The notes under the pieces are model-generated. The model worked only from the letters and a program-made list of their open reading frames with translations. It was not told where the DNA came from and did not search any database. This document shows positions 1 to 61,168 of a DNA stretch of 61,168 nt, piece by piece; the first letter of the stretch is position 1, and each line of letters opens with the position of its first letter. Made by a program: the position numbers and the translations under genes. The DNA is from a virus, in the IMG/VR virus record IMGVR_UViG_3300031658_000006, positions 1 through 61,168 of that record; one strand, 5' to 3'.

Positions 1-657
1 GTCAACAAGACTAACAATCTTATTGGTTCCCATATCAAGGTTAGCCGTGGCAGCTCCAAACGAAGTTACAGGAATATTTGCTGAGTCAATTTTATGCTGA
101 TTGGTTCCCGACGTAACAGCAAAATAATCTGCATCATTAATGTTACCACTTAGGGGTAGCTCGCTAATATCTAAAGTAAATGTAGCTGTTCCAGGAGCAG
201 AGATTACCGTGTCAATACCCACACCACCCACTAACGATAATGTATCGTCGTCGTAAATAGTTTGATTGGCTCCTGTATCTCCACTTATATCAAAGGAAGT
301 CATAATTCCAGGAGCTACACCCGATACAACACCCGTAATATGACCCTGTGTATTAACAGAAATAGATACAGGATAGGCATACGTGCCTGGTGTTCCGTAA
401 TTTAAATGGTCAAAGGTGACCGTTCCAATATTAGAAGCCACGCTATCAATAGCTACTCCACCTAAAAGAAATAACGAATCATTATTGTTTATAGTCTGGG
501 CAACACCAGTGTTCCCGTATACACTAAAAGAAGCGAGCCCTACAATGTCGCCAATACTATAGTTCATAGTGGCTAAGGCATTGCCAGAATCACTGCCAAT
601 AACCTTGTCTAACGCGGTCGGTGTACCATCTATTAAGTACGAGCTAATCTTAGGCAT
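1..657 (-). CDS. Tail fibre protein, N-terminal part (cut by window start)
   Basis: This is the first 219 codons of the same 867-residue tail fibre protein that is complete at 55298-57901; the rest lies left of base 1 and is recovered at the right end if the genome is circular. It starts at ATG 657 (MPKISSYLIDG). The visible part is rich in G, T, S, N and V with short beta-repeat segments such as NTGVAQTINNND and DTGANQTIYDDD, the composition of phage fibre shafts. It lies directly downstream of the lysis genes. Confidence 0.85.
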   Translation of the reverse strand, partial: MPKISSYLIDGTPTALDKVIGSDSGNALATMNYSIGDIVGLASFSVYGNTGVAQTINNNDSLFLLGGVAIDSVASNIGTVTFDHLNYGTPGTYAYPVSISVNTQGHITGVVSGVAPGIMTSFDISGDTGANQTIYDDDTLSLVGGVGIDTVISAPGTATFTLDISELPLSGNINDADYFAVTSGTNQHKIDSANIPVTSFGAATANLDMGTNKIVSLVD

Positions 658-663
658 ACGTTC

Positions 664-825
664 TTACGCTTTTCGGTTCTTACCCATAACAACGGCCTGA
701 AGGATACGAGACAATACATTTACAATGCGGTCGTCCTTCTTGGTTTCTGTGAGCGCGGTCATAGTTCCTGCCGCAGTCAAAACAGCCAATGCAATCTCGG
801 CCCAGTATGATGCTAAAAAATTCAT
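664..825 (-). CDS. Small membrane protein of the lysis cassette (possible holin)
   Basis: A 53-residue protein beginning MNFLASYWAEIALAVLTAAG. It has one hydrophobic helix at about residues 7-23 and a charged, basic C-terminal tail (TETKKDDRI, then GKNRKA). Its ATG overlaps the stop of the upstream amidase gene by four bases (ATGA), so the two are translationally coupled. Small single-helix proteins beside an endolysin are often holins or lysis accessory proteins, but there is no diagnostic motif. An identical copy is at 57908-58069. Confidence 0.7.
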   Translation of the reverse strand: MNFLASYWAEIALAVLTAAGTMTALTETKKDDRIVNVLSRILQAVVMGKNRKA

Positions 826-1241
826 GTCGTTTCGTTTAAAAATTTATACTTATCCTGAACATCGAATGAGGGGCAATCCTTTTTTGAATATTCGTTGTGT
901 CCGTGGATACTTAACTCCCCAAAAATAAGGCGTAAACTTTTAACCAGATTCAAGAACGATATATCCTGCATCTCAGTCATCGTGTCTAGGGGTTTCAAGT
1001 TGTTATCCGTACCACCTATATAGCAAACACCTATAGAGTCTAGGTTGTGTGAGTAGGTGTGAGCCCCAATCACATCTATATCTCTACCCTTATGCACTGA
1101 ACCGTCGGCGTAGATACAGAAGTGGTACCCTATATCATCCCATCCTCGAAGCATATGCCATCCACGTATATCATCAACAGTTACATCGCGTCCACCAGGT
1201 GTAGCTGAGCAGTGTAAGATGATTCGTTTTAGGTCCCTCAT
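822..1241 (-). CDS. Endolysin: N-acetylmuramoyl-L-alanine amidase, T7 lysozyme type
   Basis: A 139-residue zinc amidase that cleaves the bond between N-acetylmuramate and L-alanine in peptidoglycan during lysis. The residues expected from T7 lysozyme are present with the same spacing: H10 (ILHCSAT), Y39 (GYHF), H115 (HGHNE), K121 and C123 (KDCPSF), which match T7 H17, Y46, H122, K128 and C130. There is no signal peptide, so export would need a holin. It overlaps the genes on both sides by four bases within a lysis operon. An identical copy is at 58066-58485. T7 lysozyme also inhibits T7 RNA polymerase; no phage RNA polymerase is recognised here, so only lysis is inferred. Confidence 0.93.
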   Translation of the reverse strand: MRDLKRIILHCSATPGGRDVTVDDIRGWHMLRGWDDIGYHFCIYADGSVHKGRDIDVIGAHTYSHNLDSIGVCYIGGTDNNLKPLDTMTEMQDISFLNLVKSLRLIFGELSIHGHNEYSKKDCPSFDVQDKYKFLNETT

Positions 1242-1444
1242 TCAATACCCTTCTTGGCAAGCAATAACTTAATGTCATTTACTCCATCTACTAAGAAGTC
1301 AAGGCTCTGCTGAACTTTGGTCTCTTGCTTCTCTAGCGAAAACAACCGCGCTTTAATTGTAGTTACCTCGTTTGTCATCTTAACCCATGTGGCTATAATA
1401 CCTCCCAACGCGCCGATAGCAATAGATATAATCTCGTAGTTCAT
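1238..1444 (-). CDS. Membrane-anchored coiled-coil lysis protein (holin/XhlA-like)
   Basis: A 68-residue protein with an N-terminal membrane helix at about residues 4-21 (IISIAIGALGGIIATWV) followed by a heptad-rich coiled coil to the C-terminus (TTIKARLFSLEKQETKV). This layout matches small phage holins and haemolysin XhlA-like accessory proteins. It lies just upstream of the amidase and overlaps it by four bases, so a role in lysis is inferred from position and topology, not from a family signature. An identical copy is at 58482-58688. Confidence 0.65.
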   Translation of the reverse strand: MNYEIISIAIGALGGIIATWVKMTNEVTTIKARLFSLEKQETKVQQSLDFLVDGVNDIKLLLAKKGIE

Positions 1445-1875
1445 TACTCCTCGATAAAGTCAACGTCCTCGGTTACTCCTTCAGTTTCGATTGGAAACCA
1501 TCCGTTAGCCTCCATATATGCCTGGTCGTGGACCGTGCATTCGGTAGGGATAATCTGCTCAAAAAGAACCGTTGAAGACGTAGTGATAAGCGTAGTGAGG
1601 GCGTCCATTTCTGCTTGGGGCATTAAAGGAAACAAAGCCTGTAGCTCGGTGAAGTCCACCGCTGCGTTAACGTAGATAAGCCAGTCTAAAATAATCGACA
1701 GTGCCGCCTCTCCCGTTGTGGGGTGGATGACAGAGCCAAATAAATTGAAGTTTGCTTCGTCTGGATTTTGGATAGACTCTGGACGAGTAATACAATAAAG
1801 CTGTCGAGAAATAGCTTCTGCTCGCTCCTCAGATGTAAGTCCTCCTTCGGGAGGAACGATTAGATAGTTACTCAT
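1444..1875 (-). CDS. Hypothetical protein between adhesin and lysis genes
   Basis: A 143-residue acidic protein beginning MSNYLIVPPEGGLTSEERAE. No family is recognised. It has no membrane segment and looks like a compact soluble protein; its C-terminus is strongly acidic (TEDVDFIEE). It lies 20 bases after the adhesin gene and shares one base with the holin-like gene. Position suggests a fibre-associated or chaperone-like factor, but nothing in the sequence proves this. An identical copy is at 58688-59119. Confidence 0.75.
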   Translation of the reverse strand: MSNYLIVPPEGGLTSEERAEAISRQLYCITRPESIQNPDEANFNLFGSVIHPTTGEAALSIILDWLIYVNAAVDFTELQALFPLMPQAEMDALTTLITTSSTVLFEQIIPTECTVHDQAYMEANGWFPIETEGVTEDVDFIEE

Positions 1876-1895
1876 AGTGTGTAAAGATAAGGATA

Positions 1896-4358
1896 TTAAT
1901 AGATGTCGTAGAAGTCGTTTAGGTTGGTTTCGATTCCAGTGCGGTCTGTGGATTTGTCGGAAGCGTAAACAACTACCTCCTGCGCTTTGCCATTAAAATA
2001 GCTTGAATTTCCTTTTTGACCAAGACGAATACCTGTGCTTGTTGTACCTGCGGCGCCTCCAGTTTCTGCGGTTGAGCCGTTGTAACCTATTGCAAGAGAC
2101 GTTCCGAATAAACCAAACACCAAGTTTTGGGCGGCTGTGTAGTTTGTTGACGTATTGAAACCATTGTTAAAATTCATTCGCATTGTTGCGTTTGAATTGT
2201 ACCTAAAAAATGCGATTCCTCCTGTGCCGTCCCAAGCGATAAAAGCGCCACTACTATTTGTTTGGTCAGGTTTGGCAACGTGAAAGCTGGTGAGCGTTGT
2301 TTCAGATAATCCAACACTATCTAAGAAATCGTTTGCACCATCAAAATCTAACGCGGGCTTGCCGTTCTCCGTCACCATACCCGTCGTACCATCGTAAATC
2401 TTTGGTCGGTTAGCAGACGTAACTTGAGTAACGTTGTTCCCACTACCACTCTGGTCGTACCAAGTCTCTACGAACACGTCGTTACTACCTCCGTAAGCGA
2501 CAATAGCAGAAGTGTCTAACTCTCCGTAGCTATCGAAGCCTACGTCAAGCGTAGCTCCGCCCACGTTGTCCTGTACTTTAATAGCGCTACCTGTATAAGT
2601 GTTACTCAATCTACGTAAAGAGTAACCCGCCGATGCACCAGGATATAAATTTAAAAGAAGAGGCGTAGGCGCTACGGTGTAGATATCGTAGAAGTCGTTT
2701 AGGTTGGTTTCGATGCCCGTGCGGTTGGTTGATTCGTCGGATTCGTAAAGAACAACCTCCTGAATTAATCCAATCCAACTCCCGTTGCCAGTTCCTGAAT
2801 TATAGCCTCCAACTTGTAAAGAATTAAAGCCATCATTCCCCGCGTTACCGCTTACAACTATTGTTCCATCTAGTACCGCGTTGCTGTTCACTCCGTTATG
2901 CAAAGAGCCGAATAAAGATTGAGTTGTTGGAAAGCTTGTGCTAGAAGCTAAAACACTTCCATTGTAAATCCCAAGGACTGGGCCAGGCCGAACGCTTGGC
3001 CCGCGTTTGTTGTCACTCCCTCCAAAAATACCTTGGTAAGTATCTGCTGAGTCAATGTTCGCGACTGAAAAAGACGTAATTGGTTGGCTAAGATTTACAG
3101 AGCTTGTAAAGTATTGCGTGGCGTTTTCAAAGTCAACAGCAGGCTTCCCGTTGTCCGTCACCACAAAACCCCTAGATAACCCATCGTAAATCTTTGGGCG
3201 GTTAGCAGACGTACCCTGAGTAGCGTTGTTCCCGTTGCCACTTTGGTCGTACCAGGTCTCTACGAACACGTTATTTTGGTCTCCGTAATTCGATAAGCTG
3301 GCCGTATCGAGCTCTCCAAATGAATCGAACCCAATGTCTTGCGTCGCTCCGCCCACGTTGTCCTGTACCTTAACAGCAAAGCCTGTGTAGTCGGCACGAA
3401 GTTTACGAAGCGAGTAAGCCGCAGCCGCACCTGTGTAAGTGTCTAAAAGGTAAGGGGCTGGGTTTTCGGTGTAATAGTCGCTTATGTTTTCTTCTATGGA
3501 TGTGACCACTTGAGAACCTGATTCGACGTAAAACAAAAATTCTTGCGCACTATACATCCCCCAATCGGCATAGACAGGCAGATAACCAAATCTAAAACCG
3601 CTTGTTGACACATAAGTAAAGTCGGCATCACAATACAATAAGTTCACAGAAGACCCGTTGGTATCTGAAAGGTTGTTATAGATTGAACCCCTAGTTGTTG
3701 GTATGTAGTTTCTTCCGCCTAATTTGTATTCCGCTACGGTAACATCTCTTTTTATACTGGTAGAGGAGTTGTTCAAGGTAGCGATAAGGAAGTAATCATT
3801 AGCTACTGTTTCGCTACCCAATAACAAAGAGTTAATGCCTGGTTCTGCTTTTATCATAGAGAACACGTCGTATCGCTCCACTGTAGGAATATCGAAAATC
3901 ATACCCAAAGTCGACCCACCCTTTAATAATACCCTTCCGTTTTCCTCCACCAATACGCCGCCCGCAGCGACAACTATTGGGCGATTGGCAACAGTAACCT
4001 GAGTAGCGTTATTCCCATTGGTAGATTGGTCGTACCAAATGCTCACCCGAACCTCATTGGTTCCAGCAAACGCCAATAGCGTAGCGGTATCAAGGTTGTT
4101 ATTTACGTCGAAACCAATCTCCGCCGTAGCGCCTCCAGATGTAGCCTGTACCTGCATCGCCGCGCCTGTATACGCAGTGCGCAACTTACGGACCGAGTAG
4201 GCCGCCTCAGCTCCTGAGCCGTATGACGTATCTAGAAGGAGGCTGCCAGTGACTGGCTTGCCTATAAGATTAATAGAGCCTACAGCTGAGATAAGAACTG
4301 CGTCAAACTTAGATATATTGGCGAAATCAATTCCGCTTACTTTTTGAATAGTCGCCAT
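1896..4358 (-). CDS. Modular tail adhesin with three concanavalin-A/LamG-like repeats
   Basis: An 820-residue protein with a short unique N-terminus (MATIQKVSGIDFANISKFD, probably the virion attachment part) followed by three similar modules starting near residues 45, 300 and 565. Each module opens with a (G/A)-A-x-x-YS(L/V)RKL motif, continues through VQDNVGGAT and GFDSYGELDT, then WYDQSGNGNNATQ and ANRPKIYDG, then a variable lectin-like segment, and closes with NRTGIETNLNDFYDIY. The WYDQSGNGNNATQ block is like that of arabinofuranosidase-B-type and LamG sugar-binding folds, so it probably binds host surface glycans. The last module is identical to that of the variant copy at 59140-61168, whereas the earlier modules differ. 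Confidence 0.85.
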   Translation of the reverse strand: MATIQKVSGIDFANISKFDAVLISAVGSINLIGKPVTGSLLLDTSYGSGAEAAYSVRKLRTAYTGAAMQVQATSGGATAEIGFDVNNNLDTATLLAFAGTNEVRVSIWYDQSTNGNNATQVTVANRPIVVAAGGVLVEENGRVLLKGGSTLGMIFDIPTVERYDVFSMIKAEPGINSLLLGSETVANDYFLIATLNNSSTSIKRDVTVAEYKLGGRNYIPTTRGSIYNNLSDTNGSSVNLLYCDADFTYVSTSGFRFGYLPVYADWGMYSAQEFLFYVESGSQVVTSIEENISDYYTENPAPYLLDTYTGAAAAYSLRKLRADYTGFAVKVQDNVGGATQDIGFDSFGELDTASLSNYGDQNNVFVETWYDQSGNGNNATQGTSANRPKIYDGLSRGFVVTDNGKPAVDFENATQYFTSSVNLSQPITSFSVANIDSADTYQGIFGGSDNKRGPSVRPGPVLGIYNGSVLASSTSFPTTQSLFGSLHNGVNSNAVLDGTIVVSGNAGNDGFNSLQVGGYNSGTGNGSWIGLIQEVVLYESDESTNRTGIETNLNDFYDIYTVAPTPLLLNLYPGASAGYSLRRLSNTYTGSAIKVQDNVGGATLDVGFDSYGELDTSAIVAYGGSNDVFVETWYDQSGSGNNVTQVTSANRPKIYDGTTGMVTENGKPALDFDGANDFLDSVGLSETTLTSFHVAKPDQTNSSGAFIAWDGTGGIAFFRYNSNATMRMNFNNGFNTSTNYTAAQNLVFGLFGTSLAIGYNGSTAETGGAAGTTSTGIRLGQKGNSSYFNGKAQEVVVYASDKSTDRTGIETNLNDFYDIY

Positions 4359-4370
4359 ACGAAAATGTTT

Positions 4371-4910
4371 TTAAGCTAGTGTGATAAACGAACTGTCTGG
4401 CTTAAAATAAATAATTTTATTGGTTACGTCCACAACATAACCTACAATACGAACGATAAATCCTGTGGTGCCAGTAGGCTGAACGTCCGTTAAAACACCA
4501 TCGGTTGTAGATAGGTAAACAGGAGCCCCTAACGTACTGAGAATAGCATTAGCCACTACAATATTTCCCTCACGAACCATACGCGAACCATCAGCAGAAG
4601 ACCCAATAGCAATAATACCTGTAGATTTCGTGCTGTTAGTAGCATTAGTAGCCACCCAAGCAGTTCCGTCCCAATAGAAAGAAGCTCCTCGTGTCAGACC
4701 AGAGCCAGAGCCCCAACCAGAAAAAAACGTAGAACCCGATGAATAGTTGCCGCCTAATGTACCCGAAGTATTCTTCTCTAGGTTGGCTCCTCCCAACAAA
4801 AGATTATCAGGAGTAATTTTAATATTACCCGATGACGAAAGACCGACTAGCTGAGTTACATTTCCTACACTTGCCTCAGCTGTAAACGCTGAAAATTTTA
4901 CGTTTGCCAT
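4371..4910 (-). CDS. Minor tail fibre / virion surface protein
   Basis: A 179-residue protein starting MANVKFSAFTAEASVGNVTQ, rich in G, S, T and N, with an N-terminal segment typical of phage fibre attachment regions and a central Gly/Ser-rich stretch (GNYSSGSTFFSGWGSGSG). The C-terminal half has the alternating small and hydrophobic residues of a beta structure. It lies 12 bases upstream of the adhesin gene in the same direction, which supports a role in the same fibre assembly. No specific family is recognised. Confidence 0.65.
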   Translation of the reverse strand: MANVKFSAFTAEASVGNVTQLVGLSSSGNIKITPDNLLLGGANLEKNTSGTLGGNYSSGSTFFSGWGSGSGLTRGASFYWDGTAWVATNATNSTKSTGIIAIGSSADGSRMVREGNIVVANAILSTLGAPVYLSTTDGVLTDVQPTGTTGFIVRIVGYVVDVTNKIIYFKPDSSFITLA

Positions 4911-4914
4911 AATA

Positions 4915-5076
4915 TTAAGGTGCTAATTCGCTTACTAAAAAATTCCCCGACTCATCAATAATATTGTCACCGTCAATACTCCCGTCCCCTAATATAAAAA
5001 ACGTAGGAAGGATAGCGCCACCACCGCCCGTGATGCCGCCAATCATATTGCCGATAATTATTGCGGTACCCTGCAT
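4915..5076 (-). CDS. Small Gly-rich hypothetical protein
   Basis: A 53-residue protein, MQGTAIIIGNMIGGITGGGG onward, ending DESGNFLVSELAP. The first half is hydrophobic and glycine-rich and might insert in a membrane; the second half is acidic. The ATG lies one base after the stop of the upstream gene (TAATATG), which supports translation by coupling. No family is recognised. Confidence 0.6.
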   Translation of the reverse strand: MQGTAIIIGNMIGGITGGGGAILPTFFILGDGSIDGDNIIDESGNFLVSELAP

Positions 5077-5077
5077 A

Positions 5078-5560
5078 TTACCAGAGAGCTAAAATCGATG
5101 TGGCTGTATTGCTAGTAGCAAAAACTCGCTTGACCTGAACAGGGATAAAGGACCCAGCCAAAACTCCCGTGAAAGTAATGTCGCTACCGCTAGAAGTTAG
5201 AACCCGTAGGTCACCCGCTCCGCCTACATACAAAACACAACCTGGGTTGTCGGTATTAGCGTAAATAGTATAGTTGGTCCCAAAGGCGAAACTGCCACCT
5301 GCACTACGAATAGCAATAGTTAGCTGGTCTTCAGAGACAACTGATATAACTTCAGCTATACTTGTGTTATCAGTGGTATTGTAAATAACCATACCAGCCC
5401 TGATATTATTCGTTAAGAAGGTTGCAGTGGTATCAATGAATAACGAACCTGGAACGTCTCTCGAACCATTCAGCGTATAGCCAGATGGGTTGGGGATGTC
5501 TAACGTGTCGCTTGGGATAACATTGACCCCTAAGCCAACTTGTAATTTTTGATATGCCAT
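5078..5560 (-). CDS. Small virion-associated beta protein
   Basis: A 160-residue protein starting MAYQKLQVGLGVNVIPSDT. An upstream in-frame extension to 5620 overlaps the previous gene and is less likely; ATG 5560 lies two bases after that gene's stop. The segment DTTATFLTNNIRAGMVIYNT and the C-terminal ADNPG/GGAGDLRVLTSSG region are of the kind found in small phage head- or tail-decoration proteins. It precedes the fibre genes, so a structural role is inferred. No defined family is recognised. Confidence 0.65.
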   Translation of the reverse strand: MAYQKLQVGLGVNVIPSDTLDIPNPSGYTLNGSRDVPGSLFIDTTATFLTNNIRAGMVIYNTTDNTSIAEVISVVSEDQLTIAIRSAGGSFAFGTNYTIYANTDNPGCVLYVGGAGDLRVLTSSGSDITFTGVLAGSFIPVQVKRVFATSNTATSILALW

Positions 5561-5562
5561 AG

Positions 5563-5718
5563 TTATTTCTCGTAAGGGAATGTTCTGTTTAACGTGTCGC
5601 GGCGTTCGCCGCAGCCACAATCTTTATCGACAGCTTTCGCCACCTTGTCCACGACGCGCTTGATACCCGTAGCTCTAGTGAACTGCTCTATTGTATCGCC
5701 TAATCCTTTCGCTTTCAT
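5563..5718 (-). CDS. Small conserved phage protein with CGCGxRR motif
   Basis: A 51-residue protein, MKAKGLGDTIEQFTRATGIK onward, with a cysteine pair in DCGCGERRD and a C-terminal LNRTFPYEK. Small proteins of this pattern (amphipathic helix, then CGC-x-RR, then FPY) occur in Bacteroidetes phages as far as I recall, with no known function. The start at ATG 5718 is preferred over an upstream in-frame start that overlaps the next gene. Confidence 0.7.
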   Translation of the reverse strand: MKAKGLGDTIEQFTRATGIKRVVDKVAKAVDKDCGCGERRDTLNRTFPYEK

Positions 5719-5731
5719 GACCTCGAAGGTA

Positions 5732-6022
5732 CTAATATTTTCCCGCTCTTTTTTTCGGAGAACTCTTCGTAGAACCACCCGACCCCGCCCATAGATGTTT
5801 GCAAGCCCAATACCGAGCCGTAAACTTAGAACTAGCAGAGCTACACTTATGGCGCACTTTAAAGCTCTTACGAGCAGCGGGAGAGTAATTATGACCGTAG
5901 CCCTTAGCTCCGAAATGAATGAGCTTCTCCTGGCCTCCAGAGCAAGCCTTGACCATCTTCTTCTTCCCCGCTCGGTCCGACCGAGTAGGGCTGTTACATT
6001 TCATCTTACTCTTATCAGCCAT
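5732..6022 (-). CDS. Basic Cys/His protein, possibly nucleic-acid binding
   Basis: A 96-residue, very lysine-rich protein. It contains KMVKACSGGQEKLIHFGAKG, a central KSFKVRHKCSS, and ARYWACKHLWAGSGGSTKSS. Three cysteines and several histidines could hold a metal ion. Proteins of this pattern are conserved in uncultured marine podoviruses as far as I recall. It belongs to a run of seven tiny basic genes between 5563 and 7586, and packaging with or binding to DNA is possible but not shown. Confidence 0.7.
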   Translation of the reverse strand: MADKSKMKCNSPTRSDRAGKKKMVKACSGGQEKLIHFGAKGYGHNYSPAARKSFKVRHKCSSASSKFTARYWACKHLWAGSGGSTKSSPKKRAGKY

Positions 6023-6023
6023 A

Positions 6024-6266
6024 TCAACTATTGGTTACACGACCAGCAAGCGTATTCGAAACAAACTGCCTGCCTGTTCCGCCCCTACTCTTTTTCTTAC
6101 GAGCCGTAGAAGCCCGCTCAGATTTACTCATAGACTTAGCTTTAGATAATGGCAGACAACGGTCAGGGTTTTCAGTATCCTTACTCGTGCCACAAGCACC
6201 GAGTATAGAACCATCAGTTCCAATACGAACCCATTTCTGGTCACGCCATTTCTTTAGCTCGCCCAT
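6024..6266 (-). CDS. Small basic phage protein (WVRIGTDG/CGTSK motif)
   Basis: An 80-residue protein with KKWRDQKWVRIGTDGSI near the N-terminus, CGTSKDTENPDRCLPLSKAK in the middle and a lysine/arginine-rich ASTARKKKSRGG C-terminus. The paired cysteines around NPDR may bind metal. It resembles small proteins found in phages of marine bacteria (possibly the DUF5872 group; from memory). Its start overlaps the previous gene's stop by one base. Confidence 0.7.
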   Translation of the reverse strand: MGELKKWRDQKWVRIGTDGSILGACGTSKDTENPDRCLPLSKAKSMSKSERASTARKKKSRGGTGRQFVSNTLAGRVTNS

Positions 6267-6418
6267 TAGTAAGACGACGTCATCTTCTTCTCCATACCGT
6301 AATTAGGATTGTTCTTTACTTTCCCTTTTGTCATCTTGGCATAAGAATCAGCTTGAGCTTTTCCAACTGCGTTATATGGAAACACACGCTTACCAGTTTT
6401 AGTAATTACTGTAGGCAT
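6266..6418 (-). CDS. Tiny basic protein
   Basis: A 50-residue basic protein, MPTVITKTGKRVFPYNAVGK onward, ending GMEKKMTSSY. Its stop overlaps the start of the next gene by one base (TAATG) and it lies two bases after the previous gene, so it sits in a continuous run of tiny translated genes. No family is recognised. Confidence 0.65.
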   Translation of the reverse strand: MPTVITKTGKRVFPYNAVGKAQADSYAKMTKGKVKNNPNYGMEKKMTSSY

Positions 6419-6420
6419 GA

Positions 6421-6543
6421 TTATTTTTTTTTAGAATGAGAATAACCCTTCTTCTTTAACGACAAGTGTTCTTTAACTGTATTAGCGACCTTCTTGACTC
6501 CCGTCTCGCTATACATATTATGAACCTTAAATTTATTAGCCAT
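6421..6543 (-). CDS. Tiny lysine-rich protein
   Basis: A 40-residue protein, MANKFKVHNMYSETGVKKVA onward, ending in a lysine/histidine tract (KKKGYSHSKKK). ATG 6543 lies one base from the preceding stop; longer in-frame readings overlap the neighbour. Charge and position suggest DNA binding, but no family is recognised. Confidence 0.6.
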   Translation of the reverse strand: MANKFKVHNMYSETGVKKVANTVKEHLSLKKKGYSHSKKK

Positions 6544-6544
6544 A

Positions 6545-6700
6545 TTACTTCTTGGATTTCTTAGCGTAGTTAGGGTCCTTGCAATATTTACTTGCCGCCA
6601 TATTCGCATAAGCCGAAGGGTAGCGGTCAAAAGTCCGCTTCGCCCAAGATATACCCGATGGACATATCGTGTTCCCCTTCTTCTTAGTGCGTCCAGCCAT
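6545..6700 (-). CDS. Small conserved basic protein (CPSGISWAKRTFD)
   Basis: A 51-residue protein beginning MAGRTKKKGNTICPSGISWA, then RTFDRYPSAYANMAASKYCK and a KKSKK tail. Two cysteines flank an aromatic core that may form a small metal-bound or disulphide fold. Similar short proteins are found near virion genes in other marine phages as far as I recall. ATG 6700 is preferred because upstream in-frame codons overlap the next gene. Confidence 0.7.
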   Translation of the reverse strand: MAGRTKKKGNTICPSGISWAKRTFDRYPSAYANMAASKYCKDPNYAKKSKK

Positions 6701-6701
6701 A

Positions 6702-7586
6702 CTATCGAGAAGCTCGCTTGTTGATACGTGCAATCTTACGACCAGCTCTAGACTCGATACGGTCTACTTTAGAAGAAACCTTCTTGTTTTTAGCAGCAGT
6801 ACGAGCGGCAGCAACACTAGACTTCGCTGTATTACGAGCAGCCTTAGCCGTCTTGTCCATAGTGCTTACCTTGTTGTAAGCTCCTTTACCAGCCGCTTTA
6901 CTCGCGCCCTTAGACTCATCGCGACGAGACTTAAGAGACTGAGACTTCTTTCCGTTACGTGCACCCAACGACTCATCCAATCGGTCGTTGTACCCCTGTC
7001 GTGAACCCATACCTGAGCCTGTGTTACGACTGGTGTAAGACGTAGCCTTCTTAGGAGCAGGTGATTTAGGAGCTGCTTTCTTAGCCAAGGACTTAGTAGC
7101 TGGCTTTCTAGCAATCTTTGAAGCTGCTTTCTTAGCGACCATCTTAGGTGCTGCTGCTGGCTTCTTAGGAGCAGCCTTCTTAGTAGCGGCCTTCTTAGTA
7201 GCTTTCAGAGTAACAGATTGATTCTTACCGCCCTTAGCAGTTCCCTTAGTAGCGCCCATAAACTTTGCTACGGTAGAAGCTTTGTTTGACGATGCCGCTG
7301 CGCTTTTTTGACCTCGGAACTCAGACTGATTCAATACAGAACTAGCGCCTCCGCTTGAACGACCTCCTCCTGTACCAGCTGGTTTATTTTGAGAACGCTC
7401 ACGTGCACCGACTGGAGTTGGAGCTAAAGGCTGGGAAGCTCTGGCAGACCCACCTCGTGGAGCGCTTAAAGTTCCAGCGTACTTACCCTTCGGATTAGGT
7501 CCAGCGTTAGGTCCAGCTAAGAACTTACTAATTGAGCTACCCAGTCCCTTTAGCTTCGAAGAGCTGTAATTCATTTTATAAGGCAT
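6702..7586 (-). CDS. Histone H1-like Lys/Ala-rich DNA-binding protein
   Basis: A 294-residue, strongly basic protein. The central part (about residues 125-190) is built of KKAA, KKPA and APKK repeats, as in eukaryotic and bacterial histone H1-like tails; the C-terminus is an Arg/Lys/Ala helix (KIARINKRASR). Such tails condense DNA without sequence specificity, so a role in packaging or compacting phage DNA, or in binding host nucleic acid, is inferred. It is the first gene of a leftward unit and has a TATCTTTG -7 box about 30 bases upstream. A short Lys-Ala-Pro tract of the same kind occurs in the 3048-residue ejection protein. Confidence 0.75.
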   Translation of the reverse strand: MPYKMNYSSSKLKGLGSSISKFLAGPNAGPNPKGKYAGTLSAPRGGSARASQPLAPTPVGARERSQNKPAGTGGGRSSGGASSVLNQSEFRGQKSAAASSNKASTVAKFMGATKGTAKGGKNQSVTLKATKKAATKKAAPKKPAAAPKMVAKKAASKIARKPATKSLAKKAAPKSPAPKKATSYTSRNTGSGMGSRQGYNDRLDESLGARNGKKSQSLKSRRDESKGASKAAGKGAYNKVSTMDKTAKAARNTAKSSVAAARTAAKNKKVSSKVDRIESRAGRKIARINKRASR

Positions 7587-7605
7587 CGTGAAAAAATTTG
7601 ATGGT

Positions 7606-7613
7606 TACTTTTG
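7606..7613 (+). promoter_or_regulatory. Bacteroidetes-type -7 box (TACTTTTG)
   Basis: The box fits TAnnTTTG and lies 23 bases before the preferred ATG at 7637. If it is used, transcription starts after the earlier in-frame ATG at 7601, so that ATG cannot be the start. No good TTG -33 box is visible at the usual distance. Confidence 0.45.
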
Positions 7614-7614
7614 T

Positions 7615-7622
7615 CAAAGATA
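7615..7622 (-). promoter_or_regulatory. Bacteroidetes-type -7 box (TATCTTTG) for the histone-like gene
   Basis: On the minus strand the box is a perfect TAnnTTTG match, 28 bases upstream of ATG 7586. It lies one base from the plus-strand -7 box, so the two divergent promoters overlap and would compete for RNA polymerase. Confidence 0.55.
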
Positions 7623-7636
7623 GCAAATCAAATCTA

Positions 7637-8095
7637 ATGCCTAAAAATCCACCTGAGTACGATTACCTCAAATACTGGAGGGTAATACGATACTATATAA
7701 AAGCACGTTACGGAATTACAACGGGCGACCTCGATATGCTTCTATTCCTTCGGTCCGAAGGGAAATTTAATAGAAGTAAGTTCAATGAATTTGACGAGGT
7801 ATTCGATTGGGATAAGGGACGTTTCCAACGGCTGCTGCGTAACGAGTGGATATCAGTTTTCAGAAAGAAAAGCGGGAACTACGCCTCACAAGCAGCTTTA
7901 TACGAGGTGTCGTATAAAGGAAAACGAATGCTCACCGCTATGTACAGGAAACTTAGCGGAGAGGAAATCTCTACCAACCACCAAATCAACCCCATGTTTT
8001 TAAAGAACGTCTCCTATAGCGATAAGGTATACCGCACTATGCTTATAGAGATGAACGCTTTTATAAAACAACAACAACATCAGAAAGACTTATGA
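7637..8095 (+). CDS. Isolated plus-strand protein, possible winged-helix regulator
   Basis: A 152-residue basic protein (MPKNPPEYDYLKYWRVIRYY). Helical segments such as ITTGDLDMLLFLRSEGKFNR followed by VFDWDKGRFQRLLRNEWISV and YEVSYKGKRMLTAMYRKLSG look like a MarR- or replication-type winged helix (helix, helix, wing), but this is pattern judgement only. It is the only plus-strand gene in the leftward late region. Its 3' end overlaps the groES-like gene by 35 bases on the opposite strand, so the two may interfere. The start at 7637 is chosen from the promoter and the AAATCAAATCTAATG leader. Confidence 0.75.
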   Translation: MPKNPPEYDYLKYWRVIRYYIKARYGITTGDLDMLLFLRSEGKFNRSKFNEFDEVFDWDKGRFQRLLRNEWISVFRKKSGNYASQAALYEVSYKGKRMLTAMYRKLSGEEISTNHQINPMFLKNVSYSDKVYRTMLIEMNAFIKQQQHQKDL

Positions 8096-8318
8096 TGGTA
8101 TACGACTCATTGTTGATGAGCATAGTGTATCCCGCCCTTTTGTCATAGTATATGTCGTCGTCCTTTGAGATTGATACCACGTCGGTGCCTGGCGCTATCA
8201 CAGTGCCCCGCTTATAACGCATCTGGTTGGCGTCGTCAGCTGACAGCAACAGCCCTGATGACGTGCGTATCTCCTCATCCACGGTCTTGATAACTATGTT
8301 ATGTCCTATAGGTTTCAT
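8061..8318 (-). CDS. groES: Co-chaperonin GroES homologue
   Basis: An 85-residue GroES-like protein that would cap a GroEL ring. It starts MKPIGHNIVIKTVDEE as GroES proteins do (KPL-x-DRV-x-V-x-x), has a Ser/Leu/Ala-rich stretch at about residues 18-30 (TSSGLLLSADD) where the mobile loop that contacts GroEL lies, and has a C-terminal beta barrel ending YTIISLSDVVVVL. It is slightly shorter than the usual 95-100 residues. It is the last gene of the groEL unit, four bases overlapping its neighbour. Confidence 0.8.
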   Translation of the reverse strand: MKPIGHNIVIKTVDEEIRTSSGLLLSADDANQMRYKRGTVIAPGTDVVSISKDDDIYYDKRAGYTMLINNESYTIISLSDVVVVL

Positions 8319-8575
8319 ATGATAAAAATTGGTGTCGTCGGTCCCATACTAGCGGCCAACACATTATACTCAAAGTACTCAATCGCCTCCTCCTCGGTCA
8401 TACCGTCAGCTATTAACGCGTCATAGCAGCGCGTCACGCTATAGCATACACGGAACGAACCCGTATAGCCGTCCTGCGACACCCCGATTATAGCATCGTC
8501 AAAACCGTCAGCGAATAAAGACGACATATCACATGACTGTAACAACTCGTCAATTTCATTACGTGTATCCATCAT
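8315..8575 (-). CDS. Small acidic conserved phage protein
   Basis: An 86-residue acidic protein with DGMTEEEAIEYFEYNVLAAS and a C-terminal GPTTPIFII. This C-terminal pattern (EEEAIE-[FY]-x-x-[FY]-N then TP-x-[FY]) recurs in small proteins of unrelated phages as far as I recall, with no known function. It lies between groEL and groES and overlaps both by four bases, so it is expressed with the chaperonins. Confidence 0.75.
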   Translation of the reverse strand: MMDTRNEIDELLQSCDMSSLFADGFDDAIIGVSQDGYTGSFRVCYSVTRCYDALIADGMTEEEAIEYFEYNVLAASMGPTTPIFII

Positions 8576-10197
8576 GACGCCTCGTATGAACGAGCCATCG
8601 TCACAATAGCATTGGTACTTAATATAGTCGCCGCTACAGAGACAGCATTTTGAAGCGCCACCTTAGTTACTTTCATAGGGTCTATAATCCCCATCTCTAT
8701 CATGTCACCGTACAGACGCTTCTTTACGTCGAACCCGTACCCCTCGCGCGTCACTAAAGGCATACCCTTCTCATAGATATCCTCGAAATTCACACCCGCG
8801 TTAGTAAGGATTTGTTTTAAAGGGGAGGCCAACGACTGCGAAAGTATAGCCGCCGCCGCACGCTCACTGTCAGAAGGGTACTCATCGTTAGATACCCTCA
8901 TGTCAAGTAAGTTGTGCTCGTTATATAGAGCTACACCGCCGCCAGGTAGGATACCCTCCTGTAACGCAGAACGTACCGCACAGACAGCGTCGTCAACACG
9001 GTCGAACAGCTCCTTCTGCTCCAGGTCAGTATTCCCGCCCACTTTAATCGTACCGATACCACCCGTTAGGCTGGCGATACGCGATAAGAGAAAGTCTTTG
9101 TCGCCCTTACGTGTCGCTAACTTATGTGCGTCACGTAGCTCGTCAACCCTAGCCGCTACCTGCTGCGCATTGTCAGCTTTACCCTTTACAATTACAGTCT
9201 GGTCGCGGCTCACCACCACACGCTGGGCGTGACCTAGGTCCTCAAACTGGATGATACTTAAGTCGTCACCCGTCTTCTCACTGAAATAGGTGGCCCCTAC
9301 AGATACCGATATGTCCTGCATCAGCTCATGGGTACGGTAACCAAAACTAGGAGGAGGGACAGCGCATAACTTCAAAGCGTTACGCATCACATTAGCCGAT
9401 AACGTGTTGACTACGTTAGTAGAGCACGGAGCAATTATAAGAAGTCGCTTGCCGTCAGCGATAATAGGCTTGAGGATATTCTCAATAGTGAGAAGATTTA
9501 TAATCTCAGCGTCAGATACCAAGACATAGCAGTCGTCTAAAATACACTCGTCACGCTTCTGGTTGTTTACAAATAAAGGGGACATATAACCGCGCTCTAC
9601 CTTTACCCCACGAGTGGTCTCGTACGTAGTCTCTACAGTGTCGCTGTTCTCAACCGTAACCACGCCGTTCTTACCCAAGTCCTTATACACGTCAGCAATT
9701 ATCTTGCCTATAAAACGGTCGTTATTAGAAGATACCGACGCTACCTCGATAAAGTTCTTCTTCGTAAGGGGACGTGAACGTTTCTTTAAAGACGAAACCA
9801 CGTCGTCAGTTAAACTTACTAGATGACGAAGTACCTCAGTCTTATTCAACTCAGGATATAAACTGAACATATCGTAAGCCGAACGTATCAAAGCCTCCGT
9901 TAATACAATAGATGTAGTAGTCCCGTCGCCAGCCTCTGTAGCCGTACGGTCAGCCGCCTCACGCATCATACGTACAGCTAAATTCTCTACAGGGTCCAGT
10001 AAGTCAATAGCCTTAGCTACCGTGACGCCGTCCTTAGTTACCGTAATGCCGTGGGTGTGGTTCGGTGATTCAATTAATACAGTATGACCGCTAGGCCCTA
10101 ACGTACTCTTTACCGCGTTAGACATCTTAGTGATGCCCTCAATTAATTTGGAACGACCCTCGTCGTCAAACTTTAAGTCCTTAGGTGTATAGTCCAT
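8572..10197 (-). CDS. groEL: Chaperonin GroEL homologue (group I)
   Basis: A 541-residue group I chaperonin, close to the usual 545-550. ATP-binding residues are present: LGPSGHTV near residue 33, DGTTT at 91-95 preceded by EAG, and the conserved FDRVDDAVCAVRSALQEG with its catalytic aspartate near residue 400, followed by LPGGGVAL. The GGM-rich tail of bacterial GroEL is missing; the protein ends ARSYEAS. It would fold phage proteins such as capsid or fibre subunits, working with the GroES encoded two genes downstream. It has its own promoter 18 bases upstream and an AAATTAAATCAAATG leader. The sequence is diverged from cellular GroEL (for example GPSGHTVLIE), as expected of a long-resident phage gene. 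Confidence 0.95.
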   Translation of the reverse strand: MDYTPKDLKFDDEGRSKLIEGITKMSNAVKSTLGPSGHTVLIESPNHTHGITVTKDGVTVAKAIDLLDPVENLAVRMMREAADRTATEAGDGTTTSIVLTEALIRSAYDMFSLYPELNKTEVLRHLVSLTDDVVSSLKKRSRPLTKKNFIEVASVSSNNDRFIGKIIADVYKDLGKNGVVTVENSDTVETTYETTRGVKVERGYMSPLFVNNQKRDECILDDCYVLVSDAEIINLLTIENILKPIIADGKRLLIIAPCSTNVVNTLSANVMRNALKLCAVPPPSFGYRTHELMQDISVSVGATYFSEKTGDDLSIIQFEDLGHAQRVVVSRDQTVIVKGKADNAQQVAARVDELRDAHKLATRKGDKDFLLSRIASLTGGIGTIKVGGNTDLEQKELFDRVDDAVCAVRSALQEGILPGGGVALYNEHNLLDMRVSNDEYPSDSERAAAAILSQSLASPLKQILTNAGVNFEDIYEKGMPLVTREGYGFDVKKRLYGDMIEMGIIDPMKVTKVALQNAVSVAATILSTNAIVTMARSYEAS

Positions 10198-10214
10198 TTG
10201 ATTTAATTTAAATC

Positions 10215-10243
10215 CAAAGATATGACGCTATGTCGAAAAGCAA
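10215..10243 (-). promoter_or_regulatory. Promoter for the groEL unit
   Basis: On the minus strand, TATCTTTG (10222 to 10215) is a perfect -7 box and TTG (10243 to 10241) a -33 box with an 18-base spacer, close to the Bacteroidetes consensus. The predicted 5' leader is very short and ends AAATTAAATCAAATG. A TGTCG motif like those in the neighbouring repeat lies in the spacer. Confidence 0.65.
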
Positions 10244-10309
10244 GGCCCCACATAGAGACAGAGAGAATTATCTATATATTTTTTTTCCACGTACGGGTAG
10301 AGAAAAAAA

Positions 10310-10387
10310 CGACATTATCGACACTACCATTAAGAATCAATTAGTTAGCTAGCATATAACGACACATAAATCGACACAGCTGTGTCG
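10310..10387. repeat. Paired CGACA/TCGACAC sites and palindrome (copy A)
   Basis: The block holds CGACATTATCGACAC (10310-10324), CGACACATAAATCGACAC (10360-10377) and the perfect 16-base palindrome CGACACAGCTGTGTCG (10372-10387), with another TCGACAC just beyond. The same arrangement, including the preceding CGTA(C/T)GGGTGAGA-like sequence, recurs at 19096-19174 before the primase gene. Such clustered repeats suit an origin, an initiator or repressor binding region. Confidence 0.7.
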
Positions 10388-10403
10388 TTTTTCGACACAA
10401 AAA

Positions 10404-10421
10404 GGGGGACCACCGTCCCCC
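10404..10421 (-). terminator. GC hairpin with T run after the small basic genes
   Basis: On the minus strand GGGGGAC-GGTG-GTCCCCC is followed by TTTTT, the form of an intrinsic terminator. It lies just after the stop of the gene at 10448-10591. It is one of about twelve copies of the same hairpin in the window. Confidence 0.65.
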
Positions 10422-10447
10422 CTTCATATCAACACACAAAATTCAAA

Positions 10448-10591
10448 TCACTTTACCTTCTTTAAGTTGGGATTCTTACGCTTAGCTTTTGCCGAAGCTC
10501 CACGTGTTGATGCCGCTAAAATAGCCCCAGCAGCTTTTTTAGATACCCCACTCTTCTTGGCAATCTTTGCCTGTACTTTCTTAAACCCCAT
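10448..10591 (-). CDS. Small basic protein, possible DNA-binding
   Basis: A 47-residue protein, MGFKKVQAKIAKKSGVSKKA onward, ending KRKNPNLKKVK. It has an amphipathic, Ala-rich helix (AGAILAASTRGASAKA) and basic ends. Its ATG lies one base from the preceding gene's stop. The pattern fits small phage virion or DNA-binding proteins, but no family is recognised. Confidence 0.7.
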   Translation of the reverse strand: MGFKKVQAKIAKKSGVSKKAAGAILAASTRGASAKAKRKNPNLKKVK

Positions 10592-10592
10592 C

Positions 10593-10766
10593 TTACATTC
10601 CCATCATCTTGCCCTTCATGTCGCCCAAAGCGACACCGTCAGCAATCATACTAATCTTCTCAGCACGAACTACCATCTTGCGTAAACGTGCCATCTCAGC
10701 AATTCCTGTCTCTCCAACTGGGCGGTCATTAATTAAACGTCCGTCCTTAATGCGTAATTGGTCCAT
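10593..10766 (-). CDS. Small hypothetical protein, first gene of the leftward unit
   Basis: A 57-residue protein starting MDQLRIKDGRLINDRPVGET, with a central helix (GIAEMARLRKMVVRAEKIS) and a Met/Gly-rich C-terminus (KGKMMGM). ATG 10766 is preferred to an upstream TTG. It is transcribed away from the GC-rich intergenic region, together with the 47-residue gene. No family is recognised. Confidence 0.65.
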   Translation of the reverse strand: MDQLRIKDGRLINDRPVGETGIAEMARLRKMVVRAEKISMIADGVALGDMKGKMMGM

Positions 10767-10995
10767 GGTTTTTTTTGCAATATACAAAATCCCGTGAGAT
10801 GCACAGAGTGTTTGGGTAATATAGCGTTATACGCGCGACACCCTCGATTCCAAACCGACTTTTTTTAGGCACCCCCCCTCCTGAATCCACCGTCATCGCT
10901 CCACTTTTTTGCCGTTTTTCTACAGCCCCCGCCCCCGTAGGGCTGCAGGGCCGCTGCCCCGCGCTCCGCCCGTCCTCCGCTTTCGGATGCTCAAG

Positions 10996-11013
10996 GGGGG
11001 ACCACCGTCCCCC
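10996..11013. repeat. GGGGGAC-CACC-GTCCCCC hairpin (copy 2)
   Basis: Seven base pairs with loop CACC. It sits inside the GC-rich intergenic region, far from any stop codon, so it is not simply a gene-end terminator. Confidence 0.8.
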
Positions 11014-11060
11014 TTACCCCCTCGCTAGAACTCCTACCCAGAAATAAAGGCAGAGGCACC

Positions 11061-11100
11061 CCCCTCTACAGGCCGCGTCTACCTAGGGCTGTAGGAGGGG
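11061..11100. repeat. Long imperfect stem-loop before the early operon
   Basis: CCCCTCTACAG (11061-11071) pairs with CTGTAGGAGGGG (11089-11100), eleven pairs with one bulged G, around a 17-base loop. It ends 26 bases before the ATG at 11127. It could be a terminator for rightward readthrough, a regulatory RNA element or part of an origin; no long T run follows. Confidence 0.55.
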
Positions 11101-11126
11101 CATAAGATTTCCACGATTTCTGTAGG

Positions 11127-11894
11127 ATGCAAAAGAAAGTATACACTATCTTTGTCGAAACAAAACACAAACGACCAACAGGTCAAACATTAACTGCCAT
11201 GCAGAAATTATCTAAGAAGGTCACTACCGCCGCAAGTGTAGAGAAGGTCACATTGACAAGCATCCTAAACGAAGTAAAATTCGCAGACGGTTCCGGTGTA
11301 TCAGACGTGAGAACGACCTTGACGAAGGTCAAGCAATCCAAGGCTGAGGCGTTCAGTGCTGAGCTTGCAAACGCACGAGTCCTACTAAGCTTCCGAGAGC
11401 ATTACAACTGCCCGCTTGGAGAACTGAAGGAAGCGTTAGAGAATTCGTTTGGAGAGGTTATCAGCCTGAGTGAGTGCTACAAGAACCTTGGCTTTGGTGC
11501 TAAGGGATGCACAGCGAAGGAGGCTGCAAACCACGCAGGAAAGGTCATTGGAGTTGCGAGTGCTGAGCGTGAATACGCTGACAAGAACAACATGACGTTG
11601 TTGGCTGTCGAGAAGAAGTTCAACAAAGCAAATCCTGACGTGTTTGGAACACGTCGCTACAAGGATTGGTGTCTCGGTAAGGCAGCGAAGAAAGACGGTA
11701 GCAAGGCTGTTGCATTCGAGACCCTGACCTGTGAGGAGAGTGGAATGAAATGGGTTGAGAAGATGCTGAAGCGGGCGCAGGACCCAAGCAACGATTTGAC
11801 GCTGACTGAGCTGAACCGAGTGCTTGCGCATATGGCTAGAACGGCTGCTTTGGCTGAGACGGAGCAGGCTGTTGCTGAGGCTTTGCAAGCCTAA
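11127..11894 (+). CDS. Unknown early protein, first gene of rightward operon
   Basis: A 255-residue, Lys/Ala/Glu-rich, mostly helical protein. No family is recognised. It contains one cysteine-bearing segment (LSECYKNLGFGAKGCTAKEA) and a C-terminal helix rich in Ala and Glu. A perfect TATCTTTG -7 box lies inside the predicted 5' end at 11147-11154; if that promoter is used, the real start is the in-frame ATG at 11199 (MQKLSKKVTT, 231 residues). The gene is followed at once by hairpin and ribozyme elements. As the first gene of the early region it may act in host takeover, but that is inference from place only. Confidence 0.75.
   Translation: MQKKVYTIFVETKHKRPTGQTLTAMQKLSKKVTTAASVEKVTLTSILNEVKFADGSGVSDVRTTLTKVKQSKAEAFSAELANARVLLSFREHYNCPLGELKEALENSFGEVISLSECYKNLGFGAKGCTAKEAANHAGKVIGVASAEREYADKNNMTLLAVEKKFNKANPDVFGTRRYKDWCLGKAAKKDGSKAVAFETLTCEESGMKWVEKMLKRAQDPSNDLTLTELNRVLAHMARTAALAETEQAVAEALQA
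11147..11154 (+). promoter_or_regulatory. -7 box TATCTTTG at the head of the early operon
   Basis: A perfect TAnnTTTG match and the only one found near the start of the rightward genes. It lies 20 bases inside the longer reading of the first gene. No clear TTG -33 box is visible 19-21 bases upstream, so confidence is moderate. Confidence 0.4.
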
Positions 11895-11902
11895 CGGCAA
11901 CG

Positions 11903-11922
11903 GGGGGGACAGCGGTCCCCCC
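11903..11922 (+). repeat. GGGGGGAC-AGCG-GTCCCCCC hairpin (copy 3)
   Basis: Eight base pairs with loop AGCG, nine bases after the stop of the first early gene and directly joined to the hammerhead ribozyme. Only the two ribozyme-linked copies have loop AGCG. Confidence 0.85.
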
Positions 11923-11976
11923 TCCGTCCACAGCTGTGTAGCTGTGCTGATGATGACTCAAAAGAGTCGAAACGGA
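11923..11976 (+). ncRNA. Hammerhead ribozyme 1 (type III)
   Basis: All hammerhead parts are present in order. Stem III is TCCGT (11923-11927) with ACGGA (11972-11976); the cleavage base is C11928 in GTC. Stem I is CACAGCT (11929-11935), loop GTGT, AGCTGTG (11940-11946). The core CTGATGA is at 11947-11953, stem II GACTC-AAAA-GAGTC at 11955-11968, then GAA at 11969-11971. Both ends lie in stem III, so it is type III. One extra T (11954) sits between CTGATGA and stem II, which may lower activity. It lies between the first and second early genes, 22 bases before ATG 11999. Confidence 0.85.
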
Positions 11977-11998
11977 AATCTAACTTAATACTTTAGCT

Positions 11999-12373
11999 AT
12001 GGACAGCAACAAGAAAAGTCTAACTGAACTCTTAGCCACATGGGACAAGCTCCATGTGGTAGGCATAACTCCTGGAGAGGTCAACTCCATCATGACCGAG
12101 ACGGTGATGGGTGACTCCATCGTCAAGGTTGCCATTGAGTTCCAACATCGGAACTCTCCCGTCTCAGGGACGCACTCCATCCATGCCCGTCTCATAACGT
12201 ACGACTTCTATGGCAACAGGGTGACCGTGAGATTCAATGGCTCATGGGGATGCCATGACGAGGAGATACCACAGTTCATCAAGTGGTTCCATCTCAAGAA
12301 GTATGAAGCAAGGGATAAGGACGAAGCGCGAGCGAACGCAACATCGGGATTGGTAGGCAACTTCCTCGCATAG
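11999..12373 (+). CDS. Hypothetical early protein
   Basis: A 124-residue protein (MDSNKKSLTELLATWDKLHV). No family is recognised. It has mixed alpha/beta character, with FQHRNSPVSGTHSIHARLIT and VTVRFNGSWGCHDEEIPQF in the middle and a basic helical C-terminus. It is flanked on both sides by hairpin-plus-ribozyme units, so its coding segment would be cut out of the polycistronic RNA as a separate piece if both ribozymes act. Confidence 0.75.
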   Translation: MDSNKKSLTELLATWDKLHVVGITPGEVNSIMTETVMGDSIVKVAIEFQHRNSPVSGTHSIHARLITYDFYGNRVTVRFNGSWGCHDEEIPQFIKWFHLKKYEARDKDEARANATSGLVGNFLA

Positions 12374-12379
12374 CATAGG

Positions 12380-12397
12380 GGGGGACAGCGGTCCCCC
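12380..12397 (+). repeat. GGGGGAC-AGCG-GTCCCCC hairpin (copy 4)
   Basis: Seven base pairs with loop AGCG, six bases after the stop of the previous gene and directly joined to hammerhead ribozyme 2. Confidence 0.85.
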
Positions 12398-12450
12398 TTC
12401 TGTCTCAGGCTGTGTAGCCTGACTGATGAGTCCAAAAGGACGAAACAGAA
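12398..12450 (+). ncRNA. Hammerhead ribozyme 2 (type III, canonical)
   Basis: Stem III is TTCTGT (12398-12403) with ACAGAA (12445-12450); cleavage base C12404 in GTC. Stem I is TCAGGCT (12405-12411), loop GTGT, AGCCTGA (12416-12422). The core CTGATGA is at 12423-12429, stem II GTCC-AAAA-GGAC at 12430-12441, then GAA at 12442-12444. Every core base fits the hammerhead consensus. Compared with ribozyme 1, all three stems differ in sequence but keep pairing, whereas loop I (GTGT) and loop II (AAAA) are unchanged: covariation that supports the fold. It lies in the leader of the gene at 12468. Confidence 0.93.
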
Positions 12451-12467
12451 TTCAAATCAAATGGGTG

Positions 12468-12782
12468 ATGGCCTACATCAAAAGCACTATGAGAGTTTCA
12501 AAAGGAATGGACGTTTTAAACGAGTTGATGGGCATGAAATCAGCGGACGAAATAATCCTCAATGACAGCGATATCATTGCGGTTGGATGGAACTACAATG
12601 CTTCGATTCACATCCACCTGAACAACACAACGGAGCGATGGTTCCGCATCATTCAGGACGAGTTGGAGGGTATATCTGAGATGCGTCGCAGACATCCCGT
12701 CAACCCTGAAAGCTTGAGTCTGACTCAGAACTTCGACTTCGTCTACAAAGGTTTTGACATCAACCTGACCTTCAGCGCATAA
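12468..12782 (+). CDS. Hypothetical early protein downstream of ribozyme 2
   Basis: A 104-residue protein (MAYIKSTMRVSKGMDVLNEL). An in-frame ATG at 12426 lies inside the ribozyme core and is not a plausible start; ATG 12468 follows the AAATCAAATG-type leader by a few bases. An overlapping ATG at 12461 in another frame gives only 34 codons. The protein has a helical N-terminus and a beta-rich C-terminus (IHIHLNNTTERWFRI, then FVYKGFDINLTFSA). No family is recognised. Confidence 0.75.
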   Translation: MAYIKSTMRVSKGMDVLNELMGMKSADEIILNDSDIIAVGWNYNASIHIHLNNTTERWFRIIQDELEGISEMRRRHPVNPESLSLTQNFDFVYKGFDINLTFSA

Positions 12783-12789
12783 TCCTCAT

Positions 12790-12809
12790 GGGGGGACAGC
12801 CGTCCCCCC
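12790..12809 (+). terminator. GGGGGGAC-AGCC-GTCCCCCC hairpin with TTTT (copy 5)
   Basis: Eight base pairs with loop AGCC, followed by TTTT, seven bases after a stop codon. It may terminate or attenuate transcription, or act as a stable RNA end, before the next small genes. Confidence 0.6.
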
Positions 12810-12825
12810 TTTTAACTCCCCTATC

Positions 12826-12909
12826 ATGAAGTATTTATTTCAGTTTTTTACAACCATCGGTATGGTGGTGACCTTCCTACTCTTCATTGCAATTGCTTGC
12901 GCACTATGA
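12826..12909 (+). CDS. 27-residue membrane peptide
   Basis: MKYLFQFFTTIGMVVTFLLF onward, ending IAIACAL: a single membrane helix with almost no soluble part. Its TGA overlaps the ATG of the next gene by four bases, which supports translation. Tiny early phage membrane peptides can alter host membrane functions, but the role is unknown. Confidence 0.5.
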   Translation: MKYLFQFFTTIGMVVTFLLFIAIACAL

Positions 12910-13052
12910 ACTGCACAATATCATTTTACACTGGCACCCGCTCATGGTGGGTGACCAAGGACTTCAAAGACCGAAGTCACGTTGACAATTTCATTGCCTA
13001 TATCGAACGAACGAAAGGCTACAACCTAGACGAACTATTCATAAACGAATAG
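12906..13052 (+). CDS. Small hypothetical early protein
   Basis: A 48-residue protein (MNCTISFYTGTRSWWVTKDF) with an aromatic N-terminus and an acidic C-terminus (NLDELFINE). It overlaps the membrane peptide gene by four bases. No family is recognised. It is followed by a promoter region, so it ends this early sub-unit. Confidence 0.55.
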   Translation: MNCTISFYTGTRSWWVTKDFKDRSHVDNFIAYIERTKGYNLDELFINE

Positions 13053-13094
13053 TGTATTGTTAACAACTTGTTAATAACTTATTGATACATACCA

Positions 13095-13124
13095 TTGTTA
13101 TATACAATGTTTGTCGTATCTTTG
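13095..13124 (+). promoter_or_regulatory. Promoter TTG-N19-TATCTTTG
   Basis: TTG at 13095-13097 and TATCTTTG at 13117-13124 are separated by 19 bases, a close match to the Bacteroidetes -33/-7 consensus. It drives the gene at 13194 and probably those after it. The predicted 5' leader carries the hairpin at 13159-13176. Confidence 0.75.
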
Positions 13125-13158
13125 TAAAAAGAATCTAATACTAGTAAACAAATCACGG

Positions 13159-13176
13159 GGGGGACAGACGTCCCCC
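13159..13176 (+). repeat. GGGGGAC-AGAC-GTCCCCC hairpin in a 5' leader (copy 6)
   Basis: Seven base pairs with loop AGAC. It lies about 30 bases after the predicted transcription start and is flanked by AAATCAC before and CACAAATCAAATC after, then ATG 13194. A hairpin in this place cannot be ending an upstream gene. Confidence 0.85.
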
Positions 13177-13193
13177 ACACAAATCAAATCAAG

Positions 13194-13595
13194 ATGAAAG
13201 TAACAATTGAAGTGCCTGAGTCGCATATGTTGAATATGCTTTGCAACGCGATGTACAGCAATGAGTACCTCGAAATCGTTGACGGTGAAGGAGGTAAGGT
13301 CACCGAGTGGGTAAAGAAAACACCCAATGCTATGGAGGGATATGACCACGCTGAGTGTTGGGAGCCACGATTGTTTGCGTACTTAAAGTCTAACAAAGAC
13401 CACGCGTTCAAGTTCTTGGATACTTACAGCGACGATGAGGTACAGCTAACGTGGGAGAATATGTGCAGCGGTATGATGAAGATGTCCACTAACCAAGTGC
13501 AGCATATGTCTGACCTTCTAACGGGGCGTGACGATTCCATCACGGCTGACGTATGGCTCCAGTGTTCATTGTTCGATGACGTTATATACTGCTAA
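13194..13595 (+). CDS. Hypothetical acidic early protein
   Basis: A 133-residue acidic protein (MKVTIEVPESHMLNMLCNAM). No family is recognised. A WVKKTPNAMEGYDHAECWEP segment in the middle is followed by a helical region and SDLLTGRDDSITADVWLQCS near the end. It has its own promoter at 13095-13124 and a leader with a hairpin, so it is probably strongly and separately expressed. Confidence 0.75.
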   Translation: MKVTIEVPESHMLNMLCNAMYSNEYLEIVDGEGGKVTEWVKKTPNAMEGYDHAECWEPRLFAYLKSNKDHAFKFLDTYSDDEVQLTWENMCSGMMKMSTNQVQHMSDLLTGRDDSITADVWLQCSLFDDVIYC

Positions 13596-13605
13596 TAGAA
13601 ATCAC

Positions 13606-13625
13606 GGGGGGACAGCCGTCCCCCC
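13606..13625 (+). repeat. GGGGGGAC-AGCC-GTCCCCCC hairpin in leader cassette (copy 7)
   Basis: Eight base pairs with loop AGCC, flanked by AAATCAC before and ATATAAATCAAATAAAA after, then ATG 13643. Same cassette as copies 6 and 9. Confidence 0.85.
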
Positions 13626-13642
13626 ATATAAATCAAATAAAA

Positions 13643-13792
13643 ATGGATAGTAGAACCTTTACTGCCGTAGCTGATTGGGCAGAGCGCATCCAAACGATGA
13701 CGCAAGAAAACAGACTTATTAACTCACAAGATATCGTACACGATGTGTTCGGTATGCTACGAGACGACGAACACTTTTTACCGCGACTATGA
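13643..13792 (+). CDS. Small hypothetical early protein
   Basis: A 49-residue protein (MDSRTFTAVADWAERIQTMT), helical and charged, ending DDEHFLPRL. It follows the hairpin-AAATCAAAT leader, and its stop overlaps the ATG of the next gene by four bases. No family is recognised. Confidence 0.6.
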   Translation: MDSRTFTAVADWAERIQTMTQENRLINSQDIVHDVFGMLRDDEHFLPRL

Positions 13793-14112
13793 AGAACTAC
13801 TTCGACAACATCAAGAGATACCGCTCATTCAGCATCAAGTATCTACCCGCTACCAACTTCAGGGGTACGCGCATTTCTATTATAGACAACCGACTCGGTG
13901 AGCGAGTGACCATCCCGTACGACTATACGTATGACAAACCTTGGGAGATAGCGGTGACGTATCTGCTCAACCTACGACGACCCATACACATAGAGTCCAT
14001 TGGTATGTCCAACACAGATGAACACGTGTTGCTAACAACTGACTTCAGTACGCGCATCAAGCAAGACGAGAAGCTAGTGGCTAAGAATAAACTTAAATCA
14101 GTAGAGCAATGA
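13789..14112 (+). CDS. Hypothetical early protein, paralogue of the 15112 gene
   Basis: A 107-residue protein. The core, about residues 28-95, reads ISIIDNRLGERVTIPYDYTY, then a helix, then a beta part ending LLTTDFSTRIK. This lines up with the whole 85-residue protein at 15112-15369 (VRIIDLMRDDTITIPYNYAH), so the two are paralogues. No outside family is recognised. It overlaps both neighbouring small genes by four bases. Confidence 0.7.
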   Translation: MKNYFDNIKRYRSFSIKYLPATNFRGTRISIIDNRLGERVTIPYDYTYDKPWEIAVTYLLNLRRPIHIESIGMSNTDEHVLLTTDFSTRIKQDEKLVAKNKLKSVEQ

Positions 14113-14249
14113 GCAAGGAAATCAAAACCATCATAGACCTATACGCCAAGGAGGGGTACGTCATCAGCGTAGAGTATGCTGAGGCTATAAACAAAGCAGT
14201 CGAAGAAGCGCACATAAAGTGGGCTAAAAACAAAACACTGGAGCAATGA
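14109..14249 (+). CDS. Small hypothetical early protein
   Basis: A 46-residue helical, charged protein (MSKEIKTIIDLYAKEGYVIS, then VEYAEAINKAVEEAHIKWAK). Four-base overlaps (ATGA) on both sides show tight coupling. No family is recognised. Confidence 0.6.
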   Translation: MSKEIKTIIDLYAKEGYVISVEYAEAINKAVEEAHIKWAKNKTLEQ

Positions 14250-14719
14250 ATCAGAATAAACTAATAGCCCAATTTATGGGGGTAGACATTGAGAAAACTT
14301 TACAATACCACAACTCGTGGGATTTGCTGATGCCCGTGGTAGAGAAATGTTTTAATGGTACTGCGGTACAAGTGGAGGACAACAAAGACAACTTCTTTGA
14401 CATCAAGAATAGCCTACCTAATATGGAAGCAACATACAAAGCGGTCGTAGAGTTTATCGAGGGATTAAGTGTCGAACCCGACACAAAAGCTATTGACGAA
14501 GCGTTCTTCGCGGGGTTCTGTCACGCGTTGGAGTATGTCAAGAGAGAGATAGAGAACGTAGATGACATCGAACACGAGGTGGATGATTACGTCGGTGACC
14601 TAAACTTGAGCGGTACAATTTCCATCCAAGCGTCTGAGTTCCTTGACGCAGATGGATTGGTGGATGAGGTGATGCGCAAGTACGAGCGTGACACCACTAA
14701 AGACGGGAGCAATGTATAA
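14246..14719 (+). CDS. Hypothetical acidic early protein
   Basis: A 157-residue, acidic, mainly helical protein (MNQNKLIAQFMGVDIEKTLQ). No family is recognised. The C-terminal half is very acidic (NVDDIEHEVDDYVGDL), a charge pattern seen in phage DNA mimics and inhibitors, though that link is speculative. It overlaps the next gene by eight bases. Confidence 0.75.
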   Translation: MNQNKLIAQFMGVDIEKTLQYHNSWDLLMPVVEKCFNGTAVQVEDNKDNFFDIKNSLPNMEATYKAVVEFIEGLSVEPDTKAIDEAFFAGFCHALEYVKREIENVDDIEHEVDDYVGDLNLSGTISIQASEFLDADGLVDEVMRKYERDTTKDGSNV

Positions 14720-15110
14720 GGTACGATTCCATCTCGCACGAGGCGAGAACTTTATGAAGTGGCAAGTCACTCAACCCAATGGAGACAAGCGTTACTTAAA
14801 CCCTGAACACAATTCAATTGCTATGTTCGGATGTAAGCTACGGGTACAGCCCAGTACAGCGCAGAAGATACACGATGGAGCAAACAAAAGCGTGTGCGCA
14901 TGGATAGATTGTCACCATTTACAAGAGACCAACGACCCTATCCCGATGACTATCTTCGATACCCGTATCTCATTCAACCCTAAGAAAAGTGTTCATTGGA
15001 TGGCTGAGGAGGGGGGGACAGCCGTCCCCCTTGAGGTTCAAGCACGTGAGTTTATACCGCTCATTGTAACCAACGGCAGAGAACTATTTATAATTCCCAC
15101 ATACGACTAA
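14712..15110 (+). CDS. Hypothetical early protein with hairpin repeat read in frame
   Basis: A 132-residue basic protein (MYKVRFHLARGENFMKWQVT). ATG 14712 is preferred over 14688 because it overlaps the previous stop by only a few bases. No family is recognised. Near residue 100 the GC hairpin element is translated in frame as EEGGTAVPLE, joining two otherwise ordinary segments. This suggests the hairpin was inserted into, or kept within, a coding gene. Confidence 0.7.
   Translation: MYKVRFHLARGENFMKWQVTQPNGDKRYLNPEHNSIAMFGCKLRVQPSTAQKIHDGANKSVCAWIDCHHLQETNDPIPMTIFDTRISFNPKKSVHWMAEEGGTAVPLEVQAREFIPLIVTNGRELFIIPTYD
15013..15030 (+). repeat. GGGGGAC-AGCC-GTCCCCC hairpin inside a coding gene (copy 8)
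   Basis: Seven base pairs with loop AGCC. It is the only copy inside a confident coding sequence, where it adds Gly-Gly-Thr-Ala-Val-Pro. No AAATCAAATC leader flanks it. Confidence 0.85.
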
Positions 15111-15111
15111 C

Positions 15112-15369
15112 ATGGAACAAGACTACCTCAACATCCCTAACAAGCGTGGCTTCAAAGTAAACATGACACGTGGTGCATCACCCAGTGTACGTATCATAGA
15201 CCTCATGCGTGATGATACAATCACCATCCCGTACAACTACGCACACAATAGCGCGATGGCTTGTGCTGTAGCATACCTCAATAGTATTCACATCATCATC
15301 GATGACGTAGTACACGCAGAGGGCTACTCAATAGCCGTGAGTTCTGACTATCAAATCCCAATCAAATGA
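15112..15369 (+). CDS. Hypothetical early protein, paralogue of the 13789 gene
   Basis: An 85-residue protein (MEQDYLNIPNKRGFKVNMTR). Its VRIIDLMRDDTITIPYNYAH, middle helix (MACAVAYLNS) and end (IAVSSDYQIPIK) match the core of the 107-residue protein at 13789-14112. The pair arose by duplication within the operon. It overlaps the next membrane peptide gene by four bases. Function unknown. Confidence 0.7.
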   Translation: MEQDYLNIPNKRGFKVNMTRGASPSVRIIDLMRDDTITIPYNYAHNSAMACAVAYLNSIHIIIDDVVHAEGYSIAVSSDYQIPIK

Positions 15370-15458
15370 ACGACGACAAAGAGTTGGCTCAGTTTATTAT
15401 GCGTGTGATTTTCTTTGGCGCTGTCCTACTCATCGCCGCTATACAGCTATCATCATGA
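15366..15458 (+). CDS. 30-residue membrane peptide
   Basis: MNDDKELAQFIMRVIFFGAV onward, ending LLIAAIQLSS: an acidic N-terminus and one membrane helix. It overlaps the genes on both sides by four bases (ATGA), which supports it being translated. It is the second such tiny membrane protein in the early operon. Confidence 0.55.
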   Translation: MNDDKELAQFIMRVIFFGAVLLIAAIQLSS

Positions 15459-15667
15459 CAGACTTCGAACAAGAACACAAAGACCTAGTCAATGAGATGA
15501 CAAATAAAATAATGGATAGGGTAGTACGACCACACGTGAGTTGGGATAGCCAGACAGACAACGAAGCGTTAGAATCTATACGTCAGGGTATGCACGATAT
15601 CCTACACGAAATCTATTGTGAGGCGTTGGATGTTAATAAGGATGTTGACAAACCATTAGGATTGTAG
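15455..15667 (+). CDS. Small hypothetical acidic protein
   Basis: A 70-residue acidic, helical protein (MTDFEQEHKDLVNEMTNKIM), ending DVDKPLGL. No family is recognised. It is the last gene before a promoter, so it closes the second early sub-unit. Confidence 0.65.
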   Translation: MTDFEQEHKDLVNEMTNKIMDRVVRPHVSWDSQTDNEALESIRQGMHDILHEIYCEALDVNKDVDKPLGL

Positions 15668-15679
15668 GAAGTTATGCAC

Positions 15680-15687
15680 TACCTTTG
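15680..15687 (+). promoter_or_regulatory. -7 box TACCTTTG before the 15711 gene
   Basis: A TAnnTTTG match 24 bases before ATG 15711, followed by the leader TTAAATCAAATCAAATG. The nearest TTG upstream (15662-15664) gives a 15-base spacer, shorter than usual. Confidence 0.5.
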
Positions 15688-15710
15688 TTAAAATAATTAA
15701 ATCAAATCAA

Positions 15711-16682
15711 ATGAAAAATCTATGGAACGAAGAGCAGTTGTTAGAGGCTGCCAATAAGATGACGAGAGAGGTACTTGATTGGGACACCCCTTACAAGTAC
15801 TGGGAACTCTACCCTGAGGACAATGTGTATAGTCAATCAGAGAACTTAGCTGACATATTTGTACGCAAGCATACAGAGCAGACTATCGGTATGACTCTTG
15901 AAGAGTACGAAAACCTGATGTGGGTAGACAGATACCGTAAGAACAACTTAGTAATCGACGTCTTCAACTCTATATTGTTCAAGCACCTCGACTTGATACG
16001 CACCACAAGGAAGGCATTCAAGAGGTCAGACCACTACACTACCATTGAGGTAGAGATAGACGGTAAGAAAGTCAAGGCATACCAAATCAAGTCGGGGTCA
16101 GACCTTGATGAGCATCCACTAATCAAGGGTCAGGGTTTCTATCTTGTCAAGCACGAAAAGCACGGAGAGTACCAGCTCTACCGAGGTACAACCAAGTGTG
16201 GGTGGCATTGGTGGAGCACACTCTTCGAGGTGTACAAGCTACTACCATCAAAGATATGGAAGCAACGCGAGGCACTGCAAGATGTTATTGCTGTGGCGTG
16301 TGCTAAGGGTAGCGAAGACCTGCTGGATGTGGTAAACCAAGGTCTACCTATGCTATCTGATGACACCGTCATTCACTTCCTATCTACGTACAACCAACCT
16401 GAGCCATCAACGTACAGCGTAACGATGTCGGGTGATGTCAAGCTAGACTCGGAGGTAACCGAGCCATTGGTGTCAGGTCTGATGTACAAGGACGCTAAGG
16501 ATTTCATGCTAGAGTATAGCAATTACAAGCACGTTCTATTCAGGTCTACCTATGCCAAGAAGATGTTAGACGAGGCAGTGGAGAAGATGACTCAGTCACG
16601 TGATGAGTTGTCAGAATTCTCACAGCTTCACACACGGTCATGCGTTGACATCAAGGATAGATGGGGTGTCAATCTAAAGTGA
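15711..16682 (+). CDS. Hypothetical 323-residue early protein
   Basis: A soluble protein (MKNLWNEEQLLEAANKMTRE) of mixed alpha/beta type. No family is recognised. A conserved-looking central segment has KGQGFYLVKHEKHGEYQLYR and TKCGWHWWSTLFEVYKLLPS, rich in aromatic residues. It has its own promoter and an AAATCAAATCAAATG leader. It lies upstream of the replication genes, so an accessory role there is possible. Confidence 0.75.
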   Translation: MKNLWNEEQLLEAANKMTREVLDWDTPYKYWELYPEDNVYSQSENLADIFVRKHTEQTIGMTLEEYENLMWVDRYRKNNLVIDVFNSILFKHLDLIRTTRKAFKRSDHYTTIEVEIDGKKVKAYQIKSGSDLDEHPLIKGQGFYLVKHEKHGEYQLYRGTTKCGWHWWSTLFEVYKLLPSKIWKQREALQDVIAVACAKGSEDLLDVVNQGLPMLSDDTVIHFLSTYNQPEPSTYSVTMSGDVKLDSEVTEPLVSGLMYKDAKDFMLEYSNYKHVLFRSTYAKKMLDEAVEKMTQSRDELSEFSQLHTRSCVDIKDRWGVNLK

Positions 16683-16768
16683 AGCCTAAGGTCAGGTCAA
16701 CAGCCTATCCCCCTGACCCACCCAAAGACTACAACGACTGGGCTACAAGTTTATTCAAATCAAATCAC

Positions 16769-16788
16769 GGGGGGACAGCCGTCCCCCC
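16769..16788 (+). repeat. GGGGGGAC-AGCC-GTCCCCCC hairpin in leader cassette (copy 9)
   Basis: Eight base pairs with loop AGCC, flanked by AAATCAAATCAC before and ACATAAATCAAATC after, then ATG 16803. The AAATCA motif on both sides looks like a duplicated leader with the hairpin set into it. Confidence 0.85.
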
Positions 16789-16802
16789 ACATAAATCAAA
16801 TC

Positions 16803-16946
16803 ATGTCGAAGACAAAACAACTGATGGTCGATGACCACAACCAAGACAAGTTCTTAGATGACGAGTACCGAGTGGTACAAGCAAGCAACCTGATGAGCAC
16901 CATCGTTGCTGACTTTAAACTAACTATTAAAACAAACAAACCATGA
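16803..16946 (+). CDS. Small hypothetical protein before the DnaA-like gene
   Basis: A 47-residue protein (MSKTKQLMVDDHNQDKFLDD), ending TIKTNKP. It follows the hairpin leader cassette and overlaps the DnaA-like gene by four bases, so it probably opens the replication operon. No family is recognised. Confidence 0.6.
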   Translation: MSKTKQLMVDDHNQDKFLDDEYRVVQASNLMSTIVADFKLTIKTNKP

Positions 16947-17245
16947 AGAAAGAAATCTTCCACAATTACGCTGGGCACGTAGCCCATGTATATGGACTGA
17001 CGAGAGAGGAGTTGTTCCACTCAAGTCGAGAGGCTAAGTACTCTCAAGCTAGGCATATGCTGTACTACCTATGTCGTAAACGACCAATGACACTCGCGCA
17101 AATCCAAGAGTACATGGGCGAGAACGGACACAGCACACACCACAGCAGTATAATCCACGGGGTCAAGCGTATGCAATCCCTTATGGATTCCGACCCAGAC
17201 TACATGACCCTATATACCACCATCAACCAAAAAGTAAACGCATAA
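16943..17245 (+). CDS. DnaA domain IV-like DNA-binding protein
   Basis: A 100-residue protein that resembles only the C-terminal DNA-binding domain of the initiator DnaA. VAHVYGLTREELFHSSREAK matches the first helices, then ARHMLYYLCRKR, then the signature-like HSTHHSSIIHGVKRM (DnaA: D/G-H-S/T-T-V-x-H-A). The AAA+ ATPase part is missing. It may bind host DnaA boxes or the phage origin, to recruit or block initiation. It opens the replication genes and shares one base with the annealing-protein gene. A second protein with the same type of domain is at 23584. Confidence 0.8.
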   Translation: MKKEIFHNYAGHVAHVYGLTREELFHSSREAKYSQARHMLYYLCRKRPMTLAQIQEYMGENGHSTHHSSIIHGVKRMQSLMDSDPDYMTLYTTINQKVNA

Positions 17246-17826
17246 TGGAAAAGAAATCAGTATTCGAAACGCTTAGCGCAATCAACGTTAAGCCATACGT
17301 CAAGGAGAAGAACAAGCTAAGCTATCTCTCTTGGGCTACGGCATGGAAACTACTCAAGGAAGTATACCCTGACGCACAACGTATCATCTACGAGAACGAG
17401 CATACAGGATTCAACTATTGGACAGACGGTAAGTCATGTTGGGTACGTGTAGGTATCATCGTCGAGGGACATGAGCACCAGGATATGTTACCCGTGATGG
17501 ACTTCAGGAACAAGTCTATATCAGCTGACGCGGTCAACTCTATGGACATCAACAAGACCATACAACGGGCGACAGCTAAGGCTATCGCTATGCATGGGCT
17601 AGGTCTAGCCTTGTACACGGGGGAGGATTTACCCGATGAGGTTATCGCACCCGTAGAGAAGAAGCTAATGAAGCTTGACCTAGATGATGAGAACTGGGGT
17701 AAGGTGCTGGAGTTTATCGTCAACAACAAAGACAAAGGGCTTGACCATATCGTCACGCAGATTGAACGTAAGTACAAGGTGAAGGCTACCATCAAGAAAG
17801 AAATTTCTAAAATTATATCAGCATGA
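17245..17826 (+). CDS. Single-strand annealing protein, Sak3/DUF1071-like
   Basis: A 193-residue protein matching the DUF1071 (Sak3) group of phage annealing proteins: an N-terminal LSYLSWATAWKLLKEVYPDA, then a central beta part with WVRVGIIVEGHE, then SADAVNSMDINKTIQRATAK and AIAMHGLGLALYTGEDLP. It would anneal complementary single strands during phage recombination and replication. It overlaps the downstream nuclease gene by four bases, the usual annealase-exonuclease pairing. The family call is made from these motifs by eye. Confidence 0.85.
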   Translation: MEKKSVFETLSAINVKPYVKEKNKLSYLSWATAWKLLKEVYPDAQRIIYENEHTGFNYWTDGKSCWVRVGIIVEGHEHQDMLPVMDFRNKSISADAVNSMDINKTIQRATAKAIAMHGLGLALYTGEDLPDEVIAPVEKKLMKLDLDDENWGKVLEFIVNNKDKGLDHIVTQIERKYKVKATIKKEISKIISA

Positions 17827-18554
17827 GCGATATCATAAACCAACTCAGGGATGACAACCACTACTATGGTGAGGTGGGTAAGCGTTACCTATCCAACTCG
17901 GACATAGGTAAGCTACTCACTAACCCTAAGATGTACGGGGTATCCGAACCTGACAACGTGAACTTCGCTAAGGGTAGGTACTTCCATCAGCTTATCTTAG
18001 AACCAGAGAAAGCATCGGTGGTACAAGCAGTGGACTCTTACTCACGCAACACCAAGATATATAAGGATGCAGTACTCGCAAGCGAAGAGACGTTCTTACT
18101 ACTCAATAAAGAACGCGATGAGATTGAATCGTTGGTCGCTACTATGATGGGCAACATAGATTTCTTTGATGCTATACGTGCCGAGGGTAACACATACGAA
18201 GAGCCATCGGTAGGTATGATAAAGGATAGGATGTGGAAGGGTAAGGCTGACATCATCACCAATGATATCATCATCGACCTTAAGACCACGAGCAGCATCA
18301 AGGACTTCAAGTACTCAGCTAAGAAGTATAACTACGACAGCCAGTGCTACATCTACCAGACCCTGTTCGGTAAGCCACTCGTGTTCTTTGTTATAGAGAA
18401 GTCATCAGGTATGATGGGTATGTATCAGCCGAGCGAGGAGTTCGTTCGTCAGGGTGAGTATAAAGTAGAGGATGCTATAGAGGTACACAATAAATTCTTT
18501 AGAGATGACGCGCCCCATGACATTGACAACTACTATATCAAAGAGACTCTCTAA
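17823..18554 (+). CDS. RecE-like PD-(D/E)XK exonuclease
   Basis: A 243-residue nuclease of the PD-(D/E)XK class, closest in pattern to RecE/Exo VIII C-terminal (DUF3799-type) enzymes. The active site is KGKADIITNDIIIDLKTT with D143, D152 and K154, followed by a QCYIYQ motif near 173-178. FAKGRYFHQLIL near residue 48 is the usual helix before it. It would resect DNA ends to give single strands for the annealing protein encoded just upstream. Confidence 0.85.
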   Translation: MSDIINQLRDDNHYYGEVGKRYLSNSDIGKLLTNPKMYGVSEPDNVNFAKGRYFHQLILEPEKASVVQAVDSYSRNTKIYKDAVLASEETFLLLNKERDEIESLVATMMGNIDFFDAIRAEGNTYEEPSVGMIKDRMWKGKADIITNDIIIDLKTTSSIKDFKYSAKKYNYDSQCYIYQTLFGKPLVFFVIEKSSGMMGMYQPSEEFVRQGEYKVEDAIEVHNKFFRDDAPHDIDNYYIKETL

Positions 18555-18693
18555 GGTTTACTCATTGATAACACATAAGAAAAACATACAGATTGAAGTT
18601 CCAGCAGTCTGTAGTAGCCCGCAGAGAAAACAAGATTACATCGACGCGGTCTATCATTACTTGGAGCAAAACATAATCATTAAAAACCATTAA
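18505..18693 (+). CDS. Small protein, start uncertain
   Basis: The last 42-44 codons read like a real protein (KKNIQIEVPAVCSSPQRKQD, then YIDAVYHYLEQNIII). The only ATG starts (18505, 18517) overlap the nuclease gene by about 40-50 bases in another frame; TTG 18565 would avoid this but is a rare start in such hosts. It fills the gap between the nuclease and SSB-like genes. Function unknown. Confidence 0.45.
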   Translation: MTRPMTLTTTISKRLSKVYSLITHKKNIQIEVPAVCSSPQRKQDYIDAVYHYLEQNIIIKNH

Positions 18694-18696
18694 ACA

Positions 18697-18963
18697 ATGG
18701 CACATGAACAAAAGATAACCGTCAAGATTGACGTGAAGAAGCTGGTTAAGTCTGGCTTCTACCAAGGAGAGAAGGGATTGTACGCAACCCTAACTATTAT
18801 TCCAACACCTGACAATAAGTACGGTGATGACTACATGGTCACGCAGTACCTAGGTAAGGAAGAGAAGGGGCCTATCATCGGCAACGCCAGAGACCTAGTC
18901 TTCGACAACGACACCAAGAAGAAAGAGGTAGTCGAGGAGGAGGAAGAGGACGTGCCGTTCTAA
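18697..18963 (+). CDS. SSB-like single-stranded DNA-binding protein
   Basis: An 88-residue protein with a beta-rich body (KITVKIDVKKLVKSGFYQGE, GLYATLTIIPTPDNKYGDDY, MVTQYLGKEE) and a strongly acidic tail ending EEEEEDVPF. The tail mimics the C-terminal tip of bacterial SSB (acidic run ending in DIPF), which recruits replication proteins. It is shorter than bacterial SSB, so the OB fold is compact or divergent. It lies between the recombination pair and the primase-helicase, the expected place for such a protein. Confidence 0.75.
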   Translation: MAHEQKITVKIDVKKLVKSGFYQGEKGLYATLTIIPTPDNKYGDDYMVTQYLGKEEKGPIIGNARDLVFDNDTKKKEVVEEEEEDVPF

Positions 18964-18975
18964 ACCAGAGGGAGA

Positions 18976-18995
18976 GGGGGGACAGCCGTCCCCCC
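18976..18995 (+). repeat. GGGGGGAC-AGCC-GTCCCCCC hairpin (copy 10)
   Basis: Eight base pairs with loop AGCC, thirteen bases after the SSB-like stop codon and before the CGACA-site region. It may end the SSB transcript or separate it from the primase leader. Confidence 0.8.
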
Positions 18996-19095
18996 TTGTA
19001 CCCACCTATGTCGATGTGTCGAAAAAAGTTTTCTATATACCACCATATATATTTACTCTATCTTACTCTCCCCCCGTATGGGTGAGAAGAAAAAA

Positions 19096-19174
19096 CGACA
19101 TTATCGACACTGGTATTGGTAACCAGTTATTTAGCCCGTTAAAATCAACACACAAAACGACATTAAATCGACAC
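19096..19174. repeat. Paired CGACA/TCGACAC sites before the primase gene (copy B)
   Basis: CGACATTATCGACAC (19096-19110) and CGACATTAAATCGACAC (19158-19174) match the pair at 10310-10377, and the sequence just before (CGTATGGGTGAGAAG) matches CGTACGGGTAGAG there. TGTCG occurs twice more at 19018-19031. The block ends three bases before the primase ATG, so a protein bound here would affect primase expression; an origin role is the other option. Confidence 0.7.
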
Positions 19175-19177
19175 CGC

Positions 19178-21595
19178 ATGACACAAACCGTCACAATCTT
19201 CGCGAATATTAAGGATACGTCCACTCCTTTCTACCGAAGTGTACGCAAAGTTCTCTCACGAGTAAAGGATGGAGCGTCCAAGAATAAGGTCAACGCCATC
19301 AGGAAAGAGAAGGACAAGAGCTCACGTAACGAACTCAAGCGTGGCCTACCTGCCGTATGCTTTAGCGGTACGTTCACCAAGCGATTGGACAATGCACTCA
19401 CTCAGCATAGTGGTCTCATCTGCCTAGACTTCGATGGATACGAGAGGAGTAAAGAGATGAAGGATGAGAAGGACAAACTCAGTAAGGACAGGTATGTGTT
19501 CTCTGTGTTTGTATCGCCATCAGGCAACGGGCTCAAGGCTCTGGTTAAAATTCCTGCCGATGTAGACAACCACCTCAATTACTTCAACGCTCTAGAGAAA
19601 CACTTTAACTCTGAGCATTTCGATACCACCAGTAAGAACATAAGCCGTGTATGCTATGAGTCATACGACCCACTCATCTATATCAACGAGGAGTCACTGC
19701 TCTGGGATAAGATAGACGAGCCTGAGTATAGCGAGGTTATGGTACACCGAGACCCTAAGACCATACACATCACCGACGACAATAAGATTGTAGATATCCT
19801 ATTGAAGTGGTGGACGAAGAAGTTCGGTATGGTGGATGGCGAACGCAACATGAACCTATACAAGTTGGCTATGGCGTTCAATGACTTCGGAGTAAACAAA
19901 AGCCTAGCCTCTCATATCATGCGTGACTTTGAGCAGCCCGACTTTAAGATGGTGGAGATAACGCGCACCATCGATTCCGCGTACCGACGTACCGAGAACT
20001 TCGGTATCAAACAATACGAGGACAGGGATAAGATATCACACATCAAGGCACAGCTAAAAAGTGGTGTGTCAAAAAAGGAAGTCCGCTCTCAACTCAAGGA
20101 GTCCAGCATTGGGAGCGACGTAATTGATTCGGTATTAGAACGAGTCGAGCTGGAGAACGCAGACGTTTCCTTCTGGGAACGTAACGACCGTGGTGTCATT
20201 AAGATTATCCCGATAGACTTCAAGTCTTTCTTAGAGGACAGCGGTTTCTATAAGTACTGCCCCGAAGGAAGTAAGAACTACATCTTCGTCAAGGTCACTA
20301 ACAATCTCATAGACCACACGTCAGAGAAAGAGATTAAAGATTTCATCCTCAACTATCTCATCGACTTAGATGACAAAGGAATCTATAACTTCTTCGCTGA
20401 CTCGGTACGTTACTTTAGGGAGGAGTTCCTCACCCTGCTATCTACGATTGACATCTTCTTTATGGAGGATACCAAGGACACCTCGTACCTATACTATAAG
20501 AACGGGGCTGTCTTGATAACCAAAGACACGGTGAGTATCATAGACTACCTCGACCTAGGTGGGTACGTATGGAAAGACCACGTTATAGACAGGTCGTTTG
20601 ACGTGCGCGATGAGTACAGCTGTGACTACCAAGTTTTCATTGGGAACATATGCAACAAAGACAGCGAGCGGATAGCTACTATGCGTAGTACTATAGGGTA
20701 TATGATGCATGGGTATAAGAACATGAGCTACTGCCCAGCTATTATCCTTAACGATGAGGTCATCAGCGATAGCCCAGAGGGTGGTACGGGTAAGGGATTG
20801 TTTATGAATGCCCTCTCACAGATGAAGAAGATGGTGGTGATTGACGGTAAGGCATTCGCTTTCGAGAAGTCATTCCCCTATCAGTTGGTATCAGCAGACA
20901 CGCAGATACTATGCTTCGATGACGTGAAGAAGCACTTTGATTTCGAGCGGCTATTCTCTGTAGTGACAGAGGGCTTGACGTTAGAGAAGAAGAACAAGGA
21001 TGCTATCAAGATACCATTTAGTAAGTCACCAAAGATTGCTATCACTACGAACTATACCATCAAGGGTTCAGGGAATTCATTTGCCAGACGTAAGTGGGAG
21101 CTGGAGTTACACCAGCACTACAATAAGAACCACACCCCATCGATGGAATTCAATAAGCACTTCTTTGCAGAGTGGGATATAGATGAGTGGTATCAGTTCG
21201 ATAACTATATGGTGAGCTGTCTTCAGGGTTACCTCAGTACAGGCTTGGTAGAGTGTAAGCTTATTAACGTGGGTCTAAATCAGTTGAGAGGGAATACAGG
21301 TGATGACTTCGTTGAATGGTGCGGATTAACTAAAGGAAGCGAACACAATAAACTTCTTGAGCCAAACATCAAGGTGTATAAACAAGACCTTCTCCATGAT
21401 TTCATTCAAGACTTCCCTGACTATGCTCCTAGGGCTAAGCATTCCGTTACTCGTAACGAGTTCTATAAATGGCTGAAGGCTTACTGCAAGCACAAGCACG
21501 AAGTCGAACCTGATGATGGTCGTGATAGCGTAGGTAGATGGATGCGTATACGTAGGAAGCATGAGGCTGAGGTACAAACTAACTTAGGATTATGA
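19178..21595 (+). CDS. Primase-helicase with VirE/BT4734-type N-terminus and D5-like ATPase
   Basis: An 805-residue replication protein. The N-terminal part (about 1-150: VTIFANIKDTSTPFYRSV, later SGLICLDFDGYE and VSPSGNGLKALVKI) is the BT4734/VirE N-terminal primase-type domain common in Bacteroidetes mobile elements. The C-terminal part is a D5/DUF5906-like superfamily 3 helicase with Walker A GGTGKG near residue 535, Walker B ILCFDD near 578 and a downstream KIAITTNYTIKG sensor-like motif. It probably primes and unwinds phage DNA. An upstream in-frame extension to 19016 covers the repeat block and is not used; ATG 19178 directly precedes the conserved VirE-like start. Confidence 0.9.
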   Translation: MTQTVTIFANIKDTSTPFYRSVRKVLSRVKDGASKNKVNAIRKEKDKSSRNELKRGLPAVCFSGTFTKRLDNALTQHSGLICLDFDGYERSKEMKDEKDKLSKDRYVFSVFVSPSGNGLKALVKIPADVDNHLNYFNALEKHFNSEHFDTTSKNISRVCYESYDPLIYINEESLLWDKIDEPEYSEVMVHRDPKTIHITDDNKIVDILLKWWTKKFGMVDGERNMNLYKLAMAFNDFGVNKSLASHIMRDFEQPDFKMVEITRTIDSAYRRTENFGIKQYEDRDKISHIKAQLKSGVSKKEVRSQLKESSIGSDVIDSVLERVELENADVSFWERNDRGVIKIIPIDFKSFLEDSGFYKYCPEGSKNYIFVKVTNNLIDHTSEKEIKDFILNYLIDLDDKGIYNFFADSVRYFREEFLTLLSTIDIFFMEDTKDTSYLYYKNGAVLITKDTVSIIDYLDLGGYVWKDHVIDRSFDVRDEYSCDYQVFIGNICNKDSERIATMRSTIGYMMHGYKNMSYCPAIILNDEVISDSPEGGTGKGLFMNALSQMKKMVVIDGKAFAFEKSFPYQLVSADTQILCFDDVKKHFDFERLFSVVTEGLTLEKKNKDAIKIPFSKSPKIAITTNYTIKGSGNSFARRKWELELHQHYNKNHTPSMEFNKHFFAEWDIDEWYQFDNYMVSCLQGYLSTGLVECKLINVGLNQLRGNTGDDFVEWCGLTKGSEHNKLLEPNIKVYKQDLLHDFIQDFPDYAPRAKHSVTRNEFYKWLKAYCKHKHEVEPDDGRDSVGRWMRIRRKHEAEVQTNLGL

Positions 21596-22830
21596 TGGAG
21601 TTCAGAGACTACCAGAAGGATATCATAGATGAGGGAATAGATATCCTATCTGATAAAGGATTCCTTTACTTAGCTATGGAAGTACGTACGGGTAAGACGC
21701 TTACGAGTTTAGGTATAGCTGATGCATTTGATTTAGATAACGTGTTGTTCTTAACGAAGAAGAAAGCTATCTCTAGTATCGAGTCAGACTATAAGATGCT
21801 GGCCCCTGAGTTTGAAATACACGTCACCAACTACGAGAGTATGCATAAAGCACCGCTAACTAAGTGGGACCTTATCGTATGCGACGAGGCTCATAGCTTA
21901 GGTGCGTTCCCTAAACCAAGTAAGAGAGCCAAGCAGGTGCGTGAGCTTATCAAGAAGAACGGCAAGCAACCATTGGTAGTGCTGTTGTCAGGTACACCTA
22001 CCCCTGAATCGTACAGTCAGATGTACCATCAGGTGTACGGCATACCCAACAACCCATTCCGTAAGTACAAGAACTTCTATAGGTTTGGCGATGACTACGT
22101 ACGTGTGAAGCAAAGGAAGATGAACGGCTTAGTGATTAACGATTACACCGAGGGGCTAGAGAGAATCATAAGAGAGATGCAACCACACACCATCAGTTAT
22201 ACGCAGGTGGAGGCTGGCTTTAAAGTGGACACACGTGAGCACGTGCTTCGGGTACAGGCTAGCGATAGGATACATCAGATATGCAATCGCCTTAAGCGTG
22301 ACCTCGTGGTAGAGGGCAAGGACAATGTCATCCTAGCTGACACGCCTGTTAAGCTTATGCAGAAACTACATCAACTGTACTCAGGTACGGTGAAGTTCGA
22401 GAGCGGAGAGTCTATGGTGATAGACTATACCAAGGCTGAGTTTATACGTGAGCGATTCAAGGATAAGAAGATTGGTATCTTCTATAAGTTTAAACAGGAG
22501 CTCAATGCTTTGAAGAAAACATATGGAGATTCCTTGACGACCGAGCTAGATGAGTTCGAGACCACCGACAAGAGCATAGCCCTTCAGATAGTCAGCGGAC
22601 GTGAGGGTATCTCGCTACGTCAGGCCGACGCCTTGGTGTACTACAACATCGACTTCAGTGCTACAAGTTACTGGCAGTCACGAGATAGGATGACTACTAA
22701 GGAGAGGTTGAAGAGCGATGTGTACTGGGTATTCACTGACGGTGGTATCGAGAAGGACATATACAAAGCGGTGACTAAGAAGAAAGACTATACGCTAAGA
22801 CACTTCAAACGCGATGTATTAAGTTTGTGA
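21592..22830 (+). CDS. SF2 (SNF2-like) DNA helicase
   Basis: A 412-residue superfamily 2 helicase, small for the SNF2 group. Motifs in order: FRDYQ at the start (Q-motif-like), Walker A EVRTGKT at 30-36, Walker B DEAH near 98 (VCDEAHS), motif III LLSGTPTPE near 133, then motif V GREGISLRQADALVYYN and motif VI SRDRMTT near 363. It would move along or remodel DNA during replication or recombination. It overlaps the primase-helicase gene by four bases. Confidence 0.9.
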   Translation: MMEFRDYQKDIIDEGIDILSDKGFLYLAMEVRTGKTLTSLGIADAFDLDNVLFLTKKKAISSIESDYKMLAPEFEIHVTNYESMHKAPLTKWDLIVCDEAHSLGAFPKPSKRAKQVRELIKKNGKQPLVVLLSGTPTPESYSQMYHQVYGIPNNPFRKYKNFYRFGDDYVRVKQRKMNGLVINDYTEGLERIIREMQPHTISYTQVEAGFKVDTREHVLRVQASDRIHQICNRLKRDLVVEGKDNVILADTPVKLMQKLHQLYSGTVKFESGESMVIDYTKAEFIRERFKDKKIGIFYKFKQELNALKKTYGDSLTTELDEFETTDKSIALQIVSGREGISLRQADALVYYNIDFSATSYWQSRDRMTTKERLKSDVYWVFTDGGIEKDIYKAVTKKKDYTLRHFKRDVLSL

Positions 22831-22832
22831 TA

Positions 22833-23018
22833 ATGACCGAACAACAGATGCAATTAAATCGAATCAACTCAGCAAAGAGTTGTAATTGGCCGTTTGAAAA
22901 AGGAAGTTATGAATATTATTTTGATAAATTTTTTGACATTCCAGAAGGTATACCTGAAGATATGTATACTGATTTGGAAGCTGATAAGTTTGCGTTAAAA
23001 ATGATAGAAGATGACTGA
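22833..23018 (+). CDS. Small hypothetical protein with VRR-NUC-like N-terminus
   Basis: A 61-residue acidic protein. Its first residues (MTEQQMQLNRIN) repeat the start of the next gene (MTEQQIQSKRIK), and the two 5' ends are also alike in DNA. After that the sequences differ and no nuclease motif remains. It looks like a duplicate of the start of the nuclease gene joined to other sequence. GTG 22827 is an alternative start. Confidence 0.6.
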   Translation: MTEQQMQLNRINSAKSCNWPFEKGSYEYYFDKFFDIPEGIPEDMYTDLEADKFALKMIEDD

Positions 23019-23250
23019 ACAACAGATACAAAGCAAGAGGATAAAGCAATTAGAAGAGCAGGGGTACTATGTGATTAAACTTGTTAAGACAAACAAGAAT
23101 GGCATACCTGATTTGATTGCTATACCTAAGGATAGCGACGTGTTATTTAGTGAAATCAAGAGACCTATAGGTAGGTTGTCTAAACTACAGGAGTACAGAA
23201 TAAAAGAACTTAGAACACATGGATTACAGGTTGAGCTATACAGAGGATGA
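23011..23250 (+). CDS. VRR-NUC nuclease
   Basis: A 79-residue, minimal VRR-NUC domain of the PD-(D/E)XK class. D34 in NGIPDLIAI and E48-x-K50 in FSEIKRP are the catalytic residues, and Q60 in LSKLQEYRIKELRTHG completes the motif. Stand-alone phage VRR-NUC proteins are thought to cut branched DNA such as Holliday junctions, here possibly resolving replication intermediates before packaging. It overlaps the genes on both sides. Confidence 0.9.
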   Translation: MTEQQIQSKRIKQLEEQGYYVIKLVKTNKNGIPDLIAIPKDSDVLFSEIKRPIGRLSKLQEYRIKELRTHGLQVELYRG

Positions 23251-23578
23251 GACACCATACGATACAGACCAAGAGTTTCTGGATGCTATCCTTACGCTTG
23301 ACAGAGCGAGTAGAATAAAAATCCTGGTGCAGATAGAGAAGTCATCCGCCTATTTCTATAAAGGTTTCGATGACTTTATAGAGGGGAAGTACTACGATAT
23401 GTGGGACTACTTCTTTCAGGTATGCGGTGTAGTGAACTGCCCAGACCCTTTGTTCTACATTGTCAGCTACTATAGTGATGGAGAAAGCGCCCCAGTACTT
23501 ACTTCCATAGAGGAGACGGACTCGGACACGTACTTAGACTACGTTTCTAAAGGTGAGGTATTAAAAGAATTAAATTAA
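23219..23578 (+). CDS. Hypothetical acidic protein
   Basis: A 119-residue acidic protein (MDYRLSYTEDETPYDTDQEF), aromatic-rich in the middle (KYYDMWDYFFQVCGVVNCPD). No family is recognised. It overlaps the VRR-NUC gene by 32 bases in another frame, which is long for this phage, so its start may be later. It is followed by an AAATTAAATCAAATG leader. Confidence 0.65.
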   Translation: MDYRLSYTEDETPYDTDQEFLDAILTLDRASRIKILVQIEKSSAYFYKGFDDFIEGKYYDMWDYFFQVCGVVNCPDPLFYIVSYYSDGESAPVLTSIEETDSDTYLDYVSKGEVLKELN

Positions 23579-23583
23579 ATCAA

Positions 23584-24108
23584 ATGAAAAGTAAAGGGTA
23601 TGATAAAAAGCACACTGAGGTGCTTGCAGAAATTGTGTCACACGTATTCGAGGCAGATGTCTTTGAGCGTAGACGACTTAGACCTAACGTAAATGCACGT
23701 ATGGTATTCTCTAAGATACTATTGGATAAGGGTCTCACCCTTACCGAGATAGGTAGGATACTTAGTAAGAACCACGCTACTATTTTCCACTACAATAACA
23801 AGCTTAGCTTTTTCTTGGAGCATGACTTTGCTTTAAGGCAGAAGTACCTGCGCTGCGTGGATGAGTATGAATCTCAATCGATACACTCAGTGACTAAGAC
23901 CAAGCTTCTGGATGAGCTTTATAAACTAAGGCAAGAACTAAACGAAGTAAAGGACTTATATAAAATGGTGACCCTTCAGAACAGAGAGGCGTCTCGGTAT
24001 GACGAGAGGCTTATGGGTATATATAACGTGGTTAGAGACCGAACGAGTATAGGTAAAGAGATGGAGATGGAGAGCAGGATAAAGCGACTATACAATACAG
24101 TGGCGTGA
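23584..24108 (+). CDS. Second DnaA domain IV-like protein with coiled-coil tail
   Basis: A 174-residue protein. Residues about 25-75 form a DnaA domain IV-like helix-turn-helix: RRRLRPNVNARMVFSKILLD, then LTLTEIGRILSKNHATIFHY (compare DnaA EIG-x-x-F-x-x-R-D-H-S/T-T-V-x-H). The rest is a long helix or coiled coil. It is one of two such proteins in the window, differing strongly from the first. It may bind DnaA-box-like sites or act as an early regulator. Confidence 0.75.
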   Translation: MKSKGYDKKHTEVLAEIVSHVFEADVFERRRLRPNVNARMVFSKILLDKGLTLTEIGRILSKNHATIFHYNNKLSFFLEHDFALRQKYLRCVDEYESQSIHSVTKTKLLDELYKLRQELNEVKDLYKMVTLQNREASRYDERLMGIYNVVRDRTSIGKEMEMESRIKRLYNTVA

Positions 24109-24293
24109 GAGACTCCGATGCATACGATAGATTAAGATATATCAACTTCATGATGGAGCGCCTTCACGACTCCTGTAATGAGCTATACGAGCACCTCATA
24201 GACGAGGAGGTAGACTTCGTTGAGCAGGAGGTTAAAGAGATAAAGGAGGTGCTAAAGGAACTGCTAGATTATGCCTCGGAGATAAACAAGTAA
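24105..24293 (+). CDS. Small acidic hypothetical protein
   Basis: A 62-residue acidic helical protein (MRDSDAYDRLRYINFMMERL), with a coiled-coil-like EEVDFVEQEVKEIKEVLKEL. The start is probably GTG 24105, overlapping the previous stop by four bases; the next in-frame ATG is 45 bases later. It is the last rightward gene before the convergent terminator. Confidence 0.6.
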   Translation: MRDSDAYDRLRYINFMMERLHDSCNELYEHLIDEEVDFVEQEVKEIKEVLKELLDYASEINK

Positions 24294-24296
24294 GAA

Positions 24297-24318
24297 GGGG
24301 GGGACCGTTGTCCCCCCC
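24297..24318. terminator. Convergent terminator hairpin GGGGGGGAC-CGTT-GTCCCCCCC (copy 11)
   Basis: Nine base pairs between the last rightward gene and the end of the 3048-codon leftward gene. CTCTTTTCTTTT follows on the plus strand and TTCTT on the minus strand, so it can stop transcription from both sides. Confidence 0.8.
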
Positions 24319-24327
24319 TCTTTTCTT

Positions 24328-27300
24328 TTAGCTAGGGCGCTGGCTCTTTGGTATACCCATCACCTCATAAATCTCGTCACCGTCTATATTAGTTCCAGTT
24401 GCGAGCTCACCTAAGGCAACGACGGGCTCCATGTTAGCTCCCATCAATAAGCTAGCAAGGGGAATCAGCTTCTCATATGTATCCAGTTTAGAGTTTTCTA
24501 TATTTCTAATTGTATTTACTGTAGCGCTAGCTATAGGGTCAACAACGCCACCTCGCGAAGTACGAGGTACCTTGCCTGTCTCGATATATTCCAATGCTGT
24601 CTCAGCCGCAGTTCCTAAAATTGGAACGCTGTACAATATGTTAAGTCCTATCAAAGAGTCTCTAACTCTCTTCAACCACTCGTCTTTATCCGAGCTGTTA
24701 CCCGCTAGCTTAGCTGCATATGCCGTGCCATAGAAGACCGCGTTGACAAGACCTAGGTTTAAGTACAGCTTCCTGATGTCAGCTCGCTTAGGTGTCTCTC
24801 CTTTAGATACAGACCTACCTATGTTCTTGGTTGACTGCATCACGTTATTCATAAGTAAGAACGTAGCGCTACCGAACATCGTGAACATACGCATAAAGAC
24901 ATTGCGACTCTGTTGTAGTTGGTTACGCTCTGTTTCTCGCTGACTCTGCTGCGTAGCATTGTAGTCATCAAATTTAATAGCCGCCTTCTCTGGAGACATA
25001 CCATTCTTGATGTTCCTCTTGTACGTTACCATATATCCGAGTACACCAAGCAGGTCACCCAATGAAGTGAATCCACCAACCAAAGCCTTCAAGGTCCGTT
25101 TTGTTTTAGACATAAACGTGTACTTATTCTGGTCCATATAAGTAGGTGTCTGACCCCCAGCAAGGCTAGATATGTTACCTTCTTTATAGGTTCTCTTTAC
25201 ACGGTTTCTAAACTCAGGAGATATAGACCGAGCTAATGACACAGGACCGTTGCTCTTCTTTCCTTGCGCCATACGTACAAGGTCTATAGGTACAGCCGCG
25301 TACATGATAGCAGCGTCAAGTAAAAAGGCGGTGAGCTCCACAACCTCCTTACCTGGTTTCACCTCAAGGCTACCCACTTTAAAGCTAGGGTAATTAGGGA
25401 ACGCCTCGTATCCTTCAAAGGATGCCACGAAGGAAGAAGCCTGCTTCCACGTCTGAGCCATCTTAAGTCCGAGAATAGAGCCCACGAACTTCCGTTGGAA
25501 CCAAGCGATAGCCTTAGGTCCTACGACTTGGCCCTGTACAGACGCTGGATTGATAGCGTGGTTGATATGCTCGTTAACTAAATTTTTAATACCAAGAGAC
25601 GTCATCAATATGTCAACTGATTCGAACCCAAATATTGCATTCAGGTCGCGCGTGGTATAAGCAAACGCCTTGAACCGCTCCATAGAATCGAAGTGATTCT
25701 CTAGTAGGTCAGTGAAGTTAAAACTCTGAAGGGGTATCTCTCCCTTAACAGCCGTTCGTTCCTTCAGGGCTGTAGCGAACATAGCATTGAAGACCTTACT
25801 GAAATCTCCTGACTTTATAAGTTCAGCCATATTATCGCTTGATATCTTACGGGTAGGAAAATAGTTTTCTATCTGTGTTAGGTTAAGGTTACTGACGTCT
25901 TTGTAGACCTTATTAATTGACTCGAAGTAATCCTGAGACAGGTACGTCACCATCTTATCCGCGAAGTCTCTCAGCTGCGGCCCTAAGAACTCTTCAATCT
26001 TTTCAATAGGAACGCCCTGCTTCTCTAGCATCTCTCGCTGAACGTCGTTCTTTGAGAGCGAGTACAACCACATAAGCTGTGACTTATTGAACTGATACTT
26101 CTTCCCTTGGATAGTGAACTCAGCTATATCTTCCTTGAGTGGGCTGTAGATGACACGCTCCATCTCTTTGTATCCCTTCGTAATTCCGTTAACTGAGTTG
26201 GCTATCTCATCCATCTTAGCTCGCTGGTCATCCAGCCCCTGTAAGTAATTGCGACGTGATACATTGAGCCTATCGTATACATTCTCCTTAAACCAAGGGG
26301 CCATCTGATTCATCAACGTGCCGAGGTGCTTAACGATATCAAAGTTTGACCTTGCAGATTTCATAAGCTCCGAGTATTGCATCGTGCTCACGTACTGCTT
26401 AACGGCTTCGAACTTCTCCTTGAAGTTTCCTTCCTTATACTGCTTGAGGATGTTGGTACGCTGACGCATAACCTCCTCCTTAGAAAGCGGGTTGCCTTCC
26501 TTATCAAAGAGTATAGGGGCTATACTCTTCACCACGCTATCTGCCTCAACCTTTAAGTCTTCAACCTCCCCTGACCTATTGAGACGCCTTTCACTTAGCA
26601 TAGCCCGTGAAGCGGTGGCCTCTGACTTTATGATAGCTACTGAAGCGCGTACCTCTTCGAGTGTCATGTCGGCTATACTTCCCCACGCATCAAGAGCAAT
26701 AGACTGGTCAAGGGCTTTCTCTTCGGGCAGCGTTAATTCCTGCTTTTCGTTTGCCTCATTCCTATTGTTCTTTACTTTAACCATAGCGCTCTGAAGCACA
26801 TCGCTTTCATTGAGCTTCTGCTGCAAGCTAGTGATTGCGCTCATGCGCATCTGCTTGTTAGGTGAGGCGGCAATAGTAAGTACCCTAGTAAGCGTCTCAA
26901 AGTACAGCTGACCTACCGCATCAAGACCACGCGTGCGCGTCCTTCCGCTGGATGTCTTCGCTTTCTTCGCTTGCTTTTTAGTGTATTTTATCAGGTCATT
27001 TATCACCATCTTCTTCTCAGCCTCTCGCTGCTCGTCAATAGTATTCAATACCTTCTGTGCCTGCGAATAGAAGTTCTTCTCCGTGGTATTGGCTACGATA
27101 GCCAGTAGTCTATTGACCATGCTTCGGTTGATGAGGCCCGTCTGCTTCATCTCCTGCCTGATAAGACGACGCAGCCTAGTCTTGTACTCCTTCAGGTTCT
27201 TGATAGCTGCCTTGCCTTGACGTATGTCATTACGCAGCTGCTTCATCTCACGCGATACATCCTTGTTCGTGGCTACGGATAGCGAGTCGTTCATAGCTAC

Positions 27301-30300
27301 CAACAACTCACGCTGTGTGCTAGGTGACTGCTCGTTGAACGCTTCGTTCTCACGCAGTATCTCCATCGCTTTCTGACGAATCTCCTTGGCTGTCTTCTTC
27401 GTCTTGTTCTCCTCCGTCACCTCAGCGAACTCATTGAGCTGCTGTACTACGCTCTGATAGATAGCCTTACCTGTATCCATACCGCCCTTGACATTACCAA
27501 AGACAGCGGGAACTATGATACTTGGCTGGGTGTACTCTGTTATGCCATCCTTAATAACCTTAGCGTCGTACCCTTGTCGCTTCAGTAGCTCACGGATGGA
27601 TGCGTCTGAGTAGCCTTTAGAGCGCCCGTATTGAATGATATCACTCATCGGTATAGACGCGTCATTAGGTATCATCCTAAGGGACTCAGCTAGCTCCTTC
27701 GACTCCGTGTCTACTCCCTTACTAAAGGAAGCTTCTGGATTCCTAAGTTGATTCAGCTGCTTCTCCGTTAGCTTGATAGCTTTACCACCCATTATGTCAG
27801 CAAGCGCAGTACCTAGGAATGTGTCAAGTGTAAGGTTCTGAATCTCAGTAGAGGATAAATCCTTAGACATCTTGAACGTATCCTTAATGTATGTCCACGC
27901 AGCATTAAGCCACGCTTGGAACTTCTGTTTAAGGGATGCGTTAATGATAGTCTCTCCCTTATTTCCTATAAGGATAGCCATCGTTTCATTTATAGCATTA
28001 GTCCTGGCTTCACTATTGTTTAATCCTTCAGCCTTAAATTTCTCAAACTGACTCTTGTACTCCTCTGTTTGAATAACAAGAGAGGCGCCTTTCTTATAAA
28101 CCTTTTTACCCTTAGGTGTGAGCTGTAAGTAATCGGTCCATACGTGACCGAACTCGTGAACAGCCGTATTGTAAAGAGCCGACTCACTATTATGTACCTC
28201 AGGATTGATGTATATATCTCCTCCTTTAGTTAATCCGTATACCACTTCTCCACCCTTCAGGTACTCTCGAACCCCGTCAGACTTTAATACATTAGAGAAT
28301 GTCTCAGTGTCTGTAGATAAATTTACGCTAGGAAAAGAACGATTTAAAAAATCAAGTACACCTGCTCGTTGGTCAGGCGTTGCGATAACCCCTACGAACT
28401 CTGCGTTAGGTAGACCAGCCTGTACTGGAACCACTTGAGTTAATCTAGAACGTTCACTTCTTTGAGCCCTACCCTTTGTTTCTTGAGCGATACCGATAGA
28501 TACATTATTAGCTACCGTAGGAAACAATTCTACTACAGACTGCGGTTGTTCTAAAACTCCTATTGTTTTACCTCTTGGGCCAACAGGATAGTTAGGGTGG
28601 TTTGTATTTAAAACACCAGGGTTAAGCACGTCAATCCCCTGAACAACAAATACAGAACGCTGAGGAACGCCTTCTAGTTGAGGCTCGGTAATCAAATCTG
28701 TTACCACGCCAGCGTTTAGTAGGCTTACTTGTTCCTTCGTAGGGCTATCACCGAGCAATACTTTAGGTACAGCCTTAGCTTGAGACGGGGTATAGGAGGG
28801 CCTTCTTTTTTTAGCGCCAACCTCATTAGGTTGACCCGTCATAATTAAACCTGTTATAACATTTACTGAGGTAATACCTTTTAAATTAGATAGAGATTCA
28901 GGAGTTAGTAGCTGCTCGATGGTTGTAGGTTTTACTACATCAATCATAGCAAGAACGTCATTAGCATCATTGATATAAGACTTGTACTGCTTGGCGGTTT
29001 CCAAAGCAATACCAGAGTCAATAGCATCCTGCTTAATTTTAATAGATTGTTTGACCGCCTGCTTGAGTTGAGACACCGCTTTCTTACGGCGAGATATAGG
29101 TAGCGACGATATGTTATCGCCAAGAACTCTCACTACTGCTTCGTTACTAAGTATAGAAGCTTGCCCCATCTTAACGATGAACATAGGAACTAATCCATTA
29201 TACTTAGGGTTAGCCTTCCACCAACGAGTAAAGAACTCTTTGTTTTCGTTATATACTTTTGTCGCGCTATCAATCTGACCTTGAGCTTTGTCCTTAGTGA
29301 CGCTAGCCCACGCCATATTTTGGTGACCCTCTACTCCTGTAAACCCAAGACCTCCCTTTAGGTTAGTAATAGTATTTCCTGTTGCGGGGTTTACTACATC
29401 GCCAGTTCTAAGCTGGTCAGAAATATTAAATATACCAGGGACGTCTTGCACCTCACTCACATCTATGGTTGGTAGTGGGTTGTCAAGTCGAGAATTCAAC
29501 TCATCTATATCCACCTTAGTGGCTTTAGCTTCGGTGTCCCTCGGCCTTCCTCTTTGTCTAAGCTCCTCAGCTCTTTGATTAAGAGTATTTCGTTTAGCAA
29601 CAGTAAGGGTTTTACCCTTGTCGTCTTTGTTTAATTCTATTGTCGCTTCTATATCTGCTATCTCCTGAGATTGTTGTGACTCAATTTGAGCCCCCGTCTC
29701 ATTCATAGCGTCAAGTATAGCTAGGGTCTCTGCGTCTTTCTCATCTAAAGAAATTCCCAGTGAATTCTCTTTCAACCTAAACCTAGCTGGGTTGTTCTGC
29801 GCGTCTTTCTTAAACTTATCTAGTGACTTAGTTAGCTCAGAAACCTTACCCTCCTTCTTCGCTTCAGACAACTTCGTGTCCTTCCTCACCTTAGCTATCT
29901 CCTCCTTTACCTTCTTCGTCTCCTTATCTATCGCTGCCTTTATCCTCTCGTCAGCCTGAGCTTTCGCTACCGCAGCTGGTGACACACCTATTTCCTTTCT
30001 ATTACCTAACGCCTTCTGACTTTCCCTTTCCGCAGCTTCTCTCTTCTCCTTTTTTAATCTAATAACTTTAGCTTTAGATGCTGCGCTTACCCGTCCGTAG
30101 TAAGACTCGTCGCTCTCTCCTTTCTTTCTATTGACCTCGCCCTCTACCTTTACAGCCGCAGCCTTCTTCTTAACCTTAGATTCTGCCGTCGGCTTCGACA
30201 CAGTTTCTTCTACCGCGACTTCTTCTACTACAGGGGCGGCCTTCTTCTTAGGAGCGGCCTTCACAGGGGCGGCCTCTTCTACTACTGCTTCAGGCGCAGC

Positions 30301-33300
30301 CTTCTTCTTAGGCGCAGCCTTCTTCTTAGGCGCAGCCTTCTTCTTAGGCGCAGCCTCTTCTACCGCGACTTCTTCTACTACAGGGGCAGCCTCCTCAACA
30401 GGCGCAGCCTCCTCAACTACGTCAACGTCAGGGGCTAAACCAATACCTAACTCAGACTCAAGGTCAGAGACCTCACCCTCTAGGGTTTCGACTTCTTCTG
30501 GGGTAGGTTCTTGTTGTCGGGATACTTCTTCTTCCACCTCTTGTATATCTGAGGGTGATTGATTTTCAGAAATGTCTCCTGGGCTTTGCTCTTGAACGGC
30601 ATCTGGCTCTAGGGTTTGTTTAATTAACTCAACTACCTCAACGTCGTTACGCACAGCATAGCCCTGCTTCTCTAGCTTAGCTTTCTGCGGTGGTGTCATG
30701 TCCGTGATGTGCTCTATGAATTGAGCACGGGTCATGAATTTCTTTCCGACCTTGTACAAAGGGACATCAGGCTTACGAAGCAACTCAGGAATCAAGGCGT
30801 CAATTTTAACACCGTCCTTAGGTATCTTCTTCGTTAATCCTATCTGACCAATCTCTTTATTTATCTCAGATATCTCACTAGAGAAGGCTTCTTTATTCGC
30901 CTCAGACAACTGCTTCTTAGCTTCATCTAAAGCCATCAGACGTGACACCACCTCAGGAGAGGACGTGCGAGAACGCTTGGGCCCCACACCCAATGTCTTC
31001 AACGCATTACGGCGAGCACCCACGTTCTCTAGGATACGTTGCTCTGTCTCTGCATCTATCTTACCGAGCTTACTCATATTGGTAGCCCAGTCGTTGATAC
31101 GCTGGTCAGATGCCTTCTCTGAGGCGATATAATTTATGTCCGTCAACTGATGCGCTACCGATAGGTCTGAACTGTTACGTGTATCTACGTACATATTTAT
31201 GGCAGCGTTAGGCATTGACATACCCAAGTGACCAAAAACTTCATCGACTACCTCCTTCCAATTTACCTCCTGACCTGAGAGAACCTGAGCTGACAACTCA
31301 CCCGTTCCTTCTATTAAAGGACCTACTGTAACTGATTCTACTAACATAGCAGCTGAAGTCGCTGCGGCAGAGGACAGCCGTGGAACAAGTTTCGTTAGGA
31401 CCCTGCCCGCTGCTACTCCACCGAGTATATTAAATCCACCGATAACTGCCCCACGTATCTTACCGACACGCCTTCCTTCCTCCATCACCTGCTCATTATT
31501 AAGAGCCTCCATTACCTGAGAGGGGTCGGATATGTTGTAACCAGACTCACGCATAGAGTCTAGAATAGCATTGGTGTACTCAAGGGCAGCTCCTGCCAAT
31601 CCTTGTCCAGCAATAAGACCTCTACCAGCACCTGTAGTAGCACCAAGTAATGCACCTGGAACAGCGCCCACGCCACCAGCAACTGAGCCAGAAGCGGCGC
31701 CAATACCAGCACCTGTAGCAGCACCTGTAGCTATAGCAGCAGGAACAATCTTCATCCCCAGTGGCATTAGCATAGTAAGTGACGACGCCACGAGACCAGA
31801 TATATATTCTACTGGGTCATCAGTAAAAGCAGAACCCCACTCCTTAGCTCCAACAGCGTTATGCAGACGAGACATGACACGCGTTTGACCTGGCTTCATC
31901 TGAGACATACGCTCAGAGATAATAGCTGCCGCCTCCTCCTGATTCTCTGGCATCATACCTGACATCTCGTATGCCATTATAGCTTCGGCTGCCCACCCCG
32001 TGTTCCATGCGTTAGACACGCCCTCGGTAAAACCCTGCCAGTTCTCAGTGAACTCAGCGTATACATTCTTGTCGTGCTTAGCGTCTAAGTAAGTCTTCGC
32101 TTGGTCATACTTTAGAGCAGATAACTGCTGTATATCTTTAACAGTATTAAATTCAGCGATTAGATTATTAGCATACTCACGCTCCTGCTCATTCTTAGGC
32201 TCGTATTTTACTAGCTCCTCCACGGGTATACCGAACGAAGCCATAGAATTCTTCTGAATAGCTGCCTCTTTAGCGAGTGATGATTGATTAATACTAGCCG
32301 CCTGACCAGCTATTTTATTCTGACGCTGGTTGAGGTATACATCGAAGTCCTCACGTGCTGTCATAGCCTCGTCATCCATAACCGCATCGAAGAGGGTGTC
32401 CTCTCGCTGCTCGATAGAATCCACATAGCTCTCTACGTCTTTACGTAGTACGCCGTTAGTGTAGTGCTGGCTATACAAAGCCTTCTCTTCTTCATCAAGA
32501 GATTCTAACTCAACGTTGTCACTGTCCTCTAAGAAGATACGCTCGTCACGTAAAGCCTCGTACTCCTGTAGTGCTGCTTGGTCAGAGCCATAATCTCTAT
32601 TCTTTTCACGAAAGAAATGCTGAGCTTCAATCTCTACAGGGGCCACGTCCTTCCAGCTGCCCTCAGCAAAAGCATTAGCCTCCTCCTCAGTGTCAAAACT
32701 AAATACCTCACCACGCGATTCAGCTGTTTGGATAGCTTCGTCCGTACCCAACCTCATCCACGTTCTACCGTCTGAGTTGTAGTTGTCAGGGTTGATAGGG
32801 AATAGAGTAGGCGCCACCTTGTACTGCCCGTCTTGCTCGTACGACATAAACTCCACCGTGGATTCGGTGCCGTCGTTATTACGCATAGCTTCCCCCCTCA
32901 TATTCTGAGCACGGTAAGCTTTGTCCAGTACGTTGTCGGTCTCTAACTCTACAGGTGCGGTAGCGTTAGCATTCATAAACTGACGTAGACGCTGCGATTC
33001 TACCTCAGCCCCTGCATCAGTAAAAGTGTCAAGGTCCACATCGATAGAGGCGCTACCGTCGGTAGTGGTGACGGACATTGCATCGCCGATACCTGATTCG
33101 TTGAAAGTAAATCCATACTTACCAAACTCTTTACGCATATCAGGAACCACCTGCTCCTCCTCCTGAGCTATAAGGCCAGGGGTTACTACGTCGATAGACT
33201 CAGATAGGCTAGGCGCCTGGTCAACGAGTTGAACGGACGGCTCCAAAGAACCATCGTCCAATGACGAATCCATAGGCTCGTCTTTTTTTTTTAAGCCCAT

Positions 33301-33474
33301 CAAGGCTTGGTAGTCATCTATACTCTTGGAATAACCACCCCCTTGAAACAAGTCGTAAGAATCTTGAAGAGCTTGAGGGTTTGTATTGATAAGCTCTACA
33401 AACTCATCGAAAGATTTGGCGTAGCCCCCTGTCTTAAACAACTCGTACGAGTCCTTAACTGCTTGTTCGTTCAT
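24328..33474 (-). CDS. Giant ejection/internal virion protein with HEXXH motif
   Basis: A 3048-residue protein, the last gene of the virion module. Two similar repeats lie at the N-terminus (DSYELFKTGGYAKSFDEF and DSYDLFQGGGYSKSIDDY). A Gly/Ala-rich hydrophobic part at about 555-645 may enter membranes. A Lys-Ala-Pro/Glu-Val-Ala linker (APKKKAAPKKK units) lies at about 1020-1090. AVHEFGHVW near residue 1770 is an HEXXH zinc-peptidase motif. The C-terminal third has long helices and an FMRMFTMFGSATFLLMNN stretch. Its size, place after 300- and 670-residue partners, and layout match T7 gp16-type ejection proteins and the large polyvalent proteins of other phages. It probably enters the host with the DNA. 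Confidence 0.8.
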   Translation of the reverse strand: MNEQAVKDSYELFKTGGYAKSFDEFVELINTNPQALQDSYDLFQGGGYSKSIDDYQALMGLKKKDEPMDSSLDDGSLEPSVQLVDQAPSLSESIDVVTPGLIAQEEEQVVPDMRKEFGKYGFTFNESGIGDAMSVTTTDGSASIDVDLDTFTDAGAEVESQRLRQFMNANATAPVELETDNVLDKAYRAQNMRGEAMRNNDGTESTVEFMSYEQDGQYKVAPTLFPINPDNYNSDGRTWMRLGTDEAIQTAESRGEVFSFDTEEEANAFAEGSWKDVAPVEIEAQHFFREKNRDYGSDQAALQEYEALRDERIFLEDSDNVELESLDEEEKALYSQHYTNGVLRKDVESYVDSIEQREDTLFDAVMDDEAMTAREDFDVYLNQRQNKIAGQAASINQSSLAKEAAIQKNSMASFGIPVEELVKYEPKNEQEREYANNLIAEFNTVKDIQQLSALKYDQAKTYLDAKHDKNVYAEFTENWQGFTEGVSNAWNTGWAAEAIMAYEMSGMMPENQEEAAAIISERMSQMKPGQTRVMSRLHNAVGAKEWGSAFTDDPVEYISGLVASSLTMLMPLGMKIVPAAIATGAATGAGIGAASGSVAGGVGAVPGALLGATTGAGRGLIAGQGLAGAALEYTNAILDSMRESGYNISDPSQVMEALNNEQVMEEGRRVGKIRGAVIGGFNILGGVAAGRVLTKLVPRLSSAAATSAAMLVESVTVGPLIEGTGELSAQVLSGQEVNWKEVVDEVFGHLGMSMPNAAINMYVDTRNSSDLSVAHQLTDINYIASEKASDQRINDWATNMSKLGKIDAETEQRILENVGARRNALKTLGVGPKRSRTSSPEVVSRLMALDEAKKQLSEANKEAFSSEISEINKEIGQIGLTKKIPKDGVKIDALIPELLRKPDVPLYKVGKKFMTRAQFIEHITDMTPPQKAKLEKQGYAVRNDVEVVELIKQTLEPDAVQEQSPGDISENQSPSDIQEVEEEVSRQQEPTPEEVETLEGEVSDLESELGIGLAPDVDVVEEAAPVEEAAPVVEEVAVEEAAPKKKAAPKKKAAPKKKAAPEAVVEEAAPVKAAPKKKAAPVVEEVAVEETVSKPTAESKVKKKAAAVKVEGEVNRKKGESDESYYGRVSAASKAKVIRLKKEKREAAERESQKALGNRKEIGVSPAAVAKAQADERIKAAIDKETKKVKEEIAKVRKDTKLSEAKKEGKVSELTKSLDKFKKDAQNNPARFRLKENSLGISLDEKDAETLAILDAMNETGAQIESQQSQEIADIEATIELNKDDKGKTLTVAKRNTLNQRAEELRQRGRPRDTEAKATKVDIDELNSRLDNPLPTIDVSEVQDVPGIFNISDQLRTGDVVNPATGNTITNLKGGLGFTGVEGHQNMAWASVTKDKAQGQIDSATKVYNENKEFFTRWWKANPKYNGLVPMFIVKMGQASILSNEAVVRVLGDNISSLPISRRKKAVSQLKQAVKQSIKIKQDAIDSGIALETAKQYKSYINDANDVLAMIDVVKPTTIEQLLTPESLSNLKGITSVNVITGLIMTGQPNEVGAKKRRPSYTPSQAKAVPKVLLGDSPTKEQVSLLNAGVVTDLITEPQLEGVPQRSVFVVQGIDVLNPGVLNTNHPNYPVGPRGKTIGVLEQPQSVVELFPTVANNVSIGIAQETKGRAQRSERSRLTQVVPVQAGLPNAEFVGVIATPDQRAGVLDFLNRSFPSVNLSTDTETFSNVLKSDGVREYLKGGEVVYGLTKGGDIYINPEVHNSESALYNTAVHEFGHVWTDYLQLTPKGKKVYKKGASLVIQTEEYKSQFEKFKAEGLNNSEARTNAINETMAILIGNKGETIINASLKQKFQAWLNAAWTYIKDTFKMSKDLSSTEIQNLTLDTFLGTALADIMGGKAIKLTEKQLNQLRNPEASFSKGVDTESKELAESLRMIPNDASIPMSDIIQYGRSKGYSDASIRELLKRQGYDAKVIKDGITEYTQPSIIVPAVFGNVKGGMDTGKAIYQSVVQQLNEFAEVTEENKTKKTAKEIRQKAMEILRENEAFNEQSPSTQRELLVAMNDSLSVATNKDVSREMKQLRNDIRQGKAAIKNLKEYKTRLRRLIRQEMKQTGLINRSMVNRLLAIVANTTEKNFYSQAQKVLNTIDEQREAEKKMVINDLIKYTKKQAKKAKTSSGRTRTRGLDAVGQLYFETLTRVLTIAASPNKQMRMSAITSLQQKLNESDVLQSAMVKVKNNRNEANEKQELTLPEEKALDQSIALDAWGSIADMTLEEVRASVAIIKSEATASRAMLSERRLNRSGEVEDLKVEADSVVKSIAPILFDKEGNPLSKEEVMRQRTNILKQYKEGNFKEKFEAVKQYVSTMQYSELMKSARSNFDIVKHLGTLMNQMAPWFKENVYDRLNVSRRNYLQGLDDQRAKMDEIANSVNGITKGYKEMERVIYSPLKEDIAEFTIQGKKYQFNKSQLMWLYSLSKNDVQREMLEKQGVPIEKIEEFLGPQLRDFADKMVTYLSQDYFESINKVYKDVSNLNLTQIENYFPTRKISSDNMAELIKSGDFSKVFNAMFATALKERTAVKGEIPLQSFNFTDLLENHFDSMERFKAFAYTTRDLNAIFGFESVDILMTSLGIKNLVNEHINHAINPASVQGQVVGPKAIAWFQRKFVGSILGLKMAQTWKQASSFVASFEGYEAFPNYPSFKVGSLEVKPGKEVVELTAFLLDAAIMYAAVPIDLVRMAQGKKSNGPVSLARSISPEFRNRVKRTYKEGNISSLAGGQTPTYMDQNKYTFMSKTKRTLKALVGGFTSLGDLLGVLGYMVTYKRNIKNGMSPEKAAIKFDDYNATQQSQRETERNQLQQSRNVFMRMFTMFGSATFLLMNNVMQSTKNIGRSVSKGETPKRADIRKLYLNLGLVNAVFYGTAYAAKLAGNSSDKDEWLKRVRDSLIGLNILYSVPILGTAAETALEYIETGKVPRTSRGGVVDPIASATVNTIRNIENSKLDTYEKLIPLASLLMGANMEPVVALGELATGTNIDGDEIYEVMGIPKSQRPS

Positions 33475-33483
33475 GACTATTGA

Positions 33484-35496
33484 TTAATATCCACTTGTAT
33501 CCCTAGTACCGTTTGGGTTGGTCGTAGCTGGTGCTCCAGACGCGCCAGGCGCTCCGAACTTTCCTCGTCTAGCCTCTCTAACTTTTTCGTTATTGTAGGC
33601 ATCGAACGTGCCTCCATCAAAGATAGAACGAAAGTCCTCCGTGGTACGAGACACACCAGATTTAGCGGCGTCAAGAACCATCTTGTTTACCTCTTCCATT
33701 GTTGACTTAGGAACATCTCCATCATCAGGGATATATATAGGCTCCGTCATTACGCTAGGCACAAAGTATTCGATAGCGTCATTGTCGTTTCCTAACAGCC
33801 CTTCACTACTAGGGATGTCGTTTTCATTTACAAACCTAACAGTGGACTGAAGGCCCGCTGTAGCTAGAGCTGACTGAGCAGCCGTAGCCATGACTGAGAA
33901 CTCAGGGTCCTCAGGGTTCTCCCCTAGTGCCTCATTGTATGCATTACGTGGAGACTTCTTGGACTTACCAACCACCTCATCGTAGCCTGTTATCTGAGTG
34001 GGTGCGTCAGTAATTCCAGCCCTCGTACCAGCGAAATCCTTATTAACCATAGTAGATGAGGGGTCGCCACCACCTGAACGCTCCATCACCTCGGTCACAT
34101 TGCTCACCCCATGAACAGTGTTACCCAACTCAGCCCACTGCTGAAGAGTTACATCCTCTGGTAGATTGATTGTACGAGAGGTGCCGTTACTATAGGTAAC
34201 GGTATACTGTCCGTCGGTTGTAAAGTCAAGGTCTCTTATATCCCTACTTACCGCGCCTGGTTCGCTCAACGCTTTATCAGCTGCCATCTGCCGCTCTTCA
34301 GCGCTGGTCGCGTTAAAGATTTGATTCCATGAACCCACCGCCTGGTCCTCAATCTTTTCTGAGCCTGACCGAGCTTCAGCTTGAGAGCTTTTCTCCCACC
34401 ACTTCTCAGGGCGGGCTGTCTCTTTCTCGTCGAGCATACCACGTAAGCGATTGGTCACCGTCTCCTTAGCCATATCCATCTGGCTCACTCGGTTGGCGTT
34501 AATCTTATCGGCCATCTCCTGTGTGACAGGAGGGACGGCGTCAAGGTTGGCTTTAATCTCTACGTCGAACCCTGGCATGGGCGGCCCCGCACTTGGTTGA
34601 GATGGGTTATCTATCAATAATATTTTAGAGGGGTCGTTAGCTGCTTCCTCAAAATCAGAAGTAAATCCAAACGGAGTGCCCTCATCATTAACCTTACGGT
34701 TCATCGTTAAGATTGAGCTTACGTTAGTAGGGATAGATAGCTGTTCATTGACTAGGTCACGCTCCATATTCAGGTACTCAGGGCTGTTCATAGCAGACTC
34801 AAGGGTCTTTACATTACCCTTCATCATTACCTTAACCTTAGACCCTAGGTTATCCACGCTAGAAGATAAAGCTCCCTCCATATCGAAGGCATCGTAGTTA
34901 GCTTTCATACGCATCTTAAGGGCGTTAACCCTTAACCTATCGTTAGGGCTAGTAGACATCTCCTGTACTCCCGTATCAGGATTGGTTATCATTTTAGCTG
35001 CGCTTACCTGCCCATTAGCGGGGTCAATAAAAAGGCTTGTGCTACTAAAGTTACCGAAGCCCTCTGATGTAGCCATTAGGTATTGCTCAAGAGGTTGAGA
35101 CTCACCGTTCTTAGCTCGCTCCATCTTCTCCCCGTATACCGTTTGGTATTCCTTCGCCATACTAAACGCATCCTTAGTTCCCTGCTCTAGGTTGGCTCTG
35201 ATATTGGTGTAGTCACTGACATTCATCTGCCCCGACTTCAGGAGATTTTCCGTGATAAGGGCGTACTCAGACAGGTCATTAGAGTACTTAGTTACATAGC
35301 GGTTGGCGTCCTGGTTCTCTCCTAGCGGAGGGCTAGCAAACATCTCGGCCTGCTCTCTAGCTTTCTGGTCCAGGTCGGCCTTCATACCATCGCGAATACC
35401 ACGCTCAGTGGCAATCATCTTGGACATATCCTCCCCTACTTTACCCCAGTCTACCTGAGTAGCAGCACTCCTCTGAGCTCTGTTATAGTAAGTCAT
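33484..35496 (-). CDS. Ejection protein (T7 gp15-like position)
   Basis: A 670-residue, mainly helical, acidic protein (MTYYNRAQRSAATQVDWGKV). It is rich in D, E, N, S and A, without membrane segments, and ends in a disordered Gly/Ala/Pro/Asn tail (GAPGASGAPATTNPNG). It lies between a 300-residue and a 3048-residue protein, as T7 gp15 lies between gp14 and gp16, and overlaps the first by one base. It is probably part of the internal core or the channel formed on infection. Sequence similarity to T7 itself is not visible, so this rests on order, size and composition. Confidence 0.7.
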   Translation of the reverse strand: MTYYNRAQRSAATQVDWGKVGEDMSKMIATERGIRDGMKADLDQKAREQAEMFASPPLGENQDANRYVTKYSNDLSEYALITENLLKSGQMNVSDYTNIRANLEQGTKDAFSMAKEYQTVYGEKMERAKNGESQPLEQYLMATSEGFGNFSSTSLFIDPANGQVSAAKMITNPDTGVQEMSTSPNDRLRVNALKMRMKANYDAFDMEGALSSSVDNLGSKVKVMMKGNVKTLESAMNSPEYLNMERDLVNEQLSIPTNVSSILTMNRKVNDEGTPFGFTSDFEEAANDPSKILLIDNPSQPSAGPPMPGFDVEIKANLDAVPPVTQEMADKINANRVSQMDMAKETVTNRLRGMLDEKETARPEKWWEKSSQAEARSGSEKIEDQAVGSWNQIFNATSAEERQMAADKALSEPGAVSRDIRDLDFTTDGQYTVTYSNGTSRTINLPEDVTLQQWAELGNTVHGVSNVTEVMERSGGGDPSSTMVNKDFAGTRAGITDAPTQITGYDEVVGKSKKSPRNAYNEALGENPEDPEFSVMATAAQSALATAGLQSTVRFVNENDIPSSEGLLGNDNDAIEYFVPSVMTEPIYIPDDGDVPKSTMEEVNKMVLDAAKSGVSRTTEDFRSIFDGGTFDAYNNEKVREARRGKFGAPGASGAPATTNPNGTRDTSGY

Positions 35497-36398
35497 TATC
35501 CGAAAGGGTTCATGTTGTAAAAGTTATTCTGAGGCATACCGACCACTTGATTTCCAAGATTCGTTTGCTGTCCCTGTACGCCAGGCATAGTCACCACCCC
35601 TGGTACAGCCTGCTGAACCTGAGGCATAGCGTAGTTGAAGGCGTTAGACCGAGCCATACCCTTCATTGCGTTATTGCCCAGGCCGCCGATAAATGAGCCA
35701 TATTTCTTGTCATTCATACCCCCTACAGAAGAGAAGTCAACACCATTTATGGTACCAGCTTGAGCAAGAGAATTCCTGTAATCAGCAGACGTTGCACCTT
35801 TATTTTGTTGCATGAATAACTTCTGCATCTTAGCGTCGTTCCTTACGTTGGCTGTCTTCGCGTATAGCGGAGCCATCTCCATACCTTGCTGGCCCATGCT
35901 AGCTACTCCAGCAACCCCAGCCTGTATGTTGGCTGCTCTAGCTGCCTGAGCATCTCGCGCTGCCTCTTGAGCTCCAGCCACCTCACCTAAGTCAAGCTCA
36001 GCATTTATATCACGAAGCCTACTCTGTTCAGCTATAATATCATCCTCTATCTGCGTGAGCTCGTTACCCATCTCAGTACGGATGCCAGCCTGCTGTTGAC
36101 CAGCGACCATAGCTACACGCCCAGCGGTAGCAGCGCTACCACGAGGGTCGGCTTCACGAGCCGCCTGCATAGCGTCAGCCGCAACGACCAAGTTCGCCTC
36201 GTTCATAAGCTCGTATGGTTCTTTCTTAATAGACTTCGCCTCAGCGTAGTTTACATCCAAACGCTTTCTCGCCTCAGACATAGCTTTAGCTGCGTCAGCC
36301 TCGGCTTTAACCTGTAGCTTCCGTTGTTTACCCGCCTGCACAAATGACGCTGTAGTGGTGACGCCTGTTATGGCTAGCGATGCGATTACTCCTGACAT
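35496..36398 (-). CDS. Ejection protein (T7 gp14-like)
   Basis: A 300-residue protein with a hydrophobic N-terminus (MSGVIASLAITGVTTTASFV), a long Ala/Glu/Arg-rich coiled helix (KAEADAAKAMSEARKRLDVN, later AAREADPRGSAAT and MGNELTQIEDDIIAEQ), and a Gly/Gln/Asn-rich C-terminus. This matches podoviral internal virion proteins of the gp14 type, which form a pore in the outer membrane. It is the first of the ejection trio and overlaps the cupin-like gene by 13 bases. Confidence 0.75.
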   Translation of the reverse strand: MSGVIASLAITGVTTTASFVQAGKQRKLQVKAEADAAKAMSEARKRLDVNYAEAKSIKKEPYELMNEANLVVAADAMQAAREADPRGSAATAGRVAMVAGQQQAGIRTEMGNELTQIEDDIIAEQSRLRDINAELDLGEVAGAQEAARDAQAARAANIQAGVAGVASMGQQGMEMAPLYAKTANVRNDAKMQKLFMQQNKGATSADYRNSLAQAGTINGVDFSSVGGMNDKKYGSFIGGLGNNAMKGMARSNAFNYAMPQVQQAVPGVVTMPGVQGQQTNLGNQVVGMPQNNFYNMNPFG

Positions 36399-36901
36399 AA
36401 TGTTTTCTTGTTTAGTATGATATGCTCAGGAAGCGTACGATAATCCGTAGTGTACACGTCCTGCTCAGCTTCCTCAATAGTTTGTTTATCGGTCCTATAT
36501 ACGCAGGTCCACGTGCAGTCCTCGTGCATATAAGCCACGCGCTGAGTACCCGTCTCAGTCATCACCGTCATCGGCGCTTGGATTCTCTTTACCTCACCCG
36601 TGTCCATAAGCACTGACATATCGCCAGATAAGAAGAACGAGGGGTGGTCCTGCTTGTGGATGTAACTAACGACCAACGAGCCCTTAGGCATAAAGATTTC
36701 CCTAGTATATAACCCGTCCTTTAGGTGGTGCTTTAAAGGCATAGTCTCCTCCATCTCTTTAGTATGGTGAACAACAGCCCCCTCCTGAGCCATTATCTGC
36801 TGGGTAAACTCCTCTATATTCTCCCACAACAAACCCCTATCCTCATGGATGTGAGATAGTACAGACTCTGGCCCGTTCTTTAATGTTTGTGGTATACCCA
36901 T
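36386..36901 (-). CDS. Cupin-like phage protein
   Basis: A 171-residue protein with a single cupin-type beta barrel at about 55-145: DGLYTREIFMPKGSLVVSYI, then HKQDHPSFFLSGDMSVLMDT and MTVMTETGTQRVAYMHED with CTWTCVYRTDK. Proteins like this are common next to virion genes in marine phages; their substrate is unknown, and the metal-binding His pattern is only partly kept. It lies between structural genes, so a virion or assembly role is possible. Confidence 0.7.
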   Translation of the reverse strand: MGIPQTLKNGPESVLSHIHEDRGLLWENIEEFTQQIMAQEGAVVHHTKEMEETMPLKHHLKDGLYTREIFMPKGSLVVSYIHKQDHPSFFLSGDMSVLMDTGEVKRIQAPMTVMTETGTQRVAYMHEDCTWTCVYRTDKQTIEEAEQDVYTTDYRTLPEHIILNKKTLCQE

Positions 36902-36922
36902 ACTAATTCAAAGGTAAGAATT

Positions 36923-37750
36923 TCACGGGAAGGATTTCATCACCTCTGACTTAACGGCAAATAGCTCTACCGCCTCTGTATCGTCATTGGTTAAAGTGAA
37001 TACGCAATAGTGACCGAGCACCCCATGGGACTCAGCTACCTGGTTCTTTACATACAGGATAAAACTTACGTCAGGTACTACTACTGTACCGCTAACCACA
37101 AGGTTATTGATTCCGTTAGGGAGGTCCACGTTGATAGACTGTACCGTACCCACAAACACGGGAGTTATAGTAGTGCCTGGAGCTGCGTAATAGATAGCGT
37201 CACCTCCAGCACCAGAGGTGATGTCACTTCCAGTAATCATAGTACCTATACTGGTGGTTAAAGGGAAGTTAATGGTCGTCGTAGTCGCTCCAGTTACAGT
37301 AGTTAAGCTATTACCTATACCATTGACAGAGCGTAGGTCATAGTTAGCGAAGTCATCTCCCACTGTACCAGGGTCCGCGCTGTTACGGATAAAGGCAAAC
37401 CAGTCTGACTCCTTCTGCTTAAAGAAAGCCGCCTCAATAACACCTGGTGTCTGTAACTCAGCAACCAACTCAGCCTTCCACGCGTGGTCTCCTTCGTAAG
37501 CTATTGTCTTGAATAGTTTATTCATCATAGGCTCTGCGTTAAAGACGCTCTCCATTTTAGAGGAGTCCTGACTACCGTAGAAATTATTACGTAACTCGTT
37601 GGTGTTGTGCTGCCATAGGTTACCCCCACTAAAAGTGTACAGGTACTGGTTCATACCTTGAATCCACTCAGGGATATAGGAATAAAATGAAGGCCAACCT
37701 TGGGCGGGCGGGCTAAAGGTCAGGGTGTAGTTTCCTTCAGGTACAGGCAT
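36923..37750 (-). CDS. Tail structural protein
   Basis: A 275-residue protein (MPVPEGNYTLTFSPPAQGWP). The N-terminal half has IPEWIQGMNQYLYTFSGGNL and WQHNTNELRNNFYGSQDSSK, a pattern I recall from virion proteins of Bacteroidetes phages, including crAss-like ones; the C-terminal half is beta-rich. It lies between the ejection and nozzle-like genes. A tail component role is inferred from place. Confidence 0.65.
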   Translation of the reverse strand: MPVPEGNYTLTFSPPAQGWPSFYSYIPEWIQGMNQYLYTFSGGNLWQHNTNELRNNFYGSQDSSKMESVFNAEPMMNKLFKTIAYEGDHAWKAELVAELQTPGVIEAAFFKQKESDWFAFIRNSADPGTVGDDFANYDLRSVNGIGNSLTTVTGATTTTINFPLTTSIGTMITGSDITSGAGGDAIYYAAPGTTITPVFVGTVQSINVDLPNGINNLVVSGTVVVPDVSFILYVKNQVAESHGVLGHYCVFTLTNDDTEAVELFAVKSEVMKSFP

Positions 37751-37760
37751 AGCTTATTTT

Positions 37761-38681
37761 TTAGCAAGAAACAAGATTCGTAATAACACCGTTAGCCACG
37801 GTCATAACAGAAGTAGTAGGTGCACTGTCTGTTACTTTATAATTACCTGTAGCTAATACATTTGTCCCTAAAGAGTCGTTAAAGACCCAGTCATTTATAG
37901 CTAATATACCAGGGGTATTTTTCACCGTAGCTTGATAGAACGTCTGGTCTTCAACAGAGCCACAGCTCCCTCCTACTAAAGAGGAAGAGAACGAAGGAAG
38001 AGCAGTCGCACAAGCTACCTTCACCCCCCATGAGGCAGACTTACAATAGCTAACTACTGTAATCTGAAGGGTAGAGGGCGTGGCAGCCGACTTAGGGATT
38101 ACCATATAGCAGCTCTTAGGGTCTTGAGTACTAAAGCTCACATCACCCCCTGCTATAGTGACCGACGAGGAAGACCCTGTAGCAGCGAAAGCCCCGCCTG
38201 AGTATACATAATCAGGTAATGTGTAAGGGCTTTCTGTTGTAATATTGTTAGCACAAATACCTGAGGTAGAATCACCTAGGTATGTAACGCCATTAAGTGT
38301 AGATGTCTTATGGTAGCCGTCTACCTCTGAGCTAAAAGCGTTATACGTAACCCCGTTATACACCGCGTACATACCGTCAGGGACATCTCCAGGGAGGTAC
38401 TTAATAACAATAGCCCCCGTGTCTGCGCCTAAGTTAGTAGTAATATCGTAGACACCCTCGGCTCCTCGATGTGTTATCTCGACACCATCACAGTCAGAAG
38501 CACACGAGGGGCACGATGTAGCAGGGCCCAGCGTGCAGGTAGCGTTGTCTAAATATCTAACGATAACACCGTCGGAGTAGTTTCCTGAAACAGCACAAGT
38601 GGTTAGCCCTACGTTAGTGAATACACCTGTTGATGTAGCGAGTGTCGTTCCGTTTAGAAAGTAGTTGCTTATTACGCCCAT
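37761..38681 (-). CDS. Cysteine-containing virion protein
   Basis: A 306-residue beta-rich protein, high in S, T, G and V, with many cysteines (CTLGPATSCPSCASDCDGVE, later SYCKSASWGVKVACAT, and a final VSC). No family is recognised. The cysteines could form disulphides on the particle surface. It lies ten bases after the nozzle-like gene, which also ends in a Cys-rich segment, so the two may contact each other. Confidence 0.6.
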   Translation of the reverse strand: MGVISNYFLNGTTLATSTGVFTNVGLTTCAVSGNYSDGVIVRYLDNATCTLGPATSCPSCASDCDGVEITHRGAEGVYDITTNLGADTGAIVIKYLPGDVPDGMYAVYNGVTYNAFSSEVDGYHKTSTLNGVTYLGDSTSGICANNITTESPYTLPDYVYSGGAFAATGSSSSVTIAGGDVSFSTQDPKSCYMVIPKSAATPSTLQITVVSYCKSASWGVKVACATALPSFSSSLVGGSCGSVEDQTFYQATVKNTPGILAINDWVFNDSLGTNVLATGNYKVTDSAPTTSVMTVANGVITNLVSC

Positions 38682-38690
38682 GATTTAAAT

Positions 38691-41600
38691 TTAAGTGCAG
38701 TCACATTTAGTTACACTAATACTTACCGTAGCTACAGTACCCGTAGTTACAACAGGAAGGGTTCGACTACATACAGAGCCACTGCTTCTAGCTGTTATAG
38801 TTTGGTAGCTAGTGGTGCCTCCAGCGCATTCGTTATAGCTAACCACTACACTAGCTGACCCAGAGTTGGTAATGAGATACTCAGTACAAGTACCTGAGCC
38901 ACATACGCAATCGCAGCATGCATCCTGTGGTTTAGTACCGAAGCACAACGCAACTGACGTCACCTTCCTGTAGTCCCAAATTAAATAGAGGTAGCTATCG
39001 TTAGAGTCAACCATATCAAACGATGCCGAGTACTGGTTAGGGGCAAGTGTACTGTCAATAGGTGTAGCAGAGGAAGCTGCACTAAGAAGGGACGAGATGT
39101 CAGCCTCGCTATTCTGGTATAACGTATTACTTCTCAAGTACTTAAACCCATCAGAAGTGGTATCAAAATCGTAGTCGTCAGGCTGTATCTTATTGGAGAT
39201 AAGTTTTACAGAAGCTGTGTCCGATGGGATGATATTAGCCCCTTGAGAACCTGTGATAACATTGTACTGAGAGACTAGCGGGAACTCAGCAGCCGAAGAG
39301 AACTCCATTTGTTCAGAGTGAAGGGCCGATGTAAATCCTCCGCTGTCCGTCCAGCGATATTGATTATGGATAAACTTATCGGCGTCACTAAGGGAGGTCA
39401 CGCCCACCTGTATGATAGTAAGGGGCACCTCGGTAGGGCACTTCACTGTTATACCTAAGACAATTGGACTTGACCCGTTATTAACGAAGTCTAAATCAAG
39501 TTGAGTAGCCGCGACGGAGTTTTTGTTTATCGTAAAACTTCCGTTGGCACTAGCATTACTCACTGGTGTTGTGACGGTTGAGTTGTACGTAGCTGTAATA
39601 TCAAAAGTATCACCAGAACTAATCTGGAATACGGTATACGAAACAATGACGTCACCCACCAGCTCACCGAGGTCGTAGCATAAACTAAGGCCAGCGCTAG
39701 GTAAAGTAATTCGTTCGGTAATACCACACTCAGCGCACTTAACGGTTAACGGCAGCGCTTGGGTATTGCTACTAAGAACGTACTCGTTCATATAAGGGTC
39801 AAATCCCCCAATCTTTTGCGTATTAAAGCTGGAGATAAACAAGTCCCTAAACCAGCTGCGCATACCCGCCTCAGAGATAACCTGTAGGCTTTCGTTTTGT
39901 GCTGCCGAGCCCGTTAAATGGATGACGGCCCCTCGCTTGGCGTCAGTGAAATACTTATGCGGTCCCCACTCAGCGAAGCTCTCTGGGTTATTGCTGATAC
40001 CGAACTTCTCGATACGTGATATCTGAGTACCCAGCACCTCAGGTACGGAAGCGATAGCGCCACCACCCGTGCTGTCGGAGAGTAAGTTCTTACCCGCTAA
40101 CACATAAGATATCTTGTCCTCCTGAAGGGTAAGTATATCAGTTTCTCTAGCAAACAACTTCTCTACAGGGCCAAAGGATTCCTCCAGTGGTTTAAAGTTC
40201 AGTAGACCTAAGTTAAACTCGTTGAGTTTATTTACGTTAGACTCGTTATTAAAGACACCGCTATAGGTAAGGTCAGCAAAACGGTCAGCCTCCTTATAAT
40301 CCTGTGCGCTTACCGAAGTAACACGGTTACCTAGGTTGATAGCCTTACCGATAATCGAGTCACGTATCTTATAGCTTTCTACACCGTTGCCAAAAGAGAT
40401 GCAGTTAAAAAACTTAAGGTCTATAAGTGCTGGATTTGTATTGCTCTGGTTTTGGGTAATACCCCCCCCCGCGTGGAATCCTCCTGTAATAGGGTAAGAC
40501 ACACTCGACTCATACCACACGTCAGATAAAGCGTCAGAGGGAAGCGTCTCAAATACAATGGTATCCTCGGCCGTGAATATCTGCCACCTAGTACGAATCT
40601 GAGACTGTTTTCTATCACTACTTCCACACGCCTCCGTTCCACGAGTAACCCATTTAATAACACTTCCGCCCACAGGTTTATACCACGTGCACTTTAGGTC
40701 GTATACATTTTGGATGTTTGTTGTCTGTCCTAGACCGTAGTTGTTCGCGGTAGTAGTGGTGACTCCCTCATAATCAAAAGTCAACTCCTCTGTAGTGTCG
40801 CCGCCCACCTCCTGTACTCCGTCATTTAAAGTGGCGGAGATATTATCTCCCGTAAACCAATCCACAATATCAGTGTAATCCTGTGAGGCTACCCATACTT
40901 TATTTAACGTGTATATCCTGCGGTTGCAGCCGTTAGCTTGACCATCATTTCGGCCCCTTCGCTCAAATGTTTGATTTAAGTTAAGTATAGTTCCAGCAGT
41001 TATAGCCATGCTACTACTAAGACCTTCATACACCTGAAGTGGAGCGTCGTTATTAGCGTTTGCTGTTGTAGTTTGTAGAGAAGGGGTGCCTGTAAAAAAG
41101 GCGTTTTCTGTAGTAACCACATTAACAGCTGCTGAGCCTACCTTCATATAGACTCCACTAGGTACAGTATCTACACCTGTGACAGTAATGAAATCTTCCT
41201 GCTGTGCTTTCTTCTCTAGTACAGTAATGTACTCACACGAGGAGACGGCGCTGTCAACGTCACGCTTTACTATAAGTCTATCACCCGTCTCTACTTTTTG
41301 TGAGTTTTCTCCCTCCAGTAAGAAGTAGGTGTTGTTAGTAAGGGCCTCGTTAAAGAATATACTAGAGTATACCGTCTCGTAGTTCTCTCGGTCAGGCTTG
41401 ATAACAAACTTATATCGTGTAGCAAAAGCAGGAGGCAATTGCTGCACAGGTATAGTCGCCTTGATATAGTTCTGGTCAACAGAGTTAGCACACGGAACGT
41501 GGATGGTATTGTTTTCGCTAACCAAAGCCGTAGTAGCCCTGTTGTAATCGTCCATATACACAATCCCTACCTCGTAATCACGGTTACTATGAAGGCTCGT

Positions 41601-43436
41601 AGGGTTGCTTACCGACCTGTACTGTAACTCGTTAATACTAATGTTGTAGTACTCAAATACATTTAAGCTGCTATTGGGCGCATTTTGATTATTTACAAAA
41701 CGCATAGCAGGGAACTGAAAACTAATTATATTCCCGTTAATAGAAGTAACTATAGCCTGCTCTAACGCGTTGATACCACTGGAGTATTTATACGAAGGGT
41801 CAGGGTTGCCTCCTCCTATCGTAGGTGGTATTACACAATTAAACTTATCGGTAAACGTAACTCCGTCGCATGAAGTTTCAGCAGGGTCTGCGGCGTAAAC
41901 AGGCAGGATATTAGTGTTGGTCCCTATCTTCTCCTGGAAGTCAGCGCTGTTAAACAAAGCGTCTAAACTAGCGAAGTTCTGCTGTAGTGTATAAGAAAAG
42001 TTTACGTTCACCCCCGAAGTCTCGGCCTTACCTCCAACGTTAGCTGGAGAGGCAAAGCTCCATTGAGCGTGGTTAAGAGTAATCCCAAAATCTATTACCG
42101 CACCAGAAACAAACTCCGAGTTAAGTATTACGGAGGTAAAATCTACATTGAGAACCCCGTTCGGTGCACTCTGCTGAGATTGGTCAGGGTCAATGGTGTA
42201 TACACCCGCACTTGTGGTAGAGGCACTCACTAGGTCAAAGACACCGCCCTCCCTAGATATACGCTCCACATCGTACTCAAGTTTAATAGGGTATCCATCC
42301 TGTTGAAGTAAATTATAACCGTCTATATAGTTACCATAGACCAAGCGATTACCCATAACGGTTTGCGCCTTAGCAAATCGAGGTACGTTATCATATAGAC
42401 GTAATATCTCCGACGACGGAAGCAATGTAAATATCTTACTATTAGAAAAATTAAAGGTGGCATCAGGGTTATTATCAACGTACCCAAGGTCAGCTTTATT
42501 AATCTTCTCGATAACCTTAATGGTACTGCTGTTCATCTCCTTGAACAATAGGTCAATACCCACCACTAAAGGACCGCCTGAGTTAAAGGTAATAGTACAG
42601 GAATTAGTAGAGTTAACCATACCCTCATTGAGGTACGACTCTATACTTAAGTTATACCCGTTAGGAATAAAAGAGGGAGCGCTAAACTGAGAGGTAGCCG
42701 AGTACTCATTGTCCTCGTACTTATAACGGTAAGCGAAACAGATAAACCGCTCCTCCATAAAGTTCTCCTCGGCGATTCCAGGTGCCTGGAATGGAAGTAT
42801 AGAAGGTGAGTCTACAGGGGGTTTCTTAATGACAAGGATAGACTCATCTGAGAACTGGTCTATATACACACCGCCCACCAGGTCAGGGTTAGTGTAGTCC
42901 TTATCCACGTTGATACGTCGAGGCGCGTTGAAGTCGTCAGTAAAGAACAGTAGGTTGTCTACCAGGTCAACACCCGTGATGAGGTGCTTATCGTCAAAGT
43001 TCAGCGTGGTCTTTGTTCCTGAACCATCATTGATGCTTATGACATGATACACAAGGGACTCGGTGATGGCGTTGTACGAGACAATAAGGTCTAGCTTATT
43101 GGTGGGGTTATCTATAGTTCCGCCTTCACCTGACTCCGTGTAATTAGAATCATGGATAAACCAGTAGATAGTCTCGTTAGCGCCGTCAGCATACGAGCCT
43201 ATACAACGCGCTGCTGCGCTTAATGACGTGCCGTTATACGTGGCTGATACATCAATAAATTTAAGTGTTGTAAGCCGAGTATTGCCCTTGGTGTTTTCTA
43301 CTGAACCTACCTCGGAAGCCTCAGTAGAGCCCAACCGAATATTCAACGCGTCTATATACTCACCATTGGGGACGAGTCGCTCGTCCAATGATTTGTTCAT
43401 ACGACCCTGAACAAAGTTTCTTACAATATTTGCCAT
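38691..43436 (-). CDS. Large tail nozzle / stabilization-like protein
   Basis: A 1581-residue protein. The N-terminus (FVQGRMNKSLDERLVPNGEY, then DALNIRLG and VENTKGNTRL) and the repeated DNLLFFTDDFNAPRRIN segment are typical of the stabilization or muzzle proteins of crAss-like and related Bacteroidetes podoviruses, which close the tail tube as P22 gp10 and T7 gp12 do. The body is beta-rich with several propeller-like parts. The C-terminus is Cys-rich (CCDCVCGSGTC, ending TKCDCT). It lies just after the ring-protein genes, as expected for a distal tail part. Confidence 0.8.
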   Translation of the reverse strand: MANIVRNFVQGRMNKSLDERLVPNGEYIDALNIRLGSTEASEVGSVENTKGNTRLTTLKFIDVSATYNGTSLSAAARCIGSYADGANETIYWFIHDSNYTESGEGGTIDNPTNKLDLIVSYNAITESLVYHVISINDGSGTKTTLNFDDKHLITGVDLVDNLLFFTDDFNAPRRINVDKDYTNPDLVGGVYIDQFSDESILVIKKPPVDSPSILPFQAPGIAEENFMEERFICFAYRYKYEDNEYSATSQFSAPSFIPNGYNLSIESYLNEGMVNSTNSCTITFNSGGPLVVGIDLLFKEMNSSTIKVIEKINKADLGYVDNNPDATFNFSNSKIFTLLPSSEILRLYDNVPRFAKAQTVMGNRLVYGNYIDGYNLLQQDGYPIKLEYDVERISREGGVFDLVSASTTSAGVYTIDPDQSQQSAPNGVLNVDFTSVILNSEFVSGAVIDFGITLNHAQWSFASPANVGGKAETSGVNVNFSYTLQQNFASLDALFNSADFQEKIGTNTNILPVYAADPAETSCDGVTFTDKFNCVIPPTIGGGNPDPSYKYSSGINALEQAIVTSINGNIISFQFPAMRFVNNQNAPNSSLNVFEYYNISINELQYRSVSNPTSLHSNRDYEVGIVYMDDYNRATTALVSENNTIHVPCANSVDQNYIKATIPVQQLPPAFATRYKFVIKPDRENYETVYSSIFFNEALTNNTYFLLEGENSQKVETGDRLIVKRDVDSAVSSCEYITVLEKKAQQEDFITVTGVDTVPSGVYMKVGSAAVNVVTTENAFFTGTPSLQTTTANANNDAPLQVYEGLSSSMAITAGTILNLNQTFERRGRNDGQANGCNRRIYTLNKVWVASQDYTDIVDWFTGDNISATLNDGVQEVGGDTTEELTFDYEGVTTTTANNYGLGQTTNIQNVYDLKCTWYKPVGGSVIKWVTRGTEACGSSDRKQSQIRTRWQIFTAEDTIVFETLPSDALSDVWYESSVSYPITGGFHAGGGITQNQSNTNPALIDLKFFNCISFGNGVESYKIRDSIIGKAINLGNRVTSVSAQDYKEADRFADLTYSGVFNNESNVNKLNEFNLGLLNFKPLEESFGPVEKLFARETDILTLQEDKISYVLAGKNLLSDSTGGGAIASVPEVLGTQISRIEKFGISNNPESFAEWGPHKYFTDAKRGAVIHLTGSAAQNESLQVISEAGMRSWFRDLFISSFNTQKIGGFDPYMNEYVLSSNTQALPLTVKCAECGITERITLPSAGLSLCYDLGELVGDVIVSYTVFQISSGDTFDITATYNSTVTTPVSNASANGSFTINKNSVAATQLDLDFVNNGSSPIVLGITVKCPTEVPLTIIQVGVTSLSDADKFIHNQYRWTDSGGFTSALHSEQMEFSSAAEFPLVSQYNVITGSQGANIIPSDTASVKLISNKIQPDDYDFDTTSDGFKYLRSNTLYQNSEADISSLLSAASSATPIDSTLAPNQYSASFDMVDSNDSYLYLIWDYRKVTSVALCFGTKPQDACCDCVCGSGTCTEYLITNSGSASVVVSYNECAGGTTSYQTITARSSGSVCSRTLPVVTTGTVATVSISVTKCDCT

Positions 43437-43437
43437 G

Positions 43438-44361
43438 TTACTTCAGCCACTTGTCCCGTCCCCTAAGATTCATAAGCAACCTACCTGGGTGGATATTACT
43501 AATTCTAATCTTAGCATTACGAAGCAATGCTGACTTGTTCTTCTTAGCGCGGCTAACCACGTACTCCTGAACGCCCAACTTAGAGTTGAGGATAGCGTAC
43601 TGGATATAAGCGTACACGTACTCCTCAAATAATTTATTGACCATAACCTGGCTGTCATCACCACCCATCATACCGTCAGAAACATACTCTAATACCACGG
43701 ACTCACCCGATACACCAGAGCTGAAGTTGATAACGCCTGACTGCTTGTCTATAGCAAAGGTGGGGTTAGCGTTAGCCGTCTCTGTATTAAGTCCGTAGCG
43801 ACCGCCAATACCGTAGTCAAAGTACCATAGTCCGTCAACACACCAGCCCTCTGAGTTATTGTAGGCGCTGTTATCGTTGAGATAGATACTCCGCTTAGAA
43901 CCGCTAATCCTATCCATATCGATAGGGGAGTTCTCAGGCTTTAACACATTGCCCTGCTCATCAAATAAAATTCGTAGGTTGTTATCCTGTAGGTAAGCCC
44001 CACTCCAGTTAGTTTGGATGTTCTCGCTCAGAGGATACAGCAATCCATTTCGGTATGTAGAGATACGAACCCAGTTGACGTAGTCCTGCGGCAATACAAA
44101 ACGCAGCTGGTCAGAAACAGTAAGCTGTAATATCTTAATCTCCTTAAAAGCGTCGTAGTTCAACTCCTGTACCGCACGCTTAGCGTGGAATATAATCTTA
44201 TAGCGCTCCTCGTTATTAATCAACGAGTGATTGCCGTTATACATCAACAAGAAGTTCGTTACAATATCGAACAAAGAGACGTACTGATAGCTACCCCAGT
44301 TAGCATCCTCTGGATTGGCAACGCCATTCTCATAGTACTGATAGTCAGATATATAACCCAT
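43438..44361 (-). CDS. Tail ring/adaptor protein 2
   Basis: A 307-residue protein (MGYISDYQYYENGVANPEDA). RYKIIFHAKRAVQELNYDAF and LRFVLPQDYVNWVRISTYRN are typical of the podoviral head-tail adaptor or tail-tube ring protein (T7 gp11-like helical start followed by a beta part). It shares one base with the preceding ring gene and lies one base from the nozzle-like gene. It probably sits between portal and nozzle. Confidence 0.7.
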   Translation of the reverse strand: MGYISDYQYYENGVANPEDANWGSYQYVSLFDIVTNFLLMYNGNHSLINNEERYKIIFHAKRAVQELNYDAFKEIKILQLTVSDQLRFVLPQDYVNWVRISTYRNGLLYPLSENIQTNWSGAYLQDNNLRILFDEQGNVLKPENSPIDMDRISGSKRSIYLNDNSAYNNSEGWCVDGLWYFDYGIGGRYGLNTETANANPTFAIDKQSGVINFSSGVSGESVVLEYVSDGMMGGDDSQVMVNKLFEEYVYAYIQYAILNSKLGVQEYVVSRAKKNKSALLRNAKIRISNIHPGRLLMNLRGRDKWLK

Positions 44362-45104
44362 TATCCTTGTTGTTGGTCGTTCTGTATCTCCTCACTATTG
44401 GCGTACTGATACACATCACCCTCACGAATAGAGATACCACACTGCTGTAATATACGATTGACCAGTCGGTACTCATCGTCTATAGCCAGCTCAAAGTCTT
44501 GGTATCCCGAAACGTTAGGATTGAATATAGGCTCGCCTGCACCAACCGATGAAAACGTCCACTGCGGAGCTTTAGGATAACGGATATACTGACACTGTAT
44601 AGAACTGGCTGTATTAAAAGACGCAGGAAATACAGTTAGAAGGCTACCCTCCGTGGTATACGCAGGGTAATTTATAGAAGGGGCCGTTAACTGCGATGTA
44701 TTTAGCAATGTGATATTGCTATGTGTAACGTACTCAGCCTCACCGCGTAACGTCCGTGGTGTAGTGGCAGTGTCATAACACAAAACCTTATTTAAAAGGT
44801 AGTAGTCATCGCCTGTAGTGAGCTCCGAGGGTAACGAGAAGGTATTGTCCGCTACGTTAGCTAAGTCATTAGTGACAGAGAAGAAATCAATTACCTCGAT
44901 AAGGCTTTTTGCAATATCAGCGTACCCCGTACCTGACTTACGAGCGTTCTCTTTATTGAGCTGTTTGTTATAATCCGAGAAGTACTCATCGAATATCTCT
45001 AGCTGTGCTTGTTTAGAGAATAAGTTAAAATCTGCTGGTGATATATACCCGTAGTTGTTCTTATTCAGTATCGACAGGACAGTGTTTCTGACTGAGTTTA
45101 TCAT
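44361..45104 (-). CDS. Tail ring/adaptor protein 1
   Basis: A 247-residue protein (MINSVRNTVLSILNKNNYGY). The segment ISPADFNLFSKQAQLEIFDE is a pattern I recall from crAss-like phage ring proteins. The rest is beta-rich (LSSLP-like loops, RYPKAPQWTFSS) with a helical C-terminus. A promoter lies just upstream (45120-45127), so this gene opens the tail unit, which reads on into the ring 2 and nozzle genes. Confidence 0.7.
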   Translation of the reverse strand: MINSVRNTVLSILNKNNYGYISPADFNLFSKQAQLEIFDEYFSDYNKQLNKENARKSGTGYADIAKSLIEVIDFFSVTNDLANVADNTFSLPSELTTGDDYYLLNKVLCYDTATTPRTLRGEAEYVTHSNITLLNTSQLTAPSINYPAYTTEGSLLTVFPASFNTASSIQCQYIRYPKAPQWTFSSVGAGEPIFNPNVSGYQDFELAIDDEYRLVNRILQQCGISIREGDVYQYANSEEIQNDQQQG

Positions 45105-45119
45105 AGGTCAACCTTTGCT

Positions 45120-45127
45120 CAAAGATA
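45120..45127 (-). promoter_or_regulatory. -7 box TATCTTTG for the tail unit
   Basis: A perfect TAnnTTTG match on the minus strand, 15 bases before ATG 45104 and downstream of a strong terminator. No good -33 TTG is visible at the usual distance. Confidence 0.55.
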
Positions 45128-45175
45128 GCCAAAAAAAAGGGGCCGATATTTTTGCTTGCAATGAAGCACAATAAG

Positions 45176-45203
45176 AAAAAAAAAAGAGGGACCTAAGCCC
45201 CTC
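45176..45203 (-). terminator. Intrinsic terminator after the small head genes
   Basis: On the minus strand GAGGGGCTTAGGTCCCTC forms a five-pair stem and is followed by ten T. It lies 24 bases after the stop of the gene at 45227. Confidence 0.85.
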
Positions 45204-45226
45204 CTTTATTTCTATTTTCTTAAATA

Positions 45227-45517
45227 TCAAGGACTAACAGCAATGGCACTAATCGCAGTGGGAGGTGTAGGTTTACTCTCTACGTTTCTCCAGTTACTAG
45301 CTAATGCCATTTCAACTTGCTGTGTCATAAACAGTTTCCACTGATTATCGGTTACATCCGCATCGTGATTAATTAAAATAATAATAGGATTTGAAGTCGC
45401 ATTTAGATATCTAAGAGTTAACTGAGTAGCGGTTGTGGTATCTATATGAGCAAGACCCTGCAAAGCGATAGGAACCTCCTGACCTGAGGGCAGTGTAAAA
45501 GTGATGTACTTTACCAT
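45227..45517 (-). CDS. Small virion protein, related to its neighbour
   Basis: A 96-residue protein (MVKYITFTLPSGQEVPIALQ). It shares layout with the 108-residue neighbour upstream: an MxKYI start, then a Thr-rich V-x-L-x-YLNA segment (TQLTLRYLNATSNPIIILIN), then a helix. The two are probably paralogues. Their place next to the capsid gene suggests head decoration or cement proteins. Confidence 0.65.
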   Translation of the reverse strand: MVKYITFTLPSGQEVPIALQGLAHIDTTTATQLTLRYLNATSNPIIILINHDADVTDNQWKLFMTQQVEMALASNWRNVESKPTPPTAISAIAVSP

Positions 45518-45528
45518 AATATATTTAT

Positions 45529-45855
45529 TTAACCAGCCGCAGGGCCAGCAATATTAGTAACTGTTTGAGGAAAAGCTGAAGCGTCAATCGTAAGCATAGG
45601 CTTAGTATAGCTGTCTTGTTGAACGCTAACAAGTAAGTCTTTTACGAAATTTCCCATAGCAACATTCTGAGCAGTATCAGTTGTTGAAGTAAAGGTAATT
45701 GTCATAACGTCCTGGCTTGCGTCAGCATTCAGATACTGAACCTTAACAGTTGTAAAAGGAGACGCTGTACCAATCTCGACATTGTACACGTCAAACGCGG
45801 GGAGAATCATTGTGTCGTGGGTCGCAATGCCTGTGACTTTGATATACTTTTGCAT
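45529..45855 (-). CDS. Small virion protein, related to its neighbour
   Basis: A 108-residue protein (MQKYIKVTGIATHDTMILPA). The central TTVKVQYLNADASQDVMTIT parallels TQLTLRYLNATSNP of the 96-residue protein downstream, and a helix follows in both. It is the first gene after a promoter and ahead of a terminator, so these two genes form their own transcription unit, suitable for abundant head proteins. Confidence 0.65.
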   Translation of the reverse strand: MQKYIKVTGIATHDTMILPAFDVYNVEIGTASPFTTVKVQYLNADASQDVMTITFTSTTDTAQNVAMGNFVKDLLVSVQQDSYTKPMLTIDASAFPQTVTNIAGPAAG

Positions 45856-45890
45856 TGTAAAAAATTATGCGTTAGAAAAAATTATCGACA

Positions 45891-45898
45891 CAAATATA
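45891..45898 (-). promoter_or_regulatory. -7 box TATATTTG for the two small head genes
   Basis: On the minus strand a TAnnTTTG match 36 bases before ATG 45855. The leader carries GTGTCGATAAT, the same site as in the repeat blocks at 10310 and 19096. The upstream -33 region overlaps the T run of the preceding terminator. Confidence 0.55.
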
Positions 45899-45902
45899 CA
45901 AT

Positions 45903-45929
45903 AAAAAAAGAGGGGCTATTAACCCCTCT
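45903..45929 (-). terminator. Intrinsic terminator after the 45955 gene
   Basis: On the minus strand AGAGGGG-TTAATAG-CCCCTCT is followed by a run of T. It separates the 247-residue protein's unit from the promoter of the two small head genes. Confidence 0.85.
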
Positions 45930-45954
45930 TCTCTCGTATATAAACCGTGTGTAT

Positions 45955-46698
45955 CTATACAGCAGACTCAAGCATATTCAAGTGGTCCAGACCGTTGTCA
46001 CCCATAAGGTAAGCGCCAGCCGCTGTCATAGGGTCGTCACCAAATGGAACGGTAAGCATCTTCTTCTTATTGGTAGATGTATTAAACCAAATCTCCTGCT
46101 TGTTCTTACGGAATGTAAGAAGTCCTTTATCAAAGAACCCCTGTACAGAAGCGTTAAAGTTAAGCTCAGGGTCATTAACAGCCTGTAGAAAAGACTCAGC
46201 GTTATGACGGGCGAAGATGAGCATATCTCTACGTAGCTCAGATGTAGTTTGAGATGAAGGGTCCATACCAAATACCACACGAGCTACATTCTCAATCTGC
46301 TCGATAGACATTTCACGACATTGGATAAGGGCGTCTACCTCTAGGTTGACCGCCTCTAACTCTTTATGAGCATCGCGCTCATTATTAATTTCCTCAAATT
46401 TAATACCATTTAAAGGGTGGTACTGAAGGAACTCTTGTAGGACTGGATTCTGTCTAGGGACCGAAAGGAATCCATCCTCAAATACGATAGGTTCTAAAAC
46501 CACGTTGCCGTCCTGCTCATCCGCGAAGGGTGACTTCTGGTTACGGGCGTAGCGTAGAGTTTTATTAACTCCAGCGTCGTCATCCCAATATAGCAGCGGT
46601 GTACGGGAGTTACCTTGTGCAGGAATCATATACGCCAATGGCGCTTCTTCCTTAGTGAGTCGGTAGATTCTATCTACCAGGGGGGCTTTGCTTTTCAT
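45955..46698 (-). CDS. Hypothetical protein between capsid and small head genes
   Basis: A 247-residue protein (MKSKAPLVDRIYRLTKEEAP). N-terminal PLLYWDDDAGVNKTLRYARN and a long helical middle (EAVNLEVDALIQCREMSIEQ) are visible. A C-terminal beta part has NKQEIWFNTSTNKKKM and VPFGDDPMTAAGAYLMGDNG. No family is firmly recognised. Its place directly after the major capsid gene suggests a head or head-completion protein. Confidence 0.7.
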   Translation of the reverse strand: MKSKAPLVDRIYRLTKEEAPLAYMIPAQGNSRTPLLYWDDDAGVNKTLRYARNQKSPFADEQDGNVVLEPIVFEDGFLSVPRQNPVLQEFLQYHPLNGIKFEEINNERDAHKELEAVNLEVDALIQCREMSIEQIENVARVVFGMDPSSQTTSELRRDMLIFARHNAESFLQAVNDPELNFNASVQGFFDKGLLTFRKNKQEIWFNTSTNKKKMLTVPFGDDPMTAAGAYLMGDNGLDHLNMLESAV

Positions 46699-46729
46699 TA
46701 GATAAGATTTAAAGTTTAAAATAGAAGAA

Positions 46730-46749
46730 GGGGGGACCGTAGTCCCCCC
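46730..46749 (-). terminator. GC hairpin after the capsid gene (copy 12)
   Basis: On the minus strand GGGGGGAC-TACG-GTCCCCCC closes a CTACGG loop, an unusually stable UNCG-type tetraloop, and is followed by a T-rich TTCTTCTATTTT. It lies 15 bases after the capsid stop codon, so it fits a terminator or 3' end protector of an abundant mRNA. Confidence 0.75.
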
Positions 46750-46764
46750 TCATTCCTCAGTTTA

Positions 46765-48216
46765 TTATGCTTCGAACAAGAAGAAGTTATTCGCTCCCAA
46801 GGTGCAAACAGCACGCTCAGAGAGGAAGTTCACTTCCATTGCGTCGAGAGAGCTAGTAGCGGCGCCACCAGCAGAACCAGTAATCCAAGTCTTGTAACGA
46901 CGGTCTTCAGTTTCTGAAGCGCGGTACCGAACGTGAAGGAAAGGTCGCTTAGCGTTCTTACCTAGGATTTGGTCATATACAGATGTAGAGCCAGCAGGAA
47001 CCAACAAGCCGTTGATACGTCCTGAACCAGTTGCAGTAGGCAATCCACCACGCATAGTTGGGTCGTTCAAATACTTCCAGTCAGACTTGTAGAAGTCATA
47101 ACCACGACGGAATCCAGTGAATCCGAGGTTGAGGGCCATGTCCTTATCGTTGTCGAAGAGACCGTAAGAAGTACCACCTGCTCCGTAAGAGTTCTGAGCA
47201 GCCAACATATCGTCGATATCAAAGCTAAACTGACGGTCAACGAAGATTACATTTTCTTCGATAGCGCCTTGCTTATCCAATCGTGAGATGATAGTGTCAA
47301 AGTCCGCCAACGTAGTTGGGTTGCCTCCTCCGTATACATTACCTCGGTTGTTAACTACATAGAAGATACCTTCTGAACCAGCGCCAGTTGCAGCACCAGC
47401 ACCACCATTGCCCAACAAGGCATCAGCACCTCCGCCTTGTACAGCAGGTACAGCTTCAATCATAGCAGTCTCCAAGTAGTCGTCGAAACGAAGACGTGTC
47501 TCATGCTCTGACTTCATATACCATAGGTATCCGTTAGCTCCGTTCTCGGTTTGAATCTCAACCCACCCGATTTGAGCCATGTCAGAACCAGAGACAGCGT
47601 ACTTGTCCTTGATGATGATTGGCTTATTCTCGAAGAAGATATCGTCAGATTCTAAAGAACCCTCCATCCCATTGGTTCCTTTCTGAAACTCAGAGCCATA
47701 GATGAATACAGTAAACTTATCAGTCGCAGCAGTTACAACTGGCCCAACCGCCGTGTAATAGTTAGCTTTGAATGACTGAGCAGCTGTATCTACCTCGCTT
47801 ACAACGGCTTTAAATAAACCAGGTGCTCCAGTAGTACGAGAAATAATTACGGTCTGTCCATTACGGAGAGCCATAGCATTATTCGCGGTAAAAGGTGCTG
47901 GGTTAGCATTCGATGCAGGAATTGTGTACACGTTAGTAGTAGTCGCAGTGGTGCCTACTGCTGTTACTTCAGTATACTTTACGTGGAGACGCCCTTGTTC
48001 TGCCCACTTGATAAGGTCAGAGTTAGAAGGCATCTCGGCTCCTACCATACGTAAGAAGCCAGAGATTGTACGATTACCATATCGCTCGAATTCCTTCTCG
48101 TAAGTATCAGGGAGATACTGATTCAAGAAATCAAAGTTGGTAATGTAATTTGTTGCTGTGGGTACTTGCTGAGCGCTTGGCTGCAAGTTAAATCCTGGGT
48201 CTGTTTTAACTGCCAT
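46765..48216 (-). CDS. Major capsid protein
   Basis: A 483-residue protein (MAVKTDPGFNLQPSAQQVPT). It follows portal and scaffold genes in the usual order, and has the size and mixed alpha/beta composition of an HK97-fold capsid protein. It has a helical N-terminal arm (FLNQYLPDTYEKEFERYGNR), then a long beta and loop part with a Gly/Ala-rich stretch (GNGGAGAATGAGSEG), and ends in CTLGANNFFLFEA. The call comes mainly from gene order and length; the pattern is like capsid proteins of crAss-like and other Bacteroidetes phages. Confidence 0.85.
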   Translation of the reverse strand: MAVKTDPGFNLQPSAQQVPTATNYITNFDFLNQYLPDTYEKEFERYGNRTISGFLRMVGAEMPSNSDLIKWAEQGRLHVKYTEVTAVGTTATTTNVYTIPASNANPAPFTANNAMALRNGQTVIISRTTGAPGLFKAVVSEVDTAAQSFKANYYTAVGPVVTAATDKFTVFIYGSEFQKGTNGMEGSLESDDIFFENKPIIIKDKYAVSGSDMAQIGWVEIQTENGANGYLWYMKSEHETRLRFDDYLETAMIEAVPAVQGGGADALLGNGGAGAATGAGSEGIFYVVNNRGNVYGGGNPTTLADFDTIISRLDKQGAIEENVIFVDRQFSFDIDDMLAAQNSYGAGGTSYGLFDNDKDMALNLGFTGFRRGYDFYKSDWKYLNDPTMRGGLPTATGSGRINGLLVPAGSTSVYDQILGKNAKRPFLHVRYRASETEDRRYKTWITGSAGGAATSSLDAMEVNFLSERAVCTLGANNFFLFEA

Positions 48217-48233
48217 TTTTTCTTTTTAAATAA

Positions 48234-49301
48234 TTAAGAAGTGCGTTTTACACTTCGAACTTTCAAGCCTCGCCCCGAATCTGGGTTGATGGCTTTAACT
48301 TTGAATTCCCCGTTTGATACCGATTGAGGTGCGCTACGCTCAGACATATTGATATTCTTAGTCTTACGCATCACATCATCCACGGCTTCTGATTTGCCTT
48401 GCTCATAAAAGAACTTGGCAAACTTTTCTGGGTTCATCGCGACGGCCAAAGATTTGTGGTAACCCACAGCGTCATTAACGAGTCCCTTGTCATCCACGAA
48501 CTTGTTAATCCAAGCTTGCGGAGTGTCTTGCAACTTCCTTAACTCTGCCTTATCTCCAGGAGAAAATACATACGACTTGTCGTCTATAGCGAACTCAAAA
48601 CCTTTGAACTCGTTGCCGAAAACCTCATCGGATTTCTGACCAAACCACTCTGCCTTACGCGTCTGCTCCTCTTGAAAAGTCTTTGACTGTTCAACATAAT
48701 GCTTATAGCTCTGATACTCTTCGTTGTCTTCTAGAGAAAGACTCCCGCTTGACTCAAGGGGAATCTTGTATGCCTCCTTCTGTTCATTGAAGTGCTTCTT
48801 TGCCTTAGCAATAATTTTTTTCTTTGCGACCTTAGTCTTTTTGATAAAGGCTTCATCGTCTAACTCCTCGTCGTAATCATACTCCTGCATTACAGACTCG
48901 ATGTCCTCTTCATCTAACCCCTCCTCTGTAGCCATAAGGTATTCCTTTAGCATAGTGTTAGGGTCAACTGTATCTACGTCTCTGTTAAGCTTAACAAAGT
49001 CTTCGATACCACGACCTGTTTCTTTCTTGTACTTAAAGTACGCGGCTACATCCTCAGGTAACTCTTCCGATTGAGCACGCTCCTGGTTGAGCTCATCTAA
49101 CGAAGAGATATCTCGGCCATATCGCTTACCGATATAACTAAGGACATCCTCCTCTTTAAGTTCCTGCTCTACCACCGCTTCAGCCACTGGCTCATCAGGT
49201 GTTTCATTCAAACTTTCCTCGTGCTTTTCGAGAAGTGCTGACTCTACCTCCTGTATTGATTTAGGCTCTACGTCGTCTAACGCCCGTACTTTAATTTCCA
49301 T
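48234..49301 (-). CDS. Scaffolding protein
   Basis: A 355-residue, very acidic protein rich in coiled helix. It has an acidic N-terminus (ESLNETPDEPVAEAVVEQEL), a middle EEGLDEEDIESVMQEYDYDE, a Lys-rich helix (KKTKVAKKKIIAKAKKHFNE), and a small basic C-terminus (GRGLKVRSVKRTS) that could bind the capsid shell, as in P22-type scaffolds. It lies between portal and major capsid genes, the normal place for scaffolding protein. Confidence 0.8.
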   Translation of the reverse strand: MEIKVRALDDVEPKSIQEVESALLEKHEESLNETPDEPVAEAVVEQELKEEDVLSYIGKRYGRDISSLDELNQERAQSEELPEDVAAYFKYKKETGRGIEDFVKLNRDVDTVDPNTMLKEYLMATEEGLDEEDIESVMQEYDYDEELDDEAFIKKTKVAKKKIIAKAKKHFNEQKEAYKIPLESSGSLSLEDNEEYQSYKHYVEQSKTFQEEQTRKAEWFGQKSDEVFGNEFKGFEFAIDDKSYVFSPGDKAELRKLQDTPQAWINKFVDDKGLVNDAVGYHKSLAVAMNPEKFAKFFYEQGKSEAVDDVMRKTKNINMSERSAPQSVSNGEFKVKAINPDSGRGLKVRSVKRTS

Positions 49302-49319
49302 TTGATTGAATTTAATTTT

Positions 49320-51755
49320 TTATCTCGGCTCGAATTCAGCTAGGTCAAACCCATCCAAGCTATCCTCGTTAGACTCAAAAGTCTGGGGAGGTAAGTTATT
49401 CTTGCGCTGGTTAATTAACCGTGACTGCTCTGTGTTCTGTTGACTGATACGGTCGGACTTCGCTTGCTCCTTGTCGTTCTCACGTGTCTGCATACCGTCT
49501 TCTACAATACCTTTCAGCTGCATCTGATAGTTGAACTCGGTCTCCATAAGCTGAGCTTTAAGCTGAGCTTCGTTATTCATCTTCTCAATATCAAACGCTA
49601 CCTCAGCCTGCTTAAGCTGCATCTTCCCTTGAATCTCTTGCTGGTTTTTCTGCATAGCCATCTGGCCTGCCATTTCCTGGGACTTGAGTTGCTGCTGCGC
49701 TTGCATAGCTTGTTGCTGCATCTTCATCTTCTCTTCTCGTTCCTGCTTAGCGACACGCTTCATCTTAAGAAGCTGGTTGGCCATCTTCAAGTTACGGAGC
49801 TCCCGTATATCAATAGCATCCTCTAAATTGATATCACTTTTAGACAGGGCCATCTGGATATTTTGCTCCAGCATAGCTTTCTGCTCTTCATCAGGAGCTA
49901 CTTCAATAAATATACCAAAGTCATATATGTATAGCTCCTTAATATCCTCTAGGATACTGACGTTATACTTACCAATCTGATTGACAAACTGCTCCTTAAA
50001 ATCTGCGTACTCTAATATATCAGATATACGATACGTCAACCCCTCCGCTAAAGACCTATAGATATAAAGGCCCGCGTCTAGGATATGTCGCGTAGCTGTA
50101 TTAGAGTTTAAAGCGGCTAACTTCTGCACGCCCACTAAAGAGTAGGGGTCAGGAGTGGAGCCGTCACGCGCTTCGTTAAGTCCCGTGACATCACGAATCA
50201 TCTGCATATAGTGATTCATATTCTGAATCAACATCTGAGCTTTGTTGGCGCCAGAGCTAGAGTTCAACTGGGTGATAGGAACCTTACCTTGGTTGTAATC
50301 TCCGTCCTGAGTATAGCTACGTCCTACAACACTACCCGTCTGGAAGTAAAGACGCAAAGCGTCCTCTGGGTTATAGGCGTTACCTGTACCTAGGTCTACT
50401 TCATTAAGTCCGTCGGCATCTATATACACGCCATCAGGAACGGTACGTGAGATAACCTGCTGCAACTTCAGGTGTGTAATCTGTATGAGGTCCGCAAAAG
50501 GAATCATACGACGAGTAAGAGACTCGATAACACCCTTATACATACGTGGTGCAACAGCTACATAGTTAGGAAGAGCGTGCTGACTAGCTGATTTAGGGCG
50601 TACCATATTCTCAGCTACCTCCCACTTAAGTAGGATGTTAGTGCCCATAACCATAACGCCATCATACCACACGTCAATAGTCTTCTCTATCTTCTCGAAG
50701 TTCCCTTCCTCCATCATATCGGTAGGGGGATTGAATTCATCGGTCTTCTCAATCATACGAGAGCCGTCATTCTCTAACAACTTCTTCTTATAGACAATCT
50801 TCTTAGTTGTCTTATAATTGAAGTACATCAAGGTTGTGCTATCTCGATAGAAAATATCGTTGTCATAGTACTGAGCTACGTTATAGTAATCGTACCAGCT
50901 CTGTCCGTGCTTAGATATCTCCTCTAAATCTTCGTTGGTAAGGGTGGGGTCAATCTTCAGTAGCTCTATAATAGGAACTGTTTTAATCTCACCCCAGTAA
51001 AAACAATCTTTAAAGTGAGGGTCCTCTGTATAGCTATATACAACATTGGCGGGGTCTACATAAGAGACCTTTACTCCAGACCCCTTTAGGAACTCATGCT
51101 TAGCCACGCTAAGACCCAGTACCATCTGGTCATAGTCGAACTGCTTACGTAAATCTCCGTAGTGGTTCTCGTCGAATATGGTGTTAATAGCTTCCTCCTC
51201 TGCAATCTCAATAGCTGGCTTAAACTTAAGCTGCATATACAGCTGTAACTCCTCATCAGTCTCAGGAAGTTCATCGGGGTCCATTGTAAATGGATTGACA
51301 CCTGTCTCCTGCTGGATAGTTTGAAGCATAGGCTTCGCGGCCATCTGCCCCTGTATCATATTCTGATACTTACTGCGTCGGGAAAGTGATAACGCGTCCT
51401 GAGCATAAGCGTTTATCTTAAATAGACGCTCAGACATACCATTAACTACGATATCAATAAACTTAGGCAGGATAGGGACGGGTGTCCAGTCAAGATTTAA
51501 ATATGACAGGTCGCCGTCAACGGCTAACTCGTTCTTATACTTAGCTACGGATTGCTCACCGCGTGCGTACAATCTTAGACGGTTGAAGTCCCGCCACTGG
51601 TTATAGAACCTACACTGATTACCGTCCTTCTTGAACCACTCATACTGAATGGCTTGACCGATTTGCAACCCAAATTCCTCTGTCGCTTTCTCAGCATCAG
51701 TAACGAATTGACTAGGGAAACCTGCCGCTGAAATATTTACTTTGACGTTCTTCAT
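49320..51755 (-). CDS. Portal protein
   Basis: An 811-residue protein. It follows the large terminase directly with a four-base overlap. The N-terminal part has YNQWRDFNRLRLYARGEQSV and LDWTPVPILPKFIDIVVNGM, and a long beta/helical middle follows with the sequence MIRDVTGLNEARDGSTPDPY, which is typical of portal wing and crown parts. The last 150 residues are a Gln/Met/Lys-rich coiled coil (MKMQQQAMQAQQQLKSQEMA), longer than in most portals, which may form the barrel inside the head. Confidence 0.88.
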   Translation of the reverse strand: MKNVKVNISAAGFPSQFVTDAEKATEEFGLQIGQAIQYEWFKKDGNQCRFYNQWRDFNRLRLYARGEQSVAKYKNELAVDGDLSYLNLDWTPVPILPKFIDIVVNGMSERLFKINAYAQDALSLSRRSKYQNMIQGQMAAKPMLQTIQQETGVNPFTMDPDELPETDEELQLYMQLKFKPAIEIAEEEAINTIFDENHYGDLRKQFDYDQMVLGLSVAKHEFLKGSGVKVSYVDPANVVYSYTEDPHFKDCFYWGEIKTVPIIELLKIDPTLTNEDLEEISKHGQSWYDYYNVAQYYDNDIFYRDSTTLMYFNYKTTKKIVYKKKLLENDGSRMIEKTDEFNPPTDMMEEGNFEKIEKTIDVWYDGVMVMGTNILLKWEVAENMVRPKSASQHALPNYVAVAPRMYKGVIESLTRRMIPFADLIQITHLKLQQVISRTVPDGVYIDADGLNEVDLGTGNAYNPEDALRLYFQTGSVVGRSYTQDGDYNQGKVPITQLNSSSGANKAQMLIQNMNHYMQMIRDVTGLNEARDGSTPDPYSLVGVQKLAALNSNTATRHILDAGLYIYRSLAEGLTYRISDILEYADFKEQFVNQIGKYNVSILEDIKELYIYDFGIFIEVAPDEEQKAMLEQNIQMALSKSDINLEDAIDIRELRNLKMANQLLKMKRVAKQEREEKMKMQQQAMQAQQQLKSQEMAGQMAMQKNQQEIQGKMQLKQAEVAFDIEKMNNEAQLKAQLMETEFNYQMQLKGIVEDGMQTRENDKEQAKSDRISQQNTEQSRLINQRKNNLPPQTFESNEDSLDGFDLAEFEPR

Positions 51756-54034
51756 GTAATAAGCTCACTCGTATTCCCAGAGTTACGATACCTCGCGAAG
51801 TTAAGACTAATTTTTTTTTCTTTCTGCTCTGGCGTATATAGGTGTTTTTGATTAGCCATGATAGCCAAACCTGAACTTATAGTAGCGTCAAAAGCAGTAC
51901 GATTACTAATGTCAAACTTAGCCCAGTCTTCTAGCGTCCTTATGAACGGCATAGAACCCATATCATCAGGGTCCCTAAAGGTTCCCTCCATATCCAGCCC
52001 TATATGCTTCTCGATATATGACTCTATAGCAGCGGCGTGAGCCTGCTTTACATCCTCCGAGGAGTTCGGTATGCCACCTAGCTCGCGCTCTGTCTTAGAG
52101 AGTTTAGTATAGTGCTTGTCAGGGCGGTTCATACAGAACCCACGGTAACCCCTGTTCTTAAAGTGGTATAGCAGCCTAGGTTTATTGTTCTCTACAAGGA
52201 TAGGCATACCATAGAAAACACAAGCCATAAGGACCTCCTCGAAAAATATCTCAGCCGTTTGAGGACGCGCCACATACTCTAAGAAAAACTCATTAGTAGG
52301 CGCCTCATCCATATGAAACTTAGTCATACCGTGCAGCGCCCCGTTAGAACCGCCCCCACCCACAACGCCTGATATATCATACGAGTCACAACCAAAGGAA
52401 CCTAGGTGCTCGTTGCCCGCATACTTAACGCCGTGTTTCTCAATTACCCTATTCTGCATACCCTTCTGAGGTGTCCAACTTACGTTGAAGCGCCCACGTT
52501 TATCAGGGTAGAATACCACCTTACTGTCCTTTACCCCGTCCTTCCACCTAAAAGAACCTCTAGTTGTGTAGTGCTCCTTAACTAAAGAGTCCGAGTAGTC
52601 TAGCTGCTGGTATATTTTAGTCAGGTTGAACAGCGAAGATTTACTTTCGTCACGGAAAGCGTGAGACTCCGTCCTAGGGAACTGCCTATAGAATTCGTTA
52701 AGAGCATCGGGGTCATTCTTTAAAGAACTTACCTCAGCCTCCCAATAATCAATAGCTCCGTTCTTAATCTTCTGGTTGTCAACCCCTAATACAGGTTCCG
52801 ATGGCTTATGAAATACAGGGTGACCGAACCTATCGATGAATCCCTCCATGTTATACTCCATAGGAATAAACAAAGAGTACATACCGCTAAGGGTTTGGCC
52901 GTTAGCGTTACGTTTTTCTACGCTAGAGTCCTCGTATAACTTCTTAAAGTTAGAACCACCCTTGTTAAGAGCGTTAGAAGTGGACCCCATCATACACTTA
53001 CCTATAATTCGACTACCCAATCGAAGGCAGGTCTTCGTTACCCTCCAGTTATTGAGGATGTTATTGGGTTTAATCCATTTCCCGCTCTCGTCATGTACTA
53101 ACAGCAGCAATTTCTCCCCGTCATAGCTGTTATCATCTGTATTCTTCCAGTCGATGGTGGTATCGAGGCCGACTATATCGTCGGTTCCCACCTCGTGCAT
53201 ATTCTTCTTAGTAATCTTAGACGCAGGAACCCGAAAAGCTAGCTCCGTCTTCGGTTTATCCATACCATCCTGGATAGGCTTGAAGAAAAAGGGTAGGCGG
53301 TTAGCGATAGGAACCACCTTATCTGTGAACATCTTCTTAGCGTCACTACCAGTCTTAGAGAGCACCCCTACACGGGCGTCTTTTGCTAGCGTACCTGTAT
53401 TTACGCACTCCGAGGAGCCCATAAAGGAGAATCCAGAACGTCTAATCTTAAGGTACGAGATACCGAAGCAGCGGTCATCAGCTTTACAGGCTTCCCAGAA
53501 AATAAAGAAGATACGGTTGGCCTCTCTAAAATCAGGATATCCTATATCGATAGTCGTCCACTGGAGATACATATAGTGCGCCCCCGTGAGATAAGTAGAC
53601 ACTCCGTTATTTACAAACCAGTATCCCGCCTCACGCTTATCGAACTCAGACTCTATATAGTCCACCCAGGTATCTTTAAACACAGCGGTCATATCATTCC
53701 ACTGGAAGATAGACTGGATTTTAGATAGCGGCTTAGGTAGCGGCTCCCTTACCCAATACTCTTCGCTACGTTTAGCCTTATGCTTTACGTCTTCTGTATT
53801 TAAAGGCAGCGCGATATTTAACCCTGATATATTAATTACCTGGCCGACCTTACCCGTCTTGGATATGACCACCATATCATACTTCTCGTTGTACCCATAG
53901 ACCCATGTGCTCGCTTGGTTCTTTCGAGCCAACGCGTTTTTAGGTACATGGTCGTGAAGGACGCGATGTAATTTATTTGGACCGTCGTTCTGCAAATCCT
54001 TGCTTGGTGTCTTCTCGTCCTGATGTGGATGCAC
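51752..54034 (-). CDS. Large terminase subunit (packaging ATPase and nuclease)
   Basis: A 760-residue TerL. The Walker A region is unusual: IRRSGFSFMGSSE at about 198-209 takes the place of the usual G-x-x-x-x-G-K-S/T. Walker B is LLLLVHDE at about 309-316, with the catalytic acid, and the coupling motif is MMGSTSNA near 349-356. The nuclease part has FGCDSYDISG (first aspartate), and NRTAFDATISSGLAIMA near the C-terminus as the last. It drives DNA into the head. The start at 54034 overlaps the upstream gene by 62 bases, and no better later Met is near, so the start is uncertain. Confidence 0.92.
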   Translation of the reverse strand: MHPHQDEKTPSKDLQNDGPNKLHRVLHDHVPKNALARKNQASTWVYGYNEKYDMVVISKTGKVGQVINISGLNIALPLNTEDVKHKAKRSEEYWVREPLPKPLSKIQSIFQWNDMTAVFKDTWVDYIESEFDKREAGYWFVNNGVSTYLTGAHYMYLQWTTIDIGYPDFREANRIFFIFWEACKADDRCFGISYLKIRRSGFSFMGSSECVNTGTLAKDARVGVLSKTGSDAKKMFTDKVVPIANRLPFFFKPIQDGMDKPKTELAFRVPASKITKKNMHEVGTDDIVGLDTTIDWKNTDDNSYDGEKLLLLVHDESGKWIKPNNILNNWRVTKTCLRLGSRIIGKCMMGSTSNALNKGGSNFKKLYEDSSVEKRNANGQTLSGMYSLFIPMEYNMEGFIDRFGHPVFHKPSEPVLGVDNQKIKNGAIDYWEAEVSSLKNDPDALNEFYRQFPRTESHAFRDESKSSLFNLTKIYQQLDYSDSLVKEHYTTRGSFRWKDGVKDSKVVFYPDKRGRFNVSWTPQKGMQNRVIEKHGVKYAGNEHLGSFGCDSYDISGVVGGGGSNGALHGMTKFHMDEAPTNEFFLEYVARPQTAEIFFEEVLMACVFYGMPILVENNKPRLLYHFKNRGYRGFCMNRPDKHYTKLSKTERELGGIPNSSEDVKQAHAAAIESYIEKHIGLDMEGTFRDPDDMGSMPFIRTLEDWAKFDISNRTAFDATISSGLAIMANQKHLYTPEQKEKKISLNFARYRNSGNTSELIT

Positions 54035-54254
54035 CTAGGTCTAGCTGCTCCTGCTCAGAATCAATTTTATTTAATATCTCGAACGCATCGAAGATAGCTA
54101 GCTTCTTGGTAGCCGCCGCATTCTTTAACCTATCAGCTGCCAACTCGTCTTCCTCGTTAGGCTTTATAATATCCTCCTGGGCCACCTTGATGAGCTGCTC
54201 TACAGCTCGTCGTCCAGCGGCTATGATACGAACCTTTAGTTCTTTAGACTCCAT
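53973..54254 (-). CDS. Possible small terminase subunit
   Basis: A 93-residue helical protein (MESKELKVRIIAAGRRAVEQ) with a charged, acidic middle and a C-terminal EDTKQGFAERRSK. It lies directly before the large terminase gene, the usual place of the small subunit that recognises the packaging start site. No helix-turn-helix is clear, so the call rests on place and size. It overlaps TerL by 62 bases in another frame. Confidence 0.5.
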   Translation of the reverse strand: MESKELKVRIIAAGRRAVEQLIKVAQEDIIKPNEEDELAADRLKNAAATKKLAIFDAFEILNKIDSEQEQLDLGASTSGREDTKQGFAERRSK

Positions 54255-54816
54255 CTAGTATGGTAGTTATCTGGTGGTCGTACATACGGTACATCTTCTC
54301 CCCGTCCACAGAGAACTCGTACTCACTGTCTGGTTTAAAGGTGACCTTGTCTCCCACCTTCACACCCATACTCGTTAGCGCTTCGTTAGGGTATCGCATA
54401 ATACCTGTTAGCGGCTCTTCCTTAAGTGGCTTCATAAGAATCCAATCCTCAGGAGCTACAGGCTGAACGAAGCAATACCTATCGTAGGCGTGCCACTCAC
54501 CGTCGTGACGGTACATATAGAACTGCTCAGTATCCACGAAGAAGAGGTCGTCACGGAAAAAACTCTTCCCGCTTTGCTGCCTACCCTTCATATCATTATA
54601 GAACTTGAATACGTTGTGGTGCACTAGGAGCGTGTCACCCACTTCTATAGGCCCTTCGTACCCTAAGGGTAGGGCAATAACCTCCGCCTCCCTTGTCGAG
54701 GACGTATGGTCCTCCTCAGAGGTGCTAGTTATAATATCCATACCCTCAATCTCTTTCGAGTTAGTGTATCGTTTCCCGTTAACGGGACGAGCAATAAAAG
54801 AAAATGGTGACCTCAC
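54244..54816 (-). CDS. GroES-like barrel protein
   Basis: A 190-residue protein with two GroES-type features. EVGDTLLVHHNVFKFYNDMK lies in the middle, and the C-terminus is MGVKVGDKVTFKPDSEYEFS followed by YRMYDHQITTILDGV, as in the GroES GD-x-V-x-F...I-x-A ending. It is twice the length of GroES and lacks an obvious mobile loop. It may be a third chaperonin-related protein besides the GroES at 8061. It lies next to the terminase genes. An unrelated beta-barrel virion protein is the alternative. Confidence 0.5.
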   Translation of the reverse strand: MRSPFSFIARPVNGKRYTNSKEIEGMDIITSTSEEDHTSSTREAEVIALPLGYEGPIEVGDTLLVHHNVFKFYNDMKGRQQSGKSFFRDDLFFVDTEQFYMYRHDGEWHAYDRYCFVQPVAPEDWILMKPLKEEPLTGIMRYPNEALTSMGVKVGDKVTFKPDSEYEFSVDGEKMYRMYDHQITTILDGV

Positions 54817-55043
54817 TAGCTAAAATTGATGTCGTATTCAATCGATAAAGGCATAGTGCTTTTGAACTCCTTCCACAGATAAACTCGATTAGACTTCTGT
54901 ATCCATATCATAATGGACTCAGTGTCTTTATTGTACGAGATAAGATGAATGGTATATGCTCCACCTAATATCTCTTGACCTAACAGATAGTGCATAGCAC
55001 CTCCTTTATAGTCAGGGCCAACAGATATCTTTCGAATAATCAT
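54816..55043 (-). CDS. Small conserved phage protein
   Basis: A 75-residue protein (MIIRKISVGPDYKGGAMHYL, then LGQEILGGAYTIHLISYNKD, ending MPLSIEYDINFS). Proteins starting KISVGPDYK are common in Bacteroidetes phages as far as I recall, function unknown. It overlaps the next gene by one base and belongs to the head of the virion module. Confidence 0.75.
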   Translation of the reverse strand: MIIRKISVGPDYKGGAMHYLLGQEILGGAYTIHLISYNKDTESIMIWIQKSNRVYLWKEFKSTMPLSIEYDINFS

Positions 55044-55045
55044 TA

Positions 55046-55282
55046 TTACTCAGCAACCTCCTTTTCGGTCACCTCGCCTGTTTCGATATTGATATTAGCG
55101 CTGGCTCCATATGTTTCTATAAGGGATTTCTCCATATCATAGTAACGCGCTTTAATCATCTGGATATTAGAAAGGATATCCTGTTGCTGCATTAGACATT
55201 CACCCAATGCAACTTTGTTTTGGTTAAGCTCGGTTAGCGCATCGCGCAATTCCTTCAACTCCTCGTCAGTTAACTTCTTCAT
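55046..55282 (-). CDS. Small coiled-coil protein
   Basis: A 78-residue helical protein (MKKLTDEELKELRDALTELN), with a heptad pattern and an acidic tail (NIETGEVTEKEVAE). The leader contains AAATTAAATTAAATTAAATG. Short helical proteins of this kind are frequent at the start of virion modules in such phages; no function is known. Confidence 0.7.
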   Translation of the reverse strand: MKKLTDEELKELRDALTELNQNKVALGECLMQQQDILSNIQMIKARYYDMEKSLIETYGASANINIETGEVTEKEVAE

Positions 55283-55297
55283 TTAATTTAATTTAAT

Positions 55298-57901
55298 TTA
55301 AGGCCACGTAGCAATAGCTACTCTTTTCCAAATGTTAGTCGCAGTACAAACATAGATAAAAGTGTCCGTCCATACAACATCACCCGCCGCTCCAGTAGAA
55401 CTAGAGGTAGCAGGAGGTGTACCAAAGTTTACTTTAGAGGCAGGGTCAGTCCAAGCTAGCTCTCCATTTAGAAGATTAGACAGCTGCTGATTGACAGTAG
55501 GGATGTTACCTGGAAGAGTTATCGTATAGCTAGTCGCTCCAGCAAGAGAAACTGGTACTTTAATTGTTAAGTATCTAGTATCGGCTGGGATACCAGTATC
55601 TATCCTAAGCTTTATTGAAGAATTAAACTCAACAGTATTGTCTACGTTCAATTTTAACATAGGGGTTAAATCACCATTCGGAACAACAAAGCTTAAACTT
55701 TGGCCTGCTGTACCAAGTAGATAACTCCTATTACCAGTTCCTGTCTGAACAAGGTCAGAGGTAGCAAGGTTAGTGCTATCGTTCTGAGAAACCCAGCTTA
55801 AAATTCCACTGCCATCGGTTTGTAAAACCTCGTTGGCATTGCCATCGTTCTCAGGAAGAGTAAGTGTATAAGAGCTAAGTAAAGTTGAAGGGGCTTTAAT
55901 ACCCGCATACAAACCATTTAATACAGAAAGCTCAAACCGTAACGTAGCTTGGTTACTTATACTAATAGCATTTTCAGCAGAGCTATTGAGCGAAAACAAT
56001 GGTGTAGTACCTCCATCATTTCCAAAAATTAAAACACCTTCATCAATATCATAAGCTCTAACCCCACCTGTCTGAACAAGGTCAGATGTGGCAAGGTTAT
56101 CTGTGCTGGATTGATTAACAAAAGCTAACTGTCCTGAACCATTAGTTTTAAGAACCTGCCCAGCTGTACCATCCGAAGCTGGTAATGTTAGAGTATAAGA
56201 AGCAGATACAATTGCTGGTGATTTAACCCCTACATAGTTTGAGATTCCGTCGTTAAATCGAATAGGAACTCCAAGACCTGTATTGATTGAGTTATTACCA
56301 GAGGTACCATTAAGAGAAAAAACAGTAGCTCCCGTATTGCCCGTAAAACGTATAGTTTGGTTGCCTAAACTATATGTTCGGTTTTCTCCACTTTGAGTAA
56401 GGTTGCTGTTAGATAGATTAACAGATGTGCTAGTTGCCCACGAAAGAACACCTGTAGCACTAGTCTGTAAAAATTGACCTGCTGTACCTACAGCCGCAGG
56501 AAGGATAAGTGTATATGAAGATGTAACAGCAGTCGGAGCTTTAAACCCTACATACTCGCTACCTGCCGCATCCAGCAATTGCAAAGGAACAGTATGTCCA
56601 ATAGAAACTTTTGCTGAAGAAATACCCAATAAAGGAGTAACACCATCTTGGAATTGTATAGCCCCTGTGTTTATATCATACGTCCTAGTAGAATCGCTTT
56701 GAGTAAGGTTAGCATTGCCTAGGTTAATAGAAGTAGCGCAAAGTGTAACAGCACTACAGAAGTCAGTAACCTGAGACGCTGTGATAGCGATAGGGTTCTG
56801 AGATGCCCCTATAACAACTCCTTTACCGTTAACAGCTAACGTAGCCGAATTAGCAGCGTCTCCAAATGTTCCATTGCTAGTTTGATTGCTTAAAGAAACA
56901 GCACCAGATAAAACAGATAACCCTCCTGCGGACGGGAAAGATGCGATACCCGCTACTGTGGAAGTAGCTAACGAGACGTTATTGTTAACAGCTGTCCAGT
57001 CTCCTTGGTCAACAGGATTATCTTGATTGGAAATAATAACATCCCCTACAGCCAATGCGGTGCTCCAAAATCCCAGACCATTACCCGCTCCTGTTACTGA
57101 ATAAGTAAACCCTGTTAATACTCCAGGACCTATAGGAGGAAGTGCAATATCAGCATCATAACCGCCTTGGAAGGTTAATACTCCAGAACCAGCGAATGTA
57201 GTATCCACATAGGCTTTAGTCGCGGCGTCGGTTGCAACGGTGGGGTCAACAAGACTAACAATCTTATTGGTTCCCATATCAAGGTTAGCCGTGGCAGCTC
57301 CAAACGAAGTTACAGGAATATTTGCTGAGTCAATTTTATGCTGATTGGTTCCCGACGTAACAGCAAAATAATCTGCATCATTAATGTTACCACTTAGGGG
57401 TAGCTCGCTAATATCTAAAGTAAATGTAGCTGTTCCAGGAGCAGAGATTACCGTGTCAATACCCACACCACCCACTAACGATAATGTATCGTCGTCGTAA
57501 ATAGTTTGATTGGCTCCTGTATCTCCACTTATATCAAAGGAAGTCATAATTCCAGGAGCTACACCCGATACAACACCCGTAATATGACCCTGTGTATTAA
57601 CAGAAATAGATACAGGATAGGCATACGTGCCTGGTGTTCCGTAATTTAAATGGTCAAAGGTGACCGTTCCAATATTAGAAGCCACGCTATCAATAGCTAC
57701 TCCACCTAAAAGAAATAACGAATCATTATTGTTTATAGTCTGGGCAACACCAGTGTTCCCGTATACACTAAAAGAAGCGAGCCCTACAATGTCGCCAATA
57801 CTATAGTTCATAGTGGCTAAGGCATTGCCAGAATCACTGCCAATAACCTTGTCTAACGCGGTCGGTGTACCATCTATTAAGTACGAGCTAATCTTAGGCA
57901 T
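55298..57901 (-). CDS. Large tail fibre protein
   Basis: An 867-residue beta-repeat fibre. After a short attachment part (MPKISSYLIDGTPTALDKVI) come repeats with NTGVAQTINNND, then DPTVATDAATKAYVDTTF (a very common phage fibre shaft motif). Four later repeats each read (S/T)-YTLILPA or YTLTLP followed by D-G-x-A-G-Q-x-L-x-T and L-x-W/F-V, with DLVQTG-R-x-YD in front. The C-terminus ends VCTATNIWKRVAIATWP, a fibre tip pattern. It probably works with the modular adhesin. The first 219 codons are also present at 1-657. Confidence 0.85.
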   Translation of the reverse strand: MPKISSYLIDGTPTALDKVIGSDSGNALATMNYSIGDIVGLASFSVYGNTGVAQTINNNDSLFLLGGVAIDSVASNIGTVTFDHLNYGTPGTYAYPVSISVNTQGHITGVVSGVAPGIMTSFDISGDTGANQTIYDDDTLSLVGGVGIDTVISAPGTATFTLDISELPLSGNINDADYFAVTSGTNQHKIDSANIPVTSFGAATANLDMGTNKIVSLVDPTVATDAATKAYVDTTFAGSGVLTFQGGYDADIALPPIGPGVLTGFTYSVTGAGNGLGFWSTALAVGDVIISNQDNPVDQGDWTAVNNNVSLATSTVAGIASFPSAGGLSVLSGAVSLSNQTSNGTFGDAANSATLAVNGKGVVIGASQNPIAITASQVTDFCSAVTLCATSINLGNANLTQSDSTRTYDINTGAIQFQDGVTPLLGISSAKVSIGHTVPLQLLDAAGSEYVGFKAPTAVTSSYTLILPAAVGTAGQFLQTSATGVLSWATSTSVNLSNSNLTQSGENRTYSLGNQTIRFTGNTGATVFSLNGTSGNNSINTGLGVPIRFNDGISNYVGVKSPAIVSASYTLTLPASDGTAGQVLKTNGSGQLAFVNQSSTDNLATSDLVQTGGVRAYDIDEGVLIFGNDGGTTPLFSLNSSAENAISISNQATLRFELSVLNGLYAGIKAPSTLLSSYTLTLPENDGNANEVLQTDGSGILSWVSQNDSTNLATSDLVQTGTGNRSYLLGTAGQSLSFVVPNGDLTPMLKLNVDNTVEFNSSIKLRIDTGIPADTRYLTIKVPVSLAGATSYTITLPGNIPTVNQQLSNLLNGELAWTDPASKVNFGTPPATSSSTGAAGDVVWTDTFIYVCTATNIWKRVAIATWP

Positions 57902-57907
57902 ACGTTC

Positions 57908-58069
57908 TTACGCTTTTCGGTTCTTACCCATAACAACGGCCTGAAGGATACGAGACAATACATTTACAATGCGGTCGTCCTTCTTGGTTTCTGTGAGCGC
58001 GGTCATAGTTCCTGCCGCAGTCAAAACAGCCAATGCAATCTCGGCCCAGTATGATGCTAAAAAATTCAT
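57908..58069 (-). CDS. Small membrane protein of the lysis cassette (second copy)
   Basis: Same 53-residue protein as at 664-825, lying in the terminal repeat. In a circular genome this is one gene, not two. Confidence 0.7.
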   Translation of the reverse strand: MNFLASYWAEIALAVLTAAGTMTALTETKKDDRIVNVLSRILQAVVMGKNRKA

Positions 58070-58485
58070 GTCGTTTCGTTTAAAAATTTATACTTATCCT
58101 GAACATCGAATGAGGGGCAATCCTTTTTTGAATATTCGTTGTGTCCGTGGATACTTAACTCCCCAAAAATAAGGCGTAAACTTTTAACCAGATTCAAGAA
58201 CGATATATCCTGCATCTCAGTCATCGTGTCTAGGGGTTTCAAGTTGTTATCCGTACCACCTATATAGCAAACACCTATAGAGTCTAGGTTGTGTGAGTAG
58301 GTGTGAGCCCCAATCACATCTATATCTCTACCCTTATGCACTGAACCGTCGGCGTAGATACAGAAGTGGTACCCTATATCATCCCATCCTCGAAGCATAT
58401 GCCATCCACGTATATCATCAACAGTTACATCGCGTCCACCAGGTGTAGCTGAGCAGTGTAAGATGATTCGTTTTAGGTCCCTCAT
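58066..58485 (-). CDS. Endolysin amidase (second copy)
   Basis: Same 139-residue T7-lysozyme-type amidase as at 822-1241, with the zinc ligands H10, H115 and C123. Counted once if the genome is circular. Confidence 0.92.
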   Translation of the reverse strand: MRDLKRIILHCSATPGGRDVTVDDIRGWHMLRGWDDIGYHFCIYADGSVHKGRDIDVIGAHTYSHNLDSIGVCYIGGTDNNLKPLDTMTEMQDISFLNLVKSLRLIFGELSIHGHNEYSKKDCPSFDVQDKYKFLNETT

Positions 58486-58688
58486 TCAATACCCTTCTTG
58501 GCAAGCAATAACTTAATGTCATTTACTCCATCTACTAAGAAGTCAAGGCTCTGCTGAACTTTGGTCTCTTGCTTCTCTAGCGAAAACAACCGCGCTTTAA
58601 TTGTAGTTACCTCGTTTGTCATCTTAACCCATGTGGCTATAATACCTCCCAACGCGCCGATAGCAATAGATATAATCTCGTAGTTCAT
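58482..58688 (-). CDS. Membrane-anchored coiled-coil lysis protein (second copy)
   Basis: Same 68-residue protein as at 1238-1444: one N-terminal membrane helix, then a coiled coil. Confidence 0.65.
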   Translation of the reverse strand: MNYEIISIAIGALGGIIATWVKMTNEVTTIKARLFSLEKQETKVQQSLDFLVDGVNDIKLLLAKKGIE

Positions 58689-59119
58689 TACTCCTCGATA
58701 AAGTCAACGTCCTCGGTTACTCCTTCAGTTTCGATTGGAAACCATCCGTTAGCCTCCATATATGCCTGGTCGTGGACCGTGCATTCGGTAGGGATAATCT
58801 GCTCAAAAAGAACCGTTGAAGACGTAGTGATAAGCGTAGTGAGGGCGTCCATTTCTGCTTGGGGCATTAAAGGAAACAAAGCCTGTAGCTCGGTGAAGTC
58901 CACCGCTGCGTTAACGTAGATAAGCCAGTCTAAAATAATCGACAGTGCCGCCTCTCCCGTTGTGGGGTGGATGACAGAGCCAAATAAATTGAAGTTTGCT
59001 TCGTCTGGATTTTGGATAGACTCTGGACGAGTAATACAATAAAGCTGTCGAGAAATAGCTTCTGCTCGCTCCTCAGATGTAAGTCCTCCTTCGGGAGGAA
59101 CGATTAGATAGTTACTCAT
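58688..59119 (-). CDS. Hypothetical protein (second copy)
   Basis: Same 143-residue acidic protein as at 1444-1875. Confidence 0.75.
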   Translation of the reverse strand: MSNYLIVPPEGGLTSEERAEAISRQLYCITRPESIQNPDEANFNLFGSVIHPTTGEAALSIILDWLIYVNAAVDFTELQALFPLMPQAEMDALTTLITTSSTVLFEQIIPTECTVHDQAYMEANGWFPIETEGVTEDVDFIEE

Positions 59120-59139
59120 AGTGTGTAAAGATAAGGATA

Positions 59140-61168
59140 TTAATAGATGTCGTAGAAGTCGTTTAGGTTGGTTTCGATTCCAGTGCGGTCTGTGGATTTG
59201 TCGGAAGCGTAAACAACTACCTCCTGCGCTTTGCCATTAAAATAGCTTGAATTTCCTTTTTGACCAAGACGAATACCTGTGCTTGTTGTACCTGCGGCGC
59301 CTCCAGTTTCTGCGGTTGAGCCGTTGTAACCTATTGCAAGAGACGTTCCGAATAAACCAAACACCAAGTTTTGGGCGGCTGTGTAGTTTGTTGACGTATT
59401 GAAACCATTGTTAAAATTCATTCGCATTGTTGCGTTTGAATTGTACCTAAAAAATGCGATTCCTCCTGTGCCGTCCCAAGCGATAAAAGCGCCACTACTA
59501 TTTGTTTGGTCAGGTTTGGCAACGTGAAAGCTGGTGAGCGTTGTTTCAGATAATCCAACACTATCTAAGAAATCGTTTGCACCATCAAAATCTAACGCGG
59601 GCTTGCCGTTCTCCGTCACCATACCCGTCGTACCATCGTAAATCTTTGGTCGGTTAGCAGACGTAACTTGAGTAACGTTGTTCCCACTACCACTCTGGTC
59701 GTACCAAGTCTCTACGAACACGTCGTTACTACCTCCGTAAGCGACAATAGCAGAAGTGTCTAACTCTCCGTAGCTATCGAAGCCTACGTCAAGCGTAGCT
59801 CCGCCCACGTTGTCCTGTACTTTAATAGCGCTACCTGTATAAGTGTTACTCAATCTACGTAAAGAGTAACCCGCCGATGCACCTGAGTACTCGTCAAGTA
59901 AGCCAGCCAAAGCGACATCGTAGTAGCCACCGATGTTGGTTTCGATTCCTGTTGTATCGGCTGCAGATTTTACCGATGGATACAAAACCATTTCTTGATA
60001 ATATCCTTTGAAATCATAGTAACCTTTAAGCTGAATGCTTGTTGCGTTTGTGAAAGTTCCTGCTTGATTGTATACCTCTATGGCGTTCACCCTATACACC
60101 ATCGTTCCGTTGTGGCTCATCGACATTAAAGCGGGTGTGTTAGCGGAAATCGTTCCGTCGCCAGCTATTAGCGGTCTAGAATTATTGTAAAACCCGTCAT
60201 ATATTTTACCTGATGTGTACCCCCAATGGCCTGTAATTTGGCTCGTTCCTAACGCGCCATAAGGACCGAGAGCAGTCTTTTCAAATAGAACGAACCCGTG
60301 AACCTCAGTTAAATTCAAGTTTCCAACGGTCATACTTTTTGTCCCTTCTACCGATATTCGAGGTTTTCCGTTTGCGTCCACTATAACCGCACCTGTTGTA
60401 CCATCGTAAATCTTTGGTCGGTTAGCAGACGTGGCCTGAGTAGCGTTGTTCCCGTTGCCACTTTGGTCGTACCAAGTCGCCACAAAAACGTCATTAGAGC
60501 CTCCGTAAGAGATTAACTCAGCAGTGTTAAGGTTACCGTTAATATCAAAATCAATAGCCTTTGTAGCCCCTCCTACATTGTCCTGAACGAGGATAGCGGG
60601 ACCTGTGTAGCTAGAGTCAATATTGCGTAAAGAGTAACCCGCAGCAGCACCTGGGTAGTTATTCAATAACAAAGGCGCTACAGGCTCAGTATAGATTGAA
60701 TAGAAGGTGTTGATGTTCGTCTCAATTCCTGTGCGGTTGGCGGATTGGTCTGACGGGTACGTTATAAATTCCTGAAAATTACCGTTGAACTGTTCCGAGC
60801 CTCCTGCGTTCGCTCCAATGATAAGAGGCACGCTTGTGGGATATGTAACCAACGCGCCTGTTGTGTTCAGCGCTTGCGTTCCGTTTAAATAGGAAGTGCC
60901 TGCAAAGGTGTTAAAACTAAACGCGCTTTGAATTGTTGGGTAAGCGAATCCGCTGGCTTTGGGCGAGCCGTTAATGTAATAATCAATGTCTCCTGCTGGG
61001 TTATTATCGATTGCTTGATTTACCCTAAAATAAGGTGATGAATGTGTTGTGGCGTTAGCAGGAAGGCAAAATGTAACGTTGTACCCGTTCGTTCTGTCTT
61101 GTTTATGTACTCCAAAAAACGTCAGTTTTTCGTCATTCGCTACTCCATTAGACGTTCTCAAAAAATCA
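59140..61168 (-). CDS. Variant modular tail adhesin, C-terminal part (cut by window end)
   Basis: The open frame runs off the right edge, so the N-terminus is missing; no ATG start is visible, and the frame stays open to the edge. The last module (about 248 residues) is identical to that of the adhesin at 1896-4358. Upstream it carries one whole module (LLLNNYPGAAAGYSLRN, later ATWYDQSGNGNNATQ and ANRPKIYDG) and the end of another, both differing from the left copy in their lectin-like parts (for example TEVHGFVLFEKTALGPYG). The module borders and closing motif (TGIETN-x-x-x-(F/Y)Y) are kept. It is an alternative allele of the receptor-binding protein. Confidence 0.85.
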   Translation of the reverse strand, partial: DFLRTSNGVANDEKLTFFGVHKQDRTNGYNVTFCLPANATTHSSPYFRVNQAIDNNPAGDIDYYINGSPKASGFAYPTIQSAFSFNTFAGTSYLNGTQALNTTGALVTYPTSVPLIIGANAGGSEQFNGNFQEFITYPSDQSANRTGIETNINTFYSIYTEPVAPLLLNNYPGAAAGYSLRNIDSSYTGPAILVQDNVGGATKAIDFDINGNLNTAELISYGGSNDVFVATWYDQSGNGNNATQATSANRPKIYDGTTGAVIVDANGKPRISVEGTKSMTVGNLNLTEVHGFVLFEKTALGPYGALGTSQITGHWGYTSGKIYDGFYNNSRPLIAGDGTISANTPALMSMSHNGTMVYRVNAIEVYNQAGTFTNATSIQLKGYYDFKGYYQEMVLYPSVKSAADTTGIETNIGGYYDVALAGLLDEYSGASAGYSLRRLSNTYTGSAIKVQDNVGGATLDVGFDSYGELDTSAIVAYGGSNDVFVETWYDQSGSGNNVTQVTSANRPKIYDGTTGMVTENGKPALDFDGANDFLDSVGLSETTLTSFHVAKPDQTNSSGAFIAWDGTGGIAFFRYNSNATMRMNFNNGFNTSTNYTAAQNLVFGLFGTSLAIGYNGSTAETGGAAGTTSTGIRLGQKGNSSYFNGKAQEVVVYASDKSTDRTGIETNLNDFYDIY

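Follow-up and report, generated by a model that had tools for sequence, protein, structure and literature searches.

The two type III hammerhead ribozymes (HHRs) found in this virus contig each lie directly behind a gene-end hairpin, and each site probably acts as a two-part gene separator, formed by the hairpin and the HHR, in a polycistronic early phage transcript. The window, that is, the whole 61,168-nucleotide stretch analysed (IMG/VR record IMGVR_UViG_3300031658_000006), carries the two HHRs between co-directional early genes and around one 124-codon reading frame, with the sequence and the list of open reading frames confirming what the first-pass annotation had described, and cuts after C11928 and C12404 are predicted to release an RNA containing this reading frame alone. 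The features concerned are as follows.

11127-11894, plus strand: upstream gene, 255 aa (list of open reading frames)
11903-11922, plus strand: gene-end hairpin 1, GGGGGGAC-AGCG-GUCCCCCC, 8 nt past a stop codon and abutting HHR copy 1
11923-11976, plus strand: type III HHR copy 1, with an extra U at 11954 (RF00008 match and fold)
11923-11927/11972-11976, plus strand: copy 1 stem III
11929-11935/11940-11946, plus strand: copy 1 stem I, loop GUGU
11947-11953 (CUGAUGA), 11954 (extra U) and 11969-11971 (GAA), plus strand: copy 1 core
11955-11959/11964-11968, plus strand: copy 1 stem II, 5 bp, loop AAAA
After C11928 (copy 1) and after C12404 (copy 2), plus strand: predicted cleavage sites
11929-12404, plus strand: predicted self-excised RNA with the 124-codon gene, 476 nt, from the two cleavage sites and their spacing of 476
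11999-12373, plus strand: 124-codon gene between the ribozymes (list of open reading frames)
12379-12398, plus strand: gene-end hairpin 2, same sequence, loop AGCG, 5 nt past a stop codon
12399-12449, plus strand: type III HHR copy 2 (RF00008 match and fold)
12399-12403/12445-12449, plus strand: copy 2 stem III, with a sixth pair 12398/12450
12405-12411/12416-12422, plus strand: copy 2 stem I, loop GUGU
12423-12429 (CUGAUGA) and 12442-12444 (GAA), plus strand: copy 2 core
12430-12433/12438-12441, plus strand: copy 2 stem II, loop AAAA
12468-12782, plus strand: downstream gene, 104 aa from its inferred start (list of open reading frames)
12790-12809, plus strand: same hairpin with loop AGCC, without a hammerhead, followed by TTTT, after the gene at 12468-12782
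13606-13625, plus strand: same hairpin without a hammerhead, 10 nt past a stop codon
18976-18995, plus strand: same hairpin without a hammerhead, after an 88-aa reading frame ending at 18963

The predicted fold of both HHR copies is a three-way junction, with three stems placed around the core and stem III open in the folds and in the RF00008 alignments, and both copies contain the invariant core, namely CUGAUGA (consensus CUGANGA), GAA, the A15.1-U16.1 pair, and a C at H17. All hammerhead parts can be read directly from the sequence in the order and at the places originally proposed, and the assignment to type III is supported by the core, the stem topology, and the RF00008 matches of both copies. 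The further claim of the first-pass annotation, that the core and the loops are the same in both copies, holds for the loops, GUGU and AAAA, but not for the core, with copy 1 reading CUGAUGA-U-GACUC-AAAA-GAGUC-GAA so that it has a single additional U and a 5-bp stem II. The recurrent GUGU and AAAA loops appear compatible with a tertiary contact between loop I and loop II. The stem I/core module CTGTGTAG-gap-CTGATGA has two matches in the window, which are the two HHRs (0.00 expected).

The two cassettes form a 57-nt direct repeat of 79% identity, in which direct reading finds seven pairs altered on both sides (one in stem III, four in stem I, and two in stem II) and none altered on one side only, so the stems indeed differ between the copies yet stay paired, as had been claimed. 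A covariation score over 38 HHRs (0.815, compared with 0.234 when shuffled) was set aside as evidence because the HHR finder behind the gathered set requires pairing. The evidence used in its place comes from matches to a pattern of core and stem II only, in which stem I did not have to pair, with a perfect 7-bp stem I present at the right place in 100 of 126 viral-contig matches compared with 79 of 46,800 random places (0.17%).

The extra nucleotide of copy 1 follows a pattern of its own. Amongst the 154 distinct phage HHRs gathered by two wider pattern scans, 13 have a base inserted after A9 and before stem II, this being U in 11, A in two, and C or G in none. The plus-strand hammerhead of the viroid CChMVd similarly carries a one-nucleotide insertion, between A9 and 10.1, with A10 being the natural base, U10 making trans-cleavage 3-4-fold faster, and C or G being detrimental (PMC3705267). 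The phage HHRs differ from that of CChMVd in that their extra base is U (11/13) or A (2/13) and lies in mRNA leaders, without the viroid context. The U or A of these 13 HHRs, together with the viroid precedent, suggests that copy 1 is likely active, and the reading of copy 1 as a decayed ribozyme is rejected on the same grounds.

Whilst both copies match RF00008 (Hammerhead_3) with significant E-values in the covariance search that the first-pass annotation had put forward as its check, neither reaches the gathering cut-off of 48.5 bits, which is a curation threshold and not a structural feature of hammerheads. Copy 2 scores 47.2 bits (E = 6.8e-9 when 1.4 kb are scanned, and E = 3e-7 when the whole window is compared with all 4227 Rfam families) and copy 1 scores 31.1 bits (E = 1.6e-5 when its own 91 bases are scanned), with the 52.6 bits of copy 1 against model R1 coming from a model of which copy 1 is itself part, and the whole window yields no match at the Rfam curated threshold. 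The phage HHRs share the core, the three stems, the type III topology, and significant scores with RF00008, however all of those scored fall under its gathering cut-off (0 of 50 and 0 of 26 records, i.e. 0 of 76). Read strictly, as a score above the Rfam threshold, the proposed check would therefore come out negative, the RF00008 cut-off being set too high for this phage class. As no scored phage HHR passes 48.5 bits, default annotation with this threshold misses, and so hides, this whole class of phage hammerheads.

Both HHRs of the window follow directly on a hairpin of the form GGGGGGAC-AGCG-GUCCCC, then CC or CU, and the same order of stop codon, hairpin, HHR, leader, and start codon recurs in many phage contigs of ~60 kb. 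The 36 nt 5' of stem III of 126 non-redundant HHRs fold much better than shuffles (median z -3.04), with a hairpin ending at most 3 nt from stem III in 80%, and for 80 HHRs not selected by hairpin the median folding z is -3.12, with such a hairpin in 75%, percentages that describe a pattern-drawn sample containing related phages and not a population. The corresponding hairpin frequencies in the controls are 12-17% at random places in the same contigs and 5-6% in the 3' flank. The cassettes are intergenic, with 89 of 91 cleavage sites outside same-strand reading frames of at least 100 aa, the upstream stop codon lying a median 33.5 nt before stem III, which is just the room taken up by the hairpin, and the next start codon coming a median 26 nt after the HHR. 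The HHRs of this phage set have a 7-bp stem I, mostly with a GUGU or GAGU loop, and a 4-bp stem II, mostly with an NAAA loop, which was itself part of one search pattern.

The hairpin is also found away from the ribozymes. The window contains 24 strand-wise matches to the same or a similar hairpin at 12 places (0.27 expected). Most of these are in the early region and most have no ribozyme, and a stop codon often precedes them. As hairpins without an HHR are commoner than those with one, the hairpin has a role of its own, and some HHRs, such as that of the elemo phages, lack a strong hairpin. The loop AGCG is common to the two HHR-linked hairpins, with most other nearby hairpins having AGCC, which suggests that the hairpin and ribozyme were duplicated as a unit. 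Twenty nucleotides of the window hairpin are identical to an intergenic region of Bacteroides phage BT24 (PV788055 29017-29036; L286:3018-3037), with an E-value of 0.8, possibly by chance.

In the proposed separator, the hammerhead would fold during transcription and cut itself after NUH, i.e. after C11928 and C12404. By known hammerhead chemistry, the upstream product would end in a 2',3'-cyclic phosphate and the downstream product would start with a 5'-OH. The upstream mRNA would be left with a 3' end consisting only of the hairpin and about six nucleotides, because a type III hammerhead leaves stems I and II downstream, and this end would hinder 3' exonucleases. The downstream mRNA would begin with the 5'-OH and the two remaining ribozyme hairpins, which should shield its 5' end; a short, A-rich leader separates the HHR from the next start codon. 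The 124-codon gene would in this way be freed as its own 476-nt RNA, with a dose and lifetime apart from those of its neighbours. Synthetic ribozyme insulators of the RiboJ type likewise hold a hammerhead and a hairpin between transcript and reading frame and set RNA ends, however the RiboJ hairpin lies 3' of its ribozyme, whereas that of the window lies 5' and is natural. The recurrent cassette anatomy predicts both a specific role, the setting of mRNA ends, and the exact RNA ends. A broader reading, which we advance tentatively and hold at slightly less than an even chance, is that hairpin and HHR together constitute a dedicated, termination-independent maker of mRNA 3' ends that serves as standard punctuation in a large group of Bacteroidota phages, with the ribozyme cutting, the hairpin capping, and every early gene obtaining a message to itself. 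If true, such a punctuation role would give prokaryotic hammerheads a concrete function, where a 2017 review calls the role of hammerheads in bacteria and phages an open question (PMC6155905).

Two further consequences of cleavage were considered and rejected. Strand exchange, with the 5' strand of stem III pairing into the upstream hairpin after cleavage, is apparent in both window copies but is no general feature across 101 HHRs (0.43 paired, compared with 0.39 +/- 0.025 in swapped controls). Likewise rejected is the idea that cleavage frees the start codon, as its predicted accessibility hardly changes (0.61 to 0.62 and 0.51 to 0.46).

The hairpins may instead be terminators or pause sites, with the HHR merely trimming or removing read-through RNA and no mature single-gene mRNA arising by cleavage. 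This alternative, which we regard as unlikely, draws on the recurrence of the hairpins at gene ends without an HHR and on the TTTT that follows the hairpin at 12790-12809. However, a U-tract, as expected of an intrinsic terminator, is absent after both HHR-linked hairpins of the window, and at least five T within 8 nt of the hairpin end are seen at only 0.8% of HHR-linked sites; the HHR-linked hairpin is not an intrinsic terminator here. Furthermore, termination at these places would require the downstream genes of the array to have their own promoters, whereas a sigma-70-type scan of the region gives matches at chance level (15 compared with 14.9 expected) and a Bacteroidota-type promoter pattern has a single match in the window, outside this region.

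Less probable again is that the two HHRs jointly circularise the RNA of the 124-codon gene, with the 3' end left by copy 2 pairing with the remainder of copy 1 and being religated. The 5' strand of copy 2 stem III, UCUGU, can pair with the copy 1 3' strand, ACGGA, at 5 of 5 positions, one of these a G-U, and retrozymes and viroids are known to form circular RNAs (PMC6155905). Matched stem III strands are nevertheless not in excess amongst the 46 neighbouring HHR pairs in the gathered loci, the window's pair included, with a cross-compatibility of 3.54 bp compared with 3.62 bp between different phages, and circularisation by this route is rejected as a general property; such products were also sought by Perreault 2011, and none were detected (PMC3088659). 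That the cassettes are mainly DNA-level modules, i.e. recombination seams amongst shuffled early genes in which the ribozymes are passengers or decaying, is the least credible account and very unlikely, as their recurrence between small non-conserved genes with one shared hairpin per phage is outweighed by stems that vary with pairing kept around a constant core, which needs selection on RNA, and by an extra nucleotide that obeys a biochemical rule (U or A).

Returning to the gene separator, parts of it have clear precedents. Perreault 2011 (PMC3088659) reported clustered prophage HHRs that flank single genes or short blocks, proposed processing into gene-length mRNAs, and found HHRs of A. tumefaciens to cleave in vitro and in E. 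coli; the placing of HHRs around a single phage gene, which the first-pass annotation had set apart from the hammerheads known in some phages, was thus already described. The window resembles those clusters in that at least two same-strand HHRs flank a gene (here that at 11999-12373), and differs in being a ~60-kb podovirus-like Bacteroidota phage contig in which both HHRs are type III and each stands behind a gene-end hairpin. Searched by term, the main text of Perreault 2011 mentions neither such a hairpin nor a terminator. HHRs have also been reviewed as tied to phages and as often flanking reading frames for small non-conserved proteins (PMC6155905). Given these clusters and this review, the window ribozymes alone are of a known kind, and the coupling to the hairpin and its spread in a phage group are apparently undescribed, with no description of the coupling found in a literature that includes the older prokaryotic HHR papers in part, where an earlier mention is possible. 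The theta (HDV-like) ribozymes of gut phages (PMC10879173) are likewise small ribozymes that process phage RNA, however they are of another ribozyme class and tRNA-linked, and hammerheads are unmentioned there.

The genes around the ribozymes are little characterised, with the 255-aa upstream gene having no Pfam, PHROG, or PADLOC match, and a search for relatives of the 124-aa protein finding none. An earlier ATG of the downstream gene, at 12426, falls inside the core of the copy 2 ribozyme. A common function of HHR-flanked genes was considered and rejected, with Pfam mostly empty and DUF2201, DUF932, DUF3150, and AAA seen in a few.

Genes for TerL, portal, GroEL, Sak annealing protein, and primase are present in this 61-kb virus contig. 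Its TerL has 75.5% identity to that of an uncultured Manatee Spring podovirus, 45.5% to those of Flavobacterium elemo phages, and 36-38% to those of Cellulophaga phages, from which the host is probably a member of the Bacteroidota, and the gene leaders (AAATCAAATC before ATG) fit such a host. The stem I/core module pattern finds genuine-looking HHRs in six further viral contigs, and, where contigs carry a related TerL, scanning with RF00008 reveals 3-4 HHRs within one genome (G026, G041). Viral contigs contain 63 stretches in which the hairpin GTGTCTTCAAAGACAC precedes an HHR, with six or seven hairpin copies in single 16-kb stretches, and the window's own combination of hairpin and HHR has no relatives in viral contigs. 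Amongst prokaryotes, at one genome per species, a single 56-kb contig, binned as Cytophagales and probably a phage, is the only one with the hairpin and HHR pattern. Contigs L002, L003, L004, L007, and L008 carry another HHR family (GGTTGTC...GAAACAAC) without the GC-rich hairpin, in which a stem III strand is able to pair with an upstream CAAC.

Hammerheads are also present in cultured relatives, namely the elemo phages and Cellulophaga phage phi19:3. The elemo phages, from one Flavobacterium strain (BAL314), have the same HHR region in 68 of 68 records at no less than 99% identity (MT497017 near 19085-19137, minus strand), with the HHR being the leader of a leftward early operon, making end mapping in culture possible. 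Reading and folding indicate type I hammerheads in phi19:3 (KC821608, near 21765-21820, minus strand) and phi18:3 (KC821620, near 21905-21958, minus strand), upstream of similar genes (ATGAAGACATTAA...) and with a topology that differs from the type III copies. Phage phi19:3 additionally has a Pistol ribozyme at ~20369-20436 (L289:2370-2437, minus strand; 46.5 bits, cut-off 34.5), in a leftward early operon just before a gene start. Lastly, the ends of the window contig share an exact repeat of 2639 bp (1-2639 and 57245-59883), past which the copies diverge within a large structural gene (820 aa compared with 673 aa); this could be terminal redundancy with two adhesin-like gene alleles, or an assembly effect.
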